NCBI RefSeq assembly: GCF_016921195.1
Contig: NZ_JAFGYF010000003.1
Coordinates: forward strand, 310,001-374,000
Origin: Cellulosimicrobium cellulans
Lineage (GTDB): Bacteria; Actinomycetota; Actinomycetes; Actinomycetales; Cellulomonadaceae
DNA: 64,000 nucleotides
Direction of reading: 5' to 3'
Under the pieces are notes generated by a model that was not told the origin of the DNA, did not search any database, and was given only the letters and a program-made list of their open reading frames with translations. Of the stretch, positions 1-64,000 are shown in pieces; within the stretch, counting starts at the first letter, position 1, and each line of letters opens with the position of its first letter. The translations under genes and the position numbers were made by a program.

Positions 1-128
1 GGTGGGCGACCCCCTCGCGGGCTGACCCGCACGCGCCCACAGCCCGCCCCGGCCGCTGAGCCCGTTGCCGTGGTCGCCGGACGCACGCCGTGCCAGAGTC
101 TCCCCATGGCCCGCCCGTGGGAGACGCG

Positions 129-1655
129 ATGAGCCACACCCGGCCGGTGCGCGCCGCCGGAGCGTGGTGGGACGGCGTCCGTCCCGAGCGAGGGACGTTC
201 TGGCGCTCCGCGGGCGCCGGCTTCCCCGGAGCCGTCGGCGGGGTCCCCGACGGCATGGCGACGGCGACGCTCGTGGGTGTCAACCCGATCCACGGCCTCT
301 ACGCGACCGCGATCGGGCGCATCGCGGGCGGGCTGACCGTCGACTCACGCCTCATGATCGTCACGACGACGAGCGCCGCCGCCCTCGCCGCCGGCTCGAC
401 GCTCGCCGGGGTGGCCGCCGACGCTCGTCGTGGGTCTGGGCTCGGTCGCCCTCCTCCTGCTCCTCGGCCGGACGCGCGTCGCCCCGAACGCGGCCGTCGT
501 CGCGCTCGTGGTGTCCAGCGTCGGCGTGTGGGCCCTCGGCGCGACGTCCGTGCAGCTCGTCGGGGACGCGGGCGAGATCCCCGCCGGCCTGCCCTCCTTC
601 GCGCTACCCGACCTGGGGCTCGTCTCGGTCGACGTCGCCGTGGGCGCGCTCGCGGTGGCCGCCATCGTGCTCGTGCAGGGCGCGGGGGTCGCCGAGTCCG
701 TCCCGAACCCCGGCGGGCGCCGCGCCGACCCGAACCGCAACTTCGTCGGGCAGGGCGTCGCGAACCTCGCGGCGGGGTTCTTCCGCGGCATCCCCGTCGG
801 CGGGTCGGTGGGCCAGACGGCGATCAGCACCGCCGCGTGGGCGCGCGACCGCTGGGCAGGGATCATGTCCGGCGTCTGGGTGCTCGTCGTCCTCGTCGCT
901 CTCTCGGGGCCGGTCGGGGCAGTCCCCTCGGCGACGCTCGCGGCTCTGCTCGCGGTCGCCTCGGTCGGATCGATGCGGCTGTCGGCGATGGCGACGGCGT
1001 GGCGCACGGGCAGCCAGTCCCAGGTCGCGATGGCGACCACGTTCCTCGCGACCCTCCTCCTGCCCGTCGCGGCCGCGGTCGGCATCGGAGCCGCGCTGTC
1101 GATCCTGCTGCAGGCGAACCGCGAGTCGCAGGACCTGCGGATCGTCCGCCTCGTCCCCCTCGAGGACGGCACTACCGCGAGGAGCCGGCACCGCGGCACC
1201 TCGACGACGCGACCGTCACCGTGCTCGACGTCTACGGGAGCCTGTTCTACGCCGGCGCGCGCTCGCTCGAGGCCGCGCTGCCGGAACCCGGGAACGCGCA
1301 CGACGCCGTCGTCGTGCTGCGTCTGCGAGGCCGCGCGAGCCTCGGCGCGACCGCGTTCACTGTGCTCGCGCACTACGCGGACCGGCTCGGCGAGCGCGGC
1401 GGCCGGCTCTACGTGAGCGGGGTCGACCCCGAGCTGGCGGCGAAGTTCGAGCAGGTCATCGACCTGCGCCTGCGCGAGCGGATCGCGGTGTACCCGGCGC
1501 GGCCTGTGATCGGCGAGTCGACCGCCGACGCGATGGCGCACGCCGAGGCGTGGCTCGTGCGCGGGGTCGAGGCGGCCCAGGTCCCCGCCGTGCGGCGGGA
1601 CGGCCCGGCGAAGCGGCTGTGGTCCCGCGTGCGGTCGATGCTGCACCGCGGCTGA
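129..1655 (+). pseudogene. SulP-family anion transporter with STAS domain, broken by two frame changes
   Basis: The reading frame opens at ATG 129, preceded by GGGAG at 119-123, and encodes the N-terminal SulP region (TLVGVNPIHGLYATAIG, then a DSRLMIVTTTSAAALAAGS stretch). Near 415-420 the homology continues in the +1-shifted frame (TLVVGLGSVALLLLLGR to SILLQANRESQDL), and around 1170 it returns to the first frame for the C-terminal STAS domain (VTVLDVYGSLFYAGARSLE), ending at 1655. The second junction looks like loss of one C: codons 1162-1170 read EDG and the next in-frame residues would be HYREEP. At the first junction the segment usually found between TM3 and the central helices (about 100 residues) is missing, so a deletion is likely there. 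Known role of the family: sulfate, bicarbonate or other anion transport. I infer a non-functional gene, although a sequencing error could explain the single-base event. Confidence 0.72.
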
Positions 1656-1664
1656 CCGGAGCGC

Positions 1665-2525
1665 TCAGCCCAGCGCGTGCACGAAGTCCACGCGCTGTGC
1701 GGCGAACCAGGCCTCGTTCTCGCGGATCCGGTCCCCGACCCCGTCGTCCCACATGCGCTGCCAGCCGCCCCCGCGCACCTGCGCCGCGTGCCGCATCGCG
1801 TACCAGCTCCGCGCGAACCGTTGCGCGAGCACGTCGAGCAGCGCAAGCCGCTCGGACCGGTCCAGCCCGTACGCCTCCGCGAGGATCCGCGCACGACGGG
1901 GCGCATCGAGGTCACGCAGCGCCTCCGGACGCGCCTCCGGCGGCGCGATGGGCGCCCAGTAGAGCAGCGACGTCGCGACGTCGAGCAGCCGCGTCGTCGG
2001 CACTGCCAGGTCGAAGTCGATCACGCCGACGAGCCGGTGCGGACCCTGCGGGTCGTCGCCGGCCGGGACGAACAGCGCGTTCTCGATCGTGAGGTCGTTG
2101 TGCCCGACGACGTCCGGCACGTCGAACACGTCCGGAACCTCCGGGAACTGCGCCCGCTCGGGCCACGCGACGCCGTCGGGCAGGACGACGTCGCGCGACA
2201 CCGCGTGGAGATCCCGCAGCCACCCCCCGAGCTGGACGAGCACGTCCTCGTCGGTCGCCCACGCGTGCGGCGGGCGCCCGCCCATCTCGCCCGGCAGGAA
2301 CGTCACGACCTCCCGGCCGTCGTCGTCGATCCCGAGGAACCGCGGCGCGCGCTCGAAGCCCGCGCGCTCCAGGTGCAGCAGGTACGCCTCGACGGCGGGG
2401 CTGTGCGGGCCGCGCGGACGGCGGACGGTGTCGCCGCGCCGGACGATCCCGTCCGACACGTCCCCACCGAGCAGGGGGACCTCGACGTCGTCCGCGTCGT
2501 CGCTGTACGGGGGCAGATCGGTCAT
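1665..2525 (-). CDS. APH-family phosphotransferase
   Basis: A 286-residue protein with the aminoglycoside/choline-kinase-like phosphotransferase fold. It carries the Brenner-type catalytic motif VVGHNDLTIENALF (HxDxxxxN class) followed by the metal-binding IDFD (VGVIDFDLAVP). The N-terminal lobe has a short VRRPRGPHSPAVEAYL segment typical of small APH relatives of unknown substrate. The start chosen is ATG 2525, with GAGGG a few bases upstream; GTG 2534 is an in-frame alternative. It lies tail to tail with the broken SulP gene (9 bp between stops). The substrate cannot be told from sequence, and antibiotic resistance should not be assumed for this branch. Confidence 0.8.
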   Translation of the reverse strand: MTDLPPYSDDADDVEVPLLGGDVSDGIVRRGDTVRRPRGPHSPAVEAYLLHLERAGFERAPRFLGIDDDGREVVTFLPGEMGGRPPHAWATDEDVLVQLGGWLRDLHAVSRDVVLPDGVAWPERAQFPEVPDVFDVPDVVGHNDLTIENALFVPAGDDPQGPHRLVGVIDFDLAVPTTRLLDVATSLLYWAPIAPPEARPEALRDLDAPRRARILAEAYGLDRSERLALLDVLAQRFARSWYAMRHAAQVRGGGWQRMWDDGVGDRIRENEAWFAAQRVDFVHALG

Positions 2526-2573
2526 ACCCGACACCCTCGCACGCGCAGCGGGCCCCTGGCCAGGCCCGTCGCG

Positions 2574-3353
2574 CTACGCGACCGTCTCGAACGGGTACCG
2601 CCGGCGCAGGACGAGCCGCTGCACGAGCGTCCACGTCACCGTCACGAGCAGGTACAGACCCGCGGCGAGCGGGACGAAGCACGCGATCACCGCGGTCATG
2701 AACTGCAGGGCGCCGAGCGCGGTCTGCAACCCCGGCCCGGCCAGGGGGCCCGCAGCGCCCGGGGCGGGCGTCGTCCGCGGCACGGCGAGGCGACCGCCGG
2801 GCAAGGACGCCCGGCGTGTGAGCTCCCCGACGAGCGCGATGAGGAGCACGACCGCGCCCGCGACCACGAGGGTCGGGACGGCGGCCGCACCCCCACCGAG
2901 CGAGCCGACGAGGCTCGAGCCGAGCGGTGCTCCCCAGAGCGTGTGACCCAGCAGTGCGTTCCCGTGGCCGGCGATCTGGGCGTGCAGGAACAGTGCGTAG
3001 ACGACGCCGACCACGGGTGCCTGGGCGAGCATCGGCAGGCATCCGGCGAACGGCGTCGTGCCCGCCTCGGCGTAGAGGTCGAGGGTCGCGCGCTGCAACC
3101 TCTGCGGGTCGTCCCCGTGACGACGCTGGAGCTCGGCGAGCCGGGGCGCGAGGCGCGCGCGGTCACGCTCCGCCTTGGCCTGCGAGACGCCGACGGGGAC
3201 GAGCAGGGCACGGACGGCGAGAGTGAGCAGGACGACGGCGGCCGCAGCCGCAGCGCCTCCGGCGACGGGTTCGAGCAGGTCGGACAGGCCCATCAGGGCG
3301 CGATAGGCGGCGTCGAGCACCGTGGAGACGAGCGGGAGGTCGAGCAGGTTCAT
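2574..3353 (-). CDS. yidC: YidC/Oxa1-family membrane protein insertase (paralogue)
   Basis: A 259-residue membrane protein with the YidC/Oxa1 core: a first helix, then a charged cytoplasmic stretch (QAKAERDRARLAPRLAELQ...DPQRLQRATLDLYAEAG) and the typical TPFAGCLPMLAQAPV entry to the next helix, followed by three more hydrophobic segments and the basic tail VQRLVLRRRYPFETVA. It helps insert proteins into the cytoplasmic membrane. The short N-terminus (no large periplasmic domain) is normal for Gram-positives. It is not next to rpmH/rnpA, so it is probably the dispensable second YidC rather than the one at the replication origin (inference). ATG 3353 has GAGGA about 7 nt upstream. It is likely co-transcribed with the small membrane gene at 3474-3758. 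Confidence 0.88.
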   Translation of the reverse strand: MNLLDLPLVSTVLDAAYRALMGLSDLLEPVAGGAAAAAAVVLLTLAVRALLVPVGVSQAKAERDRARLAPRLAELQRRHGDDPQRLQRATLDLYAEAGTTPFAGCLPMLAQAPVVGVVYALFLHAQIAGHGNALLGHTLWGAPLGSSLVGSLGGGAAAVPTLVVAGAVVLLIALVGELTRRASLPGGRLAVPRTTPAPGAAGPLAGPGLQTALGALQFMTAVIACFVPLAAGLYLLVTVTWTLVQRLVLRRRYPFETVA

Positions 3354-3473
3354 GGTGGTGTCCTCGGTCGAACGTGCGGGGTACGCGTTCGCCGATCACC
3401 CTGCGCCGGGCAGGCAGGGGCACGCCGCGGCGTCGTGCGCGCGGGATGCGGGTGGGTGACCTCGGCCGGGTGA

Positions 3474-3758
3474 TCAGCCGAGGGGTCGGCCGGGCGCCCG
3501 GGGTCGGGCGCGACCCGGGGCGTCGGGGTCGCTCTGCGTGACGGCAGGCCCGACGTCGACCGTCTCGCGCAGACGGCCCGCCGGACGGGTGGCCACGCCG
3601 AGCACGAGGGGCGTGCCCCAGCGCGCGGACGCCGCAGCGACGGCCGCGACGAGGGCGGTGGCTCCGAGGAGGAAGAGCGTCGCCGTGAGGGTCGACGTGC
3701 CGAGCAGGAGCGCGAGCGCCGACGCGACGTCGCGCGCGACGACGAGAAGGTCGTTCAT
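3474..3758 (-). CDS. small membrane protein, DUF6412-like
   Basis: A 94-residue protein with two hydrophobic segments in its first half (DVASALALLLGTSTLTATLFL and LVAAVAAASARWGTPLVL) and a Pro/Arg-rich tail with TQSDPDAPGRARPRAPG. The tail and the position directly upstream of a yidC paralogue match the actinobacterial DUF6412 pattern as I remember it. ATG 3758 follows a strong GAGGAGGAG ribosome site. The function is unknown; a partner role for the adjacent insertase is only suggested by position (120-bp gap, same strand). Confidence 0.62.
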   Translation of the reverse strand: MNDLLVVARDVASALALLLGTSTLTATLFLLGATALVAAVAAASARWGTPLVLGVATRPAGRLRETVDVGPAVTQSDPDAPGRARPRAPGRPLG

Positions 3759-3797
3759 CGCTCCTCCTCCTCGGTCAGGGACGGCCGTGACCCCAGC

Positions 3798-4241
3798 CTA
3801 GGACACGTCGAGCGCGGCCCACTCGTCGTCGGTGAGCAGGCGCGAGCGGATGATGAACCGCACGCCCTCGGGAGCCTCGACGCTGAACCCCGCGCCGCGG
3901 CCGGGCACGACGTCGATCGTCAGGTGCGTGTGCTTCCAGTACTCGAACTGCGCCCGGCTCATCCACACAGGCACGGTGAACGCCCGCGCGCCGCCGGGCT
4001 CGCCCGCGTCGCCGCCGGGGACGACCAGGTCGCCCAGGTGGACGTCCGCGTCGCCGAGCAGGAAGTCGCCCTGCGGGTAGCACATGGGCGACGACCCGTC
4101 GCAGCACCCGCCGGACTGGTGGAACATGAGCTCGCCGTGGACCGGGCGCAACCGCGCGAGCAGCGCCGCGGCGTCGTCGGTGAGCGCGACCCGCACCGGA
4201 GCCGCGCTCGTCGGTTCGGGCGAGGAGACGTCGTCGGTCAC
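3798..4241 (-). CDS. DUF779 domain protein, partner of aldehyde dehydrogenase
   Basis: A 147-residue protein with the DUF779 signature: LARLRPVHGELMFHQSGGCCDGS, then MCYPQGDF, and a C-terminal WMSRAQFEYWKHTHLTIDV block. GTG 4241 is preceded by GGAGG at 5-nt spacing. The paired cysteines (GGCCDGSSPMC) could bind metal, but this is not shown. Genes of this family commonly sit beside acetaldehyde/aldehyde dehydrogenase genes, as here, where it is the last gene of the regulator-dehydrogenase-DUF779 series. The biochemical role is unknown. Confidence 0.85.
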   Translation of the reverse strand: MTDDVSSPEPTSAAPVRVALTDDAAALLARLRPVHGELMFHQSGGCCDGSSPMCYPQGDFLLGDADVHLGDLVVPGGDAGEPGGARAFTVPVWMSRAQFEYWKHTHLTIDVVPGRGAGFSVEAPEGVRFIIRSRLLTDDEWAALDVS

Positions 4242-4257
4242 GAAACCTCCTGGGGTG

Positions 4258-4339
4258 GGCCGAGCATGCGCTTGCTGCCGCCGAGCATGCGGTTGTGCCC
4301 CGTCCGCACTCCTGGACGGTCGACAACCGCATGCTCGGC
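4258..4339. repeat. palindromic GCCGAGCATGCGGT element, copy 1
   Basis: A perfect 17-bp inverted repeat (arms 4280-4296 and 4323-4339, GCCGAGCATGCGGTTGT and its complement) encloses a second inner stem CCGTCC/GGACGG (4300-4305 and 4314-4319). A partial third arm, GCCGAGCATGCGCTTG, begins at 4259. It lies between the aldehyde dehydrogenase and DUF779 genes. A related copy lies at 12101-12160. It could act as a terminator or mRNA-processing hairpin, or be a REP-like dispersed element. Confidence 0.8.
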
Positions 4340-4349
4340 GGGCGGGGGT

Positions 4350-5873
<1,524 letters not shown>

Positions 5874-5998
5874 CGTCTGCCTCCTCGCAGTGCTGGCTCG
5901 CCGCGCTCCTGGGAGGTCACCTCCGGGCGGGGAGTGCCCGACGGCGGTGCGCGGCACGGCGCCTCGTCGCGCCGTGGCACGACGCTAGGCACCCGAGG

Positions 5999-6016
5999 GT
6001 TGCAGGACCGTTGCAG
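5999..6016. promoter_or_regulatory. direct repeat GTTGCAG x2 upstream of aldehyde dehydrogenase
   Basis: Two identical GTTGCAG heptamers at 5999-6005 and 6010-6016 lie 11 bp apart (one helical turn), between the regulator stop and the dehydrogenase start. Such phasing suits tandem protein binding on one DNA face. A candidate site for the upstream GAF/HTH activator; inference only. Confidence 0.4.
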
Positions 6017-6028
6017 CGGAGGTGGCGG

Positions 6029-7345
6029 TCAACCGAGCTCGTCGTCGAGCAGGTCGAGGTGCGCGCGGGCACGGACCCACAGCGGGCTGCCGTGGTCGGC
6101 GACGCGCTGGAGGCGCGTCCACGCGGCGTGGTCCTCGGCGCCGTCGTCGGTGCGGGTCCACGCGTCGAGGGCGTCGGCGTCGCCCGCCGACACGACCGCC
6201 GCGCGGAGCTCGGCGGCGAGCTCGCCACGCAGCTGTTCGACGGCGGGCGCGCCGGAGCGCGGGAGGAGCGGCGCGCGGTACGCCGCGACCGCCCCCCGGA
6301 CGTCGCCGACGGCGAGCCGGTCGCGCACGACGTCGGCGTCGGTTCGCAGGGGGCGCGCGAGGCGGTACGGGCGGGACCCGGCGAGGAGCGTCCCGGCGAC
6401 GCGACGCAGGCGCGAGACCTCCGCGCGCACGGTGACGTCCGAGAGCGCGCCGGGGTGCAGGAGGACGGCCAGCTCGTCGGCGGAGAGGCCACGCGGGTGT
6501 GCGGCGAGGAGCGCGAGGATCTCGGCGTGCCGCAGCGAGAGACGGTGCTCGAGGCCGTCCGGTGCGCGGAGCACGGGCGTGGTGCCGAGCACGAACAGCT
6601 CGGGCCCGCCGTCGGGCGGTGGCACGGGGAGCGTTCCCGCGCCGTCGGTCGCGGTCGCCAGGGCGGCCGCGCGCTCGGCCAGCTCGCGCTCGAGGCTCAG
6701 CACCGTCGCACGCACGAGCGAGAGCACGACTCCCGAGGCGGCCGACTGCCGGCCGGTGACGTCGAGGACGCCGAGGACCCGGCCGGTCCCCGGCTCGTGG
6801 ATGGGGACGGCGGTGCAGCTGAACGCCTGCACGGGCCGGGAGAAGTGCTCCGCGCCGAGGACCTGCACGGCGCGGCGCGCGGCGAGCGCGGTCCCGGGGG
6901 CGTTGGTCCCGACGCGCTCCTCGCGCCAGACCGATCCCTCGACGAACCCCACCCGCTCGACGGCGTCGCGCAGCGCGCGGCTGCCCTCGACCCATAGGAG
7001 CCGGCCCGCGTCGTCCGACACGGCGACGGCCAGCCCGTCGTCGGCGGCGGCGTCGACGACGAGCTCGCGCACGACCGGCATGACGCTCGCGAGCGGGTGG
7101 GCCTGGCGGTAGGCGACGAGGTCGTCGTGGGCGAGCGCGGACTCCGTGCGCGGGCCCTCGGGGTCGACGCCGCTGTGGACGGAACGCCGCCACGAGTCGG
7201 CCACCACGGGGTGGATGCCGGGCGGGAGCACGCCGTCGACGAGGAAGGACCGGTAGGCCGCGCGGACCGAACGGGCGTCGCGGCGCGCGTCGGTGCGGCG
7301 CGGGTGCGCGTCCGAGCGCAGCGGCGGTGCGAGAGTGCGCGGCAC
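6029..7345 (-). CDS. GAF-domain helix-turn-helix regulator (AcoR-like, no AAA+ domain)
   Basis: A 438-residue regulator. Its N-terminal half resembles the sensory region of AcoR-type activators: IHPVVADSWRRSVHSGVDPEG, then a GAF domain with LLWVEGSRALRDAVERVGFVEGSVW, REERVGTNAPGTAL and HFSRPVQAFSCTAVPIHEP. There is no sigma-54 AAA+ module. The C-terminal part (from about residue 265, LSLRHAEILALLAAHPRGLS) looks like a winged helix. This architecture is common in actinobacterial regulators of aldehyde dehydrogenase operons. GTG 7345 has GGAGG at 5-nt spacing. It is transcribed toward the dehydrogenase and DUF779 genes, so it probably activates them in response to an alcohol or aldehyde (inference). 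Confidence 0.82.
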   Translation of the reverse strand: MPRTLAPPLRSDAHPRRTDARRDARSVRAAYRSFLVDGVLPPGIHPVVADSWRRSVHSGVDPEGPRTESALAHDDLVAYRQAHPLASVMPVVRELVVDAAADDGLAVAVSDDAGRLLWVEGSRALRDAVERVGFVEGSVWREERVGTNAPGTALAARRAVQVLGAEHFSRPVQAFSCTAVPIHEPGTGRVLGVLDVTGRQSAASGVVLSLVRATVLSLERELAERAAALATATDGAGTLPVPPPDGGPELFVLGTTPVLRAPDGLEHRLSLRHAEILALLAAHPRGLSADELAVLLHPGALSDVTVRAEVSRLRRVAGTLLAGSRPYRLARPLRTDADVVRDRLAVGDVRGAVAAYRAPLLPRSGAPAVEQLRGELAAELRAAVVSAGDADALDAWTRTDDGAEDHAAWTRLQRVADHGSPLWVRARAHLDLLDDELG

Positions 7346-7410
7346 GGGACCTCCGACGTCGTCGTGCGGTGCTGGGGCCAGTGTAGGTGCCGCGCCGCGG
7401 CACCGGGTCG

Positions 7411-9857
<2,447 letters not shown>

Positions 9858-9869
9858 GCCGCGCCCGGG

Positions 9870-10397
9870 TCATCCCGCGTCGGGCGTGCGACGTGCGCCG
9901 ACGGCCACCACGCCGTCGCGCACGACGGCCGGCGCGCCCCACCCAGGGACGGCGAGCGACGCGCGGACACCGTCGACGACGCGGCCGTCGTCCCTGCCCG
10001 GCGTCTCGTAGACCAGCCAGAGCGCCCCGCCCGGGACGAGCAGCGCCGCCAGCGCGCTCGCCTCCTTGCGCGCGGCTCGGGTCCAGAAGAGGTTGACGTT
10101 CACCGCGAACGCGACGTCGAACGGGCCGGTGAGCCCGTCCGGGAGGTCCGGGTCCGCGACGTCGCCCTGCCGCACGACGAGGCGGCCGTCGTCGACCGCG
10201 GCGCGGTTGCGCGCCGTCGTGCGAGCGACGGCCGTACCGGACCGGTCGAGCGCGACGTACCGCACGCCGCGGTGCCGCGCGAGGACCAGCTCCGCGGCCA
10301 CCCCGGGGCCCGGCCCGATCTCGAGCACGGCCTCGTCGCCGCGGAGGCCGAGCAGCGCGACGGCACGCTGGACCCGTTCGGGCACGGTGACGCTCAC
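9870..10397 (-). CDS. class I SAM-dependent methyltransferase
   Basis: A protein of about 175 residues with the Rossmann methyltransferase motif I AVLEIGPGPGVAAELVL, an acidic end of strand 2 (YVALDRSG), motif II-like GDVADPDLPDGLTGPFDVAFA and VNLFW in place of the usual post-motif. The substrate is unknown. The start is uncertain: GTG 10397 (VSVTVPERVQRA) looks natural, but GTG 10421 is also in frame and neither has a clear ribosome site. It faces the decarboxylase tail to tail with a 12-bp gap. Confidence 0.75.
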   Translation of the reverse strand: MSVTVPERVQRAVALLGLRGDEAVLEIGPGPGVAAELVLARHRGVRYVALDRSGTAVARTTARNRAAVDDGRLVVRQGDVADPDLPDGLTGPFDVAFAVNVNLFWTRAARKEASALAALLVPGGALWLVYETPGRDDGRVVDGVRASLAVPGWGAPAVVRDGVVAVGARRTPDAG

Positions 10398-10553
10398 GAG
10401 TCCAGTCTGACCGGCGACCACCCGGTCGGCAGCACGCGTTTACACCGTCTCAGCATGCGCGACGACCCTTCCGTGATGCGGACAGCCGACCTAGCCTGAC
10501 GATCGGACGGACCACCACCTCGGACACCCAGCTCCCGCAGCACGGAGGACACC

Positions 10554-11465
10554 ATGCCCGCACCCCTCGACACCAGCGAGAAGATCACCCAGTACGCCCA
10601 CCCCGACCGCCTCGTGAGCACGGACTGGCTCGCCGAGCACCTCGGGGAGCCGGGCATCGTCGTCGTCGAGTCCGACGAGGACGTGCTGCTCTACGAGACC
10701 GGTCACATCCCCGGTGCGGTGAAGATCGACTGGCACACCGACCTCAACGACCCCGACACGCGCGACTACATCGACGGCAAGGGCTTCGCCCAGCTCCTCG
10801 GCAGCAAGGGCATCGCGCGCGACACGACGATCGTCGTCTACGGCGACAAGAACAACTGGTGGGCCGCCTACGCCGCGTGGGTCTTCACGCTGTTCGGCCA
10901 CGAGGACGTGCGCCTGCTCGACGGCGGCCGCGGCAAGTGGATCGCCGAGGGCCGCGAGGTCACGACCGACGTCCCCGCGCCGGAGGCCGTCGAGTACCCC
11001 GTGGTCGAGCGCGACGACGTGACGATCCGCGCGTTCAAGGAGGACGTCCTCGCGCACATCGGCAACGGGCCGCTCGTCGACATCCGCTCCCCGCAGGAGT
11101 ACACGGGCGAGCGCCTGCACATCCCGGACTACCCGGAGGAGGGCGTGCTGCGCGGCGGCCACATCCCGACGGCGCGCAACGTCCCGTGGGCGACCGCGGT
11201 CGCCGAGGACGGCACGTACAAGTCGCGCGAGCAGCTCGAGGCGATCTACCAGGAGGGCGGCCTCGGCCTCGCGACCGACGACGAGGTCGTCACGTACTGC
11301 CGCATCGGCGAGCGGTCGAGCCACACGTGGTTCGCGCTCACGTACCTGCTCGGCTTCGACAAGGTCCGCAACTACGACGGCTCGTGGACCGAGTGGGGCA
11401 ACGCCGTGCGCGTGCCGATCGTCAAGGGCGAGGAGCCCGGCGAGGCCCCCGCGTCGCTCAACTGA
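10554..11465 (+). CDS. sseA: thiosulfate sulfurtransferase (two-domain rhodanese)
   Basis: A 303-residue tandem rhodanese. The first domain has [20 protein letters not shown] and [13 protein letters not shown], and the second carries the catalytic loop [14 protein letters not shown] with the persulfide-forming Cys, then [11 protein letters not shown]. This matches actinobacterial CysA2/SseA-type enzymes that move sulfane sulfur to acceptors such as cyanide or thiols. ATG 10554 follows GGAGG (10544-10548) at 5-nt spacing. A -10-like TAGCCT lies at about 10492. It precedes a SufE-family gene, a pairing that suggests sulfur relay toward iron-sulfur or thio-cofactor synthesis. Confidence 0.9.
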
Positions 11466-11486
11466 CCCACCGCCCGTCCTGACGCC

Positions 11487-11531
11487 CGACGGCGCGCGGC
11501 CGGCCCCTCGCGGGCGGGTCGCGCGCCGTCG
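11487..11531. terminator. 12-bp perfect hairpin after sseA
   Basis: Arms 11487-11498 and 11520-11531 (CGACGGCGCGCG and its complement) pair perfectly, and a further GACGCC/GCGTC extension needs one bulged G. There is no T-run, as is usual in very GC-rich actinobacteria. It sits between sseA and sufE, so it may terminate or attenuate read-through into sufE. Confidence 0.6.
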
Positions 11532-11624
11532 GCGTCCGCCGCCGGGCATACGTCGCGCGCGCCGGGCGTTCCGCACGGTGGGACCAGGTCCCGACCGCAC
11601 GCCCCCGATGCAAGGATCGACACC

Positions 11625-12086
11625 ATGAGCTCCCCCTCCGACGCTTCGCCCGACCTGCCCGCGACGCTCGCGGAGATCCGCGACGACTTCCTCGCGATGC
11701 CGGAGCGTGAGCGGCTCCAGCTCCTGCTCGAGTTCGCGAACGAGCTGCCCGACCTTCCGGAGCGCTACGCGAGCGCGCCCGGTCTGCTCGAGCGCATCGA
11801 GGAGTGCCAGTCGCCGGTACGGGCCTTCGCGGAGGTCGACGGCGACGGTGTCGTCCACTTCTACGCGACCGCTCCCGCCGAGGCGCCGACGACGCGCGGG
11901 TTCGCCTCGATCCTCGCTCAGGGCCTCTCCGGCCTGACCGTGCAGGAGGTGCTCGACGTGCCGGACGACTTCCCCATGTCGATCGGCCTGACGCGCGCGG
12001 TGAGCCCGCTGCGCATCGGCGGCATGAACGGCATGCTCACGCGTGCCAAGCGCCAGGTGCGCGAGCAGATCGCCGGCCGCCCCTGA
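11625..12086 (+). CDS. sufE: SufE-family sulfur acceptor protein
   Basis: A 153-residue SufE family protein. It opens with LAEIRDDFLAMPERERLQLLLEF, then has the conserved cysteine in RIEECQSPVRAFAEVDGDGV that accepts persulfide sulfur, and ends in the family block LSGLTVQEVLDVPDDFPMSIGL, SPLRIGGMNGMLTRAKRQV. SufE proteins take sulfur from a cysteine desulfurase. ATG 11625 has AAGGA 8 nt upstream. Located after a rhodanese; its usual desulfurase partner is not in the window. Confidence 0.88.
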   Translation: MSSPSDASPDLPATLAEIRDDFLAMPERERLQLLLEFANELPDLPERYASAPGLLERIEECQSPVRAFAEVDGDGVVHFYATAPAEAPTTRGFASILAQGLSGLTVQEVLDVPDDFPMSIGLTRAVSPLRIGGMNGMLTRAKRQVREQIAGRP

Positions 12087-12100
12087 CTCACGCGGCCCCA

Positions 12101-12160
12101 GCCGAGCATGCGGTGGTCGCCCGTCCGGGCGTCGTGCCGGGACGCGACCGCATGCTCGGC
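12101..12160. repeat. palindromic GCCGAGCATGCGGT element, copy 2
   Basis: Arms GCCGAGCATGCGGT (12101-12114) and its exact complement (12147-12160) flank an inner CGTCC/GGACG stem (12122-12126 and 12140-12144). The outer and inner stems match the plan of the element at 4280-4339. Here it lies exactly between the convergent sufE and SBF-like transporter genes, 14 nt after one stop and 4 nt before the other, and could terminate both. Confidence 0.8.
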
Positions 12161-12163
12161 GTG

Positions 12164-13141
12164 TCAGTCGCGCAGCGCGAGGCGGCGGGCCAGGACCGCG
12201 CAGACGACGAGCTGGAGCTGGTGGAACACGATCACCGGGACGGCGACGACGCCCGCGACGGCGACCGGGAACAGCACGCTCGCCATGGGCAGACCCGTGG
12301 CGAGCGACTTCTTGGACCCGCACATGAGCAGCGCGACCCGGTCCTCGGTCGAGAGCCCCAGCGCCGCGCCGCCCCACCACGTGGCCGCGAGCATCACGGC
12401 GAGGACGAGCGCGCTCACGACGAGCAGCGCGACGATCGACCAGCCGGACACGCTCGACCACACCCCGGCCGACGAGGCCGCCGCGACCGCGCCGAACACC
12501 ACGACGAGGATCGTGCCGCGGTCGACGCCGAGCGTGAGCCAGCGCCGTGCCCGGACCCAGTCCCCGGCCCACGGCTGGAGGAGCTGTCCCAGGACGAACG
12601 GCAGCAGCAGCTGGAGCAGCACGGTGCGCAGGCCGCCGAGCCCACCGGTGGGACCGTCGGCTCCCCCGCCGGTCCCCGTCATGAGCCACAGCACGAGCAA
12701 CGGGGTGATCACCATGCCCGCGACGTTCGACACCGTCGCGCCGCAGATCGCTCCCGCGACGTTGCCGCGCGCGACCGACGTGAACGCCACGGACGACTGC
12801 ACGGTCGACGGGAGCAGGGACAGGTAGAGCATGCCGGCCGCCAGCGGCGCCCCGACGAGCGGCTCGATCGCCCACGCCGTGACGAGCCCGAGCGCCGGGA
12901 AGACGACGTACGTCGCGGCGAGGATCCCGCCCTGCAGGCGCCAGTTGCGCAGCCCCGCCCAGACCTCGCGCGTGGACAGGCGCATGCCGTAGACGAGGAA
13001 GAGGACGGTGACCGCGACGTCCGCGGCGGCGTCGACCACGCGCTGCGCGTCCGGTCCCACCGGCACGACGAGCCCGAGCACGAGCACCACGAGCAGCGTG
13101 ACGACGAAGGGGTCGACCCACCTGCTCAGGACTGCGCGCAC
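12164..13141 (-). CDS. SBF-like (bile acid:sodium symporter family) transporter
   Basis: A 325-residue protein with about ten hydrophobic helices. Family marks include VDPFVVTLLVVLVLGL at the N-terminus, YGMRLSTREVWAGLRNWRLQ, the SLLPSTVQSSVAFTSVARGN motif and CGSKKSLATGLPMASVLFP near the C-terminus. This is the SBF-like branch (PF13593 type), whose substrates in bacteria are mostly unknown and may be small organic anions. The start at 13141 (MRAVLSRWVD) puts the first helix right after a short basic N-terminus. It has no obvious operon partner. Confidence 0.85.
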   Translation of the reverse strand: MRAVLSRWVDPFVVTLLVVLVLGLVVPVGPDAQRVVDAAADVAVTVLFLVYGMRLSTREVWAGLRNWRLQGGILAATYVVFPALGLVTAWAIEPLVGAPLAAGMLYLSLLPSTVQSSVAFTSVARGNVAGAICGATVSNVAGMVITPLLVLWLMTGTGGGADGPTGGLGGLRTVLLQLLLPFVLGQLLQPWAGDWVRARRWLTLGVDRGTILVVVFGAVAAASSAGVWSSVSGWSIVALLVVSALVLAVMLAATWWGGAALGLSTEDRVALLMCGSKKSLATGLPMASVLFPVAVAGVVAVPVIVFHQLQLVVCAVLARRLALRD

Positions 13142-13196
13142 GGGGATCGAGCCTAACCCGGCCCGCGACCCGCGCGCCGCGCCGACCGCGGGCCGG

Positions 13197-13330
13197 TCAG
13201 AACAGCGCGTACCCGCCGTCGACCGTCACGACCGCGCCCGTCATGAAGCTCGACGCCGCGCTCGCGAGGAACACGACGGGCGGGCCGATCTCCTCCGGCT
13301 CGGCCCACGCGGGACAGCCGACCACGGGGC
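13197..13330 (-). pseudogene. C-terminal remnant of a short-chain dehydrogenase
   Basis: On the minus strand, reading back from the stop at 13197-13199, about 40 residues match the C-terminus of a classical SDR: WAEPEEIGPPVVFLAS, ASSFMTGAVVTVDGG, YALF then stop. There is no start codon and no Rossmann fold or catalytic YxxxK. Homology stops abruptly near 13325, a few bases from the end of the next gene, so the 5' part of the gene has been deleted. It is clearly protein-derived because SDR-specific residues and the stop are in register. Confidence 0.75.
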
Positions 13331-13333
13331 GTG

Positions 13334-13789
13334 TCAGAAGTCGAAGAGGTCCTCGAGCCACGACTCCTTCTTCTTCCGCTTGCGGTAGCGGGGGTCGTAG
13401 CCGTCGCGCCCGTCGTAGCGGCGGTCGCGGTCGTCGCGGTAGCGCTCGTCCCGGTACCGGGCGTCGCCGTACTGCTCGCCCCGGTAGCGGTCGCGGTCGT
13501 CATACCGGCGCTCGTCGCGCCGCTCACCGTACCCGGGCGAGCCGTAGTCCGCGGCGGGTGCCGGTGGGTACGACGTCGGGGCGGGCGGGGCCGCGGGGGC
13601 CGGAGCGACGGGCGCAGCGGCGACCGGACCGGCCGCCTCGGCGGCGATCTCGCTCTCCAGCGAGCGGTCGATGATCTTGTCGAGCTCGCCGCGGTCGAGC
13701 CACACGCCGCGGCACGTGGGGCAGTAGTCGATCTCCACGCCCTTGCGCTCGGTCATGACGAGCACGGTCTGGTCGGTGGGGCATAGCAT
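13334..13789 (-). CDS. zf-TFIIB zinc-ribbon protein with Arg/Tyr/Asp-rich low-complexity tail
   Basis: A 151-residue protein. Residues 1-40 form a TFIIB-type zinc ribbon: MLCPTDQTVLVMTERKGVEI then DYCPTCRGVWLDRGELDKII, with cysteines in CPxD and CPxC contexts. An Ala/Pro linker follows, then about 55 residues of repeating RYRDERYRDDRDRRYDGRDG type, and an acidic-aromatic end KKKESWLEDLFDF. The tail is probably disordered. ATG 13789 has GAGGAGG upstream. The function is unknown; this arrangement is seen in many bacteria. Confidence 0.82.
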   Translation of the reverse strand: MLCPTDQTVLVMTERKGVEIDYCPTCRGVWLDRGELDKIIDRSLESEIAAEAAGPVAAAPVAPAPAAPPAPTSYPPAPAADYGSPGYGERRDERRYDDRDRYRGEQYGDARYRDERYRDDRDRRYDGRDGYDPRYRKRKKKESWLEDLFDF

Positions 13790-13889
13790 GTCTGCCTCCT
13801 CGCGGGACGGGCCGGGCGCGGTCGACGCCCGCACCGGGTACTGCGGAGTCCAACGCGGCACCCGCACGCGCGGTTCCCGCCCGGCCGCG

Positions 13890-14321
13890 TCAGCCGGTGC
13901 GGCGATCGCTCGCGAGCCGGTCGCGCAGCTCGTCGGCCCGGTGGACCTCGTCGTCGAGGGCGGCGAGGGCTGCGGCGACCCGCGGGAGAAAGTCGGCCCC
14001 GGCCCGGAACCACTCGGCCCCTTCGAGGAAGCGTTCCGCCGCAGCGTCGTCGTGCAGGGCGAGCGCGAGGTCGGCGCGGAGCACCAGGGCGCGGAACCGC
14101 ACGCGCTCGGCGACGCTGCGGGTCCGCACGCCCTCGGCGGCGAAGGCCCGGTCGAGGACCTGGGCGGCTCCACCGGGGTCTCCCGCCGCGCGGAGGATGC
14201 GTGCGTGCTCGAGAGCGCGTCCCAGGTCCGGCGGTTCCTCGGCGCCGCGGCGTGGCAGCCCGGGCACGAAGGCCCCACCAGCCACGCCGCACCTCCCGCC
14301 TCCCGCCGACAGCCCGACCAC
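13890..14321 (-). CDS. hypothetical alpha-helical protein, TPR-like
   Basis: A protein of about 143 residues, start GTG 14321 chosen because GAGGG precedes it at 5 nt. From residue 30 it is helical, with a pattern like tandem tetratricopeptide helices (DLGRALEHARILRAAGDPGG, AAQVLDRAFAAEGVRT, RFRALVLRADLALALHDDAA). No enzyme motif is visible and I do not recognise a family. The N-terminal 25 residues are Gly-rich. Confidence 0.55.
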   Translation of the reverse strand: MVGLSAGGGRCGVAGGAFVPGLPRRGAEEPPDLGRALEHARILRAAGDPGGAAQVLDRAFAAEGVRTRSVAERVRFRALVLRADLALALHDDAAAERFLEGAEWFRAGADFLPRVAAALAALDDEVHRADELRDRLASDRRTG

Positions 14322-14372
14322 ACTAACCCTCGTGGTGCGGCCCGGCACGGCGGGAGGCGGGAGGCGACCCGG

Positions 14373-15506
14373 TCAGCGCTGCACGCGCGCGCTGCCGCCC
14401 GAGGCGAGCTTGCGGACCTCGGCGAGCGACGCCGTCGACGTGTCGCCGGGAGTGGTCATCGCGAGCGCGCCGTGGGCCGCCCCGTACTCGACGGCCTCGT
14501 GGATCGAGCCGAGCTCCATGAGCCCGTACGCGAGACCCGACGCGAACGAGTCGCCGCCACCCACTCGGTCGAGGATCTCCAGCCCGGGGCGGTGGGTCGC
14601 CTCGGCGAAGCCCTGCACGCGCGACCACGCGATGGCGCCCCAGTCGTTGACGGTCGCGGTCCGCACGCCGCGCAGCGTCGTCGCGACGACCTGGAAGTTG
14701 GGGTACTCCTCGGCGGCCCGCGCGATCATCGCGCGGAAGGCCCCGGTGTCGAGGTCGGTGAGGTTCTCGTCGACGCCCTCCACCTCGAAGCCGAGCGAGG
14801 CGGTGAAGTCCTCCTCGTTCCCGATCATCACGTCGACGTACCGGGCGAGGCGGCGGTTGACCTCCTGCGCACGCTCGACGCCGCCGATGCCCTTCCAGAG
14901 CGAGGGACGGTAGTTGAGGTCGTAGGACACGACCGTCCCGTGGCGGCGCGCGGCGGCCATGGCCGCCTCCGCGACGTCGGCGGACGACTCGGACAGCGCG
15001 GCGAAGATGCCGCCCGTGTGGAACCAGCGCACGCCGCGGCCGAACACGTCGTCCCAGTCGACGTCCTCGGGCCGGAGCTGGGCGATCGCGGTGTTGCCGC
15101 GGTCGGAGACGCCGACCGCGCCGCGCACGCCGAACCCGCGCTCCGTGAAGTTGAGCCCGTTGCGCACGGTGCGCCCGATGCCGTCGTACTCGCGCCACTG
15201 CACCCAGCGCGTGTCGAGGCCGCCGGTGAGCATGAGGTCCTCGACGAGGCGCCCGACCTCGTTGTCCGCGAGCGCGGTGACGACCGCGCCGCGCAGACCG
15301 AACGCGCGGCGCAGGCCGCGCGCGACGTTGTACTCGCCGCCGCCCTCCCACGCGTCGAAGCTGCGGGCGGTCTTGATGCGGCGCTCGCCCGGGTCGAGGC
15401 GCAGCATGACCTCGCCGAGGGCGACGACGTCGTAGGCGCTCTCGGCGGCGGGGCGGACGGCGAGCGGGGGCCGGTCGGTCGTGGGCGTCGCGGTCGTGTC
15501 GGTCAC
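14373..15506 (-). CDS. kdgK: 2-dehydro-3-deoxygluconokinase (PfkB family)
   Basis: A 377-residue ribokinase/PfkB-type sugar kinase. Seen: VALGEVMLRLDPGERRI, GGGEYNVARGLRRAFG (substrate region), VVSYDLNYRPSLWKG, GNEEDF, and the catalytic anion-hole motif RVGGGDSFASGLAYGL with the catalytic Asp. Together with the adjacent KDPG aldolase gene it converts 2-keto-3-deoxygluconate to pyruvate and glyceraldehyde 3-phosphate. GTG 15506 lies 3 bp after the eda stop, with GGAG inside the end of eda, so the two are translated from one mRNA. Divergent IclR regulator upstream. Confidence 0.9.
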   Translation of the reverse strand: MTDTTATPTTDRPPLAVRPAAESAYDVVALGEVMLRLDPGERRIKTARSFDAWEGGGEYNVARGLRRAFGLRGAVVTALADNEVGRLVEDLMLTGGLDTRWVQWREYDGIGRTVRNGLNFTERGFGVRGAVGVSDRGNTAIAQLRPEDVDWDDVFGRGVRWFHTGGIFAALSESSADVAEAAMAAARRHGTVVSYDLNYRPSLWKGIGGVERAQEVNRRLARYVDVMIGNEEDFTASLGFEVEGVDENLTDLDTGAFRAMIARAAEEYPNFQVVATTLRGVRTATVNDWGAIAWSRVQGFAEATHRPGLEILDRVGGGDSFASGLAYGLMELGSIHEAVEYGAAHGALAMTTPGDTSTASLAEVRKLASGGSARVQR

Positions 15507-15509
15507 GGG

Positions 15510-16169
<660 letters not shown>

Positions 16170-16189
16170 CCTCGCTCCGTTTCGCTATG

Positions 16190-16208
16190 GTGAACATCTG
16201 TTGTTCAC
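16190..16208. promoter_or_regulatory. GTGAACA palindrome between eda and the iclR gene
   Basis: GTGAACA-TCTGT-TGTTCAC, a perfect 7-5-7 inverted repeat, sits in the 70-bp divergent region, 21 bp from the eda start and 31 bp from the regulator start. It is close enough to both promoters to repress both. Proposed operator of the adjacent IclR protein, with a keto-sugar acid as likely effector (inference). Confidence 0.72.
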
Positions 16209-16239
16209 TACGGAACGCACTCTAGGCGAAGGAGCGACG

Positions 16240-17130
16240 ATGGCGGAAGCCGGGACGGCGGCGTCGGGCATCCCCGAGGGCGACGCGCAGGCGACGACCG
16301 GTCCGCACGGCAGCCCGCTGGGGAGCGTGGACAAGGCCCTCACCGTGCTCGAGGCCCTCGCCGGGTCCGGCCCCGCGGGGGTCGCGCTCGGCGACCTGTC
16401 GCGCTCGCTCGGGCTGCACAAGGCCTCGCTGCACCGCACGCTCGCGGCGCTGCGCTACCGCGGCTACGCCGAGCAGGACGCCGCGACGGGCGACTACCGG
16501 CTCGGCCCTGCGGCGACCGCGCTCGCGACGGTCTACCTCGGGGAGGAGAACCTGCCGGCGCTCCTGCACCCGGTGCTCGTCGCGGTGTGCCGGGCGACCG
16601 ACGAGCTCGTCCACCTCGGCGCCCTCGCGGGGACCGAGATCGTCTACCTCGACAAGGTCGAGCCCGCGCGCGCCGTCCGGGTCTGGTCGGCCGTGGGCCG
16701 GCGCCGCCCCGCGGCCACGACGGCGCTCGGGCGCGCGCTGCTCGCCCACCGGCCGCTCGACGACGGCGCGCTCGCCTGGTACGCCGCGGCCGCCCCCGAC
16801 GAGCACCCCGTCTCGCCCGCCGCGCTCCGCGCGACGTGCGACGCGACGCGGGCGAGCGGCTTCGCGACGGAGACCGAGGAGAACGAGCCGGGCATCAGCT
16901 GTGTCGCCCTCCCGATCCTGCGAGGTGGGCAGTCCGTGGCCGCCGTGAGCGTCACGGCGCCGGCCGAGCGCCTCGGTGCGCGACGGCGGCGCGAGATCGA
17001 GGCGGTCCTGCGCGACGTCGTCCCGCCCCTGCTGCCCCCGACGCTCGCCGTGCCCGACGCCGCGCTCGGACGGTCCGGCGCGCCCGTCGCCGCAGGCACC
17101 CGTCGACCGGCGACGGGTGCCGCCCTGTGA
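16240..17130 (+). CDS. IclR-family regulator of eda-kdgK
   Basis: A 296-residue IclR protein. The N-terminal winged HTH reads SVDKALTVLEALAGSGPAG, LGDLSRSLGLHKASLHRTLA and DYRLGPAATALA; the C-terminal effector domain has LVHLGALAGTEIVYLDKVE, ATTALGRALLA and ENEPGISCVALPILRGG with the usual Cys in the ligand pocket. ATG 16240 has GAAGGAG at 16228-16234. Divergent from eda-kdgK, so it most likely represses that operon and itself. Longer upstream reading is antisense to eda and is not part of the gene. Confidence 0.88.
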   Translation: MAEAGTAASGIPEGDAQATTGPHGSPLGSVDKALTVLEALAGSGPAGVALGDLSRSLGLHKASLHRTLAALRYRGYAEQDAATGDYRLGPAATALATVYLGEENLPALLHPVLVAVCRATDELVHLGALAGTEIVYLDKVEPARAVRVWSAVGRRRPAATTALGRALLAHRPLDDGALAWYAAAAPDEHPVSPAALRATCDATRASGFATETEENEPGISCVALPILRGGQSVAAVSVTAPAERLGARRRREIEAVLRDVVPPLLPPTLAVPDAALGRSGAPVAAGTRRPATGAAL

Positions 17131-17173
17131 GAGAGTTCAACGGCAGCGACGGAATGACGGAAGGGCCCGCGCG

Positions 17174-17557
17174 ATGACCGTCCTCGTGGCGTACAACGAC
17201 TCCCCGCAGGGCGAGACCGCGTTCCGTGCGGCGGTCGCCGAGGCGGTCCACCGCTCGACAGCCCTCGCGGTCCTCGTCCTCACCCCCCAGGACGCCGACG
17301 CGGGCGTCCCCGCGACCCTCGCGCACCTGCTGGACACCCTCCCGGCCGAGGTCGCACGCCCCGAGATCACGTACCGGCCGGAGCACCTCGACCCGGCCGA
17401 GGCGATCATCGACGAGGCAGAGCGCACGGCGCCCGACCTCGTCGTCGTGGGCGCGCGCAAGCGCTCGCCGGTGGGCAAGTTCCTCCTCGGAAGCACGACG
17501 CAGCGCGTGCTCCTCGACTCGCCCGTCCCGGTGCTGGTGGTCAAGGCGTCCCACTGA
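17174..17557 (+). CDS. universal stress protein (UspA family)
   Basis: A 127-residue single-domain Usp: MTVLVAYNDSPQGETAFRAA at the N-terminus and the ATP-binding end motif VVGARKRSPVGKFLLGSTTQ, RVLLDSPVPVLVVK, matching G-2x-G-9x-G(S/T). A cytosolic nucleotide-binding protein induced by stress or low oxygen in related organisms. ATG 17174 lies 43 bp after the iclR gene on the same strand, so co-transcription is possible. Confidence 0.87.
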   Translation: MTVLVAYNDSPQGETAFRAAVAEAVHRSTALAVLVLTPQDADAGVPATLAHLLDTLPAEVARPEITYRPEHLDPAEAIIDEAERTAPDLVVVGARKRSPVGKFLLGSTTQRVLLDSPVPVLVVKASH

Positions 17558-17573
17558 CACCGTGCCGACGGGC

Positions 17574-17618
17574 GTCGCGGCGCGGCCGCCCGGTCCCCCG
17601 GGACGGCCGCACCGCGAC
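17574..17618. terminator. bidirectional hairpin between uspA and qorB
   Basis: GTCGCGG-C-GCGGCCG (17574-17588) pairs with CGGCCGC-A-CCGCGAC (17604-17618), a 14-bp stem with one C-A mismatch; the loop contains a further CCCGG/CCGGG stem. It lies between two convergent genes and ends 4 bp from the qorB stop. Confidence 0.65.
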
Positions 17619-17621
17619 CTC

Positions 17622-18500
17622 TCAGCGCTGTGCGACGGCGGCGCGCAGCCCGTCGACGAGCGGCGTCGTCGGTCGGCCCAGCAGACGCCCGAGCTCTCCC
17701 GACGTCTCGGCGAGCAGCCCGTCGCGGATGTTGCCGTCCAGCGCGACGACGAACCCGGCCGTGCCCTCGTCCAGGCCCGCGCCGAGAAGGAGCGCGCGGT
17801 GCTCGTCGGGGGTCACGCGCCGGTAGGTGACGGGGCGGCCCAGCACCTCTGTCGCCGCGGCGGCGAGGTCGTCGAACGTCCACGCGACGTCGCCGCTCAG
17901 CTCGTACACGGCGCCTGCGTGCGCGGCGGCGTCCGCCGTCGCGGCGAGTGCGACGACCGCGGCGGCCTCGGCGTAGTCGGCGCGGCTCGCGCTCGCGACG
18001 CGGCCGTCACCCACGCTCGACACGATCTCGCCGGACTCCCGGGCGCCCAGCACGTCGCCGACGTAGTTCTCGGTGTACCAGTTGTTGCGCAGGATCGTGG
18101 TCGCCAGGCCCGACGCCGCCAGGAGCTCCTCCGTGGCCTTGTGCTCGGGCGCGAGGACGAGCGCCGAGGTCGTGGCGTGCGGCGCGCTCGTGTAGACGAC
18201 GCGCGAGACGCCGGCAGCCCGCGCGGCGTCGACCACGTTGCGGTGCTGGTCGACGCGCTGCCCGACCTCGGAGCCCGAGACGAGCACCAGCACGTCGACG
18301 TCCGCGAGCGCCACGGCGAGGGTCTGGGGCCGCGCGTAGTCGGCCTCGCGAACCTGGACGCCCCGGTCGGCGAGGTCGGCGACCTTCGCCGTCGTGCGCG
18401 CGGCGGCGACCACCGCGGACGGGTCCGCCCCGTGCGCGAGGAGGGACTCGACGACGAGGCGGCCGAGGTGGCCGCTGGCTCCGGTGACGGCGATGGACAT
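17622..18500 (-). CDS. qorB: NAD(P)H:quinone oxidoreductase, QorB/NmrA type
   Basis: A 292-residue atypical SDR/NmrA-like reductase. It follows E. coli YtfG/QorB closely: ITVTGASGHLG-type Rossmann start (VTGASGHLGRLVVESLL), VREADYARPQTL, VSGSEVGQRVDQHRNVVDAA, PEHKATEELLAASGLATTIL, RNNWYTENYVG and RADYAEAAA. Predicted to reduce quinones with NADPH in the cytosol. ATG 18500 has GGAGCC upstream. Divergent from an HxlR regulator, an arrangement typical for quinone- or thiol-sensing control. Confidence 0.9.
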   Translation of the reverse strand: MSIAVTGASGHLGRLVVESLLAHGADPSAVVAAARTTAKVADLADRGVQVREADYARPQTLAVALADVDVLVLVSGSEVGQRVDQHRNVVDAARAAGVSRVVYTSAPHATTSALVLAPEHKATEELLAASGLATTILRNNWYTENYVGDVLGARESGEIVSSVGDGRVASASRADYAEAAAVVALAATADAAAHAGAVYELSGDVAWTFDDLAAAATEVLGRPVTYRRVTPDEHRALLLGAGLDEGTAGFVVALDGNIRDGLLAETSGELGRLLGRPTTPLVDGLRAAVAQR

Positions 18501-18562
18501 ACGAAGGCTCCTTCGGTGCGCGAGGGCACGACCGGGCGGTCGCGCCGTCCCAGCATGCGCTT

Positions 18563-18592
18563 ACTTTTCGAAAGTGCCAACTAGTCGCTAGT
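18563..18592. promoter_or_regulatory. twin 13-bp palindromes in the qorB/hxlR region
   Basis: ACTTT-TCG-AAAGT (18563-18575) and ACTAG-TCG-CTAGT (18580-18592) are two perfect 5-3-5 palindromes with the same TCG centre, 17 bp centre to centre. ACTA/TAGT half-sites resemble operators of HxlR-type regulators. A TATCCT -10-like box (18632-18637) lies 6 nt before the hxlR ATG. Confidence 0.7.
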
Positions 18593-18643
18593 GCGGTCTA
18601 TGTCACAGTGCTGCGGCACTGGCTGGCGCCGTATCCTGGGGCG

Positions 18644-19063
18644 ATGACGACCGACGCTCGCACCGTGGAGGACACCGAGGACCACGGACCGACGGACGCG
18701 ATGGTGGCCGACGTCTTCCAGCGCGGCTGCACGTCCCGGCACGTCCTCGAGGCGGTCACCGGCAGGTGGGGCGTGCTCACGGTCGCCGGTCTGCGCGACG
18801 GCGCGGTCCGTTTCAACGCGCTGCGTCGCCGCATCGACGGGGTCAGCGAGAAGATGCTCGCCCAGACGCTCCAGTCCCTGGAGCGCGACGGCATCGTCGT
18901 GCGCGAGGTGCGTGCGACGATCCCGCCGCACGTCGAGTACTCCCTCACCGACCTCGGGCGCCGCGTCGCCGACAGCCTGACAGGGCTCCTCGACGTGCTC
19001 GAGGGCTCGGTCGCGGAGGTCGCGGCGTCCCAGCGCGCGTACGACGAGCGCCGGGACGCCTGA
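18644..19063 (+). CDS. HxlR-family transcriptional regulator
   Basis: A 139-residue winged-helix protein with the HxlR core: CTSRHVLEAVTGRWGVLTVAG, VRFNALRRRIDGVSEKMLAQ, TLQSLERDGIVVREV and PPHVEYSLTDLGRRV. A single N-terminal Cys (RGCTSRHVL) stands where thiol-sensing relatives carry their redox cysteine. ATG 18644 is preceded by a TATCCT box at 6-nt distance, so translation is probably leaderless. The longer reading from 18608 lacks family similarity. Likely represses qorB. Confidence 0.86.
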   Translation: MTTDARTVEDTEDHGPTDAMVADVFQRGCTSRHVLEAVTGRWGVLTVAGLRDGAVRFNALRRRIDGVSEKMLAQTLQSLERDGIVVREVRATIPPHVEYSLTDLGRRVADSLTGLLDVLEGSVAEVAASQRAYDERRDA

Positions 19064-19066
19064 GGT

Positions 19067-20143
19067 TCACGTCGGCGAGCGCAGGTACCAGACGACGAGC
19101 GCCGCGACGACGAGCAGGCCGGCCAGCACGGCGAGGACGATCTTGCCGACGCTGTAGGGGCGCCGCCCGATCACCTGGCCGGTGTTGGCGTTGACCATGA
19201 CCTGCCACTGCTTGCCCGCGTACACGTACGTCGCGATCCACAGCGGGAGCAGCACGAGCTTGAACATCACGTCCGCGTAGGCCGTGCGGATCGCGCCGAC
19301 CCGCTGCTCGTCGCCCCCGATGTCGCGCTCGACGTCGTCGCGGATGACCGACGCCATCTTCTGCTTGGCGCGGTCCAGGCCGGCCGGGGGCTCGACGTCG
19401 TACCGGGCCGCCGCGAACCCCGCGAGGTACTCGGCACGGAACGGCACCGCGTGCGACAGCGGCCACGGGCCGAGCCGGGCGAGGTCGCGCTCGGCCACCT
19501 GCGACGACGCGGGGACGATCACGTCGTCGAAGTCACGCGCGACGTGTCCCGACACGGGGGTCCAGGCCACCCGCCGCTCCCGGGTCTCCTCGTCCCCGTT
19601 CTTGACGGTCACGTAGTAGGCGTCGCCCCGCTGCCCCGAGTACGCCGACGACGTGCGCGCGTCGAACGTCCAGTGCGGCACGTACGAGCCGTGCAGCGAC
19701 TCGGTGTCCCCGACCTTCTTCAGCTCGCCGGGGGCGAACCAGCGCGAGCGCACCCAGCGCCGGAACGCGTCGCGCGCCTGCGCCTGCTCCACGCCGAACG
19801 GCACCACCGCCTCCGGCTGCACCAGACCGTCCGTCTCGGCCGTCGCAACGAGGTGCCCGCCGCAGAACCGGCACGCGACGGACAGGTCGGTCCCCCGCGT
19901 CGTCGCGCCGCAGCCGTCGCACGTGAGGACCCGCGCGTCGACGATCCCGGCGCGCACCCCGCCCTGCGCCGCGGCCCACGCGTCGAACGAGTGCTCGGCG
20001 ACCGCGTCCCCGGCCGCGTGCACGATCGCGACGGTCCCGCCGCACGCGACGCAGCGCAGGTGCTGCGTGCCGGGCGCGTACGCGAGCTGCGACCCGCACG
20101 CGTCGCAGCGCGTGCGGACGAGCTCTCCCTGGGTGTCGCTCAC
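19067..20143 (-). CDS. double zinc-ribbon membrane protein, YdjG-like
   Basis: A 358-residue protein. Two zinc ribbons open it: RTRCDACGSQLAYAPG...LRCVACGG (residues about 8-35) and LTCDGCGATTRG...ACRFCGGHL (about 75-105). A beta-rich middle follows (SYVPHWTFDARTSSAYSGQ, RRVAWTPVSGHVARDFDDV), then two C-terminal hydrophobic segments (VMFKLVLLPLWIATYVY and KIVLAVLAGLLVVAALVVWY). Start GTG 20143, 2 bp after the stop of the SPFH gene. Bacillus YdjG, a zinc-ribbon membrane protein, is encoded with the SPFH protein YdjI and PspA-family YdjF, so a membrane-stress scaffold role is plausible (inference). Often mis-annotated as primosomal protein N'. Confidence 0.72.
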   Translation of the reverse strand: MSDTQGELVRTRCDACGSQLAYAPGTQHLRCVACGGTVAIVHAAGDAVAEHSFDAWAAAQGGVRAGIVDARVLTCDGCGATTRGTDLSVACRFCGGHLVATAETDGLVQPEAVVPFGVEQAQARDAFRRWVRSRWFAPGELKKVGDTESLHGSYVPHWTFDARTSSAYSGQRGDAYYVTVKNGDEETRERRVAWTPVSGHVARDFDDVIVPASSQVAERDLARLGPWPLSHAVPFRAEYLAGFAAARYDVEPPAGLDRAKQKMASVIRDDVERDIGGDEQRVGAIRTAYADVMFKLVLLPLWIATYVYAGKQWQVMVNANTGQVIGRRPYSVGKIVLAVLAGLLVVAALVVWYLRSPT

Positions 20144-20145
20144 CG

Positions 20146-21294
20146 TCAGCCCGCCAGCGGACCGGTCGGGGCGCCGGTCGGAGGCAGCGGCGGCGGGGTC
20201 GCCGCGAACAGCGGCGCGAGCGCGGGGACCTCGCCCGCGGCGGTCCACGCGGCCATGCCCTGCTGCCACACGAGCGACTCGCGCGTCACCTCGCCGGACC
20301 GGACCCGGCCGGCGAGGTCCGCCGTCGTGCCGGGCCCGGACTGCGTGCCGCCGACCGCCCAGTACCAGGGCGACTCCACGGCGGGCAGGGGCGGCGGTCC
20401 GGTGGGCGCCGGTGCCGGCTGCGCCGCCGTCGTCCCGAGCGACTGCGCGAGCCGCTGGCCCATGGCGGCCCCGAGACCCATGCCGGCGCCGAGCCCCATC
20501 CCGTCGCCCGCGCCTCCGGGGTTCGCGGCGGCGGTCTCGATCGCGTTCGCCGCCTGGAACTTCGTGTACTGGTCGAGGTTCCCGACCACGGCCATCTGCG
20601 TGCGCTTGTCGAGCGCCGCCTCGACCTCGGGCGGGAAGGAGACGTTCTCGAGGACGAAGCGCGGGACGGTGATGCCGTACTCCGACAGGTCCTCCGAGAG
20701 CTGGCCCGCGAGCTGCGTGGCGATCTCTCGCTGGTTCGCGGCGAGGTCGATCGCCGCGACGCCGGCCTCCGCGAGCGCCGGGCCGAGCCGGCCGACCACG
20801 AGGCGGCGGAAGTAGTCGCCGATCTCGTCCGTGCGGAACTGCGGGTCGGTCCCCACGAGCTGGCGCAGCAGCGCCGACGGGTCCACGACCTGCAGCGCGT
20901 ACGTCCCGAACGCGCGGATGCGGACCGCTCCGAGCTCCGGGTCGCGCAGGATCACCGGGTTCTGCGTGCCCCACGTGAGGTCCGTGAGCTGGCGCGTCGC
21001 GACGAAGTACACCTCCGCCTTGAACGGTGAGTCGAACCCGTACTTCCAGCCCTGGATCGTCGACAGGATCGGCAGGTTCTTGGTCTCGAGCGTGTACGTG
21101 CCCGGACCGAACACGTCGGCGAGCCGGCCCTCGCTCACGAAGACGGCGCTCTGCCCCTCGCGCACGACGAGCTTCGCCTGGTTCTTGATCTCGTTGCCCT
21201 GGCGCGGGAAGCGCCAGACGATCGTGTCCCGGCTCTCGTCGAGGAACTCGATGATGTCGATCAGCTGGCCGCGCAGCTTCTCCATGAAGCTCAT
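20146..21294 (-). CDS. SPFH-domain protein, YdjI/virion-core-like, with C-terminal GYF_2 domain
   Basis: A 382-residue protein. The N-terminal SPFH region includes IEFLDESRDTIVWRFPRQGN, LVVREGQSAVFVSEGRLADV, FGPGTYTLETKNLPIL and REIATQLAGQLSEDLSEYGI. A Gly/Met-rich linker (GGAGDGMGLGAGMGLGAAMG) leads to a GYF_2-type domain (WYWAVGGTQSGPGTTADLAG, TRESLVWQQGMAAWTAAGEV). ATG 21294 is preceded by AAGGAG. Family proteins assemble at membranes, and the Bacillus relative YdjI localises PspA. Operon with the zinc-ribbon gene downstream. No pspA-like gene is visible in the window. Confidence 0.82.
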   Translation of the reverse strand: MSFMEKLRGQLIDIIEFLDESRDTIVWRFPRQGNEIKNQAKLVVREGQSAVFVSEGRLADVFGPGTYTLETKNLPILSTIQGWKYGFDSPFKAEVYFVATRQLTDLTWGTQNPVILRDPELGAVRIRAFGTYALQVVDPSALLRQLVGTDPQFRTDEIGDYFRRLVVGRLGPALAEAGVAAIDLAANQREIATQLAGQLSEDLSEYGITVPRFVLENVSFPPEVEAALDKRTQMAVVGNLDQYTKFQAANAIETAAANPGGAGDGMGLGAGMGLGAAMGQRLAQSLGTTAAQPAPAPTGPPPLPAVESPWYWAVGGTQSGPGTTADLAGRVRSGEVTRESLVWQQGMAAWTAAGEVPALAPLFAATPPPLPPTGAPTGPLAG

Positions 21295-21541
21295 CCGGAC
21301 TCCTTCGCTCGTCGTGCGGGACGGCCGCGGGCGGCCTGGCGTACCGGCGCGCGGCCCGCCGCGGTCCCCCCGGGCGCGCCGAGCATAGCGGCACCCTGGC
21401 CCGACGATGAAACCGCCAAGGATCGGTAAAACCGACTGGTGGTCGCGGGGTCCCGCTCGATCCCCCGAACCCGGGTCCGCTCCCCGCGGACGCGGCCGTC
21501 CGGTGCGGGACCCTGCTTCGGTGGTCACCTATCCTGGCCGG

Positions 21542-22204
21542 GTGCCGACCTCGCCGACGACCGCGCCCGCGACGCCCACCGTCGCGGTCCTCCTCGCGGC
21601 CGGGGCGGGGACCCGGCTCGGCCGCGGGCCGAAGGCGCTGCTCCCCCACCGAGGCGGCACGCTCGTCGAGCACGCGACGGGGGTGCTGCTCGCGGGCGGG
21701 TGCGACGCCGTCGTCGTGGTCCTCGGCGCGGGCGCGGACGACGTGCGCGCCGCGACGGCGCTCGACGAACCCAGGGTCCGCGTCGTCGACAACCCCGGCT
21801 GGGCGACCGGGATGGCGTCGTCCCTGCGCGTCGGCGTCGTCGCCGCGCTCGACCTCGCTCCCGCCCGGGTCGTCGTCGCGCACGTGGACCAGCCCGGCGT
21901 CGTGCCCGACGACGTCGCGCGCCTCCTCGCCGCCCACCGCCCCGGCCGCGTGGCCGCGTCCCGCTGGACCGGCGGCGTCGGCCCCGCGGCACCCTCGGGC
22001 GCGGATCGCCCGCGCTGGGCCCACCCGCTCGTCCTCGACGCCGCGCTGGCCGCGCCCGCGGCCGCGAGCGCCCACGGCGACCGCGGCGCGCGCGGCTTCC
22101 TGCGCGCCCACGCCGACCTGGTCGACGTCGTCGACCACCCGGGCGACGGCCGCGACCTCGACACGGAAGCCGACCTCGACCTCCTGCCTCCGGCCGATCG
22201 CTGA
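21542..22204 (+). CDS. MobA/MocA-like NTP transferase for molybdenum cofactor
   Basis: A 220-residue nucleotidyltransferase with the GT-A type motif VAVLLAAGAGTRLGRGPKALL, a central VRVVDNPGWATGMASSLRVG block and VVAHVDQPGV with metal-binding Asp. This is the MocA/CoxI-type cytidylyl/guanylyl transferase branch found next to xanthine dehydrogenase genes, as here, where it converges on the dehydrogenase. Predicted to attach a nucleotide to molybdopterin or otherwise mature the cofactor. GTG 21542 lies 6 nt after a TATCCT box (21530-21535), suggesting a leaderless transcript. Confidence 0.8.
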   Translation: MPTSPTTAPATPTVAVLLAAGAGTRLGRGPKALLPHRGGTLVEHATGVLLAGGCDAVVVVLGAGADDVRAATALDEPRVRVVDNPGWATGMASSLRVGVVAALDLAPARVVVAHVDQPGVVPDDVARLLAAHRPGRVAASRWTGGVGPAAPSGADRPRWAHPLVLDAALAAPAAASAHGDRGARGFLRAHADLVDVVDHPGDGRDLDTEADLDLLPPADR

Positions 22205-22248
22205 GCGTATGAGACCGCCGCGTCCGATCGGCGCGGCCTCTCATGCCC

Positions 22249-25200
22249 TCAGCGTGTGGTTGCGGCCTTGATGCCCACGTACACACGGTCTCGGGCGAGC
22301 GGGAGCTCGGTGAACCGCACGCCCGTCGCCGCGCGGATCGCGTTGGCGAGCGCCGGGGCCACCGGGTTGAACGGGCTTTCGCTCATCGACTTCGCCCCCA
22401 TCGGGCCGACGGTGTCCGACGTGCGCGCGAAGTAGACCTCGCTGCGCGGGGTGTCCGCGAAGGTGGGCAGGTGGTACTGGCGGAAGATGTCGGTCGTCAC
22501 GCGCCCGGTGTCGTCGACGATCACGTTCTCGTACAGCGCGGCGCCGAGGGCCTGCGCGATGCCGCCCTCGACCTGGCCGCGGCACTGGCGCGGGTTGACG
22601 ACCTCGCCGGCGTCGGCGGCCTGGACGGACTGGAGGATGCGGATCTCGCCCGTCCCCCGGTGCACGGCGACCCGGAAGCCGTGGACGTTGAACGCGACGG
22701 AGCGCGGGGTCCCGCCCCACCGTCCCTCGGCGACGAGGTCGATCCCGGCGTCGGCGGCCGCGCGGGCGACGTCGGCGAGCGGCAGCACCGTCGTCCGCTC
22801 GCCTCCCGTGCAGTCGACCCCGCCGGGCACGAGCCGGCAGTCGCCGGGTGCGGCGCCCAGGACGCCGGCCGCGACCTTGAGCACCGCCTCGGCGAGGTCC
22901 TGCGCGGCGGCGAGCGACGCCTTGCCCGCGACGACGGTGCCGGTGGACCCGAACGCGCCGGTGTCGTGCTCCACGAGGTCCGTGTCGGACTGCCGCACGA
23001 CGACGTCGGCGGCGTCCTGGCCGAGCGCGCTCGCGACGAGCTGGGCGTGCACGGTCGTCGTGCCGTTGCCGAACTCGGCGGTCCCGACCTCGGCCTCGAC
23101 GACCCCGTCCGGCCGCAGCCGCACGCGCGCGTGGGAGTAGTGACCACGCGGGGGCACCGTGTCGATCATGGACAGCGCGGTGCCCTCGCCGACACCCCAC
23201 TCCGGCCCGAGGTCCGGCAGCGCGTCCGGCCCCGACCCGGCGCCCGCGCCGTACGCGGCGACGTCGCGCGCGCGGCCGCGCGCGAGCGCGTCGGCGGCCA
23301 GGTCGAGGCACTGGTCGAGCCCGTAGCTGCCGTAGAGCACGTCCTCCTCGGGCGTCGGGTGCGTGGAGAGCATGGGGTCGCCGTCGCGCACGACGTTGCG
23401 GCGCCGCAGCTCGACCGGGTCCATCCCGAGCTGCCGCGCGAGCTCGTCGACCGAGGACTCGACCGCGAAGATCATCTGCGACAGCCCGTACCCGCGGAAC
23501 GCGCCCGCGGGCACGGTGTTCGTGTAGACGCAGTGGGCGTCGACCTTCTTGTTGTCGCACCGGTAGACGGCGAGGGACTCGCCGCACCCGTGGAACATGA
23601 CGCCCGGGCCGTGGTTCCCGTACGCCCCCGTGTTGCTGAGCACGTCGAGGTGCAGCGCGGTGAGGGTCCCGTCGCGGCGCGCGCCCGCGCGCACCCGGAT
23701 GCGGAAGGGGTGGCGCGTCGTCGTGCCGATGAACTGCTCGGAGCGCGTGAGCTCGAGCTGGACCGGCCGACCGAGACGCAGCGTGGCGAGCGCCGCGACG
23801 TCCTCCGTGAGCACCTCCTGCTTGCCGCCGAACCCGCCGCCCACGCGCTCGCAGTGCACGCGCACGCGCTCCGGGTCGAGGTCGAGGACGCGCGCCAGGT
23901 GGCGGCGCGCGAGGAACGGGACCTGCGTGGACGACCGCACGACGAGGCGCCCGTCGTCGTCGAGCGACGCGATCGCGCAGTGCGTCTCGAGCGCGGCGTG
24001 CTGCACGCGGTGGGTGCGGTAGGTCGCCTCGTGCACGACGTCGGCCTCCGCGAGACCCCGCTCGACGTCGCCGAGCTCGGAGTGCACCTCGGCGACGACG
24101 TTCGCCTCGGGGCGAGAGACGCGCGCGTCGGCGGCGTCGAGCTCGGGGTGCACGAGCGGCGCGCCGGGCGCCATCGCTTCCTCCGGGTCGACGACGGCGG
24201 GCAGCACCTCGTACTCGACGCGGACCCGGCGCACGCCCTCCTCGGCGGCGGCGACCGTCTCCGCGACGACGGCGGCGACGCGCTGGCCCACGTGCCGCAC
24301 GACGTCGTCGAGGATCCGCGTGTCGTCGGGGTCGTCGGTGAACAGCTCGTGCTGCGCCGTCGAGAACCGCGTCGCGGGCGCGTCCTCGTGCGTGAGGACG
24401 GCGTGCACGCCGGGCACCGCGAGCGCGTCCGTCGTGTCGATCGCGACCACGCGCGCGTGCGCGTGCGGCGACCGCACGAGCTTGAGGTGGAGCAGGCCCG
24501 GGTAGTCGGCCGGGTCCACGTCGAGCGTGTACCGCACCGTCCCGGTGACGATCCCCCGGCCCGCGGGCGCGGGCACGTCGCGCCCGAACGCCCGGCCCGC
24601 CTCGCCAGAGCCCTGCTCCGCCGAGGGAGAGCCCTGGTCCAGCGAGGGAGAGCCCTGGTCCAGCGAGGTAGAGGCCCGGTCGCCGACCGACGGCGCACGC
24701 TCGCCCGTGCCCGGCGCGGTCCCGGTCGTGTCACCGCGCCCCAGGACCGCGTCCTCGATCGCGCGGTACCCCGTGCAGCGGCACAGGTTGCCCTTGAGGT
24801 TGCGCGGCAGGTTCTCGCGCTGCGCGTCGTCGAACGTCGCGGCGGTCATGATCATCCCGGCGGTGCAGAACCCGCACTGGAAGCCCTGCGCGTCGAGGAA
24901 CTGCTGCTGCACCGGGTGCAGCGCGTCCTGCGGGCCGTGGGGGTCGTGGTCGCACGCGCCCACGGGATCGTCCCCGGCCGCGCTGCCGTGGCACGACGAC
25001 GCCGCGAGCCCCTGGATCGTCGTCACCTCGTGGCCCGCCGCACGACGCGCGGGGTAGACGCACGAGTGCACCGGGATGCCGTCGACGTGGACGGTGCAGG
25101 CGCCGCAGTCGCCGCCGTCGCACCCCTTCTTGACGCCGAGCGCGCCCTGCTCGCGCAGGTAGGTGCGCAGGCACTGCCCGGCGCGGGGCTCGGCCTGGAC

Positions 25201-25254
25201 CGCGCGGCCGTCGATCGTCACGGGCGGTGCCGGGCGGGGGTCGAGCGTGGTCAT
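22249..25254 (-). CDS. xanthine dehydrogenase, fused [2Fe-2S] and molybdopterin subunits
   Basis: A 1001-residue fusion. Residues 1-175 are the two [2Fe-2S] domains with C45, C50, C53, C65 ([15 protein letters not shown]) and C127, C130, C158, C160 ([15 protein letters not shown]). A linker of about 50 residues contains a tandem LDQGSPS repeat. From about residue 225 the molybdenum-binding subunit follows ([45 protein letters not shown]) to [20 protein letters not shown] near the end with a Glu at the active-site position. It oxidises hypoxanthine/xanthine, or a related N-heterocycle, with electrons passed to the separate FAD subunit. The start overlaps the FAD gene stop by ATGA, so translation is coupled. 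The fused Fe-S/Mo order without FAD is a recognised actinobacterial form. Confidence 0.88.
24601..24684 (-). repeat. 21-bp tandem repeat in the xanthine dehydrogenase linker
   Basis: Two identical 21-bp units (24622-24642 and 24643-24663), a third diverged unit (24664-24684) and a degenerate one (24601-24621). Being 7 codons long, it keeps the frame and encodes repeated LDQGSPS. In the + orientation the third unit carries CGAGGTAGAGG and agrees at 18 of 21 positions with a unit of the intergenic array at 35453-35536. Confidence 0.85.
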
Positions 25255-26132
25255 CGGAGGCCTCCGTCCGTCGTCATACCGTCGAGGAGCTCGGTGAGGA
25301 GCTCGGAGCGGATCTCCTCGCCGAGGCGGTAGGTCATGTCCCGGCGCCACTCGGGCAGGCCGTGGATGTCGTCGTGGTAGAGGTCGGCGGGGATCGCGGC
25401 GTCGAGCGTGGCGACGAGGTCGGCGGCGGTGGGCAGCACGTCCGCTGCGAAACGGAGCTGCACGGGCCGGCGCGTCGAGGCGGTGACCGTGAGGACGAAG
25501 GCGCCCCCGGCGTCGGGCGGGTCGACCCGACCCACGAGCAGCACGCCGGAGCGCCCGAGGTTCGACAGCGACAGGCGGCGGAACGCGGTGCGCGAGCGCA
25601 GCGCGTGGTCCGGCAGACGGATCGCGCGCAGGAGCTCCCCGGGCGCGAGCGTGTTGCGCAGCTCGCCCGTGACGAGGTCGACGACGGGCTGCTCCCGGCG
25701 GGTGCCGCCCGGCCCCCAGACCTCCGCGACGCCGTCGAGCGCCGCGGTGAGCGAGATCATCGGCCCGGCCGGCAGGGACGTGCAGACGTTGCCCCCGACG
25801 GTCGACGTGTTCCAGATCTTGAACGACGCGACGAAGCTGTCGCAGCACGGCCGCACGAGGTCCAGCGCGCGCCACCGGTCGCGCACGGGCGCGGCCTGCG
25901 CGCTCTCCTCGAACGCCCACAGCTCGGCGACGGTGCACGTCGCGGCGATCTCGAGGCCCTCGTCGGTGACGGTCAGCGCGGGCCACCCCGCGCTCGTCAG
26001 GTCGAGCAGGCGCCGGAGCGTCTCGCTGCCGTAGGAGAACAGGACGGTCCCGCCCGCGAGCCACGCGTCGCCCTCGCGCCAGTCGGCGGGGTCGGCGGTC
26101 GGGACGAGGTCGGTGACGGTGCTCAGGTCCAT
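25251..26132 (-). CDS. xanthine dehydrogenase FAD-binding subunit
   Basis: A 293-residue FAD-binding protein of the CO-dehydrogenase medium-chain family. The N-terminal flavin motif appears as [15 protein letters not shown], and the second as [19 protein letters not shown] (the usual T-x-GGN). The C-terminal domain includes [20 protein letters not shown]. It receives electrons from the Fe-S domains and passes them to NAD. ATG 26132 overlaps the xdhC stop (TGATG), and its own stop overlaps the next ATG, making a tight xdhC - FAD - Fe-S/Mo operon. Confidence 0.87.
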
Positions 26133-27460
26133 CAGGAGGCCTCCTCGGGGGTCGGCGCGGCGGCGGCCGCGGGGTGATGGGCGGGCGAACCGGGCGGCGG
26201 GTCGGCGTGGATCGGCCCGTCCGTGCCGCTCAACGGGACGACGGCGGCCCGCCCGTGCCGGGTCGCGACGAGCTCTGCGGTGATCGAGACGGCGACCTCC
26301 TCGGGCGTGACGGCGCCGAGGTCGAGGCCGATGGGCGAGCGGAGCCGCGCGAGCGCGGCCTCGCTCACGCCCTCCGCGCGCAGGGCGGCGACACGCTGCG
26401 CGTGCGAGCGGCGCGAACCCATCGCCCCGACGTACGCGAGCGGCAGGTCGAGCGCGAGCCGCAGGAGCGGCACGTCGAACTTCGCGTCGTGCGTGAGGAC
26501 CGCGACGGCGGTCCGGGCATCGACGCGTCCCGCCGCGGCCTCCGCGGCGAGGTACCGGTCCGGCCACTCGACGACGACCTCCGCCTCGGGGAACCGGCGG
26601 GCATCGGCGAACACCTCGCGTGCGTCGACCAGCGTCACGCGGTACCCGAGCAGGCGCACGTGCCGCACGAGCGCGCCGGCGAAGTCGTTCGCCCCGCACA
26701 CGAGGAACCGTGGGGCCGGCAGGCGGGTCTCGACGAGGAGCGTGACGGGCTCGGTCTCGTCGCACGCGTCCGCGTGCGCGGGCACGCGGTCCGGGCCGCG
26801 GTGCGACGGCGAGGGCCCCGCCGTGCCGGGCGCCCCGTGCGCCGCGTGGACGGTCGCCGTGCCGCCGGCGCGCAGGACGGCGACGACCTGCGCGGTCGCC
26901 GCGTCGAGAGCGTCGGGCCCGACGAGGTCGCGGATCGCTGCGGCGACGACGCGCTCGCTCGCGGTGGCGGGGTCGTCGACGAGCGCCGCCGTGCGGCGCG
27001 ACCCGTCGATCCGGCGTACGAGGGCGACCGCACGGCCCGTCTCCGCGGCCGGGCCCCTCGTCTCCTCCGGTCCGTCGCCACCCCGGCGCGGACCGCCGTC
27101 GGGCCGCGTCACGGCCGCGGCGAGCGCGCGCGCCGCGTCGTCGCCGGGGAAGACGGGCTGGACGTGGACGTCGAGGGTGCCGCCGCAGCTCAGCCCGACG
27201 GCGAACGCGTCGTCGTCGCTGTAGCCGAACGTCTCACGGTGGCTCGTGCCCGAGGCGATCGCGTCGAGCGAGGCGGCGTGCACCGCGCCCTCGACGCACC
27301 CGCCGGACAGGCTGCCGATCACGGCGCCGTCGGCGCGCACCGCCATCGCGGTGCCGACCGGTCGTGGCACGGAGCCGGACGCGGCGACCACCGTCGCGAC
27401 GGCGAACGGGGGCTGCCCCGGGCCGAGCCACGGGGCGAGCCGGTCGACGAGATGGAGCAT
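26132..27460 (-). CDS. xdhC: XdhC/CoxI-family molybdenum cofactor insertion protein
   Basis: A 442-residue protein. The N-terminal XdhC_CoxI domain has [19 protein letters not shown] and [17 protein letters not shown] with the conserved GGCVE cysteine; the C-terminal Rossmann domain has [41 protein letters not shown] and [15 protein letters not shown]. Known role: binds and sulfurates the molybdenum cofactor and inserts it into xanthine dehydrogenase. First gene of the xdh operon; ATG 27460 has GCGAGG upstream. A long Ala/Pro/Glu insertion between the domains makes it larger than typical. Confidence 0.88.
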
Positions 27461-27591
27461 CGTGGGCCTCGCTTCCGCCAGGGTGCCGGCGAACCGGCGT
27501 CCTTCCAGTGAACCCTTGCGGTGAGTCCCCTGCGTGTCCGAGGTCGCGTCGGCTGTGACGCGCCGGAAACACAGGGCTTGAATCCGCCCTT

Positions 27592-27645
27592 GGAACACTC
27601 TCCACCTGTGCAGAGTGTTCCGTCCAGCGGAACTTACCTTCCGCT
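27592..27645. promoter_or_regulatory. cluster of GGAAC/GTTCC palindromes between xdhC and moaA
   Basis: Three overlapping or adjacent inverted repeats: GGAACACTCT (27592-27601) with its complement (27612-27621), GTTCCG (27617-27622) with CGGAAC (27628-27633), and AGCGGAA (27626-27632) with TTCCGCT (27639-27645). Together they give alternating GGAAC/GTTCC half-sites in the 258-bp divergent region. A TACGAT -10-like box at 27707-27712 precedes the moaA ATG by 6 nt. This looks like an operator array for a purine- or molybdate-responsive regulator that is not encoded in the window. Confidence 0.65.
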
Positions 27646-27718
27646 CAACGGACTCCACGCTAGCACGCGCCGTGGCCCAGGTCACGGCCCCGGCCGGAGC
27701 ACCGTCTACGATCGGGCC

Positions 27719-28825
27719 ATGACCGCGGTCTCGCTCGGGATGCCCAGGCTGCGGTCGGGCGCGCCCACGAACGGCTCCGCGGACCTCGACCCGGGGCGTC
27801 CCCCGACCGACGCGCTCGTTGACCGCTACGGGCGCGTCGCGCGCGACCTGCGCATCTCGATCACGGAGAAGTGCTCGCTGCGCTGCACCTACTGCATGCC
27901 CGCGGAAGGGCTGCCCGCGATCCCCCGCGAGGACCTCCTCACGCCGGACGAGATCGGCCGGGTCGTGCGCGTCGCGGTCGACCGCCTCGGCATCACCGAC
28001 GTCCGGTTCACGGGCGGGGAGCCGCTCATGCGTCGGGACCTCGCGGACATCCTGCGCGCCGCGCGCGCGGCCGCGCCCCACGTGTCGCTCTCGCTGACGA
28101 CGAACGCGATCGGGCTCGACAAGCGCGTCCACGAGCTCGTCGCCGCCGGTCTCGACCGCGTCAACATCTCCCTCGACTCCGTCGACCGCGCCGACTTCGC
28201 ACGCCTCACGCGCCGCGACCGGCTGCCCGACGTGCTCGCCGGGATCCGTGCCGCGCTCGACGCCGGCCTCGCGCCGGTGAAGCTCAACGCCGTCCTCATG
28301 CCCGAGACGCTGTCGGGCGCGGCCGACCTGCTCGCGTGGGCCGTCGAGCACGGCTGCCACCTGCGGTTCATCGAGCAGATGCCGCTCGACGCCGACGGGC
28401 GCTGGACGCGCGACGACCTCGTGTCGGCGACGGACCTCCTGGCCATGCTGGGCACCCGCTTCGACCTGGTCGAGGTCGGACGCGACGACCCGTCGGCGCC
28501 CGCCGAGGAGTGGCTCGTGGACGGCGGACCGCAGACGGTCGGCGTCATCGCGTCCGTCACGCGGTCGTTCTGCGGCGCGTGCGACCGCACGCGGCTCACC
28601 GCCGAGGGCACGGTCCGCTCGTGCCTGTTCGGCGACGACGAGACCGACCTGCGCGCGATCCTGCGCTCGGCGGACCTCGACGAGGACGAGCGCGACGACG
28701 CCCTCGCCCGCGCGTGGCAGGGCGCGATGTGGCGCAAGCCGCTCGCGCACGGCAGCGACGCCCCCACGCTCGCCGCCGACGCCTTCGCGGCGACGACACG
28801 CAGCATGGGCGCGATCGGCGGCTGA
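27719..28825 (+). CDS. moaA: GTP 3',8-cyclase (molybdenum cofactor synthesis, radical SAM)
   Basis: A 368-residue MoaA. The SAM-cluster motif is C52-x3-C56-x2-C59 ([16 protein letters not shown]), followed by [12 protein letters not shown] and SLTTNAIGL. The C-terminal substrate cluster region has [20 protein letters not shown], and the protein ends in the functionally important Gly-Gly. It makes the first pterin intermediate from GTP together with MoaC (not in the window). ATG 27719 directly follows a -10-like TACGAT, so a leaderless mRNA is likely. It is divergent from xdhC, tying cofactor synthesis to its user. Confidence 0.94.
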
Positions 28826-28910
28826 GCGTCACGACGGTGGCGCAGATCATAGGGTGAAGCCGGTCACCTGGGTGCATCAGCCCAGGTCAGAGCCGCCGTC
28901 TCTTCCTACC

Positions 28911-29192
28911 ATGGATGTCGTGACGACGATCTCTCCTGCACCCACCAACCGCCCCTCCTCCTCGATCTCCGGTGCGTCCTCGACGACCCCGGACAACAGC
29001 GCCTCCGCGCTCCCGATCTACCGCACCGACGAGCGGTCCGCCGCCTGGAAGGCCGGGACCAAGAGCGTCCTGGGCGCGGCGATCGGCGCCGTCGTCGGGA
29101 CCGTCGTGCTGAGCTGGTTCGGCCTCATCCTCGGCACCGCCGTCGGCCTCGGCATCGGCATGCTGCTCGACAACCGCCCCGCCGAGCGCTGA
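28911..29192 (+). CDS. small membrane protein of unknown function
   Basis: A 93-residue protein from ATG 28911 (GTG 28920 is an alternative). The first half is Ser/Thr/Pro-rich (TNRPSSSISGASSTTPDNSA), followed by IYRTDERSAAWKAGTKSVLG and a Gly-zipper-like hydrophobic end (AAIGAVVGTVVLSWFGLILG, TAVGLGIGML). No family recognised. A small hairpin (ACCTGGG/CCCAGGT, 28866-28887) lies between it and moaA. Confidence 0.55.
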   Translation: MDVVTTISPAPTNRPSSSISGASSTTPDNSASALPIYRTDERSAAWKAGTKSVLGAAIGAVVGTVVLSWFGLILGTAVGLGIGMLLDNRPAER

Positions 29193-29272
29193 CCTTCCCC
29201 CTCCCCTCCCGGCCCGCGCGGCCGGGCAGTCCCGCCCGACATCGTCGTCGCCCGGCGGATCAGAAGGAACTC

Positions 29273-29332
29273 ACGAGAGGCGAGAAGCGGCCCCTCCCCG
29301 GCTCCGGCCGGGGGCCACTTCTCGCCTCTCGT
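29273..29332. terminator. 15-bp bidirectional terminator hairpin
   Basis: ACGAGAGGCGAGAAG (29273-29287) pairs perfectly with 29318-29332. After one mismatch the stem goes on with GGCCCC/GGGGCC (29289-29294 and 29311-29316) and ends in a CCGG-rich loop. It lies in the middle of the convergent gap between the small membrane gene and moaE. Confidence 0.85.
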
Positions 29333-29360
29333 CGTCTCGCGAGCGGTCCAGGGACGCGTC

Positions 29361-29852
29361 CTACAGCCCGACCCACTCCGAGACGCCGTCGTCGAAGTGC
29401 TGCCGCTTCCAGATCGGCACCTCGGCCTTGATGCGCTCGACGAGCAGCGAGCACGCCTCGAACGCCTCCCGGCGGTGGCCCGCGGCCGCCGCCGCCACGA
29501 GCGCGACGTCGCCGATCCCCAGGCTCCCGTACCGGTGGACGGCGGCGACCCGCAGCCCTGTCTCCGCCGCCACCGCGGCCACGCACCGCCGGATCACCGC
29601 GGTGGCGTCGGGGTGCGCCTCGTAGTCGAGCCGGGTGACGCCTCGACCGCCGTCGACGTCGCGCACGACCCCGCGGAACGTCACGACGGCGCCGCACTCC
29701 GGGCTCGCGACCTCGTCCTCGACGGCGCGCGACACGGCGTCTCCGAGCACGTCGGTCGTCACGCGGCTCACGTCCTGGGACGCCCCACCCCGGGCAGCGC
29801 CCTCCGACTCGCCCTCCGACTCGCCCTGGGACTCGCCCTGCGTCTCGCTCAC
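29361..29852 (-). CDS. moaE: molybdopterin synthase catalytic subunit
   Basis: A 163-residue MoaE: ECGAVVTFRGVVRDVDGGRG, TRLDYEAHPDATAVIRR, VAAVHRYGSLGIGDVALVAA, and the catalytic Lys region ACSLLVERIKAEVPIWKRQH. It transfers sulfur from thiocarboxylated MoaD to precursor Z. The N-terminus has a low-complexity stretch of repeated GES/GESE codons (ETQGESQGESEGESEGA). GTG 29852 overlaps the moeA stop (GTGA). moaD, moaC and mogA are absent from the window. Confidence 0.92.
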   Translation of the reverse strand: MSETQGESQGESEGESEGAARGGASQDVSRVTTDVLGDAVSRAVEDEVASPECGAVVTFRGVVRDVDGGRGVTRLDYEAHPDATAVIRRCVAAVAAETGLRVAAVHRYGSLGIGDVALVAAAAAGHRREAFEACSLLVERIKAEVPIWKRQHFDDGVSEWVGL

Positions 29853-31192
29853 AGTTCTCGTACCTCCACCTCGGTCCCGGCGTCCCACTGTGTCACGTCG
29901 GCGGGGACGTCCACGAGCACGTTCGCACGCGCCATCGACGCGACGAGGTGCGAGCCCGCTCCCCCGACGACGCGCACCGTGCCGTCGGGGCCGGTCGCGC
30001 CGCGGAGGAGCTGACGCTTCCCCGCGGGCGACGTGAGCGCGTCGGCGAGGACCGCCGTGCGGACCCGTTCGACGGCCGGCAGCCCCGCCGCGCGCTCGAG
30101 CGGCTCGCGCAGGAACATCGCGAACGACACCTGGGCGCTCACCGGGTTGCCCGGGAACGTGAGCACGGGCGTCCCGTGCACGGTGCCGAACCCCTGCGGC
30201 CCGCCCGGCTGCATCGCGACCGACCGGAACGTGACGCCCGGCGACGTCGCCCCGCCCACCTCCCGGGCGGCGCCCCGGGCGCCGGCGGGTCCGGATCCTC
30301 CGAGCACGTCCTTGACCACCTCGTACGCCCCTTGCGACACGCCGCCCGACGTCACCACGAGGTCTGCGGCCGCGGCCGCCTCGGCGAGCACGGCGGCGAA
30401 CCGTGCGGCGTCGTCGCCGCACCGGGCCGTGAGGACGACGTCGCCGCCCGCGCGCCGGACGGCCGCCCCCAGGGCATCGGCGTTGGCGTCGAAGACCTGC
30501 CCCGGCCCCGGCGTCTCCCCCGGCCCGACGAGCTCGGACCCCGTCGACAGGACGGCGACGCGCGGCCGAGCGACCACGCGCACGCCCCCCACCCCGCACG
30601 CCGCGGCGGCGGCGAGATGGTGCGGCGCGAGGACGGTGCCGTCCGCGAGAAGCGTGTCCCCCGGCCGGACGTCGGAGCCTGCCTCGCGGACGAAGTCCCC
30701 CGCCGACCGCGGCACCCGTACGTCGACCACGTGGCTCGCGCCTGGGCCTGCCGCGTCGTCCGCGGTGGGACCCTCGGGTCGCGGCGCGCCGACGAACGTC
30801 CCCGCCACGGTGTCCTCGACGGGGACGACGGCGTCCGCGCCCTCGGGCACGGGCGCGCCGGTCATGATGCGGGCCGCGGTGGCGGGCGCGAGCCGTGGCG
30901 GGACGCCCGGCGCCGCGGGGATCTCGGCCGCGACGGCGAGCCGGACGGGAGCGTCCGCGCTCGCTCCGGCGACGTCCGCGGCCCGGACGGCGTACCCGTC
31001 CATCTGGGAGTTGCGGAACAGCGGGACGGCGACGGGCGCGACGAGGTCCCCCGCGAGGACTCGGCCGAGCGCGCGGGCGAGGGGGACGTCCTCGGTGCGC
31101 GTGCGCCGTCGGGCCGCCTCGACGAGGGGGGCGAGCAGCGCCGCGACGTCCGCGCGGTGCTCGTCGACGCTCACACGAGCTGTCCCGGCCAT
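29849..31192 (-). CDS. moeA: molybdopterin molybdenumtransferase
   Basis: A 447-residue MoeA. Seen: LARALGRVLAGDLVAPVAVP, FRNSQMDGYAVRAADV (domain start with the conserved MDGYA), ARIMTGAPVPEGADAVVPVE, VAVLSTGSELVGPGETPGPG, VVTSGGVSQGAYEVVKDVL and FGTVHGTPVLTFPGNPVSA. It inserts molybdate into adenylated molybdopterin. ATG 31192 is preceded by GGGAGGG; the longer reading from 31219 is less likely. Operon moeA-moaE. Confidence 0.92.
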   Translation of the reverse strand: MAGTARVSVDEHRADVAALLAPLVEAARRRTRTEDVPLARALGRVLAGDLVAPVAVPLFRNSQMDGYAVRAADVAGASADAPVRLAVAAEIPAAPGVPPRLAPATAARIMTGAPVPEGADAVVPVEDTVAGTFVGAPRPEGPTADDAAGPGASHVVDVRVPRSAGDFVREAGSDVRPGDTLLADGTVLAPHHLAAAAACGVGGVRVVARPRVAVLSTGSELVGPGETPGPGQVFDANADALGAAVRRAGGDVVLTARCGDDAARFAAVLAEAAAAADLVVTSGGVSQGAYEVVKDVLGGSGPAGARGAAREVGGATSPGVTFRSVAMQPGGPQGFGTVHGTPVLTFPGNPVSAQVSFAMFLREPLERAAGLPAVERVRTAVLADALTSPAGKRQLLRGATGPDGTVRVVGGAGSHLVASMARANVLVDVPADVTQWDAGTEVEVREL

Positions 31193-31277
31193 GCCACGCC
31201 CTCCCACGGTCCCGTGCACGCCGACGGGCCACCCGGAGGAGCGGGCGACCCGTCGGCCGTGCGGTCGATGTCGAGGC

Positions 31278-32768
31278 TCAGCCTCCCACGACCGCGGTCA
31301 GGGGACCGCGCACGAAGTACACGACGAACCCGGCCGCGACCACCCACAGGAGCGGGTGGACGTCGCGCGCCCTGCCGCACGCGAACCGCAGCAGGACCCA
31401 CGTGACGAACCCGATGCCGATGCCGTTCGCGATCGAGTACGTGAGCGGCATCGTCACGATCGTGAGGAAGACCGGCAGCGTGACGGTGAAGTCCGTGAGG
31501 TCGATCTCCTTGATCTGGCCCATCATCATCGCGCCCACCACCACGAGCACCGCGCTCGCGACCTCGATCGGGACCACGGCGGTGAGGGGCGTGAGGAACA
31601 TCGCGACGAGGAACAGCCCGCCCGTGACGACCGAGGCGAGGCCCGTCCGCGCGCCCTCGCCCACGCCCGCCGCCGAGTCGACGAACACCGTGTTCGACGA
31701 CGACGACGTCGCGCCGCCCACGACCGCGCCCACGCCCTCGACGACCAGCGCCGACTTGATGCGCGGGAAGTTGCCGTCCGCGTCGGCGAGGCCGCCCTGC
31801 TTGGCGAGCCCCGTCATCGTGCCCATCGCGTCGAAGAAGTTCGTGAAGAACAGCGTGAACACGAGCATCGTCGCCGCGAGCGCCCCGATCCGGTCGAACG
31901 CGCCGAACGAGAACTGCCCCAGCAGGCTGAGGTCCGGGACGGAGACGAGGGAGCTCGGCAGCGTCGGGACGGTGAGGTGCCAGCCGCCGGGGTTGTCGTC
32001 GGACGCGGGACCGAGGTGCAGCACCGACTCGGCGACGATCGCGACGACGGTCGTCGCGACGAGCCCGATGAGCAGGCCGCCCTTGACCTTGCGCGCGACG
32101 AGGATGCCCATGGTCAGCAGCCCGACGATGAACACGAGCGTCGGGACCGAGGTGATCGACCCGCCGTCGCCGAGCTGGACCGGCGGACCGCCCGGGGTGC
32201 GCGTGACGAACCCCGCGTCGACGAACCCGATGAACGCGATGAACAGGCCGATGCCGACCGTGATCGCGGCCTTGAGCTGGCGCGGGACGGCGTTGAAGAT
32301 CGCGGACCGCGCGCCCGTCACGGCGAGCAGCACGATGAGCAGTCCGTTGACGAGCACGAGCCCCATCGCCTCGGGCCACGTGACGTCGCCGATGACGGCG
32401 ACGGCGAGGAACGAGTTGATGCCCAGCCCGGCCGCGAGCGCGAACGGGAGGTTCGCGACGAGCCCGAACAGGATGGTCAGGCCGCCGGCGGCGAGGCCGG
32501 TCATGGCGCCGACCTGCGCCGTCTGGAGCCACCCGCCCGCGACGTCCACCGGTGCGTTCTCGGCGCTCGTGCCGCCGAGGATGAGGGGGTTGAGGATGAC
32601 GATGTACGCCATCGCGAAGAAGGTCACCAGGCCGCCGCGGAGCTCGCGCCCCGTGGTCGAACCGCGCTCGGTGATCCGGAAGAAGCGGTCGAGCCGGCCG
32701 GCGGCCGGGCCGGTGCCGCGTGGGTCGTCGTTCTCGGCGGTCTCCCGCCGGGTGCCGAGGAGGGTCAC
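31278..32768 (-). CDS. NCS2-family purine (guanine/hypoxanthine-type) permease
   Basis: A 496-residue membrane protein of the AzgA/GhxP branch: TTGRELRGGLVTFFAMAYIV, LILGGTSAENAPVDVAGGWL, GLVANLPFALAAGLGINSFL, ITVGIGLFIAFIGFVDAGFV, FFTNFFDAMGTMTGLAKQGG and ATSSSSNTVFVDSAAGVGEG. The DAMGT and SAAGVGEGARTGL blocks separate it from uracil/xanthine carriers. GTG 32768 has AAGGA upstream. It follows the guanine deaminase gene by 44 bp on the same strand, so the pair forms a guanine import and deamination unit that feeds the xanthine dehydrogenase. Confidence 0.9.
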   Translation of the reverse strand: MTLLGTRRETAENDDPRGTGPAAGRLDRFFRITERGSTTGRELRGGLVTFFAMAYIVILNPLILGGTSAENAPVDVAGGWLQTAQVGAMTGLAAGGLTILFGLVANLPFALAAGLGINSFLAVAVIGDVTWPEAMGLVLVNGLLIVLLAVTGARSAIFNAVPRQLKAAITVGIGLFIAFIGFVDAGFVTRTPGGPPVQLGDGGSITSVPTLVFIVGLLTMGILVARKVKGGLLIGLVATTVVAIVAESVLHLGPASDDNPGGWHLTVPTLPSSLVSVPDLSLLGQFSFGAFDRIGALAATMLVFTLFFTNFFDAMGTMTGLAKQGGLADADGNFPRIKSALVVEGVGAVVGGATSSSSNTVFVDSAAGVGEGARTGLASVVTGGLFLVAMFLTPLTAVVPIEVASAVLVVVGAMMMGQIKEIDLTDFTVTLPVFLTIVTMPLTYSIANGIGIGFVTWVLLRFACGRARDVHPLLWVVAAGFVVYFVRGPLTAVVGG

Positions 32769-32812
32769 GTCCTTGTGTCCTTTCGGTGCGGTGCTGAGCG
32801 GCGCTCGGCCGG

Positions 32813-33292
32813 TCAGTACTCGATCCGGGAGTCGAGGACGCGCCAGGCGTCGAACGGCGCGGTGGCGGTGGCCGTGCGCTCGTGCACGACCTGCATGCTC
32901 CGGTCGGCGGGGTCGGCGGCGAAGAAGTCGTAGAACTCCGCGTCGTCGAACCCGGCGCGCGCGGCGTCGTGGCGGTCGGCGGCGAAGTACACGGTCTGCA
33001 CGCGCGCCCAGAGGGCGGACGCGAGGCACATGGGGCACGGCTCGCAGCTCGAGTAGAGCGTCGCGCCCGTGAGGTCGAACGTGCCGAGCGCGGCGCACGC
33101 GCGCCGGATCGCGGTGACCTCGGCGTGCGCGGTGGGGTCGTTGTCCTGCGTGACCCGGTTGTTGCCCTCGAACACCTGCCCGTCGGCGGTGACGATGACG
33201 GCGCCGAAGGGGCCTCCGGCGTTGGCGACGCTCTCGACCGCCAGGGTGACGGCTCGGTCCAGGTGTGCTGCGTCCACGACAAGAGTGTCCAT
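32813..33292 (-). CDS. guaD: guanine deaminase (cytidine deaminase fold)
   Basis: A 159-residue zinc deaminase of the GuaD type. The zinc and catalytic residues are in DNDPTAHAEVTAIRRACAAL (His, catalytic Glu) and YSSCEPCPMCLASALWARV (two Cys). NRVTQDNDPTAHAE and the C-terminal ADPADRSMQVVHERTATATA block fit Bacillus-type guanine deaminase rather than tRNA adenosine deaminase. It converts guanine to xanthine. ATG 33292; first gene of guaD-NCS2. Confidence 0.87.
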   Translation of the reverse strand: MDTLVVDAAHLDRAVTLAVESVANAGGPFGAVIVTADGQVFEGNNRVTQDNDPTAHAEVTAIRRACAALGTFDLTGATLYSSCEPCPMCLASALWARVQTVYFAADRHDAARAGFDDAEFYDFFAADPADRSMQVVHERTATATAPFDAWRVLDSRIEY

Positions 33293-33707
33293 GGTGAGTC
33301 TCCACGGTTCGGGCAGCGACGCCGGGTGCTCCGCCTCCGGCTTCCGGCTCGTCGGTGAGCCGGGAGGAGGCGGCCGGCGGGCCGCTGCAGGCGAGTTGTC
33401 CACTTCCGCCTGGTAGGTAGCTGCCGGTGTCGGATCGATCGCGTCGACCACCGAGCGTGTCGCTCGGCCCGGGCCCGCCGTTGGCATGCACGACGCTAGC
33501 AGCGCGTGACGGAGGACACAAGAGAATCGGAAGAACTTTTCCACACTGTGGACAGACGTGTGGAGGACCGCGATCCTCCGGCCGTTGCGGAAGGAACTCC
33601 CGCCCGGAAGAGTTGTCCCAGCACAGGTCCGACGCAGGTCGGTCCGAAGGTCCATCTGAGGGTCCGACGCCGGGGGCGTCGCCCGTCCCCGACCACCCGG
33701 AGGCCCC
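33293..33707. promoter_or_regulatory. 415-bp divergent region between guaD and nhaA with two palindromes
   Basis: No gene is supported here. It holds TCCACA-C-TGTGGA (33540-33552), a perfect 6-1-6 palindrome, and GGAGGA-CCGCGA-TCCTCC (33562-33579), a 6-6-6 hairpin. The stretch 33505-33560 is clearly less GC-rich than its surroundings (ACACAAGAGAATCGGAAGAA), as expected for a promoter zone. nhaA starts after GGAGG at 33699-33703. Confidence 0.45.
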
Positions 33708-35123
33708 GTGACCGAGCCCGCTCCGCCGTCGTCGTTCCCGATCGTCCGCGTCCCCGCGCGGCCAGGGCCCCCGCTGCGCTTCCAGCTCCGTCCCGTCGCG
33801 CCGTCCCTGCGCTCGTTCCTCGCGACGGAGGCGGGTGGCGCGGTGCTGCTCCTCGCCGCGACCGTCGTCGCGCTCGTCTGGGCGAACTCCGCCTGGTCCG
33901 GCGCGTACGACGCCCTGTGGTCCGCGACGGCGGGCTGGCACGTCGGACCGTGGTCGTTCGAGATGGACCTGCACCACTGGGTCAACGACGCCGCGATGGC
34001 CGTCTTCTTCCTCGTCATCGGGCTCGAGATCAACCGCGAGGTGACGAGCGGCGAGCTCCGCAACCGGCGGACCGTCGCCGTGCCCGCGCTCGGCGCGCTC
34101 GGCGGGCTCGCCGTGCCTGCCCTCATCTACGTCGCGTTCAACGCCGGCTCCCCCGCGCAGCACGGCTGGGGCATCGTCATGTCGACCGACACCGCGTTCC
34201 TCGTGGGGATCCTCGCCCTGTTCGGGCCTCGCTGCCCCGACCAGCTCCGGCTCTTCCTCCTCACCCTCGCCGTCGTGGACGACATCGGCGCCATCACCGT
34301 CATGGCGCTCTTCTACACGGACGACCTCTGGCTCCCAGGTCTGCTCGCCGCGGCCGTGCTCGTCGCGGGGATCCTCGCGCTGCGCTGGCTCGGCGTCTGG
34401 CGGCTCACCCCGTACGCGCTCGCCGGGATCGCGCTGTGGGGCGCCGTCTACGCCTCGGGCGTGCACGCGACGCTCGCGGGAGTGCTCGTGGGCCTGCTCG
34501 TCCCGTCGCGCTCGTCGCGGCCCGTCGACGTCGCGGTCGTGCCCAAGTACGCCAAACGGCTCGCGCAGGAGACGACGGCGGAGCGCGAGCACCTCACCGA
34601 GCTCGCCGCGCGCGCGGCCGTGCCCACGAGCGAGCGCCTCCAGCGCGTGCTGCACCCGTGGAGCGCGTACGTCGTCGTGCCCGTCTTCGGCCTCGCGAAC
34701 GCGGGCGTGCAGCTCGACGCCGAGTCGCTCCGGACCGCGGCGACGTCGCCCGTGACGATCGGCGTCGCCGTCGCGCTCGTCGTGGGCAACGCCGTCGGCA
34801 TCTTCGGCGCCGCGACGCTCGCCCTGCGCCTCGGACTCGGCGACCTCCCGGGGCGCGTGCGCTACTCCCACCTGCTCGGCGGGGCCATCCTCGCCGGCAT
34901 CGGCTTCACCATCTCGCTCTTCATCGCGGAGCTCGCGTTCGACGACGAGGCGCTCATCGAGCAGGCCAAGATCGGCATCCTCGCGGGCTCGCTCGTCGCC
35001 GCCGTCCTCGGCTCCCTCGCGCTCCGGTTCGTCGGCGAACGCTGGCCCCTCTGCTCCCCGGGCGCCGACGGCCCCCCGCCCGAGCTTCCACCCCTCCCCT
35101 GGCGCCCGCCCGCAACCCCCTGA
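33708..35123 (+). CDS. nhaA: Na+/H+ antiporter NhaA
   Basis: A 471-residue antiporter with the NhaA fold. Key motifs: LHHWVNDAAMAVFFLVIGLE, INREVTSGELRN, IVMSTDTAFLVGILALFGPR, LTLAVVDDIGAITVMALFYT with the paired Asp residues that bind the ion, and the C-terminal GGAILAGIGFTISLFIAELA. It exports sodium in exchange for protons at alkaline pH. GTG 33708 is preceded by GGAGG at 4 nt. The Pro-rich C-terminal tail (LPPLPWRPPATP) is typical of actinobacterial copies. Confidence 0.93.
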   Translation: MTEPAPPSSFPIVRVPARPGPPLRFQLRPVAPSLRSFLATEAGGAVLLLAATVVALVWANSAWSGAYDALWSATAGWHVGPWSFEMDLHHWVNDAAMAVFFLVIGLEINREVTSGELRNRRTVAVPALGALGGLAVPALIYVAFNAGSPAQHGWGIVMSTDTAFLVGILALFGPRCPDQLRLFLLTLAVVDDIGAITVMALFYTDDLWLPGLLAAAVLVAGILALRWLGVWRLTPYALAGIALWGAVYASGVHATLAGVLVGLLVPSRSSRPVDVAVVPKYAKRLAQETTAEREHLTELAARAAVPTSERLQRVLHPWSAYVVVPVFGLANAGVQLDAESLRTAATSPVTIGVAVALVVGNAVGIFGAATLALRLGLGDLPGRVRYSHLLGGAILAGIGFTISLFIAELAFDDEALIEQAKIGILAGSLVAAVLGSLALRFVGERWPLCSPGADGPPPELPPLPWRPPATP

Positions 35124-35139
35124 GCGCCCCACCTCCGCC

Positions 35140-35156
35140 GAGGTAGAACCATGGTC
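35140..35156 (+). repeat. single GAGGTAGAACC repeat unit after nhaA
   Basis: GAGGTAGAACCATGGTC, 17 nt after the nhaA stop, matches the complement of the array units at 35453-35536 at 14 of 17 positions. It stands in inverted orientation to that array, so the two ends of this intergenic region carry facing copies. Confidence 0.7.
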
Positions 35157-35324
35157 GGGTCTCAGGCCCGCGCGCTGCGAGCCGCGACAGCAGCGCCCCG
35201 CGGCAGCGCGGCAGCCCGGCACTCTCGTGCGGCGACCGGCTCGACCAGCGGGAACTGTGCCGGCGAGACCGACACCGCGAGCGGTCGCCCGGGCGATCGA
35301 CGACCAGGGCGAGACGACGCCGGG

Positions 35325-35417
35325 CGGGGTGGGTGGTGGTGCCGCGTCGTGGCGGGCCTGGCGGGAGCCGCGAGGAACGAGCGACGGATGGTAGACGCGG
35401 CACCACCACCCACCCCG
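35325..35417. repeat. 24-bp perfect inverted repeat in the nhaA-dsbA gap
   Basis: Arms 35325-35348 and 35394-35417 are exact complements over 24 bp (C-GGGGTGGGTGGTGGTGCC onward), with a 45-nt loop. A transcript from either strand would fold into a very stable stem. The left arm is G/T-rich and the right arm C/A-rich, a strong local strand bias. No coding sequence is supported in 35124-35523; the 141-codon plus-strand reading from ATG 35151 is low complexity and lacks coding character. Confidence 0.85.
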
Positions 35418-35452
35418 ACCACCCAACCCGACCACACGCCGTCGAGCACAAG

Positions 35453-35536
35453 AACCACGGCTCTACCTCACGCAACCACGGCTCTACCTCGCGCGACCGC
35501 GGCTCTACCTCGGCGAGCGGGTCCTACCTCGGTGGG
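35453..35536 (-). repeat. 21-bp tandem array downstream of the DsbA-like gene
   Basis: Four units with 21-bp period starting at 35453, 35474, 35495 and 35516; the last is degenerate. Each contains the complement of GAGGTAGAGCC (GGCTCTACCTC). The stop codon of the DsbA-like gene falls in the fourth unit. Same family as the in-frame repeat in the xanthine dehydrogenase gene (24601-24684) and the single unit at 35140. Confidence 0.88.
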
Positions 35537-36084
35537 GCGGCGGCCTCGATGGCGGTGCGGAGGCCGTCGGCGGTGACGCGGCCTCGGTAGCGGACGCCGT
35601 TGACGAACAGCGTCGGGGTGCCCTGGACGCCCACGGCGAGGGCGTCGGCATAGTCGCGCTGCACCGGTGCCGCATGCTGCTGCGCGGCGTCCCCCACGAC
35701 GGACGCTCCGTCGAGACCGAGCTCCTCGGCGCGGTCGACCAGGCCGGCCTCGCCGAGCTGGTCCTGGTGCTCGAACAGCGCGGCCTGCATCTCCCAGAAC
35801 CTCCCCTGCGCCGCGGCGGCCTCGACCGCGAGCGCCGCGGAGAGCGCGTGCGGGTGGAGCTCGAACAGGGGGAAGTGCCGGAACACGAGCCGCACCTGGC
35901 CGGCCGAGGCCTCGACGACCTGCCGCAGCACGGGCGCGGCGGCGGCGCAGTACGGGCACTCGAGATCACCGAACTCGACGATCGTCACGGGCGCGTCCGG
36001 GTTGCCGAGCACGTGCGCGTCGGCGGGGACGAGCTGGTCGGCCGGGATCGGGGCTGCGGTCTGCTCGCTCACGCCGCCCAGCAT
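35524..36084 (-). CDS. DsbA-family thioredoxin-like protein
   Basis: A protein of about 186 residues with the DsbA/thioredoxin_4 fold: APVTIVEFGDLECPYCAAAA carries the CPYC redox motif, RLVFRHFPLFELHPHALSAA and RFWEMQAALFEHQDQLGEAG form the helical insert, and GVQGTPTLFVNGVRYRG has the cis-proline. No signal peptide is visible, so it may act in the cytosol or be missing an export signal. The start is uncertain: ATG 36084 (MLGGVSEQ) or GTG 36072 (VSEQTAAP), neither with a clear ribosome site. The C-terminus runs into the 21-bp repeat array. Confidence 0.82.
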   Translation of the reverse strand: MLGGVSEQTAAPIPADQLVPADAHVLGNPDAPVTIVEFGDLECPYCAAAAPVLRQVVEASAGQVRLVFRHFPLFELHPHALSAALAVEAAAAQGRFWEMQAALFEHQDQLGEAGLVDRAEELGLDGASVVGDAAQQHAAPVQRDYADALAVGVQGTPTLFVNGVRYRGRVTADGLRTAIEAAAPPR

Positions 36085-36237
36085 GGCACGGGGCGGACGC
36101 GTCGCACCCGGCGAGCGGCCGGTCGACGAGGTAGCCCTGCGCCCCGACGTCCTCGACGGAGAACGCCATCTGCCGCACGCCGTCCGGTCCGAAGCCGGTG
36201 CGGACCGGACGCGCGCTCCCCGAGGTCCGACTCGCTC

Positions 36238-36285
36238 GTGCTGACGAGCCCACGTGCCCTCGCAGCAGAGCACCAGGTGTGTCAT
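36238..36285 (-). pseudogene. 5' remnant of a DUF2235-type gene (possible)
   Basis: After GGAGGGG, ATG 36285 opens MTHLVLCCEGTWARQ, which matches how DUF2235 (alpha/beta-hydrolase, Tle1-like) proteins begin (xxLVVCCDGTWN). Homology ends after about 12 residues and the frame goes on into unrelated codons toward the DsbA-like gene. Another frame at 36120-36200 contains GAQGYLVDRPLAG, reminiscent of an EAL-domain end. I read 36085-36290 as decayed DNA made of gene scraps. Confidence 0.35.
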
Positions 36286-36431
36286 GACCCCTCCCCGTCT
36301 CGCCCCGAGCGGTCGCTCGAGGCCCCGTCTGGGGAGGGTCCGGCGGGGTTCGTGATGCTTCGGTGAGCGTCTCCCCGCTCACGCGCGGAACGGTCCGGGG
36401 GCCTGTGCCGGGTGGCGTAGGTTCTGGCGAT
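36286..36431. other. upstream region of the VanY-type gene, with hairpin and -10 box
   Basis: Contains GTGAGCG-TCTCCC-CGCTCAC (36363-36382), a perfect 7-6-7 inverted repeat, and a TAGGTT -10-like box at 36418-36423, 8 nt before GTG 36432. No gene is supported in this stretch. Confidence 0.5.
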
Positions 36432-37550
36432 GTGACCGTCACGAGCACCCCACCCTCCACCGACCCCTCGGGCTACCCGACCGGGCGGGAGCGGCGGCAC
36501 GCCCGGGGCACGCGCCGTCGACGCGGCGTCTGGGTCGCGGTCGTCGTGACGCTCGCGCTCCTTCTCGGCGCCGCCGGGGGCGGGCTGGTCTGGTACCGGG
36601 GGTCGACGTACGACGAGCTGGCGGCACGGACCACCGTGGCCCAAGAACTGCTCACGACCTCCGACGGCAAGGTGGCCGACCCCGCGGTCCGGGCGGAGCT
36701 CACCGCGGAGGTCGACGACGCGCGCGCCCTGCTGGGCGCGTCGTTCCTCGATCGGATGACCACCGGGACGACGAGCGCGACCCTGTCGCTGGAGCAGGCG
36801 TCACAGGCGGTGCACTCCTCGATGCTGGAGCACGCGCGTGCCGAGGTCGAGGCCGCCCGGACGAGTCTCGCGCCGGTCCAGGAGCAGGGCGAGAAGGTCT
36901 ACGCCGCCACGGAGGGCCTGGGCGCCGACGAAGCGGTGCGCACCCGGCTCCGGGAGGCGCTCGACGCCGCCGCGACGACGTCGGAGAACGCCGGGAGCGG
37001 TGCGTCTGGGGACGACCTCGCCGCGCTGGAGCAGGCGGTGCTCGACCTGGAGGCGGACCTCGCGACCGTCGCGACCTCGACGGAGGAGATGTCGGCCGCG
37101 CAGGACGCCGTCTCCTGTCCCGCACCGGACCAGGTGTGGGACCCGGACGGCGGGCGCGTGCCCGACTCCGCCCTCGCCCCGATCCCGTGGTCCCCGTCGG
37201 ACCGCGTACGCGCCGACGTGCTCGACGGGCTCGTCGCCCTGGACGCCGCCTACGTCGAGCGGTTCGGCGTCCACCTGACGATCAACTCGTCCTACCGCAC
37301 GTACGAGGAGCAGGCCGAGCTCTACGACCCGTCGTCGCCGATCGCGGCGCCGCCCGGTTGCTCGAACCACGGCCTGGGGTTCGCCGTCGACCTGGGCGGC
37401 GGCGTGCAGGCGTTCGGCACCCCGCAGTACGAGTGGCTCAAGCAGAACGCCGAGACGTACGGCTGGACGCACCCCGACTTCGCCGAGCCCGACGGACGCG
37501 TGCCGGAGCCGTGGCACTGGGAGTCGGTGCTGGCGCGCGCGGAGGACTGA
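36432..37550 (+). CDS. membrane-anchored D-alanyl-D-alanine carboxypeptidase, VanY/M15 family
   Basis: A 372-residue protein. A basic N-terminus and one transmembrane helix (VWVAVVVTLALLLGAAGGGL, about residues 32-51) anchor it outside the membrane. The middle (about 60-240) is alpha-helical, probably coiled-coil, with many Ala/Glu. The C-terminal M15 peptidase domain has INSSYRTYEEQAELYD, CSNHGLGFAVDLGGG (zinc His and Asp) and RVPEPWHWESV (second His). It trims peptidoglycan stem peptides. Start GTG 36432 follows a TAGGTT box at 8 nt, probably leaderless; the 36363 GTG falls in a hairpin. Confidence 0.88.
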   Translation: MTVTSTPPSTDPSGYPTGRERRHARGTRRRRGVWVAVVVTLALLLGAAGGGLVWYRGSTYDELAARTTVAQELLTTSDGKVADPAVRAELTAEVDDARALLGASFLDRMTTGTTSATLSLEQASQAVHSSMLEHARAEVEAARTSLAPVQEQGEKVYAATEGLGADEAVRTRLREALDAAATTSENAGSGASGDDLAALEQAVLDLEADLATVATSTEEMSAAQDAVSCPAPDQVWDPDGGRVPDSALAPIPWSPSDRVRADVLDGLVALDAAYVERFGVHLTINSSYRTYEEQAELYDPSSPIAAPPGCSNHGLGFAVDLGGGVQAFGTPQYEWLKQNAETYGWTHPDFAEPDGRVPEPWHWESVLARAED

Positions 37551-37565
37551 GCCGTCCGCAGGGCG

Positions 37566-37847
37566 TCAGGACGCCGGCGGCGCCGCCGGGCCCGCGTCGC
37601 GGTCGACGTCCACGCGGGTGACGCGCCCCGGCGTCGGGCCGTCGCGCAGCCACGCGACGAGCCGCTCGACCGCGTCGTCCGCCCCGGTGGCGACCACCTC
37701 GACGGTCCCGTCGGGGAGGTTGGTCGCCGTCCCCTCCAGCCCGAGCACCGCGAGCCGATCGCGGGTCGCCCAGCGGAAGCCGACGCCCTGCACGCGTCCG
37801 TGCACGACGGCCCGCACGCCGGCCGGCGCGTCGGAGGCCCCGCTCAC
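37566..37847 (-). CDS. acyP: acylphosphatase
   Basis: A 93-residue acylphosphatase: AVVHGRVQGVGFRWATRDRL holds the phosphate-binding loop and catalytic Arg, and GTATNLPDGTVEVVATGADD the catalytic Asn; it ends with TRVDVDRDAG. It hydrolyses acyl phosphates in the cytosol. Normal family length. GTG 37847 overlaps the stop of the upstream DUF1918/DUF1876 gene (GTGA), so the pair is co-translated. Confidence 0.92.
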   Translation of the reverse strand: MSGASDAPAGVRAVVHGRVQGVGFRWATRDRLAVLGLEGTATNLPDGTVEVVATGADDAVERLVAWLRDGPTPGRVTRVDVDRDAGPAAPPAS

Positions 37848-38320
37848 AGGTGCACGTGCGCCGGGACGCCCGTGGACGACTCGATGTCCGACTCGGCGTC
37901 GTCGAGCAGCCGGTCCGCGAGCCGCCGCAGCGCCCGGCCGACGGCGATCTCGTCGCCGATGAGCGGGACGTCCAGGTCGTGCGGGTCGCGGCGCGCACGC
38001 CCGACCGTCCGCAGGTGCTCCGGTGTCTCCGCCACGAGCACTGCCTCCGCCGTCGTGCGGCCCTCCGACTCGACGACGCTGACCTGCACGCGCCAGACCT
38101 TCGTCGTGTCGGTCCCGCCGCCGTTCTCCGCCCCGGGCACGTGCTCGACGTAGCTGTCCGACCCGGGGTAGACGAGCGTGCGCTCGCCCGTGTCCGTCCA
38201 TTCCACGAGGTACGGGGGCGACCCGTCCTCGTGCCGCAGCTCGACCACCACCCCGTCGCGCACCGCTCCGCCGACGACCCCCGAGGCGGTCACGATCCTG
38301 TCCCCGACCGATGCCCTCAT
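37844..38320 (-). CDS. DUF1918-DUF1876 fusion protein
   Basis: A 158-residue protein. Residues 1-62 are DUF1918 (VGDRIVTASGVVGGAVRDGV, LVEWTDTGERTLVYPGSDSY), a small SH3-like barrel. Residues about 75-155 match DUF1876 (KVWRVQVSVVESEGRTTAEA, GRARRDPHDLDVPLIGDEIA, RRLADRLLDDAESDIE), the dsRBD-like fold known from M. tuberculosis Rv2632c. The two domains are often separate proteins in actinobacteria. Function unknown; induction by stress is reported for relatives. Operon with acyP. Confidence 0.82.
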   Translation of the reverse strand: MRASVGDRIVTASGVVGGAVRDGVVVELRHEDGSPPYLVEWTDTGERTLVYPGSDSYVEHVPGAENGGGTDTTKVWRVQVSVVESEGRTTAEAVLVAETPEHLRTVGRARRDPHDLDVPLIGDEIAVGRALRRLADRLLDDAESDIESSTGVPAHVHL

Positions 38321-38393
38321 GGCTCCTCCTCGTGCCGCACCGCTCTTCCATCATGCGACCGGCTCGGGCCCGTTGCACCCCCGGGGATCCGGG

Positions 38394-40397
38394 TCAGCCG
38401 GCGAGCTGGGCCCGCAGCCCGTCGGGGTCGTGCGCGGGGAGCCGGCACACGAAGTCGGCGCACAGGTAGGCGCCCGGGCCGCGGCCGGCGAGCAGGTCGA
38501 CGCCGTCGACCGCGAGCGCCGCGGCGTCACCGGGCGTCACGGCGAGCAGCAGGCCGTCCGGGTGGTACCAGTCGCGCGCGACCTCGCGGAACGCCTCCCG
38601 AAGGTCCGGGTCGGCGACGAGCACGAGCTGGTGCGGCGGCTCGGCGAGCCCGACGGCGACGCGCAGCACCCCGGCCGCGCCGAGCGGGTGCTCGCTCGCG
38701 GTCGGGGACGACGCGACCTGCGCGCGGGCGGCGTCGCGGTAGCGCGCCTCGCCCGTCGCGAGGTGCGCGAGCAGCGCGGCACGCGCGGCGGCCGTCGTGC
38801 CCGACGGGACGGCCCCCTCCGACGCGTCCGCGGCGGCACCGGCCGCGAGCCCGAGGTCGGTGAGCACCGGGTCGGTGCCCTGCGGGGGCCGCAGCTCGCC
38901 GTCCGCGCCGACGGTCGCGTCGACGAGGCGCAGCCCTTCGCGCACGTACCGGGCCTCTCCCGTCAGGCCGCCGAGCACGAGGAGCGCGGTCGCGAAGGCG
39001 CCGTGGTCCTCGAGCGTCGCGACGGCGTCCGAGGCGATCCCGCCCTCCGACGCGCGCACGAGCGTCCCGTCGGCCCGGACGTGCGTGGTCAGCAGCCGGT
39101 CGGCGGCGGCGCGCGCGGCGTCGGTGAGGTCGGGGAGGCCGAGGTGGTGCCCGGCTCGGGCGAGCGCCTCGATCGCGAGGCCGTTCCAGCCGGTGAGGAC
39201 CTTGGTGTCGAGCCGGGGCGGCTCGTGGTGCGCGCGCTCGGCGGGCGGGAGCAGGTAGTAGCCGCCCTCGACGCGCTCGCCGTCGACGACGGACTCCGAG
39301 TCCTGCGCGCTCGCGAACGCGCCGTCGGCGAGGCGCAGCACGCGCAGGAGGAAGCGCCCGACGTCGGCCGCGACCCGCGCCGCGCCCTCGCCCGGGTCCG
39401 GGCTCCCGGGGGCGGGCGCGGGCGTGCGGAGCGGGCCGTCCACCGGCGTGGTGCGCCGCAGCACGGCGAGCGTCGTCGTGGCCGAGAGGAGCTGGGCGTT
39501 GTCGTAGAGCATCCGCTCGTAGTGCGGCTCCGACCAGTCGGGCCGGGTCGCGTACCGGAAGAACCCGCCGTCGACGTCGCGCAGCGGGCTCGCCGCCATC
39601 GCGTCGACCGTGCGCCCGGCCAGAACGAGCGCCCGCCGCGCGACCTCGGGGTCCACGACCGACGACGCGGCCACGTCGAGCAGGAGCTCGAGCGTCGGGA
39701 CGACGGGGAACTTCGGCGCCCCGCCGAACCCGCCGTGCACGCGGTCCTCCGCCGCCTCGAGCCGGTCGACGACGGTCCGCGCGTGGTCGGCGAGCCGGCC
39801 GACCGGCCCGTCGTCGGTCGCGCCCGGAGCGCCAGGCTCCCCCGGCACGGCGACCGACGTCGCCGCGGCCCGCGGGACCCCCGTCCGCCGCCCCGCCGCC
39901 GCGTCCCGGAGCGCCGCGCGGATCGTCTCGCCGGTGTCGACGACCTGCTCGCGCCGCTGCTCCCAGGCCTGCGCGACGGCGTCGAGCACGTCCCGGAACG
40001 CGGGCCGCCCCGCCACGGGGACGGGCGGCCAGTAGGTGCCGGCGTAGAACGGGGCGCCGTCCGGCGTCGTGAACACCGTGAGGGGCCAGCCCAGGTCGGG
40101 CGTGAACGCGCTGGCCGCGGCGAGCAGGCTCGCGTCGACGTCGGGGTGCTCCTCGCGGTCGACCTTCACCGCGACGAAGCCGCGCGCGAGCAGCGCGCCG
40201 ATCGCCGGGTCGGCGAAGCTCTCGCGCGCCATGACGTGGCACCAGTGGCAGGTCGCGTAGCCGACCGACACCATGACCGGCACGTCGCGGCGCCGCGCCT
40301 CGGCGAACGCTCCGGCGCCCCACGGGTACCAGTCGACGGGGTTGTCGGCGTGCTGACGCAGGTACGGGCTCACGGCGTCGGCGAGGCGGTTCACCAT
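38394..40397 (-). CDS. YyaL-type thioredoxin-domain / AGE-like barrel protein
   Basis: A 667-residue protein of the DUF255 (SSP411/YyaL) family. The N-terminal thioredoxin-like domain begins [40 protein letters not shown], then [20 protein letters not shown] with CHWC, and [17 protein letters not shown]. The C-terminal part is an (alpha/alpha)6 barrel with [41 protein letters not shown] and [18 protein letters not shown]. Its biochemical role is unsettled. ATG 40397; divergent from the kinase gene. Confidence 0.88.
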
Positions 40398-40496
40398 GCC
40401 GTCCAGCCTGCCAGGTCGGCGCGGCGCTCGCGGGGCGGGAGACCGGTCGGAGTTGTCTGCTACGTCCAGGAGCGGCGCGCTTGTAACGTTGCGCCC

Positions 40497-42764
40497 ATGC
40501 CCGGCCCCGAGCAGTCCGCCCTCGCGGTGGCGACCGACGACGACACCGGCCCGACCACCCAGGCTCCCGCCGCCCACGCCGGGCCGAGGCCCGCCGCGCC
40601 CGACGTCTCCGTCCGACCCGCTGCCGCTCGCGACGTCGAGCCGAGGCCCGCGCCGCTGCCGCGCCGGCCCGTCCGCCAGGTGCCGGCGAGCGGCGACCGG
40701 AAGGGCCCGTTCACGCTCGCCGAGGTGCTCGGGCACGGCGGTTTCGCGCACGTCTACCGCGCCACGGACGCGGGCGGCGCGGCGGTCGCCGTGAAGGTCC
40801 TCACGGGCCTCCAGGAGGGCTCGCGCGACCGCTTCGTCCAGGAGGCGCGACTGCTGGAGGCGGTGGGCGGGCGCGGCTTCCCCGCGTTCGTGCGCTCCGG
40901 CCTGGACGACGAGCAGCCGTGGTTCGCCATGGAGCTCGTACCGGGCACCACGCTGCGCGACCACGTCCGCGCGGCCGGCCCGCTGGACGGCCCCCGGGCG
41001 CTGCGGCTCGCCGCGCAGGTCGCGGAGGCGCTGCTCGTGCTGCAGGAGCAGCACTGCGTGCACCGCGACCTGAAGCCCGCCAACATCATGGTCGACGGCG
41101 ACCGCGCGGTCCTCATCGACCTGGGCATCGCCAAGATGTTCGACACCGCGACGTCCACCCAGCCCGTCGGGACGCTCGCGTACATGGCGCCGGAGCTGTT
41201 CGGCCGCCGCGTCCACCCCCGCTCGGACGTGTACGCGCTCGGCCTGCTCCTGGTCTTCGCCACCACGGGCGTCGTGCCGGCGGACCTCAACTTCCTCGGC
41301 CGCGACCTCGAGGCCGACGACCTCGTCCGGGAGGTCCCCGACGACCTCGTCGGGGTGCCCGCCGGGATGGAGCTCGCCCCGGCCCCCGCCGAGCTGCCCG
41401 AGATCGACCCCCACCTGCAGGACCTGATCCTGTCGATGACCCGCTACCAGCCGAACCACCGCCCCGCGCTCGAGAGCGTCGCCGCGGTGCTGCGCGCCCG
41501 GCTCGCCGGGGAGGCCGCCGACGACACCCTGCTCCTCACCGCACGGATCGTGGCCGACGGCGCCACCGCGGCGGAGCGCGCGCTGGGCCCCGCCGGCGGG
41601 TTGGCCGCCGCGACCGGCGCACCCGTCCGCGCCGAGCGGGCGGCGGAGGTCGCGTCGCTCGGCACGGTGTCCGACGCGGCCCGCGCCCGGGAGCCGTGGC
41701 ACGCCCTCGTCTACGACGCGACGCTGATGAGCGTGCTGGCCGAGGTGCACGGCGACGGGTTCGACGGCGCGGCCGCCGAGGTCATCGCGGACCACGTCGC
41801 GAGCATCGGCGCCCACGTGGCCGACGGCCGGACCCCCGCCGAGCTCAAGGACTGGCTCTGGCAGGCGATGCGGTGGCAGCCCGCGGCACCGCCCGCGGGG
41901 CACGCCGACACCCTGCGCGGGTGGCGCGAGTACCGCCGCCCGACGCACCCGGTGCTCCCGGTGCGGCGCCCCGGCGCCGAGCCCGTGGCCCGGGTCGCGC
42001 GGTCGCGGACGGACGGCCCCGTCCCCGTCCCGGCGTCCGGCGCCCCGGACGCCCGCGCCTGGCCGGTGCCGGTGCAGCGCGTCTCCACGCTCGGCCGCGG
42101 CCCGTCGGCGCGGTCCCGGGCGGAGCCGGTCCCACCTGCGGTCGCGCGGACCCGCGTGCTGGACTCCCCCGACCTCGTCGCCACGCAGGCCGGCCGGCCG
42201 GTCCCGCCGTCGGTCCCGCCGCGCCGGAGCCCGGTCCAGCACCTCGGCCCGACGCCGCCGTCGCCCCCTGTGCGTCCGGGGTCCGCCCGGCCACGGATCA
42301 CCGGTGCGGCGGTCACGAGCACCCCGGCCCCGCACGCCGCCAGCGCGTCCGCGGCCACGCCGGCGCCGCACCAGGCGGCGGCCACGGCGTCCGCCACACG
42401 GTCCGCACGGCCCTCCCGACCGGCCGCGTCGTCGACCTGGGGCCGTTCCCGGGTCGGAGCCGCGCTCCTGCGAGCGCTCCCGCGCGTGCTCGCGCTCCTG
42501 GCGGTGCTGCGGACGCTGTGGCTCGTGCCCGACGGCGCGGCCCGGCACAGCGAGCCGTTCGTCCCCCTGCCGCCGCAGCTCCTGGAGAGCCTGCGCGTCT
42601 CGGTCGACCTGGCACCGCTCGCCGACGGCCCCGTGCTCGCCCTGGCGGCGCTCGCGGTGGCCGTGGTGCTGCGCGTCGCCGGGCAGCGCACGCGGACGTG
42701 GCCGTACGTCCTCGTCACGTGCGCGTCGGTCGCGGCCACCGTCGTGCTCGTGCTCCGAGGCTGA
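40497..42764 (+). CDS. membrane-anchored Ser/Thr protein kinase (Pkn type)
   Basis: A 755-residue kinase. The first 68 residues are Ala/Pro-rich. Kinase domain about 70-330: glycine loop [11 protein letters not shown], catalytic lysine K100 (VAVKV), [13 protein letters not shown] in place of DFG ([10 protein letters not shown]), and [12 protein letters not shown]. The HRD and metal Asp are kept, so it should be active. A long helical and then Pro/Ala-rich segment (about 330-660) leads to two C-terminal hydrophobic helices ([20 protein letters not shown] and [33 protein letters not shown]). No PASTA domains. Leaderless start likely: TAACGT (40484-40489) lies 7 nt before ATG 40497. Confidence 0.88.
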
Positions 42765-42801
42765 CGGGGGTTCGGGCCGGGTGGGGCGGCGCCGCGGCGC
42801 C

Positions 42802-42821
42802 CTCCGACCGCGGTCTCGGAG
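42802..42821. terminator. hairpin after the kinase gene
   Basis: CTCCGA (42802-42807) pairs with TCGGAG (42816-42821), and the loop itself is the palindrome CCGCGG. It lies between the convergent kinase and hemerythrin genes. Confidence 0.45.
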
Positions 42822-42830
42822 CGCGTGGGC

Positions 42831-43316
42831 TCAGAGCGGCCCGAGCACGTCGTCGCGCGGTGCCCTGAGGTCCAGCACGGCGAGTACGCCCCCGAGCGCG
42901 CGCTCCTCGTACCGGAAGTGCGACTCCATGATCGCGCCCACCCCGTCGAGGTGACGCACGACGGCGTCCCGCGACGCGAGGGGGTCCGTCGCCTGGTCGA
43001 GCGCGCGCTCGAGGTCCGCGACGAGGTACGCGATCATGCCGTGGTCCTGGCGCAGACGTCGCAGGACGTCGGCGAGGTCCGGATGCCGCTGCTCGAGCTC
43101 CGGGAAGAGCACCGCGTCCTCGGCGGTGTGGTGCCGCGTCAGCGCGGTGCAGAACCCCCGGCAGTAGACCAGCAGGTCGGCGACCGGACCGGCCGGGCTC
43201 GCGTCGTCGTCGTGCGCCGTGTCCCGTACCAGCTCCAGCGCGCGTCGCAGCCGTCCGTGCACGGCCCGCATCTCGTCGTACCAGGCCACGAGCCTGGCCT
43301 TCTCGCCCTCACTCAC
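42831..43316 (-). CDS. hemerythrin HHE-domain protein
   Basis: A 161-residue four-helix protein with metal-ligand pattern MRAVHGRLRRALELV, TALTRHHTAEDAVLFPELEQ, RRLRQDHGMIAYLV and ESHFRYEERAL, fitting the HHE cation-binding domain (His and Glu ligands for a di-iron site). It may sense or store oxygen or handle NO or iron. The ATG at 43316 stands alone, opposite the kinase. Confidence 0.85.
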   Translation of the reverse strand: MSEGEKARLVAWYDEMRAVHGRLRRALELVRDTAHDDDASPAGPVADLLVYCRGFCTALTRHHTAEDAVLFPELEQRHPDLADVLRRLRQDHGMIAYLVADLERALDQATDPLASRDAVVRHLDGVGAIMESHFRYEERALGGVLAVLDLRAPRDDVLGPL

Positions 43317-43447
43317 CGGTGAGGAACGAGGAAAGGGCCCGTGCCGTCACGGCTCCCCCTTCCGGGTTCGGCGCCTCCATGCCTGACGCGGTCCGCCACC
43401 GGCACGCGACGCTGGGCGCGACCCTACCAACCCGGTGCGGCCGGCGG

Positions 43448-44251
43448 TCAGGCGTGCAGCCGGCGGAGGAACGCGCGCGTGCGCTCGCGCTGGGGATCGC
43501 CCAGCACCTGCTCGGGCGTGCCGCGCTCGTGGACGCGGCCCTCGTGGAGGAAGCAGACCTCGTCGGCGACGCGGCGCGCGAAGCCCATCTCATGCGTCGC
43601 GACGAGCATCGTGCGCCCCTCGGCGCGCAGCTCGGCGAGCAGGTCGAGCACCTCGCCGACGAGCTCGGGGTCGAGCGCCGAGGTCACCTCGTCGAGCAGG
43701 AGCAGCTCGGGCCCGTTGACGAGGGCGCGCGCGATCGCGGCGCGCTGCTGCTCGCCGCCCGAGAGCTGGTCGGGGTACGCGGTCACCCTGTGCCCCAGCC
43801 CGACCCGGCCGAGCATCTCGACGGCCGCCGCCTCCGCCTCCGCGCGCGCCCGCCGGTGCACGAGGCGTGGCGCGAGCGTCACGTTGTCGAGCACGGTGAG
43901 GTGCGGGAAGAGGTTGTACGCCTGGAAGACCATGCCCATGCGGGCGCGGACCCGGTTGGCATCGAGCCGCGGGTCCGCGACGTCCTCGCCGTCGAGCAGG
44001 ATCTGCCCGTCGTCGACCTCCTCGAGGAGGTTGACCACGCGCAGGAGCGTGGACTTGCCCGAGCCGGACGACCCGACGAGCACGACGCACCGGTGCGCGT
44101 CGACGTCGAGGTCGATGCCGTCGAGCACGACCCGCCGCCCGCCCGGGACGCCGGGTGCGGGGAAGGTCTTGCGGACGCCGCGCAGCGCGAGCAGGTGGTC
44201 TGTGCCCCCGTCCTGCGGGGTCGCGTCGGAGGGCAGGACGAGCCCGCTCAT
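43448..44251 (-). CDS. polar amino-acid ABC transporter ATPase
   Basis: A 267-residue ATPase of the GlnQ/HisP class: Walker A VVLVGSSGSGKSTLLRVVNL, ARMGMVFQAYNLFPHLTVLD (Q-loop), signature LSGGEQQRAAIARAL, Walker B ELLLLDEVTSALDPELVGEV and switch ATHEMGFARRVADEV. The MGFAR after the H-loop is usual for amino-acid importers. ATG 44251 overlaps the permease stop (ATGA). Last gene of the binding protein - permease - ATPase operon. Confidence 0.93.
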   Translation of the reverse strand: MSGLVLPSDATPQDGGTDHLLALRGVRKTFPAPGVPGGRRVVLDGIDLDVDAHRCVVLVGSSGSGKSTLLRVVNLLEEVDDGQILLDGEDVADPRLDANRVRARMGMVFQAYNLFPHLTVLDNVTLAPRLVHRRARAEAEAAAVEMLGRVGLGHRVTAYPDQLSGGEQQRAAIARALVNGPELLLLDEVTSALDPELVGEVLDLLAELRAEGRTMLVATHEMGFARRVADEVCFLHEGRVHERGTPEQVLGDPQRERTRAFLRRLHA

Positions 44252-45177
44252 CGGATGTCCCCCGCCCCGCTCACGGTCGCGAGCGACCGGCCCCAGCCTC
44301 GGCGTGCCTGATACGCGTCGACCGCGCGCGTCAGCGGGAACGACACGAGGAAGAACAGGATCCCCGCGACGACGTAGGGCGTGAAGTTGTAGCTGCCCGT
44401 CGTCGCGATCTGCGCGGCACGGATCGCGTCGACCGCGCCGAGCACGGAGATGAGGCCCGAGTCCTTCTGGAGCGAGACGAGGTTGTTCGCGAGCGGGGCG
44501 GTGACGTTGCGCACCGCCTGCGGCAGCACGACGCGGCGCGTCGTCTGGGCGCGCGTGAGCCCGAGCGAGCGCGCCGCCGCGACCTGTGACGGGTGCACCG
44601 ACTCGATGCCCGCACGGAACACCTCGGCCAGGTACGCGGTGTAGGTGAGGACGATCGCGAGCGCCCCGAGGAAGGCGCCCGACGTCGGCAGCCACTCGAG
44701 GCGCAGCGCGGGGAGCCCGAAGCCGACGAGAAGCAGGACGAGCAGGAGCGGCACCCCGCGGAAGAGGTCGACGTACGCGGTCGCGAACGCGCGCAGCGGG
44801 AAGAGCGCCGGGATGCGGCTCGTGCGCGCGATCGCCAGCCCGAGCCCGAGCAGCGTCCCGACGACGCCCGCCACGACCCAGACGCGCAGGTTGAGCCACA
44901 GCCCCTCGAGGATCGCGGGGAGCGACTCCCAGGCCATCGCGGGGTCGAAGAAGGCGGTCCGCGCTCGCTCCCAGCCGGGTGCGTTGACGACCACGAGCAC
45001 GACCGCCGCGACGACGAGCACGGTGCTCACGAGCGCGACGAGGAGCGAGCGGCGGCGCTGCGCGCGCCGGAAGGCGGCGCGGTCGAGCGCGAGCGGCGAC
45101 GGCGACCACGCGGTGGTCGGGACGCCGGCAGGCGCCTCGCTGCGCCCAGGCGGGCGCGCGTCGTCGGGCACGGTCAC
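44248..45177 (-). CDS. polar amino-acid ABC transporter permease
   Basis: A 309-residue HisMQ-type permease. After a 40-residue polar N-terminus come a first helix (SLLVALVSTVLVVAAVVLVV) and the core TMD (ILEGLWLNLRVWVVAGVVGT, YVDLFRGVPLLLVLLLVGFG, YTAYLAEVFRAGIESVHPSQ, AARSLGLTRAQTTRRVVLPQ). The EAA loop is the last of these. A single permease gene implies a homodimer. GTG 45177 is 7 bp after the binding-protein stop. Confidence 0.92.
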   Translation of the reverse strand: MTVPDDARPPGRSEAPAGVPTTAWSPSPLALDRAAFRRAQRRRSLLVALVSTVLVVAAVVLVVVNAPGWERARTAFFDPAMAWESLPAILEGLWLNLRVWVVAGVVGTLLGLGLAIARTSRIPALFPLRAFATAYVDLFRGVPLLLVLLLVGFGLPALRLEWLPTSGAFLGALAIVLTYTAYLAEVFRAGIESVHPSQVAAARSLGLTRAQTTRRVVLPQAVRNVTAPLANNLVSLQKDSGLISVLGAVDAIRAAQIATTGSYNFTPYVVAGILFFLVSFPLTRAVDAYQARRGWGRSLATVSGAGDIR

Positions 45178-45184
45178 GGCCGGG

Positions 45185-46063
45185 TCACTCGAGGACGGGG
45201 ATGTCGTCCGACTTGAGCCACGTCGTGCGCAGCTCGGCGAGCGTGCCGTCGGCCTCGAGCTCGTCGACGGCCTGGGTCACGCAGTCGGTCAGCGCGGAGT
45301 CCAGGTCGAGCACGAGCCCGTACTGCTCGACGACGCCCTGGTCGGGCAGCGTCCCGATGACGACGGAGTCCGGGAAGTACTCGGTCGACGCGGCGACGCC
45401 CTGGTCGACGTCCATGACCATCGCGTCGATCGTCCCGGACTGCAGCGCCTGCATGCCGTCCCCCGCCGCGTTGTACGGCGAGATGTCCGCGTCCTCGCCC
45501 CAGGCCGCCTCGGCGAGCGTGAGGCTCGTCTGCGCGGCGGTCACGCCGATGCGCGCGCCGTCGAGCTCGGCGAGGGTCGTCGCGCCCGCGTACGGGCCGT
45601 CTTCCATGACGATGACGCCCTGTCGCGTCGTGAGGTACGGGCTGGAGAAGTCGACGGCCTGCTTGCGCTCGTCGGTGATCGACGTCTGGTAGGCCGCGAC
45701 GTCGAACGGCTTCACGGCCGGGCTGATGATCTGCTCGAACGTCACGGTCTCCCAGACGACGTCGTCGGCCGCATAGCCGAGGCGGTCGGCGACCGCGTAG
45801 ATCAGCGCCGACTCGAAGCCCTCGCCCGAGTCGTGCTCACCGATGTACCACGGCGCGTACGCCTCGCCCGCGCCGACGGTCAGCACGCCGTCCGTGAGCG
45901 TCGGGAGCGCGCCGGGCTCGCACTGGGCGGCGTCGGCCGAGGCGCTGCCGCTCGGGCTCGCGGCGTCGTCGCCGTCGCCTCCCGACGAGCAGGCCGTCAG
46001 CGTGAGCGCGGCGACCGCCGTGACGGCGGTGAGGACGGCGGGACGGGGACGCAGACGGCGCAT
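45185..46063 (-). CDS. amino-acid ABC transporter substrate-binding lipoprotein
   Basis: A 292-residue family 3 solute-binding protein. Signal peptide with lipobox ALTLTAC (Cys about residue 25), then a Ser/Gly/Asp linker. Domain marks: GVLTVGAGEAYAPWYIGEHD, FDVAAYQTSITDERKQAVDF, SSPYLTTRQGVIVMEDG and IGVTAAQTSLTLAEAAWG. The C-terminal domain has LEADGTLAELRTTW, usual for polar amino-acid receptors. ATG 46063 follows GGAAGG. First gene of the transporter operon; ligand unknown. Confidence 0.9.
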   Translation of the reverse strand: MRRLRPRPAVLTAVTAVAALTLTACSSGGDGDDAASPSGSASADAAQCEPGALPTLTDGVLTVGAGEAYAPWYIGEHDSGEGFESALIYAVADRLGYAADDVVWETVTFEQIISPAVKPFDVAAYQTSITDERKQAVDFSSPYLTTRQGVIVMEDGPYAGATTLAELDGARIGVTAAQTSLTLAEAAWGEDADISPYNAAGDGMQALQSGTIDAMVMDVDQGVAASTEYFPDSVVIGTLPDQGVVEQYGLVLDLDSALTDCVTQAVDELEADGTLAELRTTWLKSDDIPVLE

Positions 46064-46237
46064 GGTGACCTTCCGGGTGTCGGGCGCCCGCGGGAGTGGT
46101 GGGCGCCGGCCACTGACGATAACGCCGGGCCGTGGGCCGTGGCTTCCCCCGGCCGCGCCCCGCCGGGTGGGGCGCGTCACAGCGCGAGCCCCGATGCTGC
46201 GAGGCGACGCGCCCGGGCGGATGTGCCCGGACACGAC

Positions 46238-46269
46238 GAAGGCCCTCGATCATCAGATCGAGGGCCTTC
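46238..46269 (-). terminator. tRNA-fMet terminator hairpin
   Basis: GAAGGCCCTCGAT (46238-46250) and its exact complement (46257-46269) form a 13-bp stem with a 6-nt loop, 10 nt downstream of the tRNA 3' end on the minus strand, followed by TCGTGTCC. Confidence 0.85.
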
Positions 46270-46279
46270 GCCTTCTGAG

Positions 46280-46353
46280 TAGCGGGGGCAGGATTTGAAC
46301 CTGCGACCTCTGGGTTATGAGCCCAGCGAGCTACCGAGCTGCTCCACCCCGCG
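46280..46353 (-). tRNA. initiator tRNA-Met (CAT)
   Basis: A 74-nt tRNA. Minus-strand sequence begins CGCGGGGTGGAGCAGCTC; anticodon arm CTGGG-CTCATAA-CCCAG gives CAU. T-arm GCAGG-TTCAAAT-CCTGC. Two initiator marks are present: an unpaired 1:72 position (C1, U72) at the acceptor end and three consecutive G:C pairs next to the anticodon loop. CCA is not encoded. Stem-loop terminator 10 nt downstream. Confidence 0.95.
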
Positions 46354-46415
46354 TCGGTGATCACTACTCTACGTGAGGTTCCGGACCAGGCCAAATCGGG
46401 TGGACGAGACGTGGG

Positions 46416-47456
46416 TCACGCCAGGACCTCGACCCCGAACGCGAACTCGCGCACGGCCCCCGGCTCGAGCCGCACGTCCGCGGCGCAGTCGGGGCGGTTG
46501 AACGCGTCGGTCAGGGTCTCGACGGGCTCGATCGCGACGGCGGCCCGCTCACGACGCGCCAGTCCGTCGCCCGTGTACACGTGGACGAGCCCGCGGTCCT
46601 GCCACACCGCGAGCCCCTGCCCCGTCGCGGGGTCGCGCACGACCGTCCGCGCGCGGCCGTCGGCGTCGGTGCGCAGGTCGCCGAACGCGTGGTCGAGCCG
46701 CACGCCGGCGAGCGGCAGCGACCCGACGCCGTCGACCGCACCGAACGCCTCCGCCCCCGGGAGCGGCAGCAGCCCGGCGTCGGTCAGGACGGCGCGCCGC
46801 GCCGGGACGGTGAGCTCGAGCCGGTCGATCGTGGCGTGCTCCGGGACGCGCAGGTACGGGTGCCACCCCAGGGCGACGGGCGCGGCGGTCGCGCCGTCGT
46901 TGCGGGCTCGCAGCGTGACGTCCAGCGAGCCTGCGCCGAGGAGGTACTCGACCTCGAGGGCGAGCGCGAAGGGGTAACCCGCGTGCGCGTCAGGGGCGAC
47001 GGACGCGCGGAGCGTGACCGACACCGGTCGCGCGGGGTCCCCGTCCGCGGGGCGCGCGGGGCCCTCGTCACGGTCGACGACCGTCCAGTCGAGCGTGCGG
47101 GCGAACCCGTGCATGGTGAGGGGCTCCCACGGCAGGACGGGCGGCACCTGGTGCCGGACGCCGTCGAACACGTACTGCCCGCCCGCGAGACGGTTGACGA
47201 ACGGTGCCATGAGCGCGGACCGCGCGGCGTCGTGCGCGGCGACCTCCGCCTCGTCGGCGTACCCGTCGACGAGGTCCTCGACGCGAGACGTCCCGTCCGC
47301 CCCGCGCCACGGTGCGCGCCACGCGAGCACGGCCGCACCGCGCAACGCCACGACGAGCTCGGCCCCGGACGGGTGGCGCAGGCGCGCCGCGGGGACGGCC
47401 GGGGTCGTGCCGCTCGCCGCGCTGAAAGCGTTGCTGCAAACCGTTGCAGAAGTCAC
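46416..47456 (-). CDS. galM: aldose 1-epimerase (mutarotase)
   Basis: A 346-residue GalM-like protein: ARSALMAPFVNRLAGGQYVF (substrate Arg), MHGFARTLDWTVVD with catalytic His region, GWHPYLRVPEH with the second His, RLDHAFGDL and AVAIEPVETLTDAFNRP near the catalytic end. It interconverts alpha and beta sugar anomers. The start is set at GTG 47456, with GAGAGGA upstream. Codons 3-8 contain a 16-bp palindrome that looks like a LacI-type operator. Tandem with the downstream tRNA only by position. Confidence 0.85.
   Translation of the reverse strand: MTSATVCSNAFSAASGTTPAVPAARLRHPSGAELVVALRGAAVLAWRAPWRGADGTSRVEDLVDGYADEAEVAAHDAARSALMAPFVNRLAGGQYVFDGVRHQVPPVLPWEPLTMHGFARTLDWTVVDRDEGPARPADGDPARPVSVTLRASVAPDAHAGYPFALALEVEYLLGAGSLDVTLRARNDGATAAPVALGWHPYLRVPEHATIDRLELTVPARRAVLTDAGLLPLPGAEAFGAVDGVGSLPLAGVRLDHAFGDLRTDADGRARTVVRDPATGQGLAVWQDRGLVHVYTGDGLARRERAAVAIEPVETLTDAFNRPDCAADVRLEPGAVREFAFGVEVLA
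47434..47449. promoter_or_regulatory. CTGCAA-ACCG-TTGCAG palindrome, LacI-type operator
   Basis: A perfect 6-4-6 inverted repeat at the very start of galM. TGCAAnCGnTTGCA-like symmetry is the usual form of LacI/GalR-family operators, here read as TGCAAACCGTTGCA. Its place just inside the 5' coding end would fit road-block repression. No LacI gene is in the window. Confidence 0.55.
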
Positions 47457-47507
47457 GAGGAGCGATCCTCTCGCCCGGCGGACGAAATGACAACTCCGTA
47501 CGACGCC

Positions 47508-47545
47508 GGACGGGCGGGGACACCCGCTGGTGTCCCCGCCCGTCC
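47508..47545 (-). terminator. 17-bp perfect hairpin after the UPF0182 gene
   Basis: GGACGGGCGGGGACACC (47508-47524) and its complement (47529-47545) with a CGCT loop, 26 bp beyond the UPF0182 stop on the minus strand. One of the strongest stems in the window; it separates this gene from galM. Confidence 0.85.
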
Positions 47546-47571
47546 GTGGCGTGCGTCGTCCTGCCGCGGCG

Positions 47572-50500
47572 TCAGCCGGCCGACGACTCCGTGTCGAGCG
47601 ACTGCTCGGCCGCGAGCGCCGCCTCGAGCGCCTGCTGGAGCCGCTCCTGCGCCTCGCCGTAGGCGGCGAAGTCGCCCTCGGCCAGCGCCGCCTGTCCGTC
47701 CTCGATCGCCTGCTGCGCCTGGCGCAGCGCCTGGTCGAGCTCGGCGCGGGCGCCGCCGTCCACCGTGCCGCCGTCAGCCGGCGGCGCCGGCTCCTCGGTG
47801 GCCGGCGGCTCGGTGCCGGGGTCCGTCGTCCCGGGGTCGGTCGTCCCCGGGTCGGCGGTCTCGCCGTCGGCGGGCTGGTCCGGGACCTCGGTCTCGACCC
47901 CGCCGTCGGCGTCACCCGCGTTCGCGCCCGAGTCGCCCCCGAACACCTGGTCCAGCGCCTCGTCGAGCGTGTCGGCGAAGCCGATCTCGTCGCCGAACGA
48001 CACGAGCACCTTGCGCAGCAGCGGGAACCGCGTGCCCTCCGTCGACTGCACGTAGACCGGCTGGACGTACAGCAGGCCGCCGCCCACCGGGAGCGTGAGG
48101 AGGTTGCCGTTGATGACGGTCGAGTCGCCGCGCCGCAGCGCGAGGAGGCCGTCCGCGGCGGTCGGGTCGGTGTTGAAGTTGTTCTGCACCTGGCCCGGTC
48201 CGGGGACCGTCGCGTTGCGCGGCAGCTCGAGGAGCCGCAGCGTGCCGTAGTCCTCCGACCGCACGCCCGCCTCGTTGCCCGGCTCCGCGTCGACCGCGAG
48301 GAACCCGGTGAGGATGTTGCGGTCCGAGCCACCGCCCGGGATGTACGTCGACATGAGCGAGAACGTCGGCGCCTCCTGGCTCGGCATCTGCAGCGTGAGG
48401 TAGTACGGCGGCTGCAGCGGCTTGACCTGCCCGCTCGCCGTCGGGTCCTCCGGGCTGCGCCAGAAGTCCTGACCCGAGAAGAACTCGTTCGCGTCGTCCA
48501 CGTGGTAGCTCGCGAGCAGCGTGCGCTGCACCTTGAACAGGTCCTCGGGGTAGCGCAGGTGGCTCATGAGGTCGCCGGAGATCTCCGACATCGGCTGCAC
48601 CGTGCCGGGGAAGACCTTCGTCCACGCCTGGAGGAGCGGGTCCTCGGCGTCCCACGCGTACAGGTCGACCGACCCGTCGTACGCGTCCACGGTCGCCTTG
48701 ACCGAGTTGCGGATGTAGTTGACCTGCTGCGGCGCGAGCGCCTCGACCGAGTTCGCCGCGACGAGCGAGTCGGCCGTCGACTCGTCCAGGGACTCCGACG
48801 TCGAGTACGGGTACGCGTTCGAGGTCGTGTAGCCGTCGACGATCCACTTCACCCGGCCGTCGACGACCGCCGGGTACACGCGGCCGTCGAGCGTGAGGTA
48901 CGGCGCGACCTTCGCGACACGGTCGCGCGGGCTGCGGTCGTAGAGGATCTGCGACTCCTCCGTGACGCGGTCGGAGAAGAGGATCTGCTCGGAGCCGAAC
49001 TTCAGCGCGTACAGCACCTTGTTCAGGAACGACCCGACGCTCGGGCCGGCCGCGATCTCGTCCGTCGGGAACGTGTTGTTGACCTGACCGCCCTCGTCGT
49101 CGACCGGGTAGTCGAGCTCCCACGGGTCACGACCCTCGGGCGCCCCGACGATCGAGTACTGCGGTGCCTCGGGCGAGAAGTAGATGCGCGGCTCGTAGCC
49201 GCCCGCGTCCGTGAACGCGCCGGTCGACGGGATCGAGCCCTCGTAGAACGCGGGACGTCCGTCCGGACCGATCTGGTTGCCGTACGCGGCGACGACGCCG
49301 AAGCCGTGCGTGTAGACCGTGTGGTCGTTGACCCAGTTGCGCTGGTCGGCGCCCAGCCCGTCCTGGTTGAGCTCGCGCACCGCGATGACGGTGTCGCGGC
49401 TCTCGTCGTCGATCGTGTACCGGTCGACCGACAGCGACGGCGAGAACTGGTAGTACTGCTTGTTCTGCTGGAGCTGGCTGAACGACGGGCTGACGATCTC
49501 GGGGTCGAGCAGGCGGATCGACGCGGTGGTGTCGGCGTCCTCGCGCAGCGCGCCCGCCTCGGCCTCGGTCTTCGCGTTGTACTGCTCGGTCTGGACGTCG
49601 TCGATGCCGTAGGCCGCCTTGGTCGCGTCGATGTTGCGCTGGATGTACTCCTCCTCGAAGTCCTGCGCGTTCGGCGTGACCTGGAAGCGCTGGACCACGC
49701 TCGGGTAGATGCCCCCGATCGCGATGGCCGACACGACCATGAGGCCCACGCCGATCGCCGGCAGGCGCCAGTTGCCGCGCACCGCCGTCACGACGAACAG
49801 CGCCGCGACGAACAGCGCGACGACCGTGAGGATCGCCTTCGAGGGGATGACCGCGTGCACGTCCGCGTAGGACGCGCCGTCGAACTTGGCGCCGCCCGAG
49901 GTGAGGATCGAGTACCGGTCGAGCCAGTAGTTGGCCCCGATGAGGACCAGGAGGAGCGCGGCGATCACCGAGAGCTGGACGCGCGCCGCCGTCGTGGTGC
50001 GCGGGCCCGCGTCGGAGCCGCCCCCGACGCGCAGCCCGCCGTAGAGGTAGTGCGTCGCGACCGCGGCGATGCCCGCGATGATCACGACCGCCATGAGGAA
50101 GCTCACGACGAACCGGAGCGCGGGCAGCGTGAAGACGTAGAACGACAGGTCGATGCCCCACTGCGGGTCCGTCGTGCCGAACGGCACCGAGTTCAGCGCC
50201 AGCAGGACGGTCTGCCACTGCGACGCCGCGGCCGCGCCGGCGAAGAAGCCGACGAGGGCGGGCGCGACGATCATGACGACCTTGCGCAGCGGCTCGATCG
50301 CCTCGCGGTACTGGTCGAGCGTCGCCTGCTCGGGCGTCGACGGCGCGTAGATCGGCCGCGACCGGTACGCGATCGAGAACGACAGGAAGACGAGCCCGCC
50401 CATCACGAGGAACCCGCCGACGAACAGGGCGATGCGCGCGCCCCACTGCGTCCACAGGACGTTCGCGAAGTCGAGCTGCCGGAACCACAGCACCTCGGTC

Positions 50501-50631
50501 CAGAACTGGGCGAGCAGGAGCAGGAGGACCACGAGGGCGCCGACGACGGCGATCGCGATCCCGATCGGACTCCGGCGCCGGGCGGGCCGCGCCCCGGAGG
50601 ACGGCCGGCGGGGCGCTGAGGCGAATGACAC
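47572..50631 (-). CDS. UPF0182 family membrane protein (Rv3193c-like)
   Basis: A 1019-residue protein. The N-terminal third holds seven or so hydrophobic helices (IAIAVVGALVVLLLLLAQFW, FVGGFLVMGGLVFLSFSIAY, GIDLSFYVFTLPALRFVVSF, IGVGLMVVSAIAIGGIYPSV). A large extracytoplasmic domain of about 600 residues follows (VTPNAQDFEEEYIQRNIDAT, VYTHGFGVVAAYGNQ, RIYFSPEAPQYSIVG, LPVGGGLLYVQPVYVQ). The tail is a Thr/Asp/Pro-rich linker with DPGTTDPGTTDPGT and a charged coiled coil. Function unknown; COG1615 proteins are conserved in actinobacteria and cyanobacteria. GTG 50631. Confidence 0.93.
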   Translation of the reverse strand: MSFASAPRRPSSGARPARRRSPIGIAIAVVGALVVLLLLLAQFWTEVLWFRQLDFANVLWTQWGARIALFVGGFLVMGGLVFLSFSIAYRSRPIYAPSTPEQATLDQYREAIEPLRKVVMIVAPALVGFFAGAAAASQWQTVLLALNSVPFGTTDPQWGIDLSFYVFTLPALRFVVSFLMAVVIIAGIAAVATHYLYGGLRVGGGSDAGPRTTTAARVQLSVIAALLLVLIGANYWLDRYSILTSGGAKFDGASYADVHAVIPSKAILTVVALFVAALFVVTAVRGNWRLPAIGVGLMVVSAIAIGGIYPSVVQRFQVTPNAQDFEEEYIQRNIDATKAAYGIDDVQTEQYNAKTEAEAGALREDADTTASIRLLDPEIVSPSFSQLQQNKQYYQFSPSLSVDRYTIDDESRDTVIAVRELNQDGLGADQRNWVNDHTVYTHGFGVVAAYGNQIGPDGRPAFYEGSIPSTGAFTDAGGYEPRIYFSPEAPQYSIVGAPEGRDPWELDYPVDDEGGQVNNTFPTDEIAAGPSVGSFLNKVLYALKFGSEQILFSDRVTEESQILYDRSPRDRVAKVAPYLTLDGRVYPAVVDGRVKWIVDGYTTSNAYPYSTSESLDESTADSLVAANSVEALAPQQVNYIRNSVKATVDAYDGSVDLYAWDAEDPLLQAWTKVFPGTVQPMSEISGDLMSHLRYPEDLFKVQRTLLASYHVDDANEFFSGQDFWRSPEDPTASGQVKPLQPPYYLTLQMPSQEAPTFSLMSTYIPGGGSDRNILTGFLAVDAEPGNEAGVRSEDYGTLRLLELPRNATVPGPGQVQNNFNTDPTAADGLLALRRGDSTVINGNLLTLPVGGGLLYVQPVYVQSTEGTRFPLLRKVLVSFGDEIGFADTLDEALDQVFGGDSGANAGDADGGVETEVPDQPADGETADPGTTDPGTTDPGTEPPATEEPAPPADGGTVDGGARAELDQALRQAQQAIEDGQAALAEGDFAAYGEAQERLQQALEAALAAEQSLDTESSAG

Positions 50632-50787
50632 GGTGGGTATACCTCTTCGGTCGTGGCTCGGGCGTGCACCGGGGTCAACGCCCGGTCCTCCCCCAAGGTT
50701 CCCACGGTCCGCGGCCTCGTGGGGGACGTCACGGTCGGCCACCGCCCGTCCGCCACCGGACGGCCCGCGATGGGGGACCATGGGGGC

Positions 50788-51387
50788 ATGCCCCGACCTG
50801 ACGACGCCCCCTCCCCCGCACCCGGCCCCGACCCGGTCGCCCCCGGCGGCCCGACGCCCCAGCAGGCCCTCGCGCTCGCCGTCCACGAGGTCGAGGCGCA
50901 CGCGGCGGACGGGGGGTGGGACGCCCCGCCGCGCCTGTTCGCGCTCGTCGCGACGGCCGGGGCGCTCGCGGCGGACCCGACGCTCGCGGACCGCCTGCCG
51001 CCGGACGTCGTGGCGGCGGCCACCGCGGACCCGCACCACCTGCTCTCGATCGAGCAGGAGGGCTTCGCCGTCGACGGCGACCTCGAGGACGGGCTCGCGC
51101 GCGTCGCCTGGCCCGGGACGGTCGACGGCGCGGCGCTCGTCGTCGAGCGGATCGTCCTGCCGCCGGCCGCGGAGGAGGGCGTGCCGGACGACCCGGACGC
51201 CGCGCTCGACTACCTCACGTCGCACCCCGACCGGCAGGACGTGCGCCTCGCCGTCGGCGTGCTGCGGGACGGCCCGGCGTGGTGCGCCGTCCGGTCGCGC
51301 GCGCACGACTCCGCCACCGACGTCGCGGGCGGCCCCGACCTCGTCCCCGGTCTCGTCACCGCGCTGCGCGCGACGCTCGAGGACTGA
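50788..51387 (+). CDS. PPA1309 family conserved protein
   Basis: A 199-residue soluble protein. N-terminal helices (ALALAVHEVEAHAADGGWDA, PPRLFALVATAGALAADPTL) are followed by an alpha/beta part (LLSIEQEGFAVDGDLEDGLA, VAWPGTVDGAALVVERIVLP, RQDVRLAVGVLRDGPAWCAV). This gene is regularly found beside UPF0182 and PDZ-protease genes in actinobacteria. No catalytic motif visible. ATG 50788 with a G-rich upstream stretch. Divergent from UPF0182. Confidence 0.75.
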   Translation: MPRPDDAPSPAPGPDPVAPGGPTPQQALALAVHEVEAHAADGGWDAPPRLFALVATAGALAADPTLADRLPPDVVAAATADPHHLLSIEQEGFAVDGDLEDGLARVAWPGTVDGAALVVERIVLPPAAEEGVPDDPDAALDYLTSHPDRQDVRLAVGVLRDGPAWCAVRSRAHDSATDVAGGPDLVPGLVTALRATLED

Positions 51388-51402
51388 CGCGGGCGGTCGT
51401 CG

Positions 51403-52509
51403 TCAGCGCGCCTCGCACGTCGCGAGCGAGTCGCCCTCGCCCGCGCCGATCGCCTCCATCGCCGCGCGCGCGTCGGCCAGCGTCGAGACCGCGGCGACGC
51501 GCAGGCCGTCGGGCACGTTGCCCACGACCTCCGGGCAGTTGGCCTGCGGCGCGAGGAACCACGTCGCGCCGTCGCGCTGGGCGCCGTACAGCTTCTGCTG
51601 GATGCCGCCGATCGGGCCCACGTCGCCCTCGACGCTCATGGTGCCCGTCCCCGCGATGACGACGCCGTTCGCCTCGTCCTCGGGCGTGAGCTGGTCGATG
51701 ATGCCGAGCGCGAACATCGTGCCCGCGCTCGGGCCGCCGATGTCCTCGATCTCGATCGACACGTCGACCGGGAAGTCGAACGTCGGGTCGATGAACACAC
51801 CGAGCAGCGCGGTGTCGCCGCCGTCGGTCGTCGTCACCGTGAGGTCGGTCTCCACGCCGTCCCGCAGGACGCCGAGCGTCACGTCGGCACCCGGGTCGAC
51901 CGCCTCGAGTCCGTCGATGAGGTCCTGGTACGTCGGCACCGGCGCTCCGTCGAGCGCGACGATGACGTCGCCCGGTTCGACGACGCCGTCCGACCCGCTG
52001 TCCGGGACCGCGGCCTCGACCGTGAGCGTCGCGGGCACCTCGTACCCGAGCTCGGTGAGCGCCGCGACCGTGGCGTTCTCCTGCGACGAGATCATCTCGG
52101 CCTGGCCCTGCTGCTCCGTCTCCTCCTTGGTGCGGCCCGTCGGGAAGACCTCCTCGACGGGACGCACGCTGCGTGAGCGGTCGAACCAGCCCTGCACCAC
52201 CTGGGCGAGGTTCACGGGGTAGCCGGGCCCGCCCGCGACGGAGACCGTCGTCAGGCGCAGCTCGCCCGTCGAGTCGAAGGTCTCGGCGCCCGAGATGGAG
52301 ATGAGCGGCGTGCCGTCCTGCTCGCCGAGCGTGTCCTCCGTCGGCCCCGGCGACCGCACCGCGTACGGCGCGGGCAGGATCGCGAGTCCCGCGACGAGCA
52401 GCGTCGTCACGAGCAGGGAGATGCCGAACGTCAGGGACCGCCGGGTCACCGGCGGCGGGACCTGCTCGTCCTCGGCGAGGAGGGCGTCGAAGGAGGGGGC
52501 GTCGCTCAC
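51403..52509 (-). CDS. PDZ domain Lon-like (S16) membrane protease
   Basis: A 368-residue YlbL/Rv3194c-type protease. One N-terminal transmembrane helix (SLTFGISLLVTTLLVAGLAI, about 25-44), a PDZ domain (VVEPGDVIVALDGAPVPTYQ, LGVLRDGVETDLTVT), and a C-terminal Lon-type proteolytic domain with the Ser of GGPSAGTMFALGIIDQLTPE and the Lys of GPIGGIQQKLYGAQRDGA. It should act on the outer face of the membrane on unknown substrates. GTG 52509. Confidence 0.9.
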   Translation of the reverse strand: MSDAPSFDALLAEDEQVPPPVTRRSLTFGISLLVTTLLVAGLAILPAPYAVRSPGPTEDTLGEQDGTPLISISGAETFDSTGELRLTTVSVAGGPGYPVNLAQVVQGWFDRSRSVRPVEEVFPTGRTKEETEQQGQAEMISSQENATVAALTELGYEVPATLTVEAAVPDSGSDGVVEPGDVIVALDGAPVPTYQDLIDGLEAVDPGADVTLGVLRDGVETDLTVTTTDGGDTALLGVFIDPTFDFPVDVSIEIEDIGGPSAGTMFALGIIDQLTPEDEANGVVIAGTGTMSVEGDVGPIGGIQQKLYGAQRDGATWFLAPQANCPEVVGNVPDGLRVAAVSTLADARAAMEAIGAGEGDSLATCEAR

Positions 52510-52580
52510 CGGGACATCATCCCCGAGGATCCTGGGTTCTCCCTGCCGACGGCGCCGCCATGCGCGCCGGAGGGGGTGGG

Positions 52581-53675
52581 TCAGGCGCGCCGCGACCGCG
52601 CCTGCCGCCACACCGCGGCGGTCCCGAGGACAGCGACGGCCGCTCCCGCGGCACCGAGGGCCGCGGCGTCGCGACCGCCGAACCGCAGTCCCGCCACGCC
52701 CACGCGGCCGCGCACCTCGGACAGCAGCACCTCCAGCGCGGCGGGACCGGACCAGGTCGGCGACCACCCGGCGTCGTGCAGGCGCCCGGCCGAGACCGAC
52801 CACGGGTGCACGACGAACGCGAGGTCGCTCGCCGGAGACGGCAGCACCCCGACCCGGTGCAGGCGCTCCGCCGCGCCGAACGCGGTCGCCGGCGGGAGCT
52901 GGACCGTGCGCAGGCCGGCCGCGGCGGCCACCGTCTCGGAGTCGAGCGCGTCGGGCAGCCCGTCACGCAGCGGACCGGCCGTCAGCCCGCCCACGAGGCC
53001 GCCGTCGAGCGCGACGCGGACCGCCGCGACGACGTCCTCGACGTGCACGAGGTGCCACGTCCGCTCCCCGCCGCGGACCGTGAGCAGGCGCGGGGCCTCG
53101 AAGTGCCGCGTGAGGAGCGTGTCGATCCCGGGCCCGACGACGACCGCCGGCCGCACGAGCCCGAGCGGCGCCCCGTGGAGCGCCTCGCGCAGCGCGTCCT
53201 CGAACGCGGCCACGTCCCCCGCGAAGCCGGGTCCGTCGTCGACGGCGACCGGGTCGTCGTCGTCGATCACCGCACGGCTCGGTGTCGCCCCGTGCACGGC
53301 GGCGGAGGTCACGGCGACGACGTGCTCGATCCCCGCGGCGACCGCGGCCTCGCCCGCGCGGCGGCCGAGGAGGGCGAGCCGGGCGCGCTGCTCGGCGTCG
53401 GTCTTCGCGCGCGGCGCCCCGAACTCCCCCGCGGGAGCGACCACGACCAGCCGGCGTGCGTCGTCGGGCCACCCCTCGGCGTCCACGGGCGACGCGTCGA
53501 CGGCGCTCAGGCCACGGCGGACCGCGTCCGCGACCTGACCGACCCCGACGACCACGACGGGGTCGCGCGGAGGCGTGACGGGCTGGACCACCGGGACCTC
53601 CCCCGGGTCGCCCGGGGGTCGTCCCCCGGCGGGCGCCACCTCGCTGCGCCGTGAGCGAACCCGGCCCTCGGACAT
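52581..53675 (-). CDS. NAD-dependent epimerase/dehydratase-like protein
   Basis: A 364-residue extended-SDR-like protein. A Rossmann region starts at DPVVVVGVGQVADAVRRGLS, but the usual GxxGxxG is imperfect. Later parts keep family features: VVAVTSAAVHGATPSRA, GFAGDVAAFEDALREA, LGLVRPAVVVGPGIDTLLTR and TWHLVHVEDVVAAVRVALDG. The C-terminal end is hydrophobic and Ala-rich. There is no clear YxxxK, so catalysis is doubtful. Divergent from the DUF2342 protease gene. Confidence 0.7.
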   Translation of the reverse strand: MSEGRVRSRRSEVAPAGGRPPGDPGEVPVVQPVTPPRDPVVVVGVGQVADAVRRGLSAVDASPVDAEGWPDDARRLVVVAPAGEFGAPRAKTDAEQRARLALLGRRAGEAAVAAGIEHVVAVTSAAVHGATPSRAVIDDDDPVAVDDGPGFAGDVAAFEDALREALHGAPLGLVRPAVVVGPGIDTLLTRHFEAPRLLTVRGGERTWHLVHVEDVVAAVRVALDGGLVGGLTAGPLRDGLPDALDSETVAAAAGLRTVQLPPATAFGAAERLHRVGVLPSPASDLAFVVHPWSVSAGRLHDAGWSPTWSGPAALEVLLSEVRGRVGVAGLRFGGRDAAALGAAGAAVAVLGTAAVWRQARSRRA

Positions 53676-53744
53676 GGCCCAGCCCCCGTTCTCGGCGGTC
53701 GATCGTGGTTACGGTGATCACCGACGCTACCGTGAGGAGTCCCC

Positions 53745-55277
53745 ATGAGCAGCCTTCCCCCCGACCGCACGCCCGGACCGGACGACGACACGCCCTTCGA
53801 CCCGCGGTTCGAGGAGCTGCTCCGCTCGATGCTCGGCCCCGACGCGGACGAGGCGCTGCGCGAGCTGCGCGCCCGCGGCCTCGACCCCCAGGCGCTCGCC
53901 GCCGGGGGCGCGGCGGACCCCCAGCTCTTCCAGCACGTCCTCGCGCAGGTCCAGCGGCTGCTGTCGACGCCGAGCGACGGCCCCGTGAACACGGACGTCT
54001 CGCACGACGTCGCACGCCAGGTTGCGGTCGCCGAGGGTGACCCCTCCGTCACGGCCGCGCAGCAGCGGGCCGTGACCGAGGCCCTCTCGGTCGCCGAGCT
54101 GTGGCTCGACGCCGTCACAGACCTCCCGCCCTCGGGCGGACGCGCCCAGGCCTGGAGCCGGTCCGAGTGGGTCGAGCACACGCTCCCGGCGTGGAACGAG
54201 CTCGTCGCGCCCGTCGCCGCGTCCGTCGCGGACGCCCTCGCCACGGTCCTGCGCGACCAGCTCCCGGAGGGCCTCGGTGACGACCCGTCCGCGCTGCCCG
54301 GGGTCGGGTTCACGCTGCCGGGGCAGGTGCCCGGGCTCCCCGCGGGCGCACTCGGGTTGCCGGGCGACCCCGCGGCGCTCATGCAGCGCCTCGGCTCGGC
54401 CGTCTTCGGCATGCAGATCGGCCAGGCCGCAGGGACCCTGTCGCGCGAGGTCTTCGGGGCCACCGACGTGGGGCTGCCCCTGCTGGACCAGCCCGGGACG
54501 GTCCTGCTGCCGACGAACGTCGAGGCGTTCGCCGAGGGCCTGGACGCCCCCGCCGAGGAGGTCCGCCTGTTCCTCGCGCTCCGCGAGGCGGCCCACGCGC
54601 GCCTCTTCACGCACGTGGCGTGGCTGCGCGGCCACCTCCGCAGCCTCGTCGGCGCGTACGCGCGCGGGATCACCATCGACCTGTCGGCGCTCGAGTCACA
54701 GCTCGCCGACGTCGACCTCACCGACACCGGCGCCCTCCAGCGCGCTCTGTCGGGCGGTGTCTTCGGGCTCCAGAACACTCCCGAGCAGCAGGCCACGCTC
54801 CTGCGGCTCGAGACGACGCTCGCGCTCGTCGAGGGCTGGGTCGACGAGGTGACCGCGACCGCGGCGCTCCCCCACCTGCCGCACGCCGTCCCGCTGCGCG
54901 AGATGCTGCGGCGGCGCCGCGCGGCGGGTGGTCCCGCCGAGCACACGTTCGCGACCCTCGTCGGGCTCGAGCTGCGTCCCCGTCGCTCGCGCGACGCGGC
55001 AGCGCTGTGGGCGCTCATCGCGGCGCAGTCCGGTTCGAGCGCACGTGACGGCGTCTGGGACCACCCCGACCTCCTGCCGGACGCGACGGACCTCGACGAT
55101 CCCGCGGGCTACGAGAGCAGGCGGGCCGTGACCCGCATCGAGGAGGCCGACGTCGACCGCGCGCTCGAGGAGATCTTCCGCGCCGCCGAGGGGGCGGGCG
55201 GGGCGGAGCCCTCGACCGGGACGACGGACGACGCGACCGACGACGGGCCGACGGACGCGGACGGCACCGCCCGCTGA
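53745..55277 (+). CDS. zinc-dependent metalloprotease family (DUF2342, Rv3195-like)
   Basis: A 510-residue protein. The family motif LALREAAHARLFTHVAWLRG takes the place of a HExxH-type site, and EVFGATDVGLPLLDQPGTVL, AYARGITIDLSALESQ and ALVEGWVDEVTATAALPHLP are conserved around it. It was first named as a hydrolase linked to coenzyme F420 genomes; its true function is unknown. ATG 53745 has GAGGAG at 53735-53740, and TACCGT (53728-53733) is a likely -10. The acidic, Thr/Asp-rich tail is low complexity. Confidence 0.85.
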   Translation: MSSLPPDRTPGPDDDTPFDPRFEELLRSMLGPDADEALRELRARGLDPQALAAGGAADPQLFQHVLAQVQRLLSTPSDGPVNTDVSHDVARQVAVAEGDPSVTAAQQRAVTEALSVAELWLDAVTDLPPSGGRAQAWSRSEWVEHTLPAWNELVAPVAASVADALATVLRDQLPEGLGDDPSALPGVGFTLPGQVPGLPAGALGLPGDPAALMQRLGSAVFGMQIGQAAGTLSREVFGATDVGLPLLDQPGTVLLPTNVEAFAEGLDAPAEEVRLFLALREAAHARLFTHVAWLRGHLRSLVGAYARGITIDLSALESQLADVDLTDTGALQRALSGGVFGLQNTPEQQATLLRLETTLALVEGWVDEVTATAALPHLPHAVPLREMLRRRRAAGGPAEHTFATLVGLELRPRRSRDAAALWALIAAQSGSSARDGVWDHPDLLPDATDLDDPAGYESRRAVTRIEEADVDRALEEIFRAAEGAGGAEPSTGTTDDATDDGPTDADGTAR

Positions 55278-55296
55278 GCCCCGGGCGTCCTTCCGC

Positions 55297-55881
55297 TCAG
55301 GGACCTTCCGACGTCGCGTCGGCCGCGAGCTCGGCGTCCTCCGCAGGGACGTCGGGGTCGTCGCCGTCGGGCTCGAGGTCCGCGTCCCGCGCGAACGAGA
55401 CGCCCTCCAGGAAGCCGCGCGCCCGGTCCGTCCGCGGGTACGACTCGAGCAGCTTCCAGAACCCCGGTCCGTGGCCGGCGTGGAGCAGGTGGGCGAGCTC
55501 GTGGAGCAGCACGTAGTCGAGCACCCAGGGGGGCATCCCCCGCACCCGGGTCGAGATGCGGATCGTCCCGTCGATGAGGGTGCACGACCCCCACCGCCGG
55601 TCCTGGTTCCCGGACCAGCGCACGCTCGTCGGGTGCGCGCGGCCGTCGAGGTACTTCTCGGACAGCTCGACGGCACGCCGCTCGAGCTCGGCGTCGGAAG
55701 GGCGTCGCCGCCGCTCGGAGTCGGCCAGGCGGTCGAGCATGCGCTGGACCCACTCGCGCTCCTGGGCGCGGGTGAAGCGCGCCGGGATCGCCACGATGGT
55801 GCGCTCGCCGTCGCGGTAGGCGCTCACCGTGCTCTTGCGTCGGCGGCTGCGCCGAACCTCCACGATCGTCTCCCGGACCAC
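55297..55881 (-). CDS. YgjP/M48-type metallopeptidase (SprT-like)
   Basis: A 194-residue protein. The zinc site is DYVLLHELAHLLHAGHGPGF (HExxH plus downstream His), preceded by VRWSGNQDRRWGSCTLIDGT and IRISTRVRGMPPWVLDYVLL, the DUF45/YgjP pattern. Start GTG 55881 (VVRETIVEV) lies 6 nt after TACGGT on the minus strand, suggesting a leaderless transcript. Convergent with the DUF2342 gene and divergent from the ThiF-like gene; three putative metal-dependent proteins stand together here. Confidence 0.82.
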   Translation of the reverse strand: MVRETIVEVRRSRRRKSTVSAYRDGERTIVAIPARFTRAQEREWVQRMLDRLADSERRRRPSDAELERRAVELSEKYLDGRAHPTSVRWSGNQDRRWGSCTLIDGTIRISTRVRGMPPWVLDYVLLHELAHLLHAGHGPGFWKLLESYPRTDRARGFLEGVSFARDADLEPDGDDPDVPAEDAELAADATSEGP

Positions 55882-56118
55882 GCTCAGACCGTAGTGGTTC
55901 TGGCCACGAAATGGCAGTGCCCCACGCCGCACGACGGGGATTTCCGCTCCACCTGGTCGAGCGGACGCCGAGCGGAGCTGTGCTCCCGGTCAAGGAACCG
56001 CCCGTGAACCGTCGTCGAGGTCAGCCTGTGGACAACTCCGGTCGGGGGTCTCCGCCGTGCCACGCTGATCGCGGGCGGCCGACCGTGCCGCCACGCCCCC
56101 ACGACGCGCGGAGGACAC

Positions 56119-57240
56119 GTGCAGCGACGACGCGTGCTGCGACCCGAGGCACCGCTGCTGCGGCGCGCACCGGGCGAGGTGCAGGTCGGCACCGACCCGC
56201 GCTGGTCGGTCCGGCTCACCGGGCTCGAGCCCGCCGAGGAGGAGTGGCTGCGCGCGCTCGCCGCGCCGTCGGCCCGACGCGAGACGGGCGTCGAGACCGG
56301 GACGCCGTCGCCCGGTCGCCGGGCCGCGCTCGTCCAGCTCCTCGAGGAGGCGCATCTCCTCGTGCCCGCCCGCCGACGACGGCCGGTCTCACCCGCTCCG
56401 GGCCACGGCGAGGCGGACGTGGGCGTGCTCTCGGCACTGCGGCCCGACGGCGCCGGGCACCGCGTGCTCTCGACGCGCGCCCGGGCGACCGTCGCCGTCG
56501 TCGGTCTGGGGCGGGTCGGGGCCTCGCTCGCCGTGCACCTCGCGACGGCCGGCGTGGGCACCGTCGTCCTGGAGGACCCTGGCACGGTCCTCACCACGGA
56601 CGTCGGGGTGGGCGCGTACCGGCTGCGCGACGTCGGGACGCCCCGCGAGGCCGCGGTCCGACGGCTCGTCGAGGAGGTCGCACCCGGTGTGGTCGTCACC
56701 GCGAGCGCAGATGCGCGCCGGTCGACCGACGTCGTCGCGGCGGCGGAGCGACCGGGCCTGCTGCCGGACGTCGTGGTCCTGGTCGAGCACGGCGCGGCGG
56801 ACCCGGAACGGGTCGGGAGGATCGTGGGAGAGGGAGTGGCGCACCTGTCGGTCGTGGTGCGCGAGGCCGACGTCGTCGTCGGACCGTTCGTCCGGCCGGG
56901 CCTCGACCCGTGCCTGACGTGCGTGGACCTGCACCGCGCCGACGCCGACCCGTGCTGGCCTCAGCTCGCAAGGCAGCTGCGCGCCCGTGCCGTGCGCACG
57001 GCCGAGGAGTCGTCGCTCGCGGCGTCGGCAGCCGCGATCGCGCTCGGTCAGGTCCTCGCGGCCCTGGACGGGCTGGTGCCCCGCGCAGCCACGGCCTGCA
57101 TCGAGATTCCTGCTCCCGATGCGGTGCCGCGGCTGCGCGAGACCGGCCGCCACCCGCGCTGCGGGTGCGACGAGCTGGCGCGCACGCCCCCGGACGGGGC
57201 GCTGCTCACCATGTCAGGCCGCCGTCGAGGCGCCGACTGA
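56119..57240 (+). CDS. ThiF/E1-like protein with zinc-type cysteine pairs
   Basis: A 373-residue protein. Residues 1-120 form an RRE-like or winged N-terminal part; from 121 an E1/ThiF-type Rossmann domain (RATVAVVGLGRVGASLAVHL, TVVLEDPGTVLTTDVGVGAY, AAERPGLLPDVVVLVEHGAA). Cysteines in RPGLDPCLTCVDLHRADADP and in HPRCGCDELAR resemble the structural zinc site of E1 enzymes. It most resembles the cyclodehydratase-type ThiF proteins of TOMM clusters but has no YcaO partner here. GTG 56119 has GGAGG at 5 nt. The 3' end overlaps whiB7 by 27 bp, tail to tail. Confidence 0.7.
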   Translation: MQRRRVLRPEAPLLRRAPGEVQVGTDPRWSVRLTGLEPAEEEWLRALAAPSARRETGVETGTPSPGRRAALVQLLEEAHLLVPARRRRPVSPAPGHGEADVGVLSALRPDGAGHRVLSTRARATVAVVGLGRVGASLAVHLATAGVGTVVLEDPGTVLTTDVGVGAYRLRDVGTPREAAVRRLVEEVAPGVVVTASADARRSTDVVAAAERPGLLPDVVVLVEHGAADPERVGRIVGEGVAHLSVVVREADVVVGPFVRPGLDPCLTCVDLHRADADPCWPQLARQLRARAVRTAEESSLAASAAAIALGQVLAALDGLVPRAATACIEIPAPDAVPRLRETGRHPRCGCDELARTPPDGALLTMSGRRRGAD

Positions 57241-57651
57241 CGCCCCTGCCTCGACGCGCACGGCCTCCTGCGCCTGGCGCTCGGCCTCGCGGGCGAGCAC
57301 CTCGGCCTTGCTCGGACGGCCGCGGCCACGCTTGCGCGCGACGACGACGCCGTCCACGAAGACCTCGCCACCCCAGACACCCCAGGGCTCGCGGCGCTCG
57401 ATCGCGCCGGCGAGGCAGCCCTCGACGAGGGGGCACGTGCGGCACAGGGCCTTGGCCTCCTCGACCTCGGCGGACCGCTCGGCGAACCAGAGCTCCGGGT
57501 CGTTGGTGCGGCAGGGCAGCAGACCCGCGAGGAGACGGTCGAACTCTGCGGAGTCCTTCTCGCCGAGGGGCGTGGCCAGCGGTTGGTGGGGGACCCAGGG
57601 GCCGGATCCGCCCTGGGCAGTGATGTTGTCGAGCAGCGCGGTGAGCCGCAC
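57214..57651 (-). CDS. whiB7: WhiB7-type redox-sensing regulator with AT-hook
   Basis: A 145-residue WhiB protein. The four [4Fe-4S] cysteines are in GLLPCRTNDPELWF, EAKALCRTCPLVEGCLAGAI; the turn motif is EPWGVWGGEV. The basic RKRGRGRPSK after it is an AT-hook, which marks WhiB7 among WhiB proteins. WhiB7 binds sigma-A and activates intrinsic antibiotic-resistance genes. Start GTG 57651 is chosen because GGAGG stands at 5-nt spacing. The place next to uvrD2 is the same as in mycobacteria. A 450-nt leader upstream has an ORF and hairpins (separate entries). Confidence 0.87.
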   Translation of the reverse strand: MRLTALLDNITAQGGSGPWVPHQPLATPLGEKDSAEFDRLLAGLLPCRTNDPELWFAERSAEVEEAKALCRTCPLVEGCLAGAIERREPWGVWGGEVFVDGVVVARKRGRGRPSKAEVLAREAERQAQEAVRVEAGASVGASTAA

Positions 57652-57774
57652 GATGTCCTCCAGTGATGTCCTGTCGTGGGTGTGAACGTCGTCGTCACAA
57701 GACCCCGAGGACGACGGTCCCCGTCCTGGGAGAGACGGGAGAGACCGGTGATCCTCATCGGCAGACGTGCTCTG

Positions 57775-57816
57775 GAGAACACGAAGGCCACGGGTCCGAG
57801 ACGGACTCCGCGGCCT
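57775..57816 (-). terminator. putative attenuator hairpin in the whiB7 leader
   Basis: AGGCC (57785-57789) pairs with GGCCT (57812-57816), continuing through CGG/CCG and TCCG/CGGA to an AGA loop, about 12 bp in total with small bulges. On the minus strand it is followed by TTCGTGTTCT (57784-57775), a U-containing tail rare in this GC-rich DNA. It comes 7 nt after the uORF-stop hairpin, so the two could compete. Confidence 0.55.
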
Positions 57817-57832
57817 GGAAGGTTCTGGTCGG

Positions 57833-57988
57833 TCAGACCAGACGTGTCCTGGAGGCGGAGTCGGGAGCGGGGCGGGTGACGAAGGTGCCGCCGCGGTGCG
57901 CGGTTGCACGCGGACGGAGTCCTCCTGGCGTGCCCGTGCAGACGGACGCGTTATCCAGCAGGTTCGCCATGGCGATCTGGTTCTTCAT
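57833..57988 (-). CDS. possible whiB7 leader peptide (uORF)
   Basis: A 51-codon ORF, MKNQIAMANLLDNASVCTGT onward, starting at ATG 57988; a longer in-frame start is ATG 58063. The 3' half is basic and Thr/Arg/Pro-rich and has no similarity I recognise. Its stop codon lies in the loop of a perfect 7-bp stem (TCTGGTC/GACCAGA, 57824-57842). Position and structure suggest a sensor uORF whose translation controls read-through into whiB7, rather than a functional protein. Confidence 0.45.
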   Translation of the reverse strand: MKNQIAMANLLDNASVCTGTPGGLRPRATAHRGGTFVTRPAPDSASRTRLV

Positions 57989-58154
57989 CAGCTTTCCCAC
58001 CCCCTCTCTCCGTTCGAGGCCCGCCTCCCGGCGCGCCCCTCTCCAACAGGACTCGTCGACCATATGACGCGCGTCGTGGGACGCACAACTTATTTACGGG
58101 AGTTTCTTCGACGAGTTTCTCCGACGCTCCTCGGAGCCCGAGAACGGCTCCGCT

Positions 58155-60209
58155 CTACCGCTCCGCGCGGCTCACGATGTCCAGGATCGTCGCGCCGTAC
58201 CGTTCGATCTTGGCGGGCCCGAGCCCGTTGATGCGGGCGAGCGCCGCCGTGCTGGTGGGCCGCGTCTCCGCGATCGCCGCGAGCGTCGTGTCGACCAGCA
58301 CGGTGAACGCGGGCTTGTCCGTCTCCTGCGCGACCTGGCTGCGCCACTCGCGCAGGTTCTCGAACAGCTCGCGGTCGTACTCCCCCGTGAGCCGCAGCTT
58401 CGCCTGCCCGGCGCGCGGCCGGCGCGTGCCGTGCGCGCCCGGCTCGTCCGGCCACAGGCCGTCGAGGAAGCGCGTGCGGCGCCGCGTCGCGCGACCGCCC
58501 GGGTTCCTCGACCTGGCGAAGGACAGCTCGAGGTGCTCGCGGGCACGGGTGATGCCCACGTACAGCAACCGCCGCTCCTCCGCGACGGCCTCGTCCGTCT
58601 CCGCGAGGGAGATCGGCATGAGGCCCTCGCTCATGCCGGCGAGGAACACCGCGTCCCACTCGAGACCCTTGGCGGCGTGGAGCGACGCGAGCGTCACCCC
58701 CTCCACGGTCGGCGCGTGCTGCGCGGCGGCGCGCTCGTCGAGCTCGGCGACGAACGTCGCGACCGTCGGGGCGGGGCCCTCAGTCGCCTGCGCGAGCGCC
58801 GCGACGTCGTCCGCGAGCGCGACGAGCGCCTGCGTGGACTCCCAGCGCTCACGGGCCGCGCCGCGCGCGGCGGGCGGCTCGGGGGCCCACCCGGCGGCGG
58901 CGAGGACGTCGCGCACCGTCTCCGGCATCGCGACGTCGGGGTCGGCCGACCGGGCGGCGCCCCGCAGGAGCACGATCGCGTCGCGCACCTCCTTGCGCTG
59001 GAAGAAGCGCTCGCCGCCTCGGACGAGGTAGCCGATGCCCGCGTCGGCGAGCGCCGACTCGAACGCCTCCGACTGCGCGTTGGTCCGGTACAGGACCGCG
59101 ATCTCGCTCGCGCGCGTCCCCGCCGCGAGGAGCCGCGAGATCCGCTGGGCGATGCCGGTGGCCTCCGCCTCGTCGTCGTCGTACGCGGTGAACGCGACCG
59201 GCGGACCGGCGGGCCGCTGGGCGACGAGCTCGAGCGCCTGGTGCGCACCGCCCGCACGCCCGGCGCGCGCGAGGAGCTGGTTCGCGAGGTTCACGACCTG
59301 CGGCGTCGAGCGGTAGTCGCGCACGAGCCGGATGACCTGCGCGCCGGGGTGGGTGCGCGAGAACGTGAGGAGGTGGTGGGGCGTCGCGCCCGTGAACGAG
59401 TAGATCGTCTGCGACGGGTCGCCGACGACGCACAGCTCGTCGCGCCCCCCGAGCCACTGGTCGAGGACGAACTGCTGGAGCGGCGAGACGTCCTGGTACT
59501 CGTCGACGACGAAGTGGCGGTACTGGCGTCGCACCTCGTCCGCGACCCCGCCCTGCGTCGCGAGCATGTCGCCGAGCATGAGGAGCACGTCCTCGAAGTC
59601 GATGACCGACCGCTCGGTCTTGACGTCCTCGTACGCGGTGATGAGGCGTGCGACGGTCTGGTGGTCGTACCCGGCGGGCGGCTCGCGGTCGATCGCCTCG
59701 CACGCCCGGACGTAGTCGTCCGCGGTGACGAGCGAGACCTTGGCCCACTCGACCTCGGACGACAGGTCGCGCACGGCGACGCGGTCGACACCGACGCCGA
59801 GGCGGCGCGCCGACTCGGCGATCACCGGGGCCTTGTGCTCGAGGATGCGCGGCGGCGCACCCCCGACGACCTTGGGCCAGAAGTACCCGAGCTGCCGCAG
59901 CGCCGCGGCGTGGAACGTGCGGGCCTGCACACCCGTCGCGCCGAGCTCGCGCAGGCGCGTGCGCATCTCGCCCGCCGCGCGCGCGGTGAAGGTCACGGCG
60001 AGGACGCTCGTCGGGACGTACACGCCGGTGCGGACGCCGTAGGCGATGCGGTGCGTGATCGCGCGCGTCTTGCCCGTCCCGGCACCGGCGAGCACGCACA
60101 CCGGACCGCGCAGCGCGACGGCGACGTCGCGCTGGTCGGGGTCGAGCGCGTCGAGGATCTCGTCGGCGGTGCGCAGGGACGGCGGGCGTGAGACCGGTGG
60201 CGTGGACAT
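58155..60209 (-). CDS. uvrD2: ATP-dependent DNA helicase UvrD2 with HRDC domain
   Basis: A 684-residue SF1A helicase. Motifs: DPDQRDVAVALRGPVCVLAG, AGTGKTRAITHRIA (Walker A), VLAVTFTARAAGEMRTRL (Ia), FVVDEYQDVSPLQQFVLDQW (II), VVGDPSQTIYSFTGATP (III), RLVRDYRSTPQVVNLAN (IV), SLHAAKGLEWDAVFLAGMSE (V) and YVGITRAREHLELSFA (VI). The C-terminal end (about 605-684) is an HRDC domain, as in mycobacterial UvrD2; the tetracysteine linker of that enzyme is not seen. ATG 60209. Upstream of whiB7. Confidence 0.93.
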   Translation of the reverse strand: MSTPPVSRPPSLRTADEILDALDPDQRDVAVALRGPVCVLAGAGTGKTRAITHRIAYGVRTGVYVPTSVLAVTFTARAAGEMRTRLRELGATGVQARTFHAAALRQLGYFWPKVVGGAPPRILEHKAPVIAESARRLGVGVDRVAVRDLSSEVEWAKVSLVTADDYVRACEAIDREPPAGYDHQTVARLITAYEDVKTERSVIDFEDVLLMLGDMLATQGGVADEVRRQYRHFVVDEYQDVSPLQQFVLDQWLGGRDELCVVGDPSQTIYSFTGATPHHLLTFSRTHPGAQVIRLVRDYRSTPQVVNLANQLLARAGRAGGAHQALELVAQRPAGPPVAFTAYDDDEAEATGIAQRISRLLAAGTRASEIAVLYRTNAQSEAFESALADAGIGYLVRGGERFFQRKEVRDAIVLLRGAARSADPDVAMPETVRDVLAAAGWAPEPPAARGAARERWESTQALVALADDVAALAQATEGPAPTVATFVAELDERAAAQHAPTVEGVTLASLHAAKGLEWDAVFLAGMSEGLMPISLAETDEAVAEERRLLYVGITRAREHLELSFARSRNPGGRATRRRTRFLDGLWPDEPGAHGTRRPRAGQAKLRLTGEYDRELFENLREWRSQVAQETDKPAFTVLVDTTLAAIAETRPTSTAALARINGLGPAKIERYGATILDIVSRAER

Positions 60210-60354
60210 CACCCGGGATTCTCGCAGGCGCCGGTGACACGCGGGTGCCGGCCGGCTCGATCGGGGAGGGAACAGCGCGCGGTCCCCCGGTGTTACCGTC
60301 ACGACCGACCGCCCGCGGCACGCGCCGCCCGGAACCGCACCAGGAGAGCCCTCG

Positions 60355-60621
60355 ATGAGCACCGCCCCGACCCTTCCCGACGCCGGCTCGATCGTCATGT
60401 ACTCGACGACCTGGTGCGGGTACTGCCGCCGCCTCAAGACGCAGCTCGACTCCGAGGGCATCGGCTACACCGAGGTGAACATCGAGGAGACCCCGGGGAC
60501 CGCGGAGTTCGTGGAGTCGGTCAACGACGGCAACCGGACCGTGCCGACCGTCGTCTTCCCCGACGGCTCCGCCGCCACCAACCCGTCGCTCGCCGAGGTG
60601 AAGCAGCGCCTCGCCGCCTGA
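60355..60621 (+). CDS. mrx1: mycoredoxin-1 (glutaredoxin-like)
   Basis: An 88-residue thioredoxin-fold protein with STTWCGYCRRLKTQLDSEGI (CGYC), VNIEETPGTAEFVESVNDGN, RTVPTVVFPDGSAATNPS (cis-Pro and binding loop). It is close to M. tuberculosis Rv3198A, which reduces mycothiol mixed disulfides. ATG 60355 follows GGAG; a TTACCG -10-like box is at about 60294. Lies between uvrD2 and nudC exactly as in mycobacteria. Confidence 0.93.
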   Translation: MSTAPTLPDAGSIVMYSTTWCGYCRRLKTQLDSEGIGYTEVNIEETPGTAEFVESVNDGNRTVPTVVFPDGSAATNPSLAEVKQRLAA

Positions 60622-60647
60622 ACCCACCACGTCGTGGACATGAGACA

Positions 60648-60675
60648 GGCCCGGTTCGGACGTCCGAACCGGGCC
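60648..60675. terminator. 28-bp perfect palindrome after mrx1
   Basis: GGCCCGGTTCGGAC (60648-60661) directly followed by its complement (60662-60675), then CTCCTCTTG. It is placed between the convergent mrx1 and nudC genes and can terminate both. Confidence 0.88.
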
Positions 60676-60703
60676 CTCCTCTTGCCCACGACGTCTCGTG
60701 GGC

Positions 60704-61738
60704 TCAGGCGTCGGGGAAGCGGTCGCCGAACCAGTCCTCGACGAGCGAGCGTGCGATGGACGCGCGGCCCGGGAGCAGCACGTCTCCGGCGCGGACCGCG
60801 GCGGCGAGCTCGGGACGGGTGAACCACCGCGCGTCGGTGAGCTCGACGCCGTCGACGTGCAGCTCGGTCGTCAGGGCCCGCGCGGCGAACCCGAGCATGA
60901 GCGACGCCGGGAACGGCCACGGCTGGCTCCCGCGGTAGGCGACCTCGCCGACGACGACGCCCGCCTCCTCCGCCACCTCGCGCCGGACCGCGCTCTCGAG
61001 CGACTCCCCAGGCTCGACGTACCCGGCGAGCGTCGAGAAGCGCCGCTCGGGCCAGTGCGCGGCGTGCCCGAGCAGCAGCCGCTCGTCGTCACCCTCGCCG
61101 TGCACGACCGTCATGATGACCGCCGGGTCCGTGCGCGGGTACAGCTCGACGCCCTGCGCGACGCAGCGCCGCGTCCACCCGCCGTTCTCGACCGTCGTCC
61201 GGCCGCCGCAACGCGGGCACCGGGTGTGGCTCGCGTGCCACGCCGCGAGGGCGACGGCCTCGGTCGCGAGCCCCGCGAGCGGCCCCTCGAGCCCGCCGAC
61301 GAGCTCGCGCAGCCCCGACCACGACCGCTCGCGCGCGAGCACCGCGAACGGGTCGGAGGCGTCGACGCCCTCGATGTCGACCTCCTCCGCGTCGGCGTCG
61401 TCGGGCAGGACGAGCGCGACGTACGCGACGCCGTCGCCCTCCCCGAGGAAGAGCCAGCGCGCCTGGTCCTCGTCGACGGCGGTTCCGACGTCGGCCAGGG
61501 TCGCCGGGTCGAGCAGCGCGACGCCGTCCGCCGGGGTCGGCCCGGCGAGCGCGAGGCGGCCGCGGTGGACGAGCACGACGCGCGTCGCGGGGTCGGCCCG
61601 GAGCCTGCGCACGAGGTCCGGCTCGCCGCGCCGGTGGGCGGCGCGGTCCAGGACCGCCCCGTCGAGGGGCAGGGGGAGGTCGCGGAGGGTGGTCCTGGGC
61701 AGCGTGCCCGACGACGACCGGGCGGGTGGGGTGCTCAC
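60704..61738 (-). CDS. nudC: NADH pyrophosphatase / RNA deNADding enzyme NudC
   Basis: A 344-residue NudC-type Nudix hydrolase. Zinc-ribbon region HTRCPRCGGRTTVENGGWTR, RCVAQGVELYPRTDPAVIMT, then the Nudix box GYVEPGESLESAVRREVAEE with the AGV end, and SQPWPFPASLMLGFAARAL, the NudC SQPWPFPxS signature. Only three of the four usual zinc cysteines are seen (CPRC and RRC). It hydrolyses NAD(H) and can remove NAD caps from RNA. GTG 61738 is 6 nt after TACGGT, probably leaderless. Confidence 0.93.
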   Translation of the reverse strand: MSTPPARSSSGTLPRTTLRDLPLPLDGAVLDRAAHRRGEPDLVRRLRADPATRVVLVHRGRLALAGPTPADGVALLDPATLADVGTAVDEDQARWLFLGEGDGVAYVALVLPDDADAEEVDIEGVDASDPFAVLARERSWSGLRELVGGLEGPLAGLATEAVALAAWHASHTRCPRCGGRTTVENGGWTRRCVAQGVELYPRTDPAVIMTVVHGEGDDERLLLGHAAHWPERRFSTLAGYVEPGESLESAVRREVAEEAGVVVGEVAYRGSQPWPFPASLMLGFAARALTTELHVDGVELTDARWFTRPELAAAVRAGDVLLPGRASIARSLVEDWFGDRFPDA

Positions 61739-61809
61739 CCTCCGACCGTAGGCCACACGACCGGCGTGGGTGCCCCGGGCGGCGGCCGGGGAACGACTAC
61801 CGTGGTCGG

Positions 61810-62727
61810 GTGCCTCGCTCACCGCTGACCCTCGCCGCGCTCGCGACCGCCGCCGTGCCGGGTCTCGACGCCCGCAGCGCGCTGGCCGTCGAGGACCCGG
61901 GCGACTACGACACCGCCGTCGTCACGGACGCCGAGGGAGCCCGCTGGACGGTGCGCGCGCCGCGCAGCCTCCAGGCCGGCGCGGCGCTCGAGGCCGAGGC
62001 CGACCTGCTCACCTCGCTCCAGCTCTACGCCGACTCGGGTGTGCTCTCCTTCGCGGTGCCCCGCGTCAGCGGCACGGCGCTCCTGCCCGAGGGTGGGCGG
62101 GCGGTCGTGCACCCGGCGCTCGACGGGACCGCCCTCGAGGTCGACGGGCTGCGCCCGGGCCCGGGGCTCGCCGCCGACCTCGGCCGCGTGCTCGCGTCGA
62201 TCCACGAGCTGCCCCGCACGATCGTGGACGACGCCGGGCTGCCCGGGTACGACACCGAGGAGTACCGCGCCCGGCGGATGGCGGAGCTCGACGAGGCCGC
62301 GGCGACCGGCAAGGTGCCGACGGCACTGCTGCGCCGTTGGGAGACGGCGCTCGAGGACGTGTCGCTGTGGCGGTTCCAGCCGGTCGTGGTGCACGGCGAC
62401 CTCGGCCCGGAGCAGGTCCTCGTGGCGCGCGGCCGCGTCGTCGCCGTGACGGACTGGGCCAGCGCGCGCGTCGCCGACCCGGCGGACGACCTCGCGTGGT
62501 TGCTCGTCTCCGCGCCGCCCGAGGCGATCGACTCGATCATGGAGGCGTACCAGCTGCGCCGGACAGAGCTCACCGACAAGAACCTCGTGGACCGCGCCCT
62601 CCTCGTCGGCGAGCTCGCGCTCGCGCGCTGGCTCCTGCACGGCGTCCGGCACGGTCTCGACGACGTCGTCGCGGACGCCCTCGACATGCTGGCCGACCTC
62701 GACGAGGCGACGCGGGACGACGACTGA
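61810..62727 (+). CDS. APH-family phosphotransferase (macrolide-kinase-like)
   Basis: A 305-residue phosphotransferase. The N-lobe is well kept (YDTAVVTDAEGARWTVRAPR, VPRVSGTALLPEGGRAVVHP), and the catalytic site is VVVHGDLGPEQVLVARGRVV followed by AVTDWASARVADPADDLAWL. Similar proteins are annotated as macrolide 2'-phosphotransferase-like, yet they are conserved next to nudC/UvrD genes and are probably housekeeping (inference). GTG 61810 is 6 nt after TACCGT (61798-61803), suggesting a leaderless mRNA; divergent from nudC with 71 bp between starts. Confidence 0.83.
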   Translation: MPRSPLTLAALATAAVPGLDARSALAVEDPGDYDTAVVTDAEGARWTVRAPRSLQAGAALEAEADLLTSLQLYADSGVLSFAVPRVSGTALLPEGGRAVVHPALDGTALEVDGLRPGPGLAADLGRVLASIHELPRTIVDDAGLPGYDTEEYRARRMAELDEAAATGKVPTALLRRWETALEDVSLWRFQPVVVHGDLGPEQVLVARGRVVAVTDWASARVADPADDLAWLLVSAPPEAIDSIMEAYQLRRTELTDKNLVDRALLVGELALARWLLHGVRHGLDDVVADALDMLADLDEATRDDD

Positions 62728-62781
62728 CCGCCCGCTCGAGCGCGGCGCGAGGATGGCTCCCCCCGGGCCCGGCCCACGCGG

Positions 62782-64000
62782 TCAGCCCGCGAGCAGCGCC
62801 TCGATCTCCTCCTCGCCGAGGAGCCGGCGCGGGCGCACGGTCTCGTCGGACGCGACGTAGTAGAACGCCGCGTTGACCTTCTCCAGCGGCAGCCCCGTCC
62901 ACCGCGACCACGCGAGCCGGTAGACCGCGAGCTGCACCTCGCGCACGCTGCGCGCGGCGGCGTCCGTCGGCGCCCGTCCCGTCTTCCAGTCGACGACCAC
63001 GACGGCGTCGCGCGCTCCACCGGCGTGCTCCGGCCGCTCCGGGAACACCGCGTCGATGCGCGAGCGCAGCACCGTGTCGCCGACCGGGGTCTCGACGTCG
63101 ACCTCGACCGCGACCGGGGTCCGGCTCGCCCACTCCGACGCGAGGAACGTCCGTTGCAGGGTCTCGAGGTCGGCGTCCGGGTCGAGGTCGTCGTCGTCCG
63201 CGCCGGGAAGGTCCTCGACGTCCAGGAGCGACGACGTCGTGAAGTAGCGCTCGGCCCACAGGTGGAACCGCGTGCCCCGGCGCGCGTGCACCGTGGGCTC
63301 GACCGGGACGGGGCGCCGCAGGTGCAGCGCGTACTCGTCGCGGTCCGCGGCGAGCCGTACGAGGCTCGACGCCGAGACGTGCGCAGGCAGCTCGACCTCC
63401 CGCCCCGAGCGCTCGGCCCGCTCCGCGAGCAGGACCCGCGCGAGCGCGACGAGGTCCCGCCCCTCGTCGTCGACGAGCACGCCCGCGGGCGCGGTGAGCC
63501 CGGCCGGGCCCGTCCCGGCCTGACCCGTCACCGGGTCGGGCGCGCAGCCAGGACCGGGCGCGACCGGCGCCGGTCCGGGCGCACCGAGGTCGGGCCCGGC
63601 GTCAGCGTGCGCCGCGTCGACGGGACGTCGGGCGCGCGCCTCGCGGGCGCGCTCGACGGCTGCCGCGGTGCGGCGCAGGACCGCGCGCGCCGACCCGTCG
63701 GGGGCGTCGTCGGGCACGGGCCACTCGCCGGTGACCTCGACGTCCTCGAGCGGGTTGGTGTCGTCGGGGCCGGGCGGGGCCGACCAGCCGTCCGCACCCA
63801 CGACCCCCGACTCGACGAGCTCCAGGAGGAACGGCGAGAGCACGCGCGGGCGCGAACCCGTCTGCCACCACGACGCCGTGAGGTACAGCTCCCGCCGCGC
63901 CCGGGTGAACGCGACGTACGCGAGCCGGCGCTCCTCCGCGAGCTGGTGCTCGCCGCTCGCCGCCCGGAACTCGTCACGCCGTGCCACGAGCTCCTTGGTG
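62782..64000 (-). CDS. adnB: UvrD-type helicase-nuclease, C-terminal part (AdnB-like), cut by window edge
   Basis: The last about 405 residues of a larger protein that runs past position 64000. It begins in helicase motif VI (AEERRLAYVAFTRARRELYL) and ends in a PD-(D/E)XK nuclease: RRGTRFHLWAERYF (His), VLRSRIDAVFPER (Asp), DAVVVVDWKTGRAP (Asp-x-Lys) and VREVQLAVYRLAWSRWTGLP (QxxxY). This is the AddB/RecB-family nuclease module. Position three genes from uvrD2 and beyond nudC corresponds to Rv3201c (AdnB) of the AdnAB end-resection complex. The Pro/Gly/Ala-rich stretch in the middle is an insertion between helicase and nuclease. Confidence 0.85.
   Translation of the reverse strand, partial: TKELVARRDEFRAASGEHQLAEERRLAYVAFTRARRELYLTASWWQTGSRPRVLSPFLLELVESGVVGADGWSAPPGPDDTNPLEDVEVTGEWPVPDDAPDGSARAVLRRTAAAVERAREARARRPVDAAHADAGPDLGAPGPAPVAPGPGCAPDPVTGQAGTGPAGLTAPAGVLVDDEGRDLVALARVLLAERAERSGREVELPAHVSASSLVRLAADRDEYALHLRRPVPVEPTVHARRGTRFHLWAERYFTTSSLLDVEDLPGADDDDLDPDADLETLQRTFLASEWASRTPVAVEVDVETPVGDTVLRSRIDAVFPERPEHAGGARDAVVVVDWKTGRAPTDAAARSVREVQLAVYRLAWSRWTGLPLEKVNAAFYYVASDETVRPRRLLGEEEIEALLAG

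Follow-up and report, generated by a model that had tools for sequence, protein, structure and literature searches.

The gap between uvrD2 and whiB7 on the minus strand of the 64,000 nt stretch of Cellulosimicrobium cellulans DNA analysed here (the window) raises the question of how transcription into whiB7 is controlled. Lee, Lee and Roe reportedly described, in 2022, an attenuator of whiB7/wblC that depends on an upstream open reading frame (uORF). The same architecture of uORF, terminator and antiterminator is described for actinobacterial whiB7 in the available part of PMC10727445, and excerpts of PMC11550727, PMC9618640, PMC13393426 and PMC4128351 give the same account or part of it. An earlier note had proposed a uORF-dependent attenuator for the present gene, and this is the best explanation of the leader, given the covariation of both terminator and antiterminator and the position before WhiB7-type genes. 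The probability that the leader senses translation and attenuates transcription in the manner of the whiB7/wblC systems is put at about 0.9. The window would then be a new, well-supported example of the published switch, its function in Cellulosimicrobium being judged by comparison. Literature searches returned nothing on whiB7 in Cellulosimicrobium or on a whiB7 uORF in Cellulomonas; the gain is modest, because the main mechanism has already been published.

The features of the locus are given in Table 1. A WhiB domain is encoded directly downstream of the leader, and the protein is nearest to those of Cellulosimicrobium (95–96% identity among the named loci, the best 80 of 511 relatives). 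It has no NCBIfam match in the profile search, and carries the sequence RGRGRPSK, which we take to be an AT-hook-like motif. Read along the minus strand, the gap contains a candidate WhiB7/WblC-type promoter, a uORF, a hairpin over the uORF stop codon and a terminator with an interrupted T tail. All of the elements listed in the earlier note were located, including the AT-rich patch (58097–58089), the ORF, the stop hairpin and the GC-rich hairpin, while the antiterminator strand A was absent from it. A small divergent glutaredoxin-like ORF (60355–60621, PF00462) adjoins uvrD2.

Table 1. Features of the uvrD2–whiB7 region (positions in the window).
Feature	Position	Strand	Details
uvrD2	58155..60461	-	UvrD-type helicase with HRDC domain; upstream gene; longest ORF, true start may be further in
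Candidate promoter	58059..58097	-	box GTAAAT 58097-58092, 3 nt, -35 TTGTGC 58088-58083, 18 nt, -10 TATGGT 58064-58059
uORF	57833..57988	-	51 codons, ATG to TGA; weak Shine–Dalgarno (SD) sequence GGGGGTG at 58004-57998
Strand A, antiterminator 5' half	57855..57862	-	GACTCCGC; inside uORF codons; exact complement of strand B
Stop-codon hairpin	57824..57842	-	TCTGGTC-TGACC-GACCAGA; 7 bp, TGA in loop
Terminator hairpin B:C	57786..57815	-	GGCCGCGGAGTCC-GTCTC-GGACCCGTGGCC; 12 pairs (one of them G-U) and a single bulged A
Strand B	57804..57811	-	GCGGAGTC; in terminator 5' arm; common to A:B and B:C
Interrupted T tail	57776..57785	-	TTCGTGTTCT; directly after terminator hairpin
whiB7	57214..57651	-	GTG start at 57651; 145 aa; Pfam PF02467 Whib, E 2.1e-15

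Comparison was made across 167 leaders, consisting of the window, 29 loci from the family search, 80 named loci and 57 of 60 further family loci; the other three (L191, L194, L195) were left out as no whiB7 start motif was found in them. The N-terminal motif was lacking in 63 of the 167, which were cut by match position. The family set comprises 87 leaders drawn from the 221 family genomes that gave a WhiB-family match, paralogues counted, and the named set consists of the 80 best of 511 relatives. A number of species are present in both sets, and counts of distinct leaders are given where these were made. Two MAGs (L071, L076), Sanguibacter (L079) and further named members of the family are part of alignment A1 and of model R1.

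The rule for WblC promoters given in the available part of PMC7157823 is a GAAAWY box 3 nt before the -35 hexamer, an optimal spacer of 17–18, and a start 7–8 bp after the -10. The candidate promoter matches five of the six box letters and agrees in both spacings, and transcription is expected to start at about 58052. A loose form of the pattern occurs in 86 of 154 distinct leaders compared with 0.05 in shuffled sequences, although counts against shuffles, here and below, are not independent trials because the leaders are related. The candidate promoter also bears on the reading of the uORF. A 76-codon version beginning at an earlier ATG had been offered as an alternative and its frame is indeed open, but the ATG at 58063 lies within the -10 hexamer, which would place the longer ORF outside the transcript, and this version was rejected. 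The ATG of the 51-codon frame is taken as the start.

In the window, the uORF ends shortly before the terminator, the stem of which starts 20 nt past the beginning of the stop codon. In 128 of 154 distinct leaders, versus 5.8 (range 3–11) in shuffles, a start codon whose SD match is at least 5 opens a frame of 35–115 codons that ends directly before the terminator. The window itself falls below this SD cut-off, with an exact match of 4 bases; within its genus three leaders pass and most do not. The peptide has no Pfam or NCBIfam match. Among 16 leaders of the genus, the variable columns are distributed over the three codon positions as 23/24/23, showing no bias, and 32 codon columns vary with a change of amino acid compared with seven that vary only synonymously. 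The frame is kept, without clear selection on the peptide, which offers no independent proof of translation. The peptide does differ from lineage to lineage, as had been claimed, but its conservation is weak even inside the genus, which suggests a general sensor of ribosome progress. Drug-binding arrest peptides are known from erm leaders, and the uORF might likewise specify one that binds certain drugs, with the RNA strands merely reporting the arrest. The peptide start, MKNQIAMANLLD, is alike in many of the 16 leaders from the genus, which favours this reading, yet the peptides diverge widely among genera, dN/dS values relative to the window range from 0.38 to 2.15 where defined, and whiB7 uORFs are reported, in the portion of PMC12121999 available, to respond to many drug classes as well as to amino acid starvation. 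That such a peptide is the main sensor is quite unlikely, and this reading was set aside; the data suggest a general translation sensor instead.

The terminator is the most constant part of the leader. A scan without any sequence consensus, which asked for a stable hairpin and then four or more T in 11, found the core GGCC[GA][CT]GG in 165 of the 167 leaders (it found none in L080 and L082), and the terminator is present in all 87 family leaders, representing 17 genera. The core GGCCGCGGA...CCGCGGCC is also found upstream of whiB7/wblC in Streptomyces, Pseudonocardia and one Geodermatophilaceae genome, with a variant in Nocardia, which rules out a lineage-specific terminator; the suggestion that this lineage would have different stems is therefore wrong as regards the terminator. 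In the window, the GC-rich hairpin is followed by a T-rich tail that is interrupted, and a simple terminator scanner reported no site there, probably because of the bulge. Both of these points would suit a leader in which Rho, or initiation of whiB7 translation, exerts the main control in place of an intrinsic terminator. Such control is very unlikely, however, given that the stem is nearly invariant and shows compensatory changes, that whiB7 starts as far as 133 nt past the hairpin, and that the hairpins of relatives are also followed by interrupted tails. An intrinsic terminator remains the preferred reading.

An antiterminator made from overlapping uORF and terminator sequences is present in the window. 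Strand A within the uORF can pair with strand B, which also forms the terminator with strand C, and the two pairings are mutually exclusive. The A:B complement of the window has P = 0.03 compared with dinucleotide shuffles, and by the same measure 55 of 88 leaders on the family side, and 35 of 40 others, have a helix with P ≤ 0.05. An A helix with seven or more pairs occurs in 78 of 87 family leaders and 50 of 53 from Streptomyces. No A helix of 7 pairs was found 30–70 nt upstream of the terminator in the leaders from Pseudonocardia (3/3), Pseudonocardiaceae (1/1), Nocardia (1/1), Geodermatophilaceae (1/1), Sanguibacter (1/1) and an Actinomycetales MAG (1/1).

The earlier note had asked for covariation in relatives, and the outcome was favourable both for the terminator and for the newly found antiterminator. 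In the alignment of 82 distinct family leaders, 92.2% of A:B cells are paired (91.5% when shuffled), and this falls to 29–49% when the partner is slid by 1–3 columns. Three of the eight A:B pairs have changed on both sides, a number reached by 9 of 500 shuffles, and six cells have done so compared with a shuffled mean of 1.1 (0/500 shuffles reach six). For B:C the corresponding values are 96.9% of cells (96.5% shuffled), 2 of 13 pairs changed on both sides (18/500) and five cells (0/500). All three strands have changed together in four of the 82 rows, with A/B/C reading GACTCCAC / GTGGAGTC / CCACGGCC in L187–L189, which belong to one genus, and GACTCCGT / ACGGAGTC / CCGTGGCC in L198. In L181 and L182 one A:B pair has gone from A-U to G-C with loss of the end pair, while in a single row (L171) B and C are changed but A is not. 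The letters of Streptomyces (A, TTCCG[TC]GG; B, CCGCGGAA) differ from those of the family and still pair. Of the 82 family rows, 62 carry GACTCC at the corresponding alignment position and 20 lack it there. Three of the rows without it (L173, L175, L178) carry CGGACTCC about 11 nt nearer the terminator, where it pairs with GGAGTCCG. Some Cellulomonas-like leaders (these three and also L077 and L200) appear to have moved the antiterminator strand by about 11 nt towards the stop codon, a switch of register in which CGGACTCC or GGACTCC pairs with GGAGTCC(G).

Folding of the growing transcript of the window predicts a probability of 0.90–1.00 for A:B at the eight ends from 57804 to 57789, with all four 5' ends used, and of 0.72–1.00 for the terminator once the end reaches 57780. 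Among 122 distinct leaders that were chosen for having strand A, 119 reach an A:B probability of at least 0.5 before the C arm is made. In a simple footprint model, a ribosome on codons 1–36 (seven positions) leaves A free (0.93–0.98), one on codons 40–48 (five positions) blocks it, and one on the stop codon leaves it uncovered, with P(A:B) of 0.94. The off state would have to depend on ribosomes passing through, or on one sitting inside the A–B loop. With all 13 ribosome positions, the complete terminator wins at equilibrium (0.99–1.00 at end 57780), so that antitermination would have to be kinetic. An 8 bp long-range helix between the tail CGTGTTCT (57783–57776) and AGGACACG (57851–57844), the latter just before the stop hairpin, also appears in equilibrium folds but was rejected, its upstream strand changing in relatives.

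The equilibrium result would also be expected if only the terminator were functional, as a fixed device for thinning transcripts, with the uORF and the A:B complement incidental. The rows that lack GACTCC at the aligned place, and uORF substitutions without codon-position bias, point the same way. It is nonetheless the least probable of the alternatives, and highly improbable in itself: A:B covaries well beyond the shuffled mean, the Streptomyces strands keep pairing with other letters, uORFs are in large excess over shuffles, and the published whiB7/wblC systems require the uORF, according to the parts of PMC11550727 and PMC10727445 that were available.

The hairpin over the stop codon is the least documented feature of the leader. 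The passages of the whiB7 uORF literature that were available contain no description of it, and it may have been published elsewhere. Taken alone, the hairpin of the window is not significant (P = 0.095 against shuffles). The 165 leaders give 127 distinct pre-terminator segments, of which 63 outperform 95% of their shuffles in folding and 29 outperform 99%. A test by genus label, using the 128 leaders with an SD match of at least 5 and leaving the window out, gave a median case with P ≤ 0.05 in 20 and P ≤ 0.1 in 26 of 31 labels, several of which are probably the same genus twice; for the 15 unnamed family genera only, the corresponding numbers are 9 and 14. The stop lies within a hairpin in 124 of 127 cases, a count that has no control and was not used. 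The sequence of the hairpin differs widely between genera, which argues that it is kept as a structure. In the window, A:B alone has an energy of -12.3 kcal/mol, the stop hairpin alone -10.5 and the two together -26.1, a cooperative gain of about 3.3 kcal/mol; the terminator plus the stop hairpin comes to -34.3 kcal/mol. The hairpin could be a third, separately selected part of the attenuator, a clip that shortens the A–B loop and is opened by the terminating ribosome, the switch then reading completion of translation and not the identity of the peptide. This role is possible but still rather doubtful.

Translation of the uORF, termination, the drug response, kinetic trapping, feedback and the part played by the stop hairpin are carried over from the published systems, and the leader would work as follows. 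Transcription would begin just past a WhiB7-responsive promoter. During normal translation of the uORF, ribosomes would cross strand A, reach the stop codon, open the stop hairpin and keep A off B, leaving B to pair with C; the terminator would form and whiB7 would not be made. If ribosomes stalled early or failed to load, as with ribosome-targeting drugs or a shortage of charged tRNA, A would be bare and the stop hairpin would form. Bare A would then pair with B ahead of the synthesis of C, and polymerase would continue into whiB7, the product of which would feed back on its own promoter.

The leader agrees with the whiB7/wblC attenuator of Streptomyces and mycobacteria, as far as the available passages describe it, in having whiB7 downstream, a long leader, a uORF, a rho-independent terminator and an antiterminator derived from the uORF and terminator, and it shares the terminator core with Streptomyces. 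It differs in having another peptide and another stop-hairpin sequence and, compared with Streptomyces, a uORF of 51 instead of about 100–110 codons and GACTCCGC in place of TTCCG[TC]GG as strand A. In the uORF attenuators of ARE-ABCF genes (are5sc, tiaA and others), drug-inhibited translation of the uORF similarly favours the antiterminator over the terminator, but the uORFs are very short, stalling is at the start codon and the ABCF gene is itself controlled (PMC12421871, available part). Amino acid attenuators such as ilvB1 of M. tuberculosis also have exclusive terminator and antiterminator structures with a uORF ribosome deciding between them, but are described in the accessible portion of PMC13236596 as using sense codons for one amino acid group, and the uORF of the window shows no run of this kind. 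The comparative RNA evidence places Cellulosimicrobium and its family within a widespread whiB7 drug-response switch, and provides strand-level predictions for A, B, C and the stop hairpin.

A covariance model of the terminator region, built from 53 leaders with Streptomyces left out, detects the element at E ≤ 0.01 in 131 of the 197 genomes sampled from the class (65 of 91 genera), the genome of the window included. The searched Rfam release, by contrast, matches nothing in this leader: release 15 at the gathering score gave a single match for the whole window, a tRNA elsewhere, and a search of 57600–58150 gave four matches, all at chance level (E 4.8–9.9). In the genome of the window there is one strong match (E 7.7e-19, a training sequence) and the next has E 0.52 (150 of 9021 candidates scored). 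All 29 of the best loci besides the window lie upstream of a WhiB7-type gene, 25 by a centred check and four shortened loci without centring. Among 18 regions around weaker and comparison matches, six precede a WhiB7-type gene (five of these being the best match of their genome), and the remaining 12 precede no such gene and resemble unrelated terminators. In five regions (L235, L236, L237, L239 and L240, from G257, G294, G398, G379 and G326, respectively) a GGCCCCGGGTCC...GGACCCGGGGCC terminator lies 22–86 nt before an ORF with a resemblance to putative DAHP synthase genes. This terminator could belong to a further leader attenuator, and in four of the five regions it follows a conserved GAGGACCGATCGCCTCCA-GCGCTGCGCTGACAGCC stretch.
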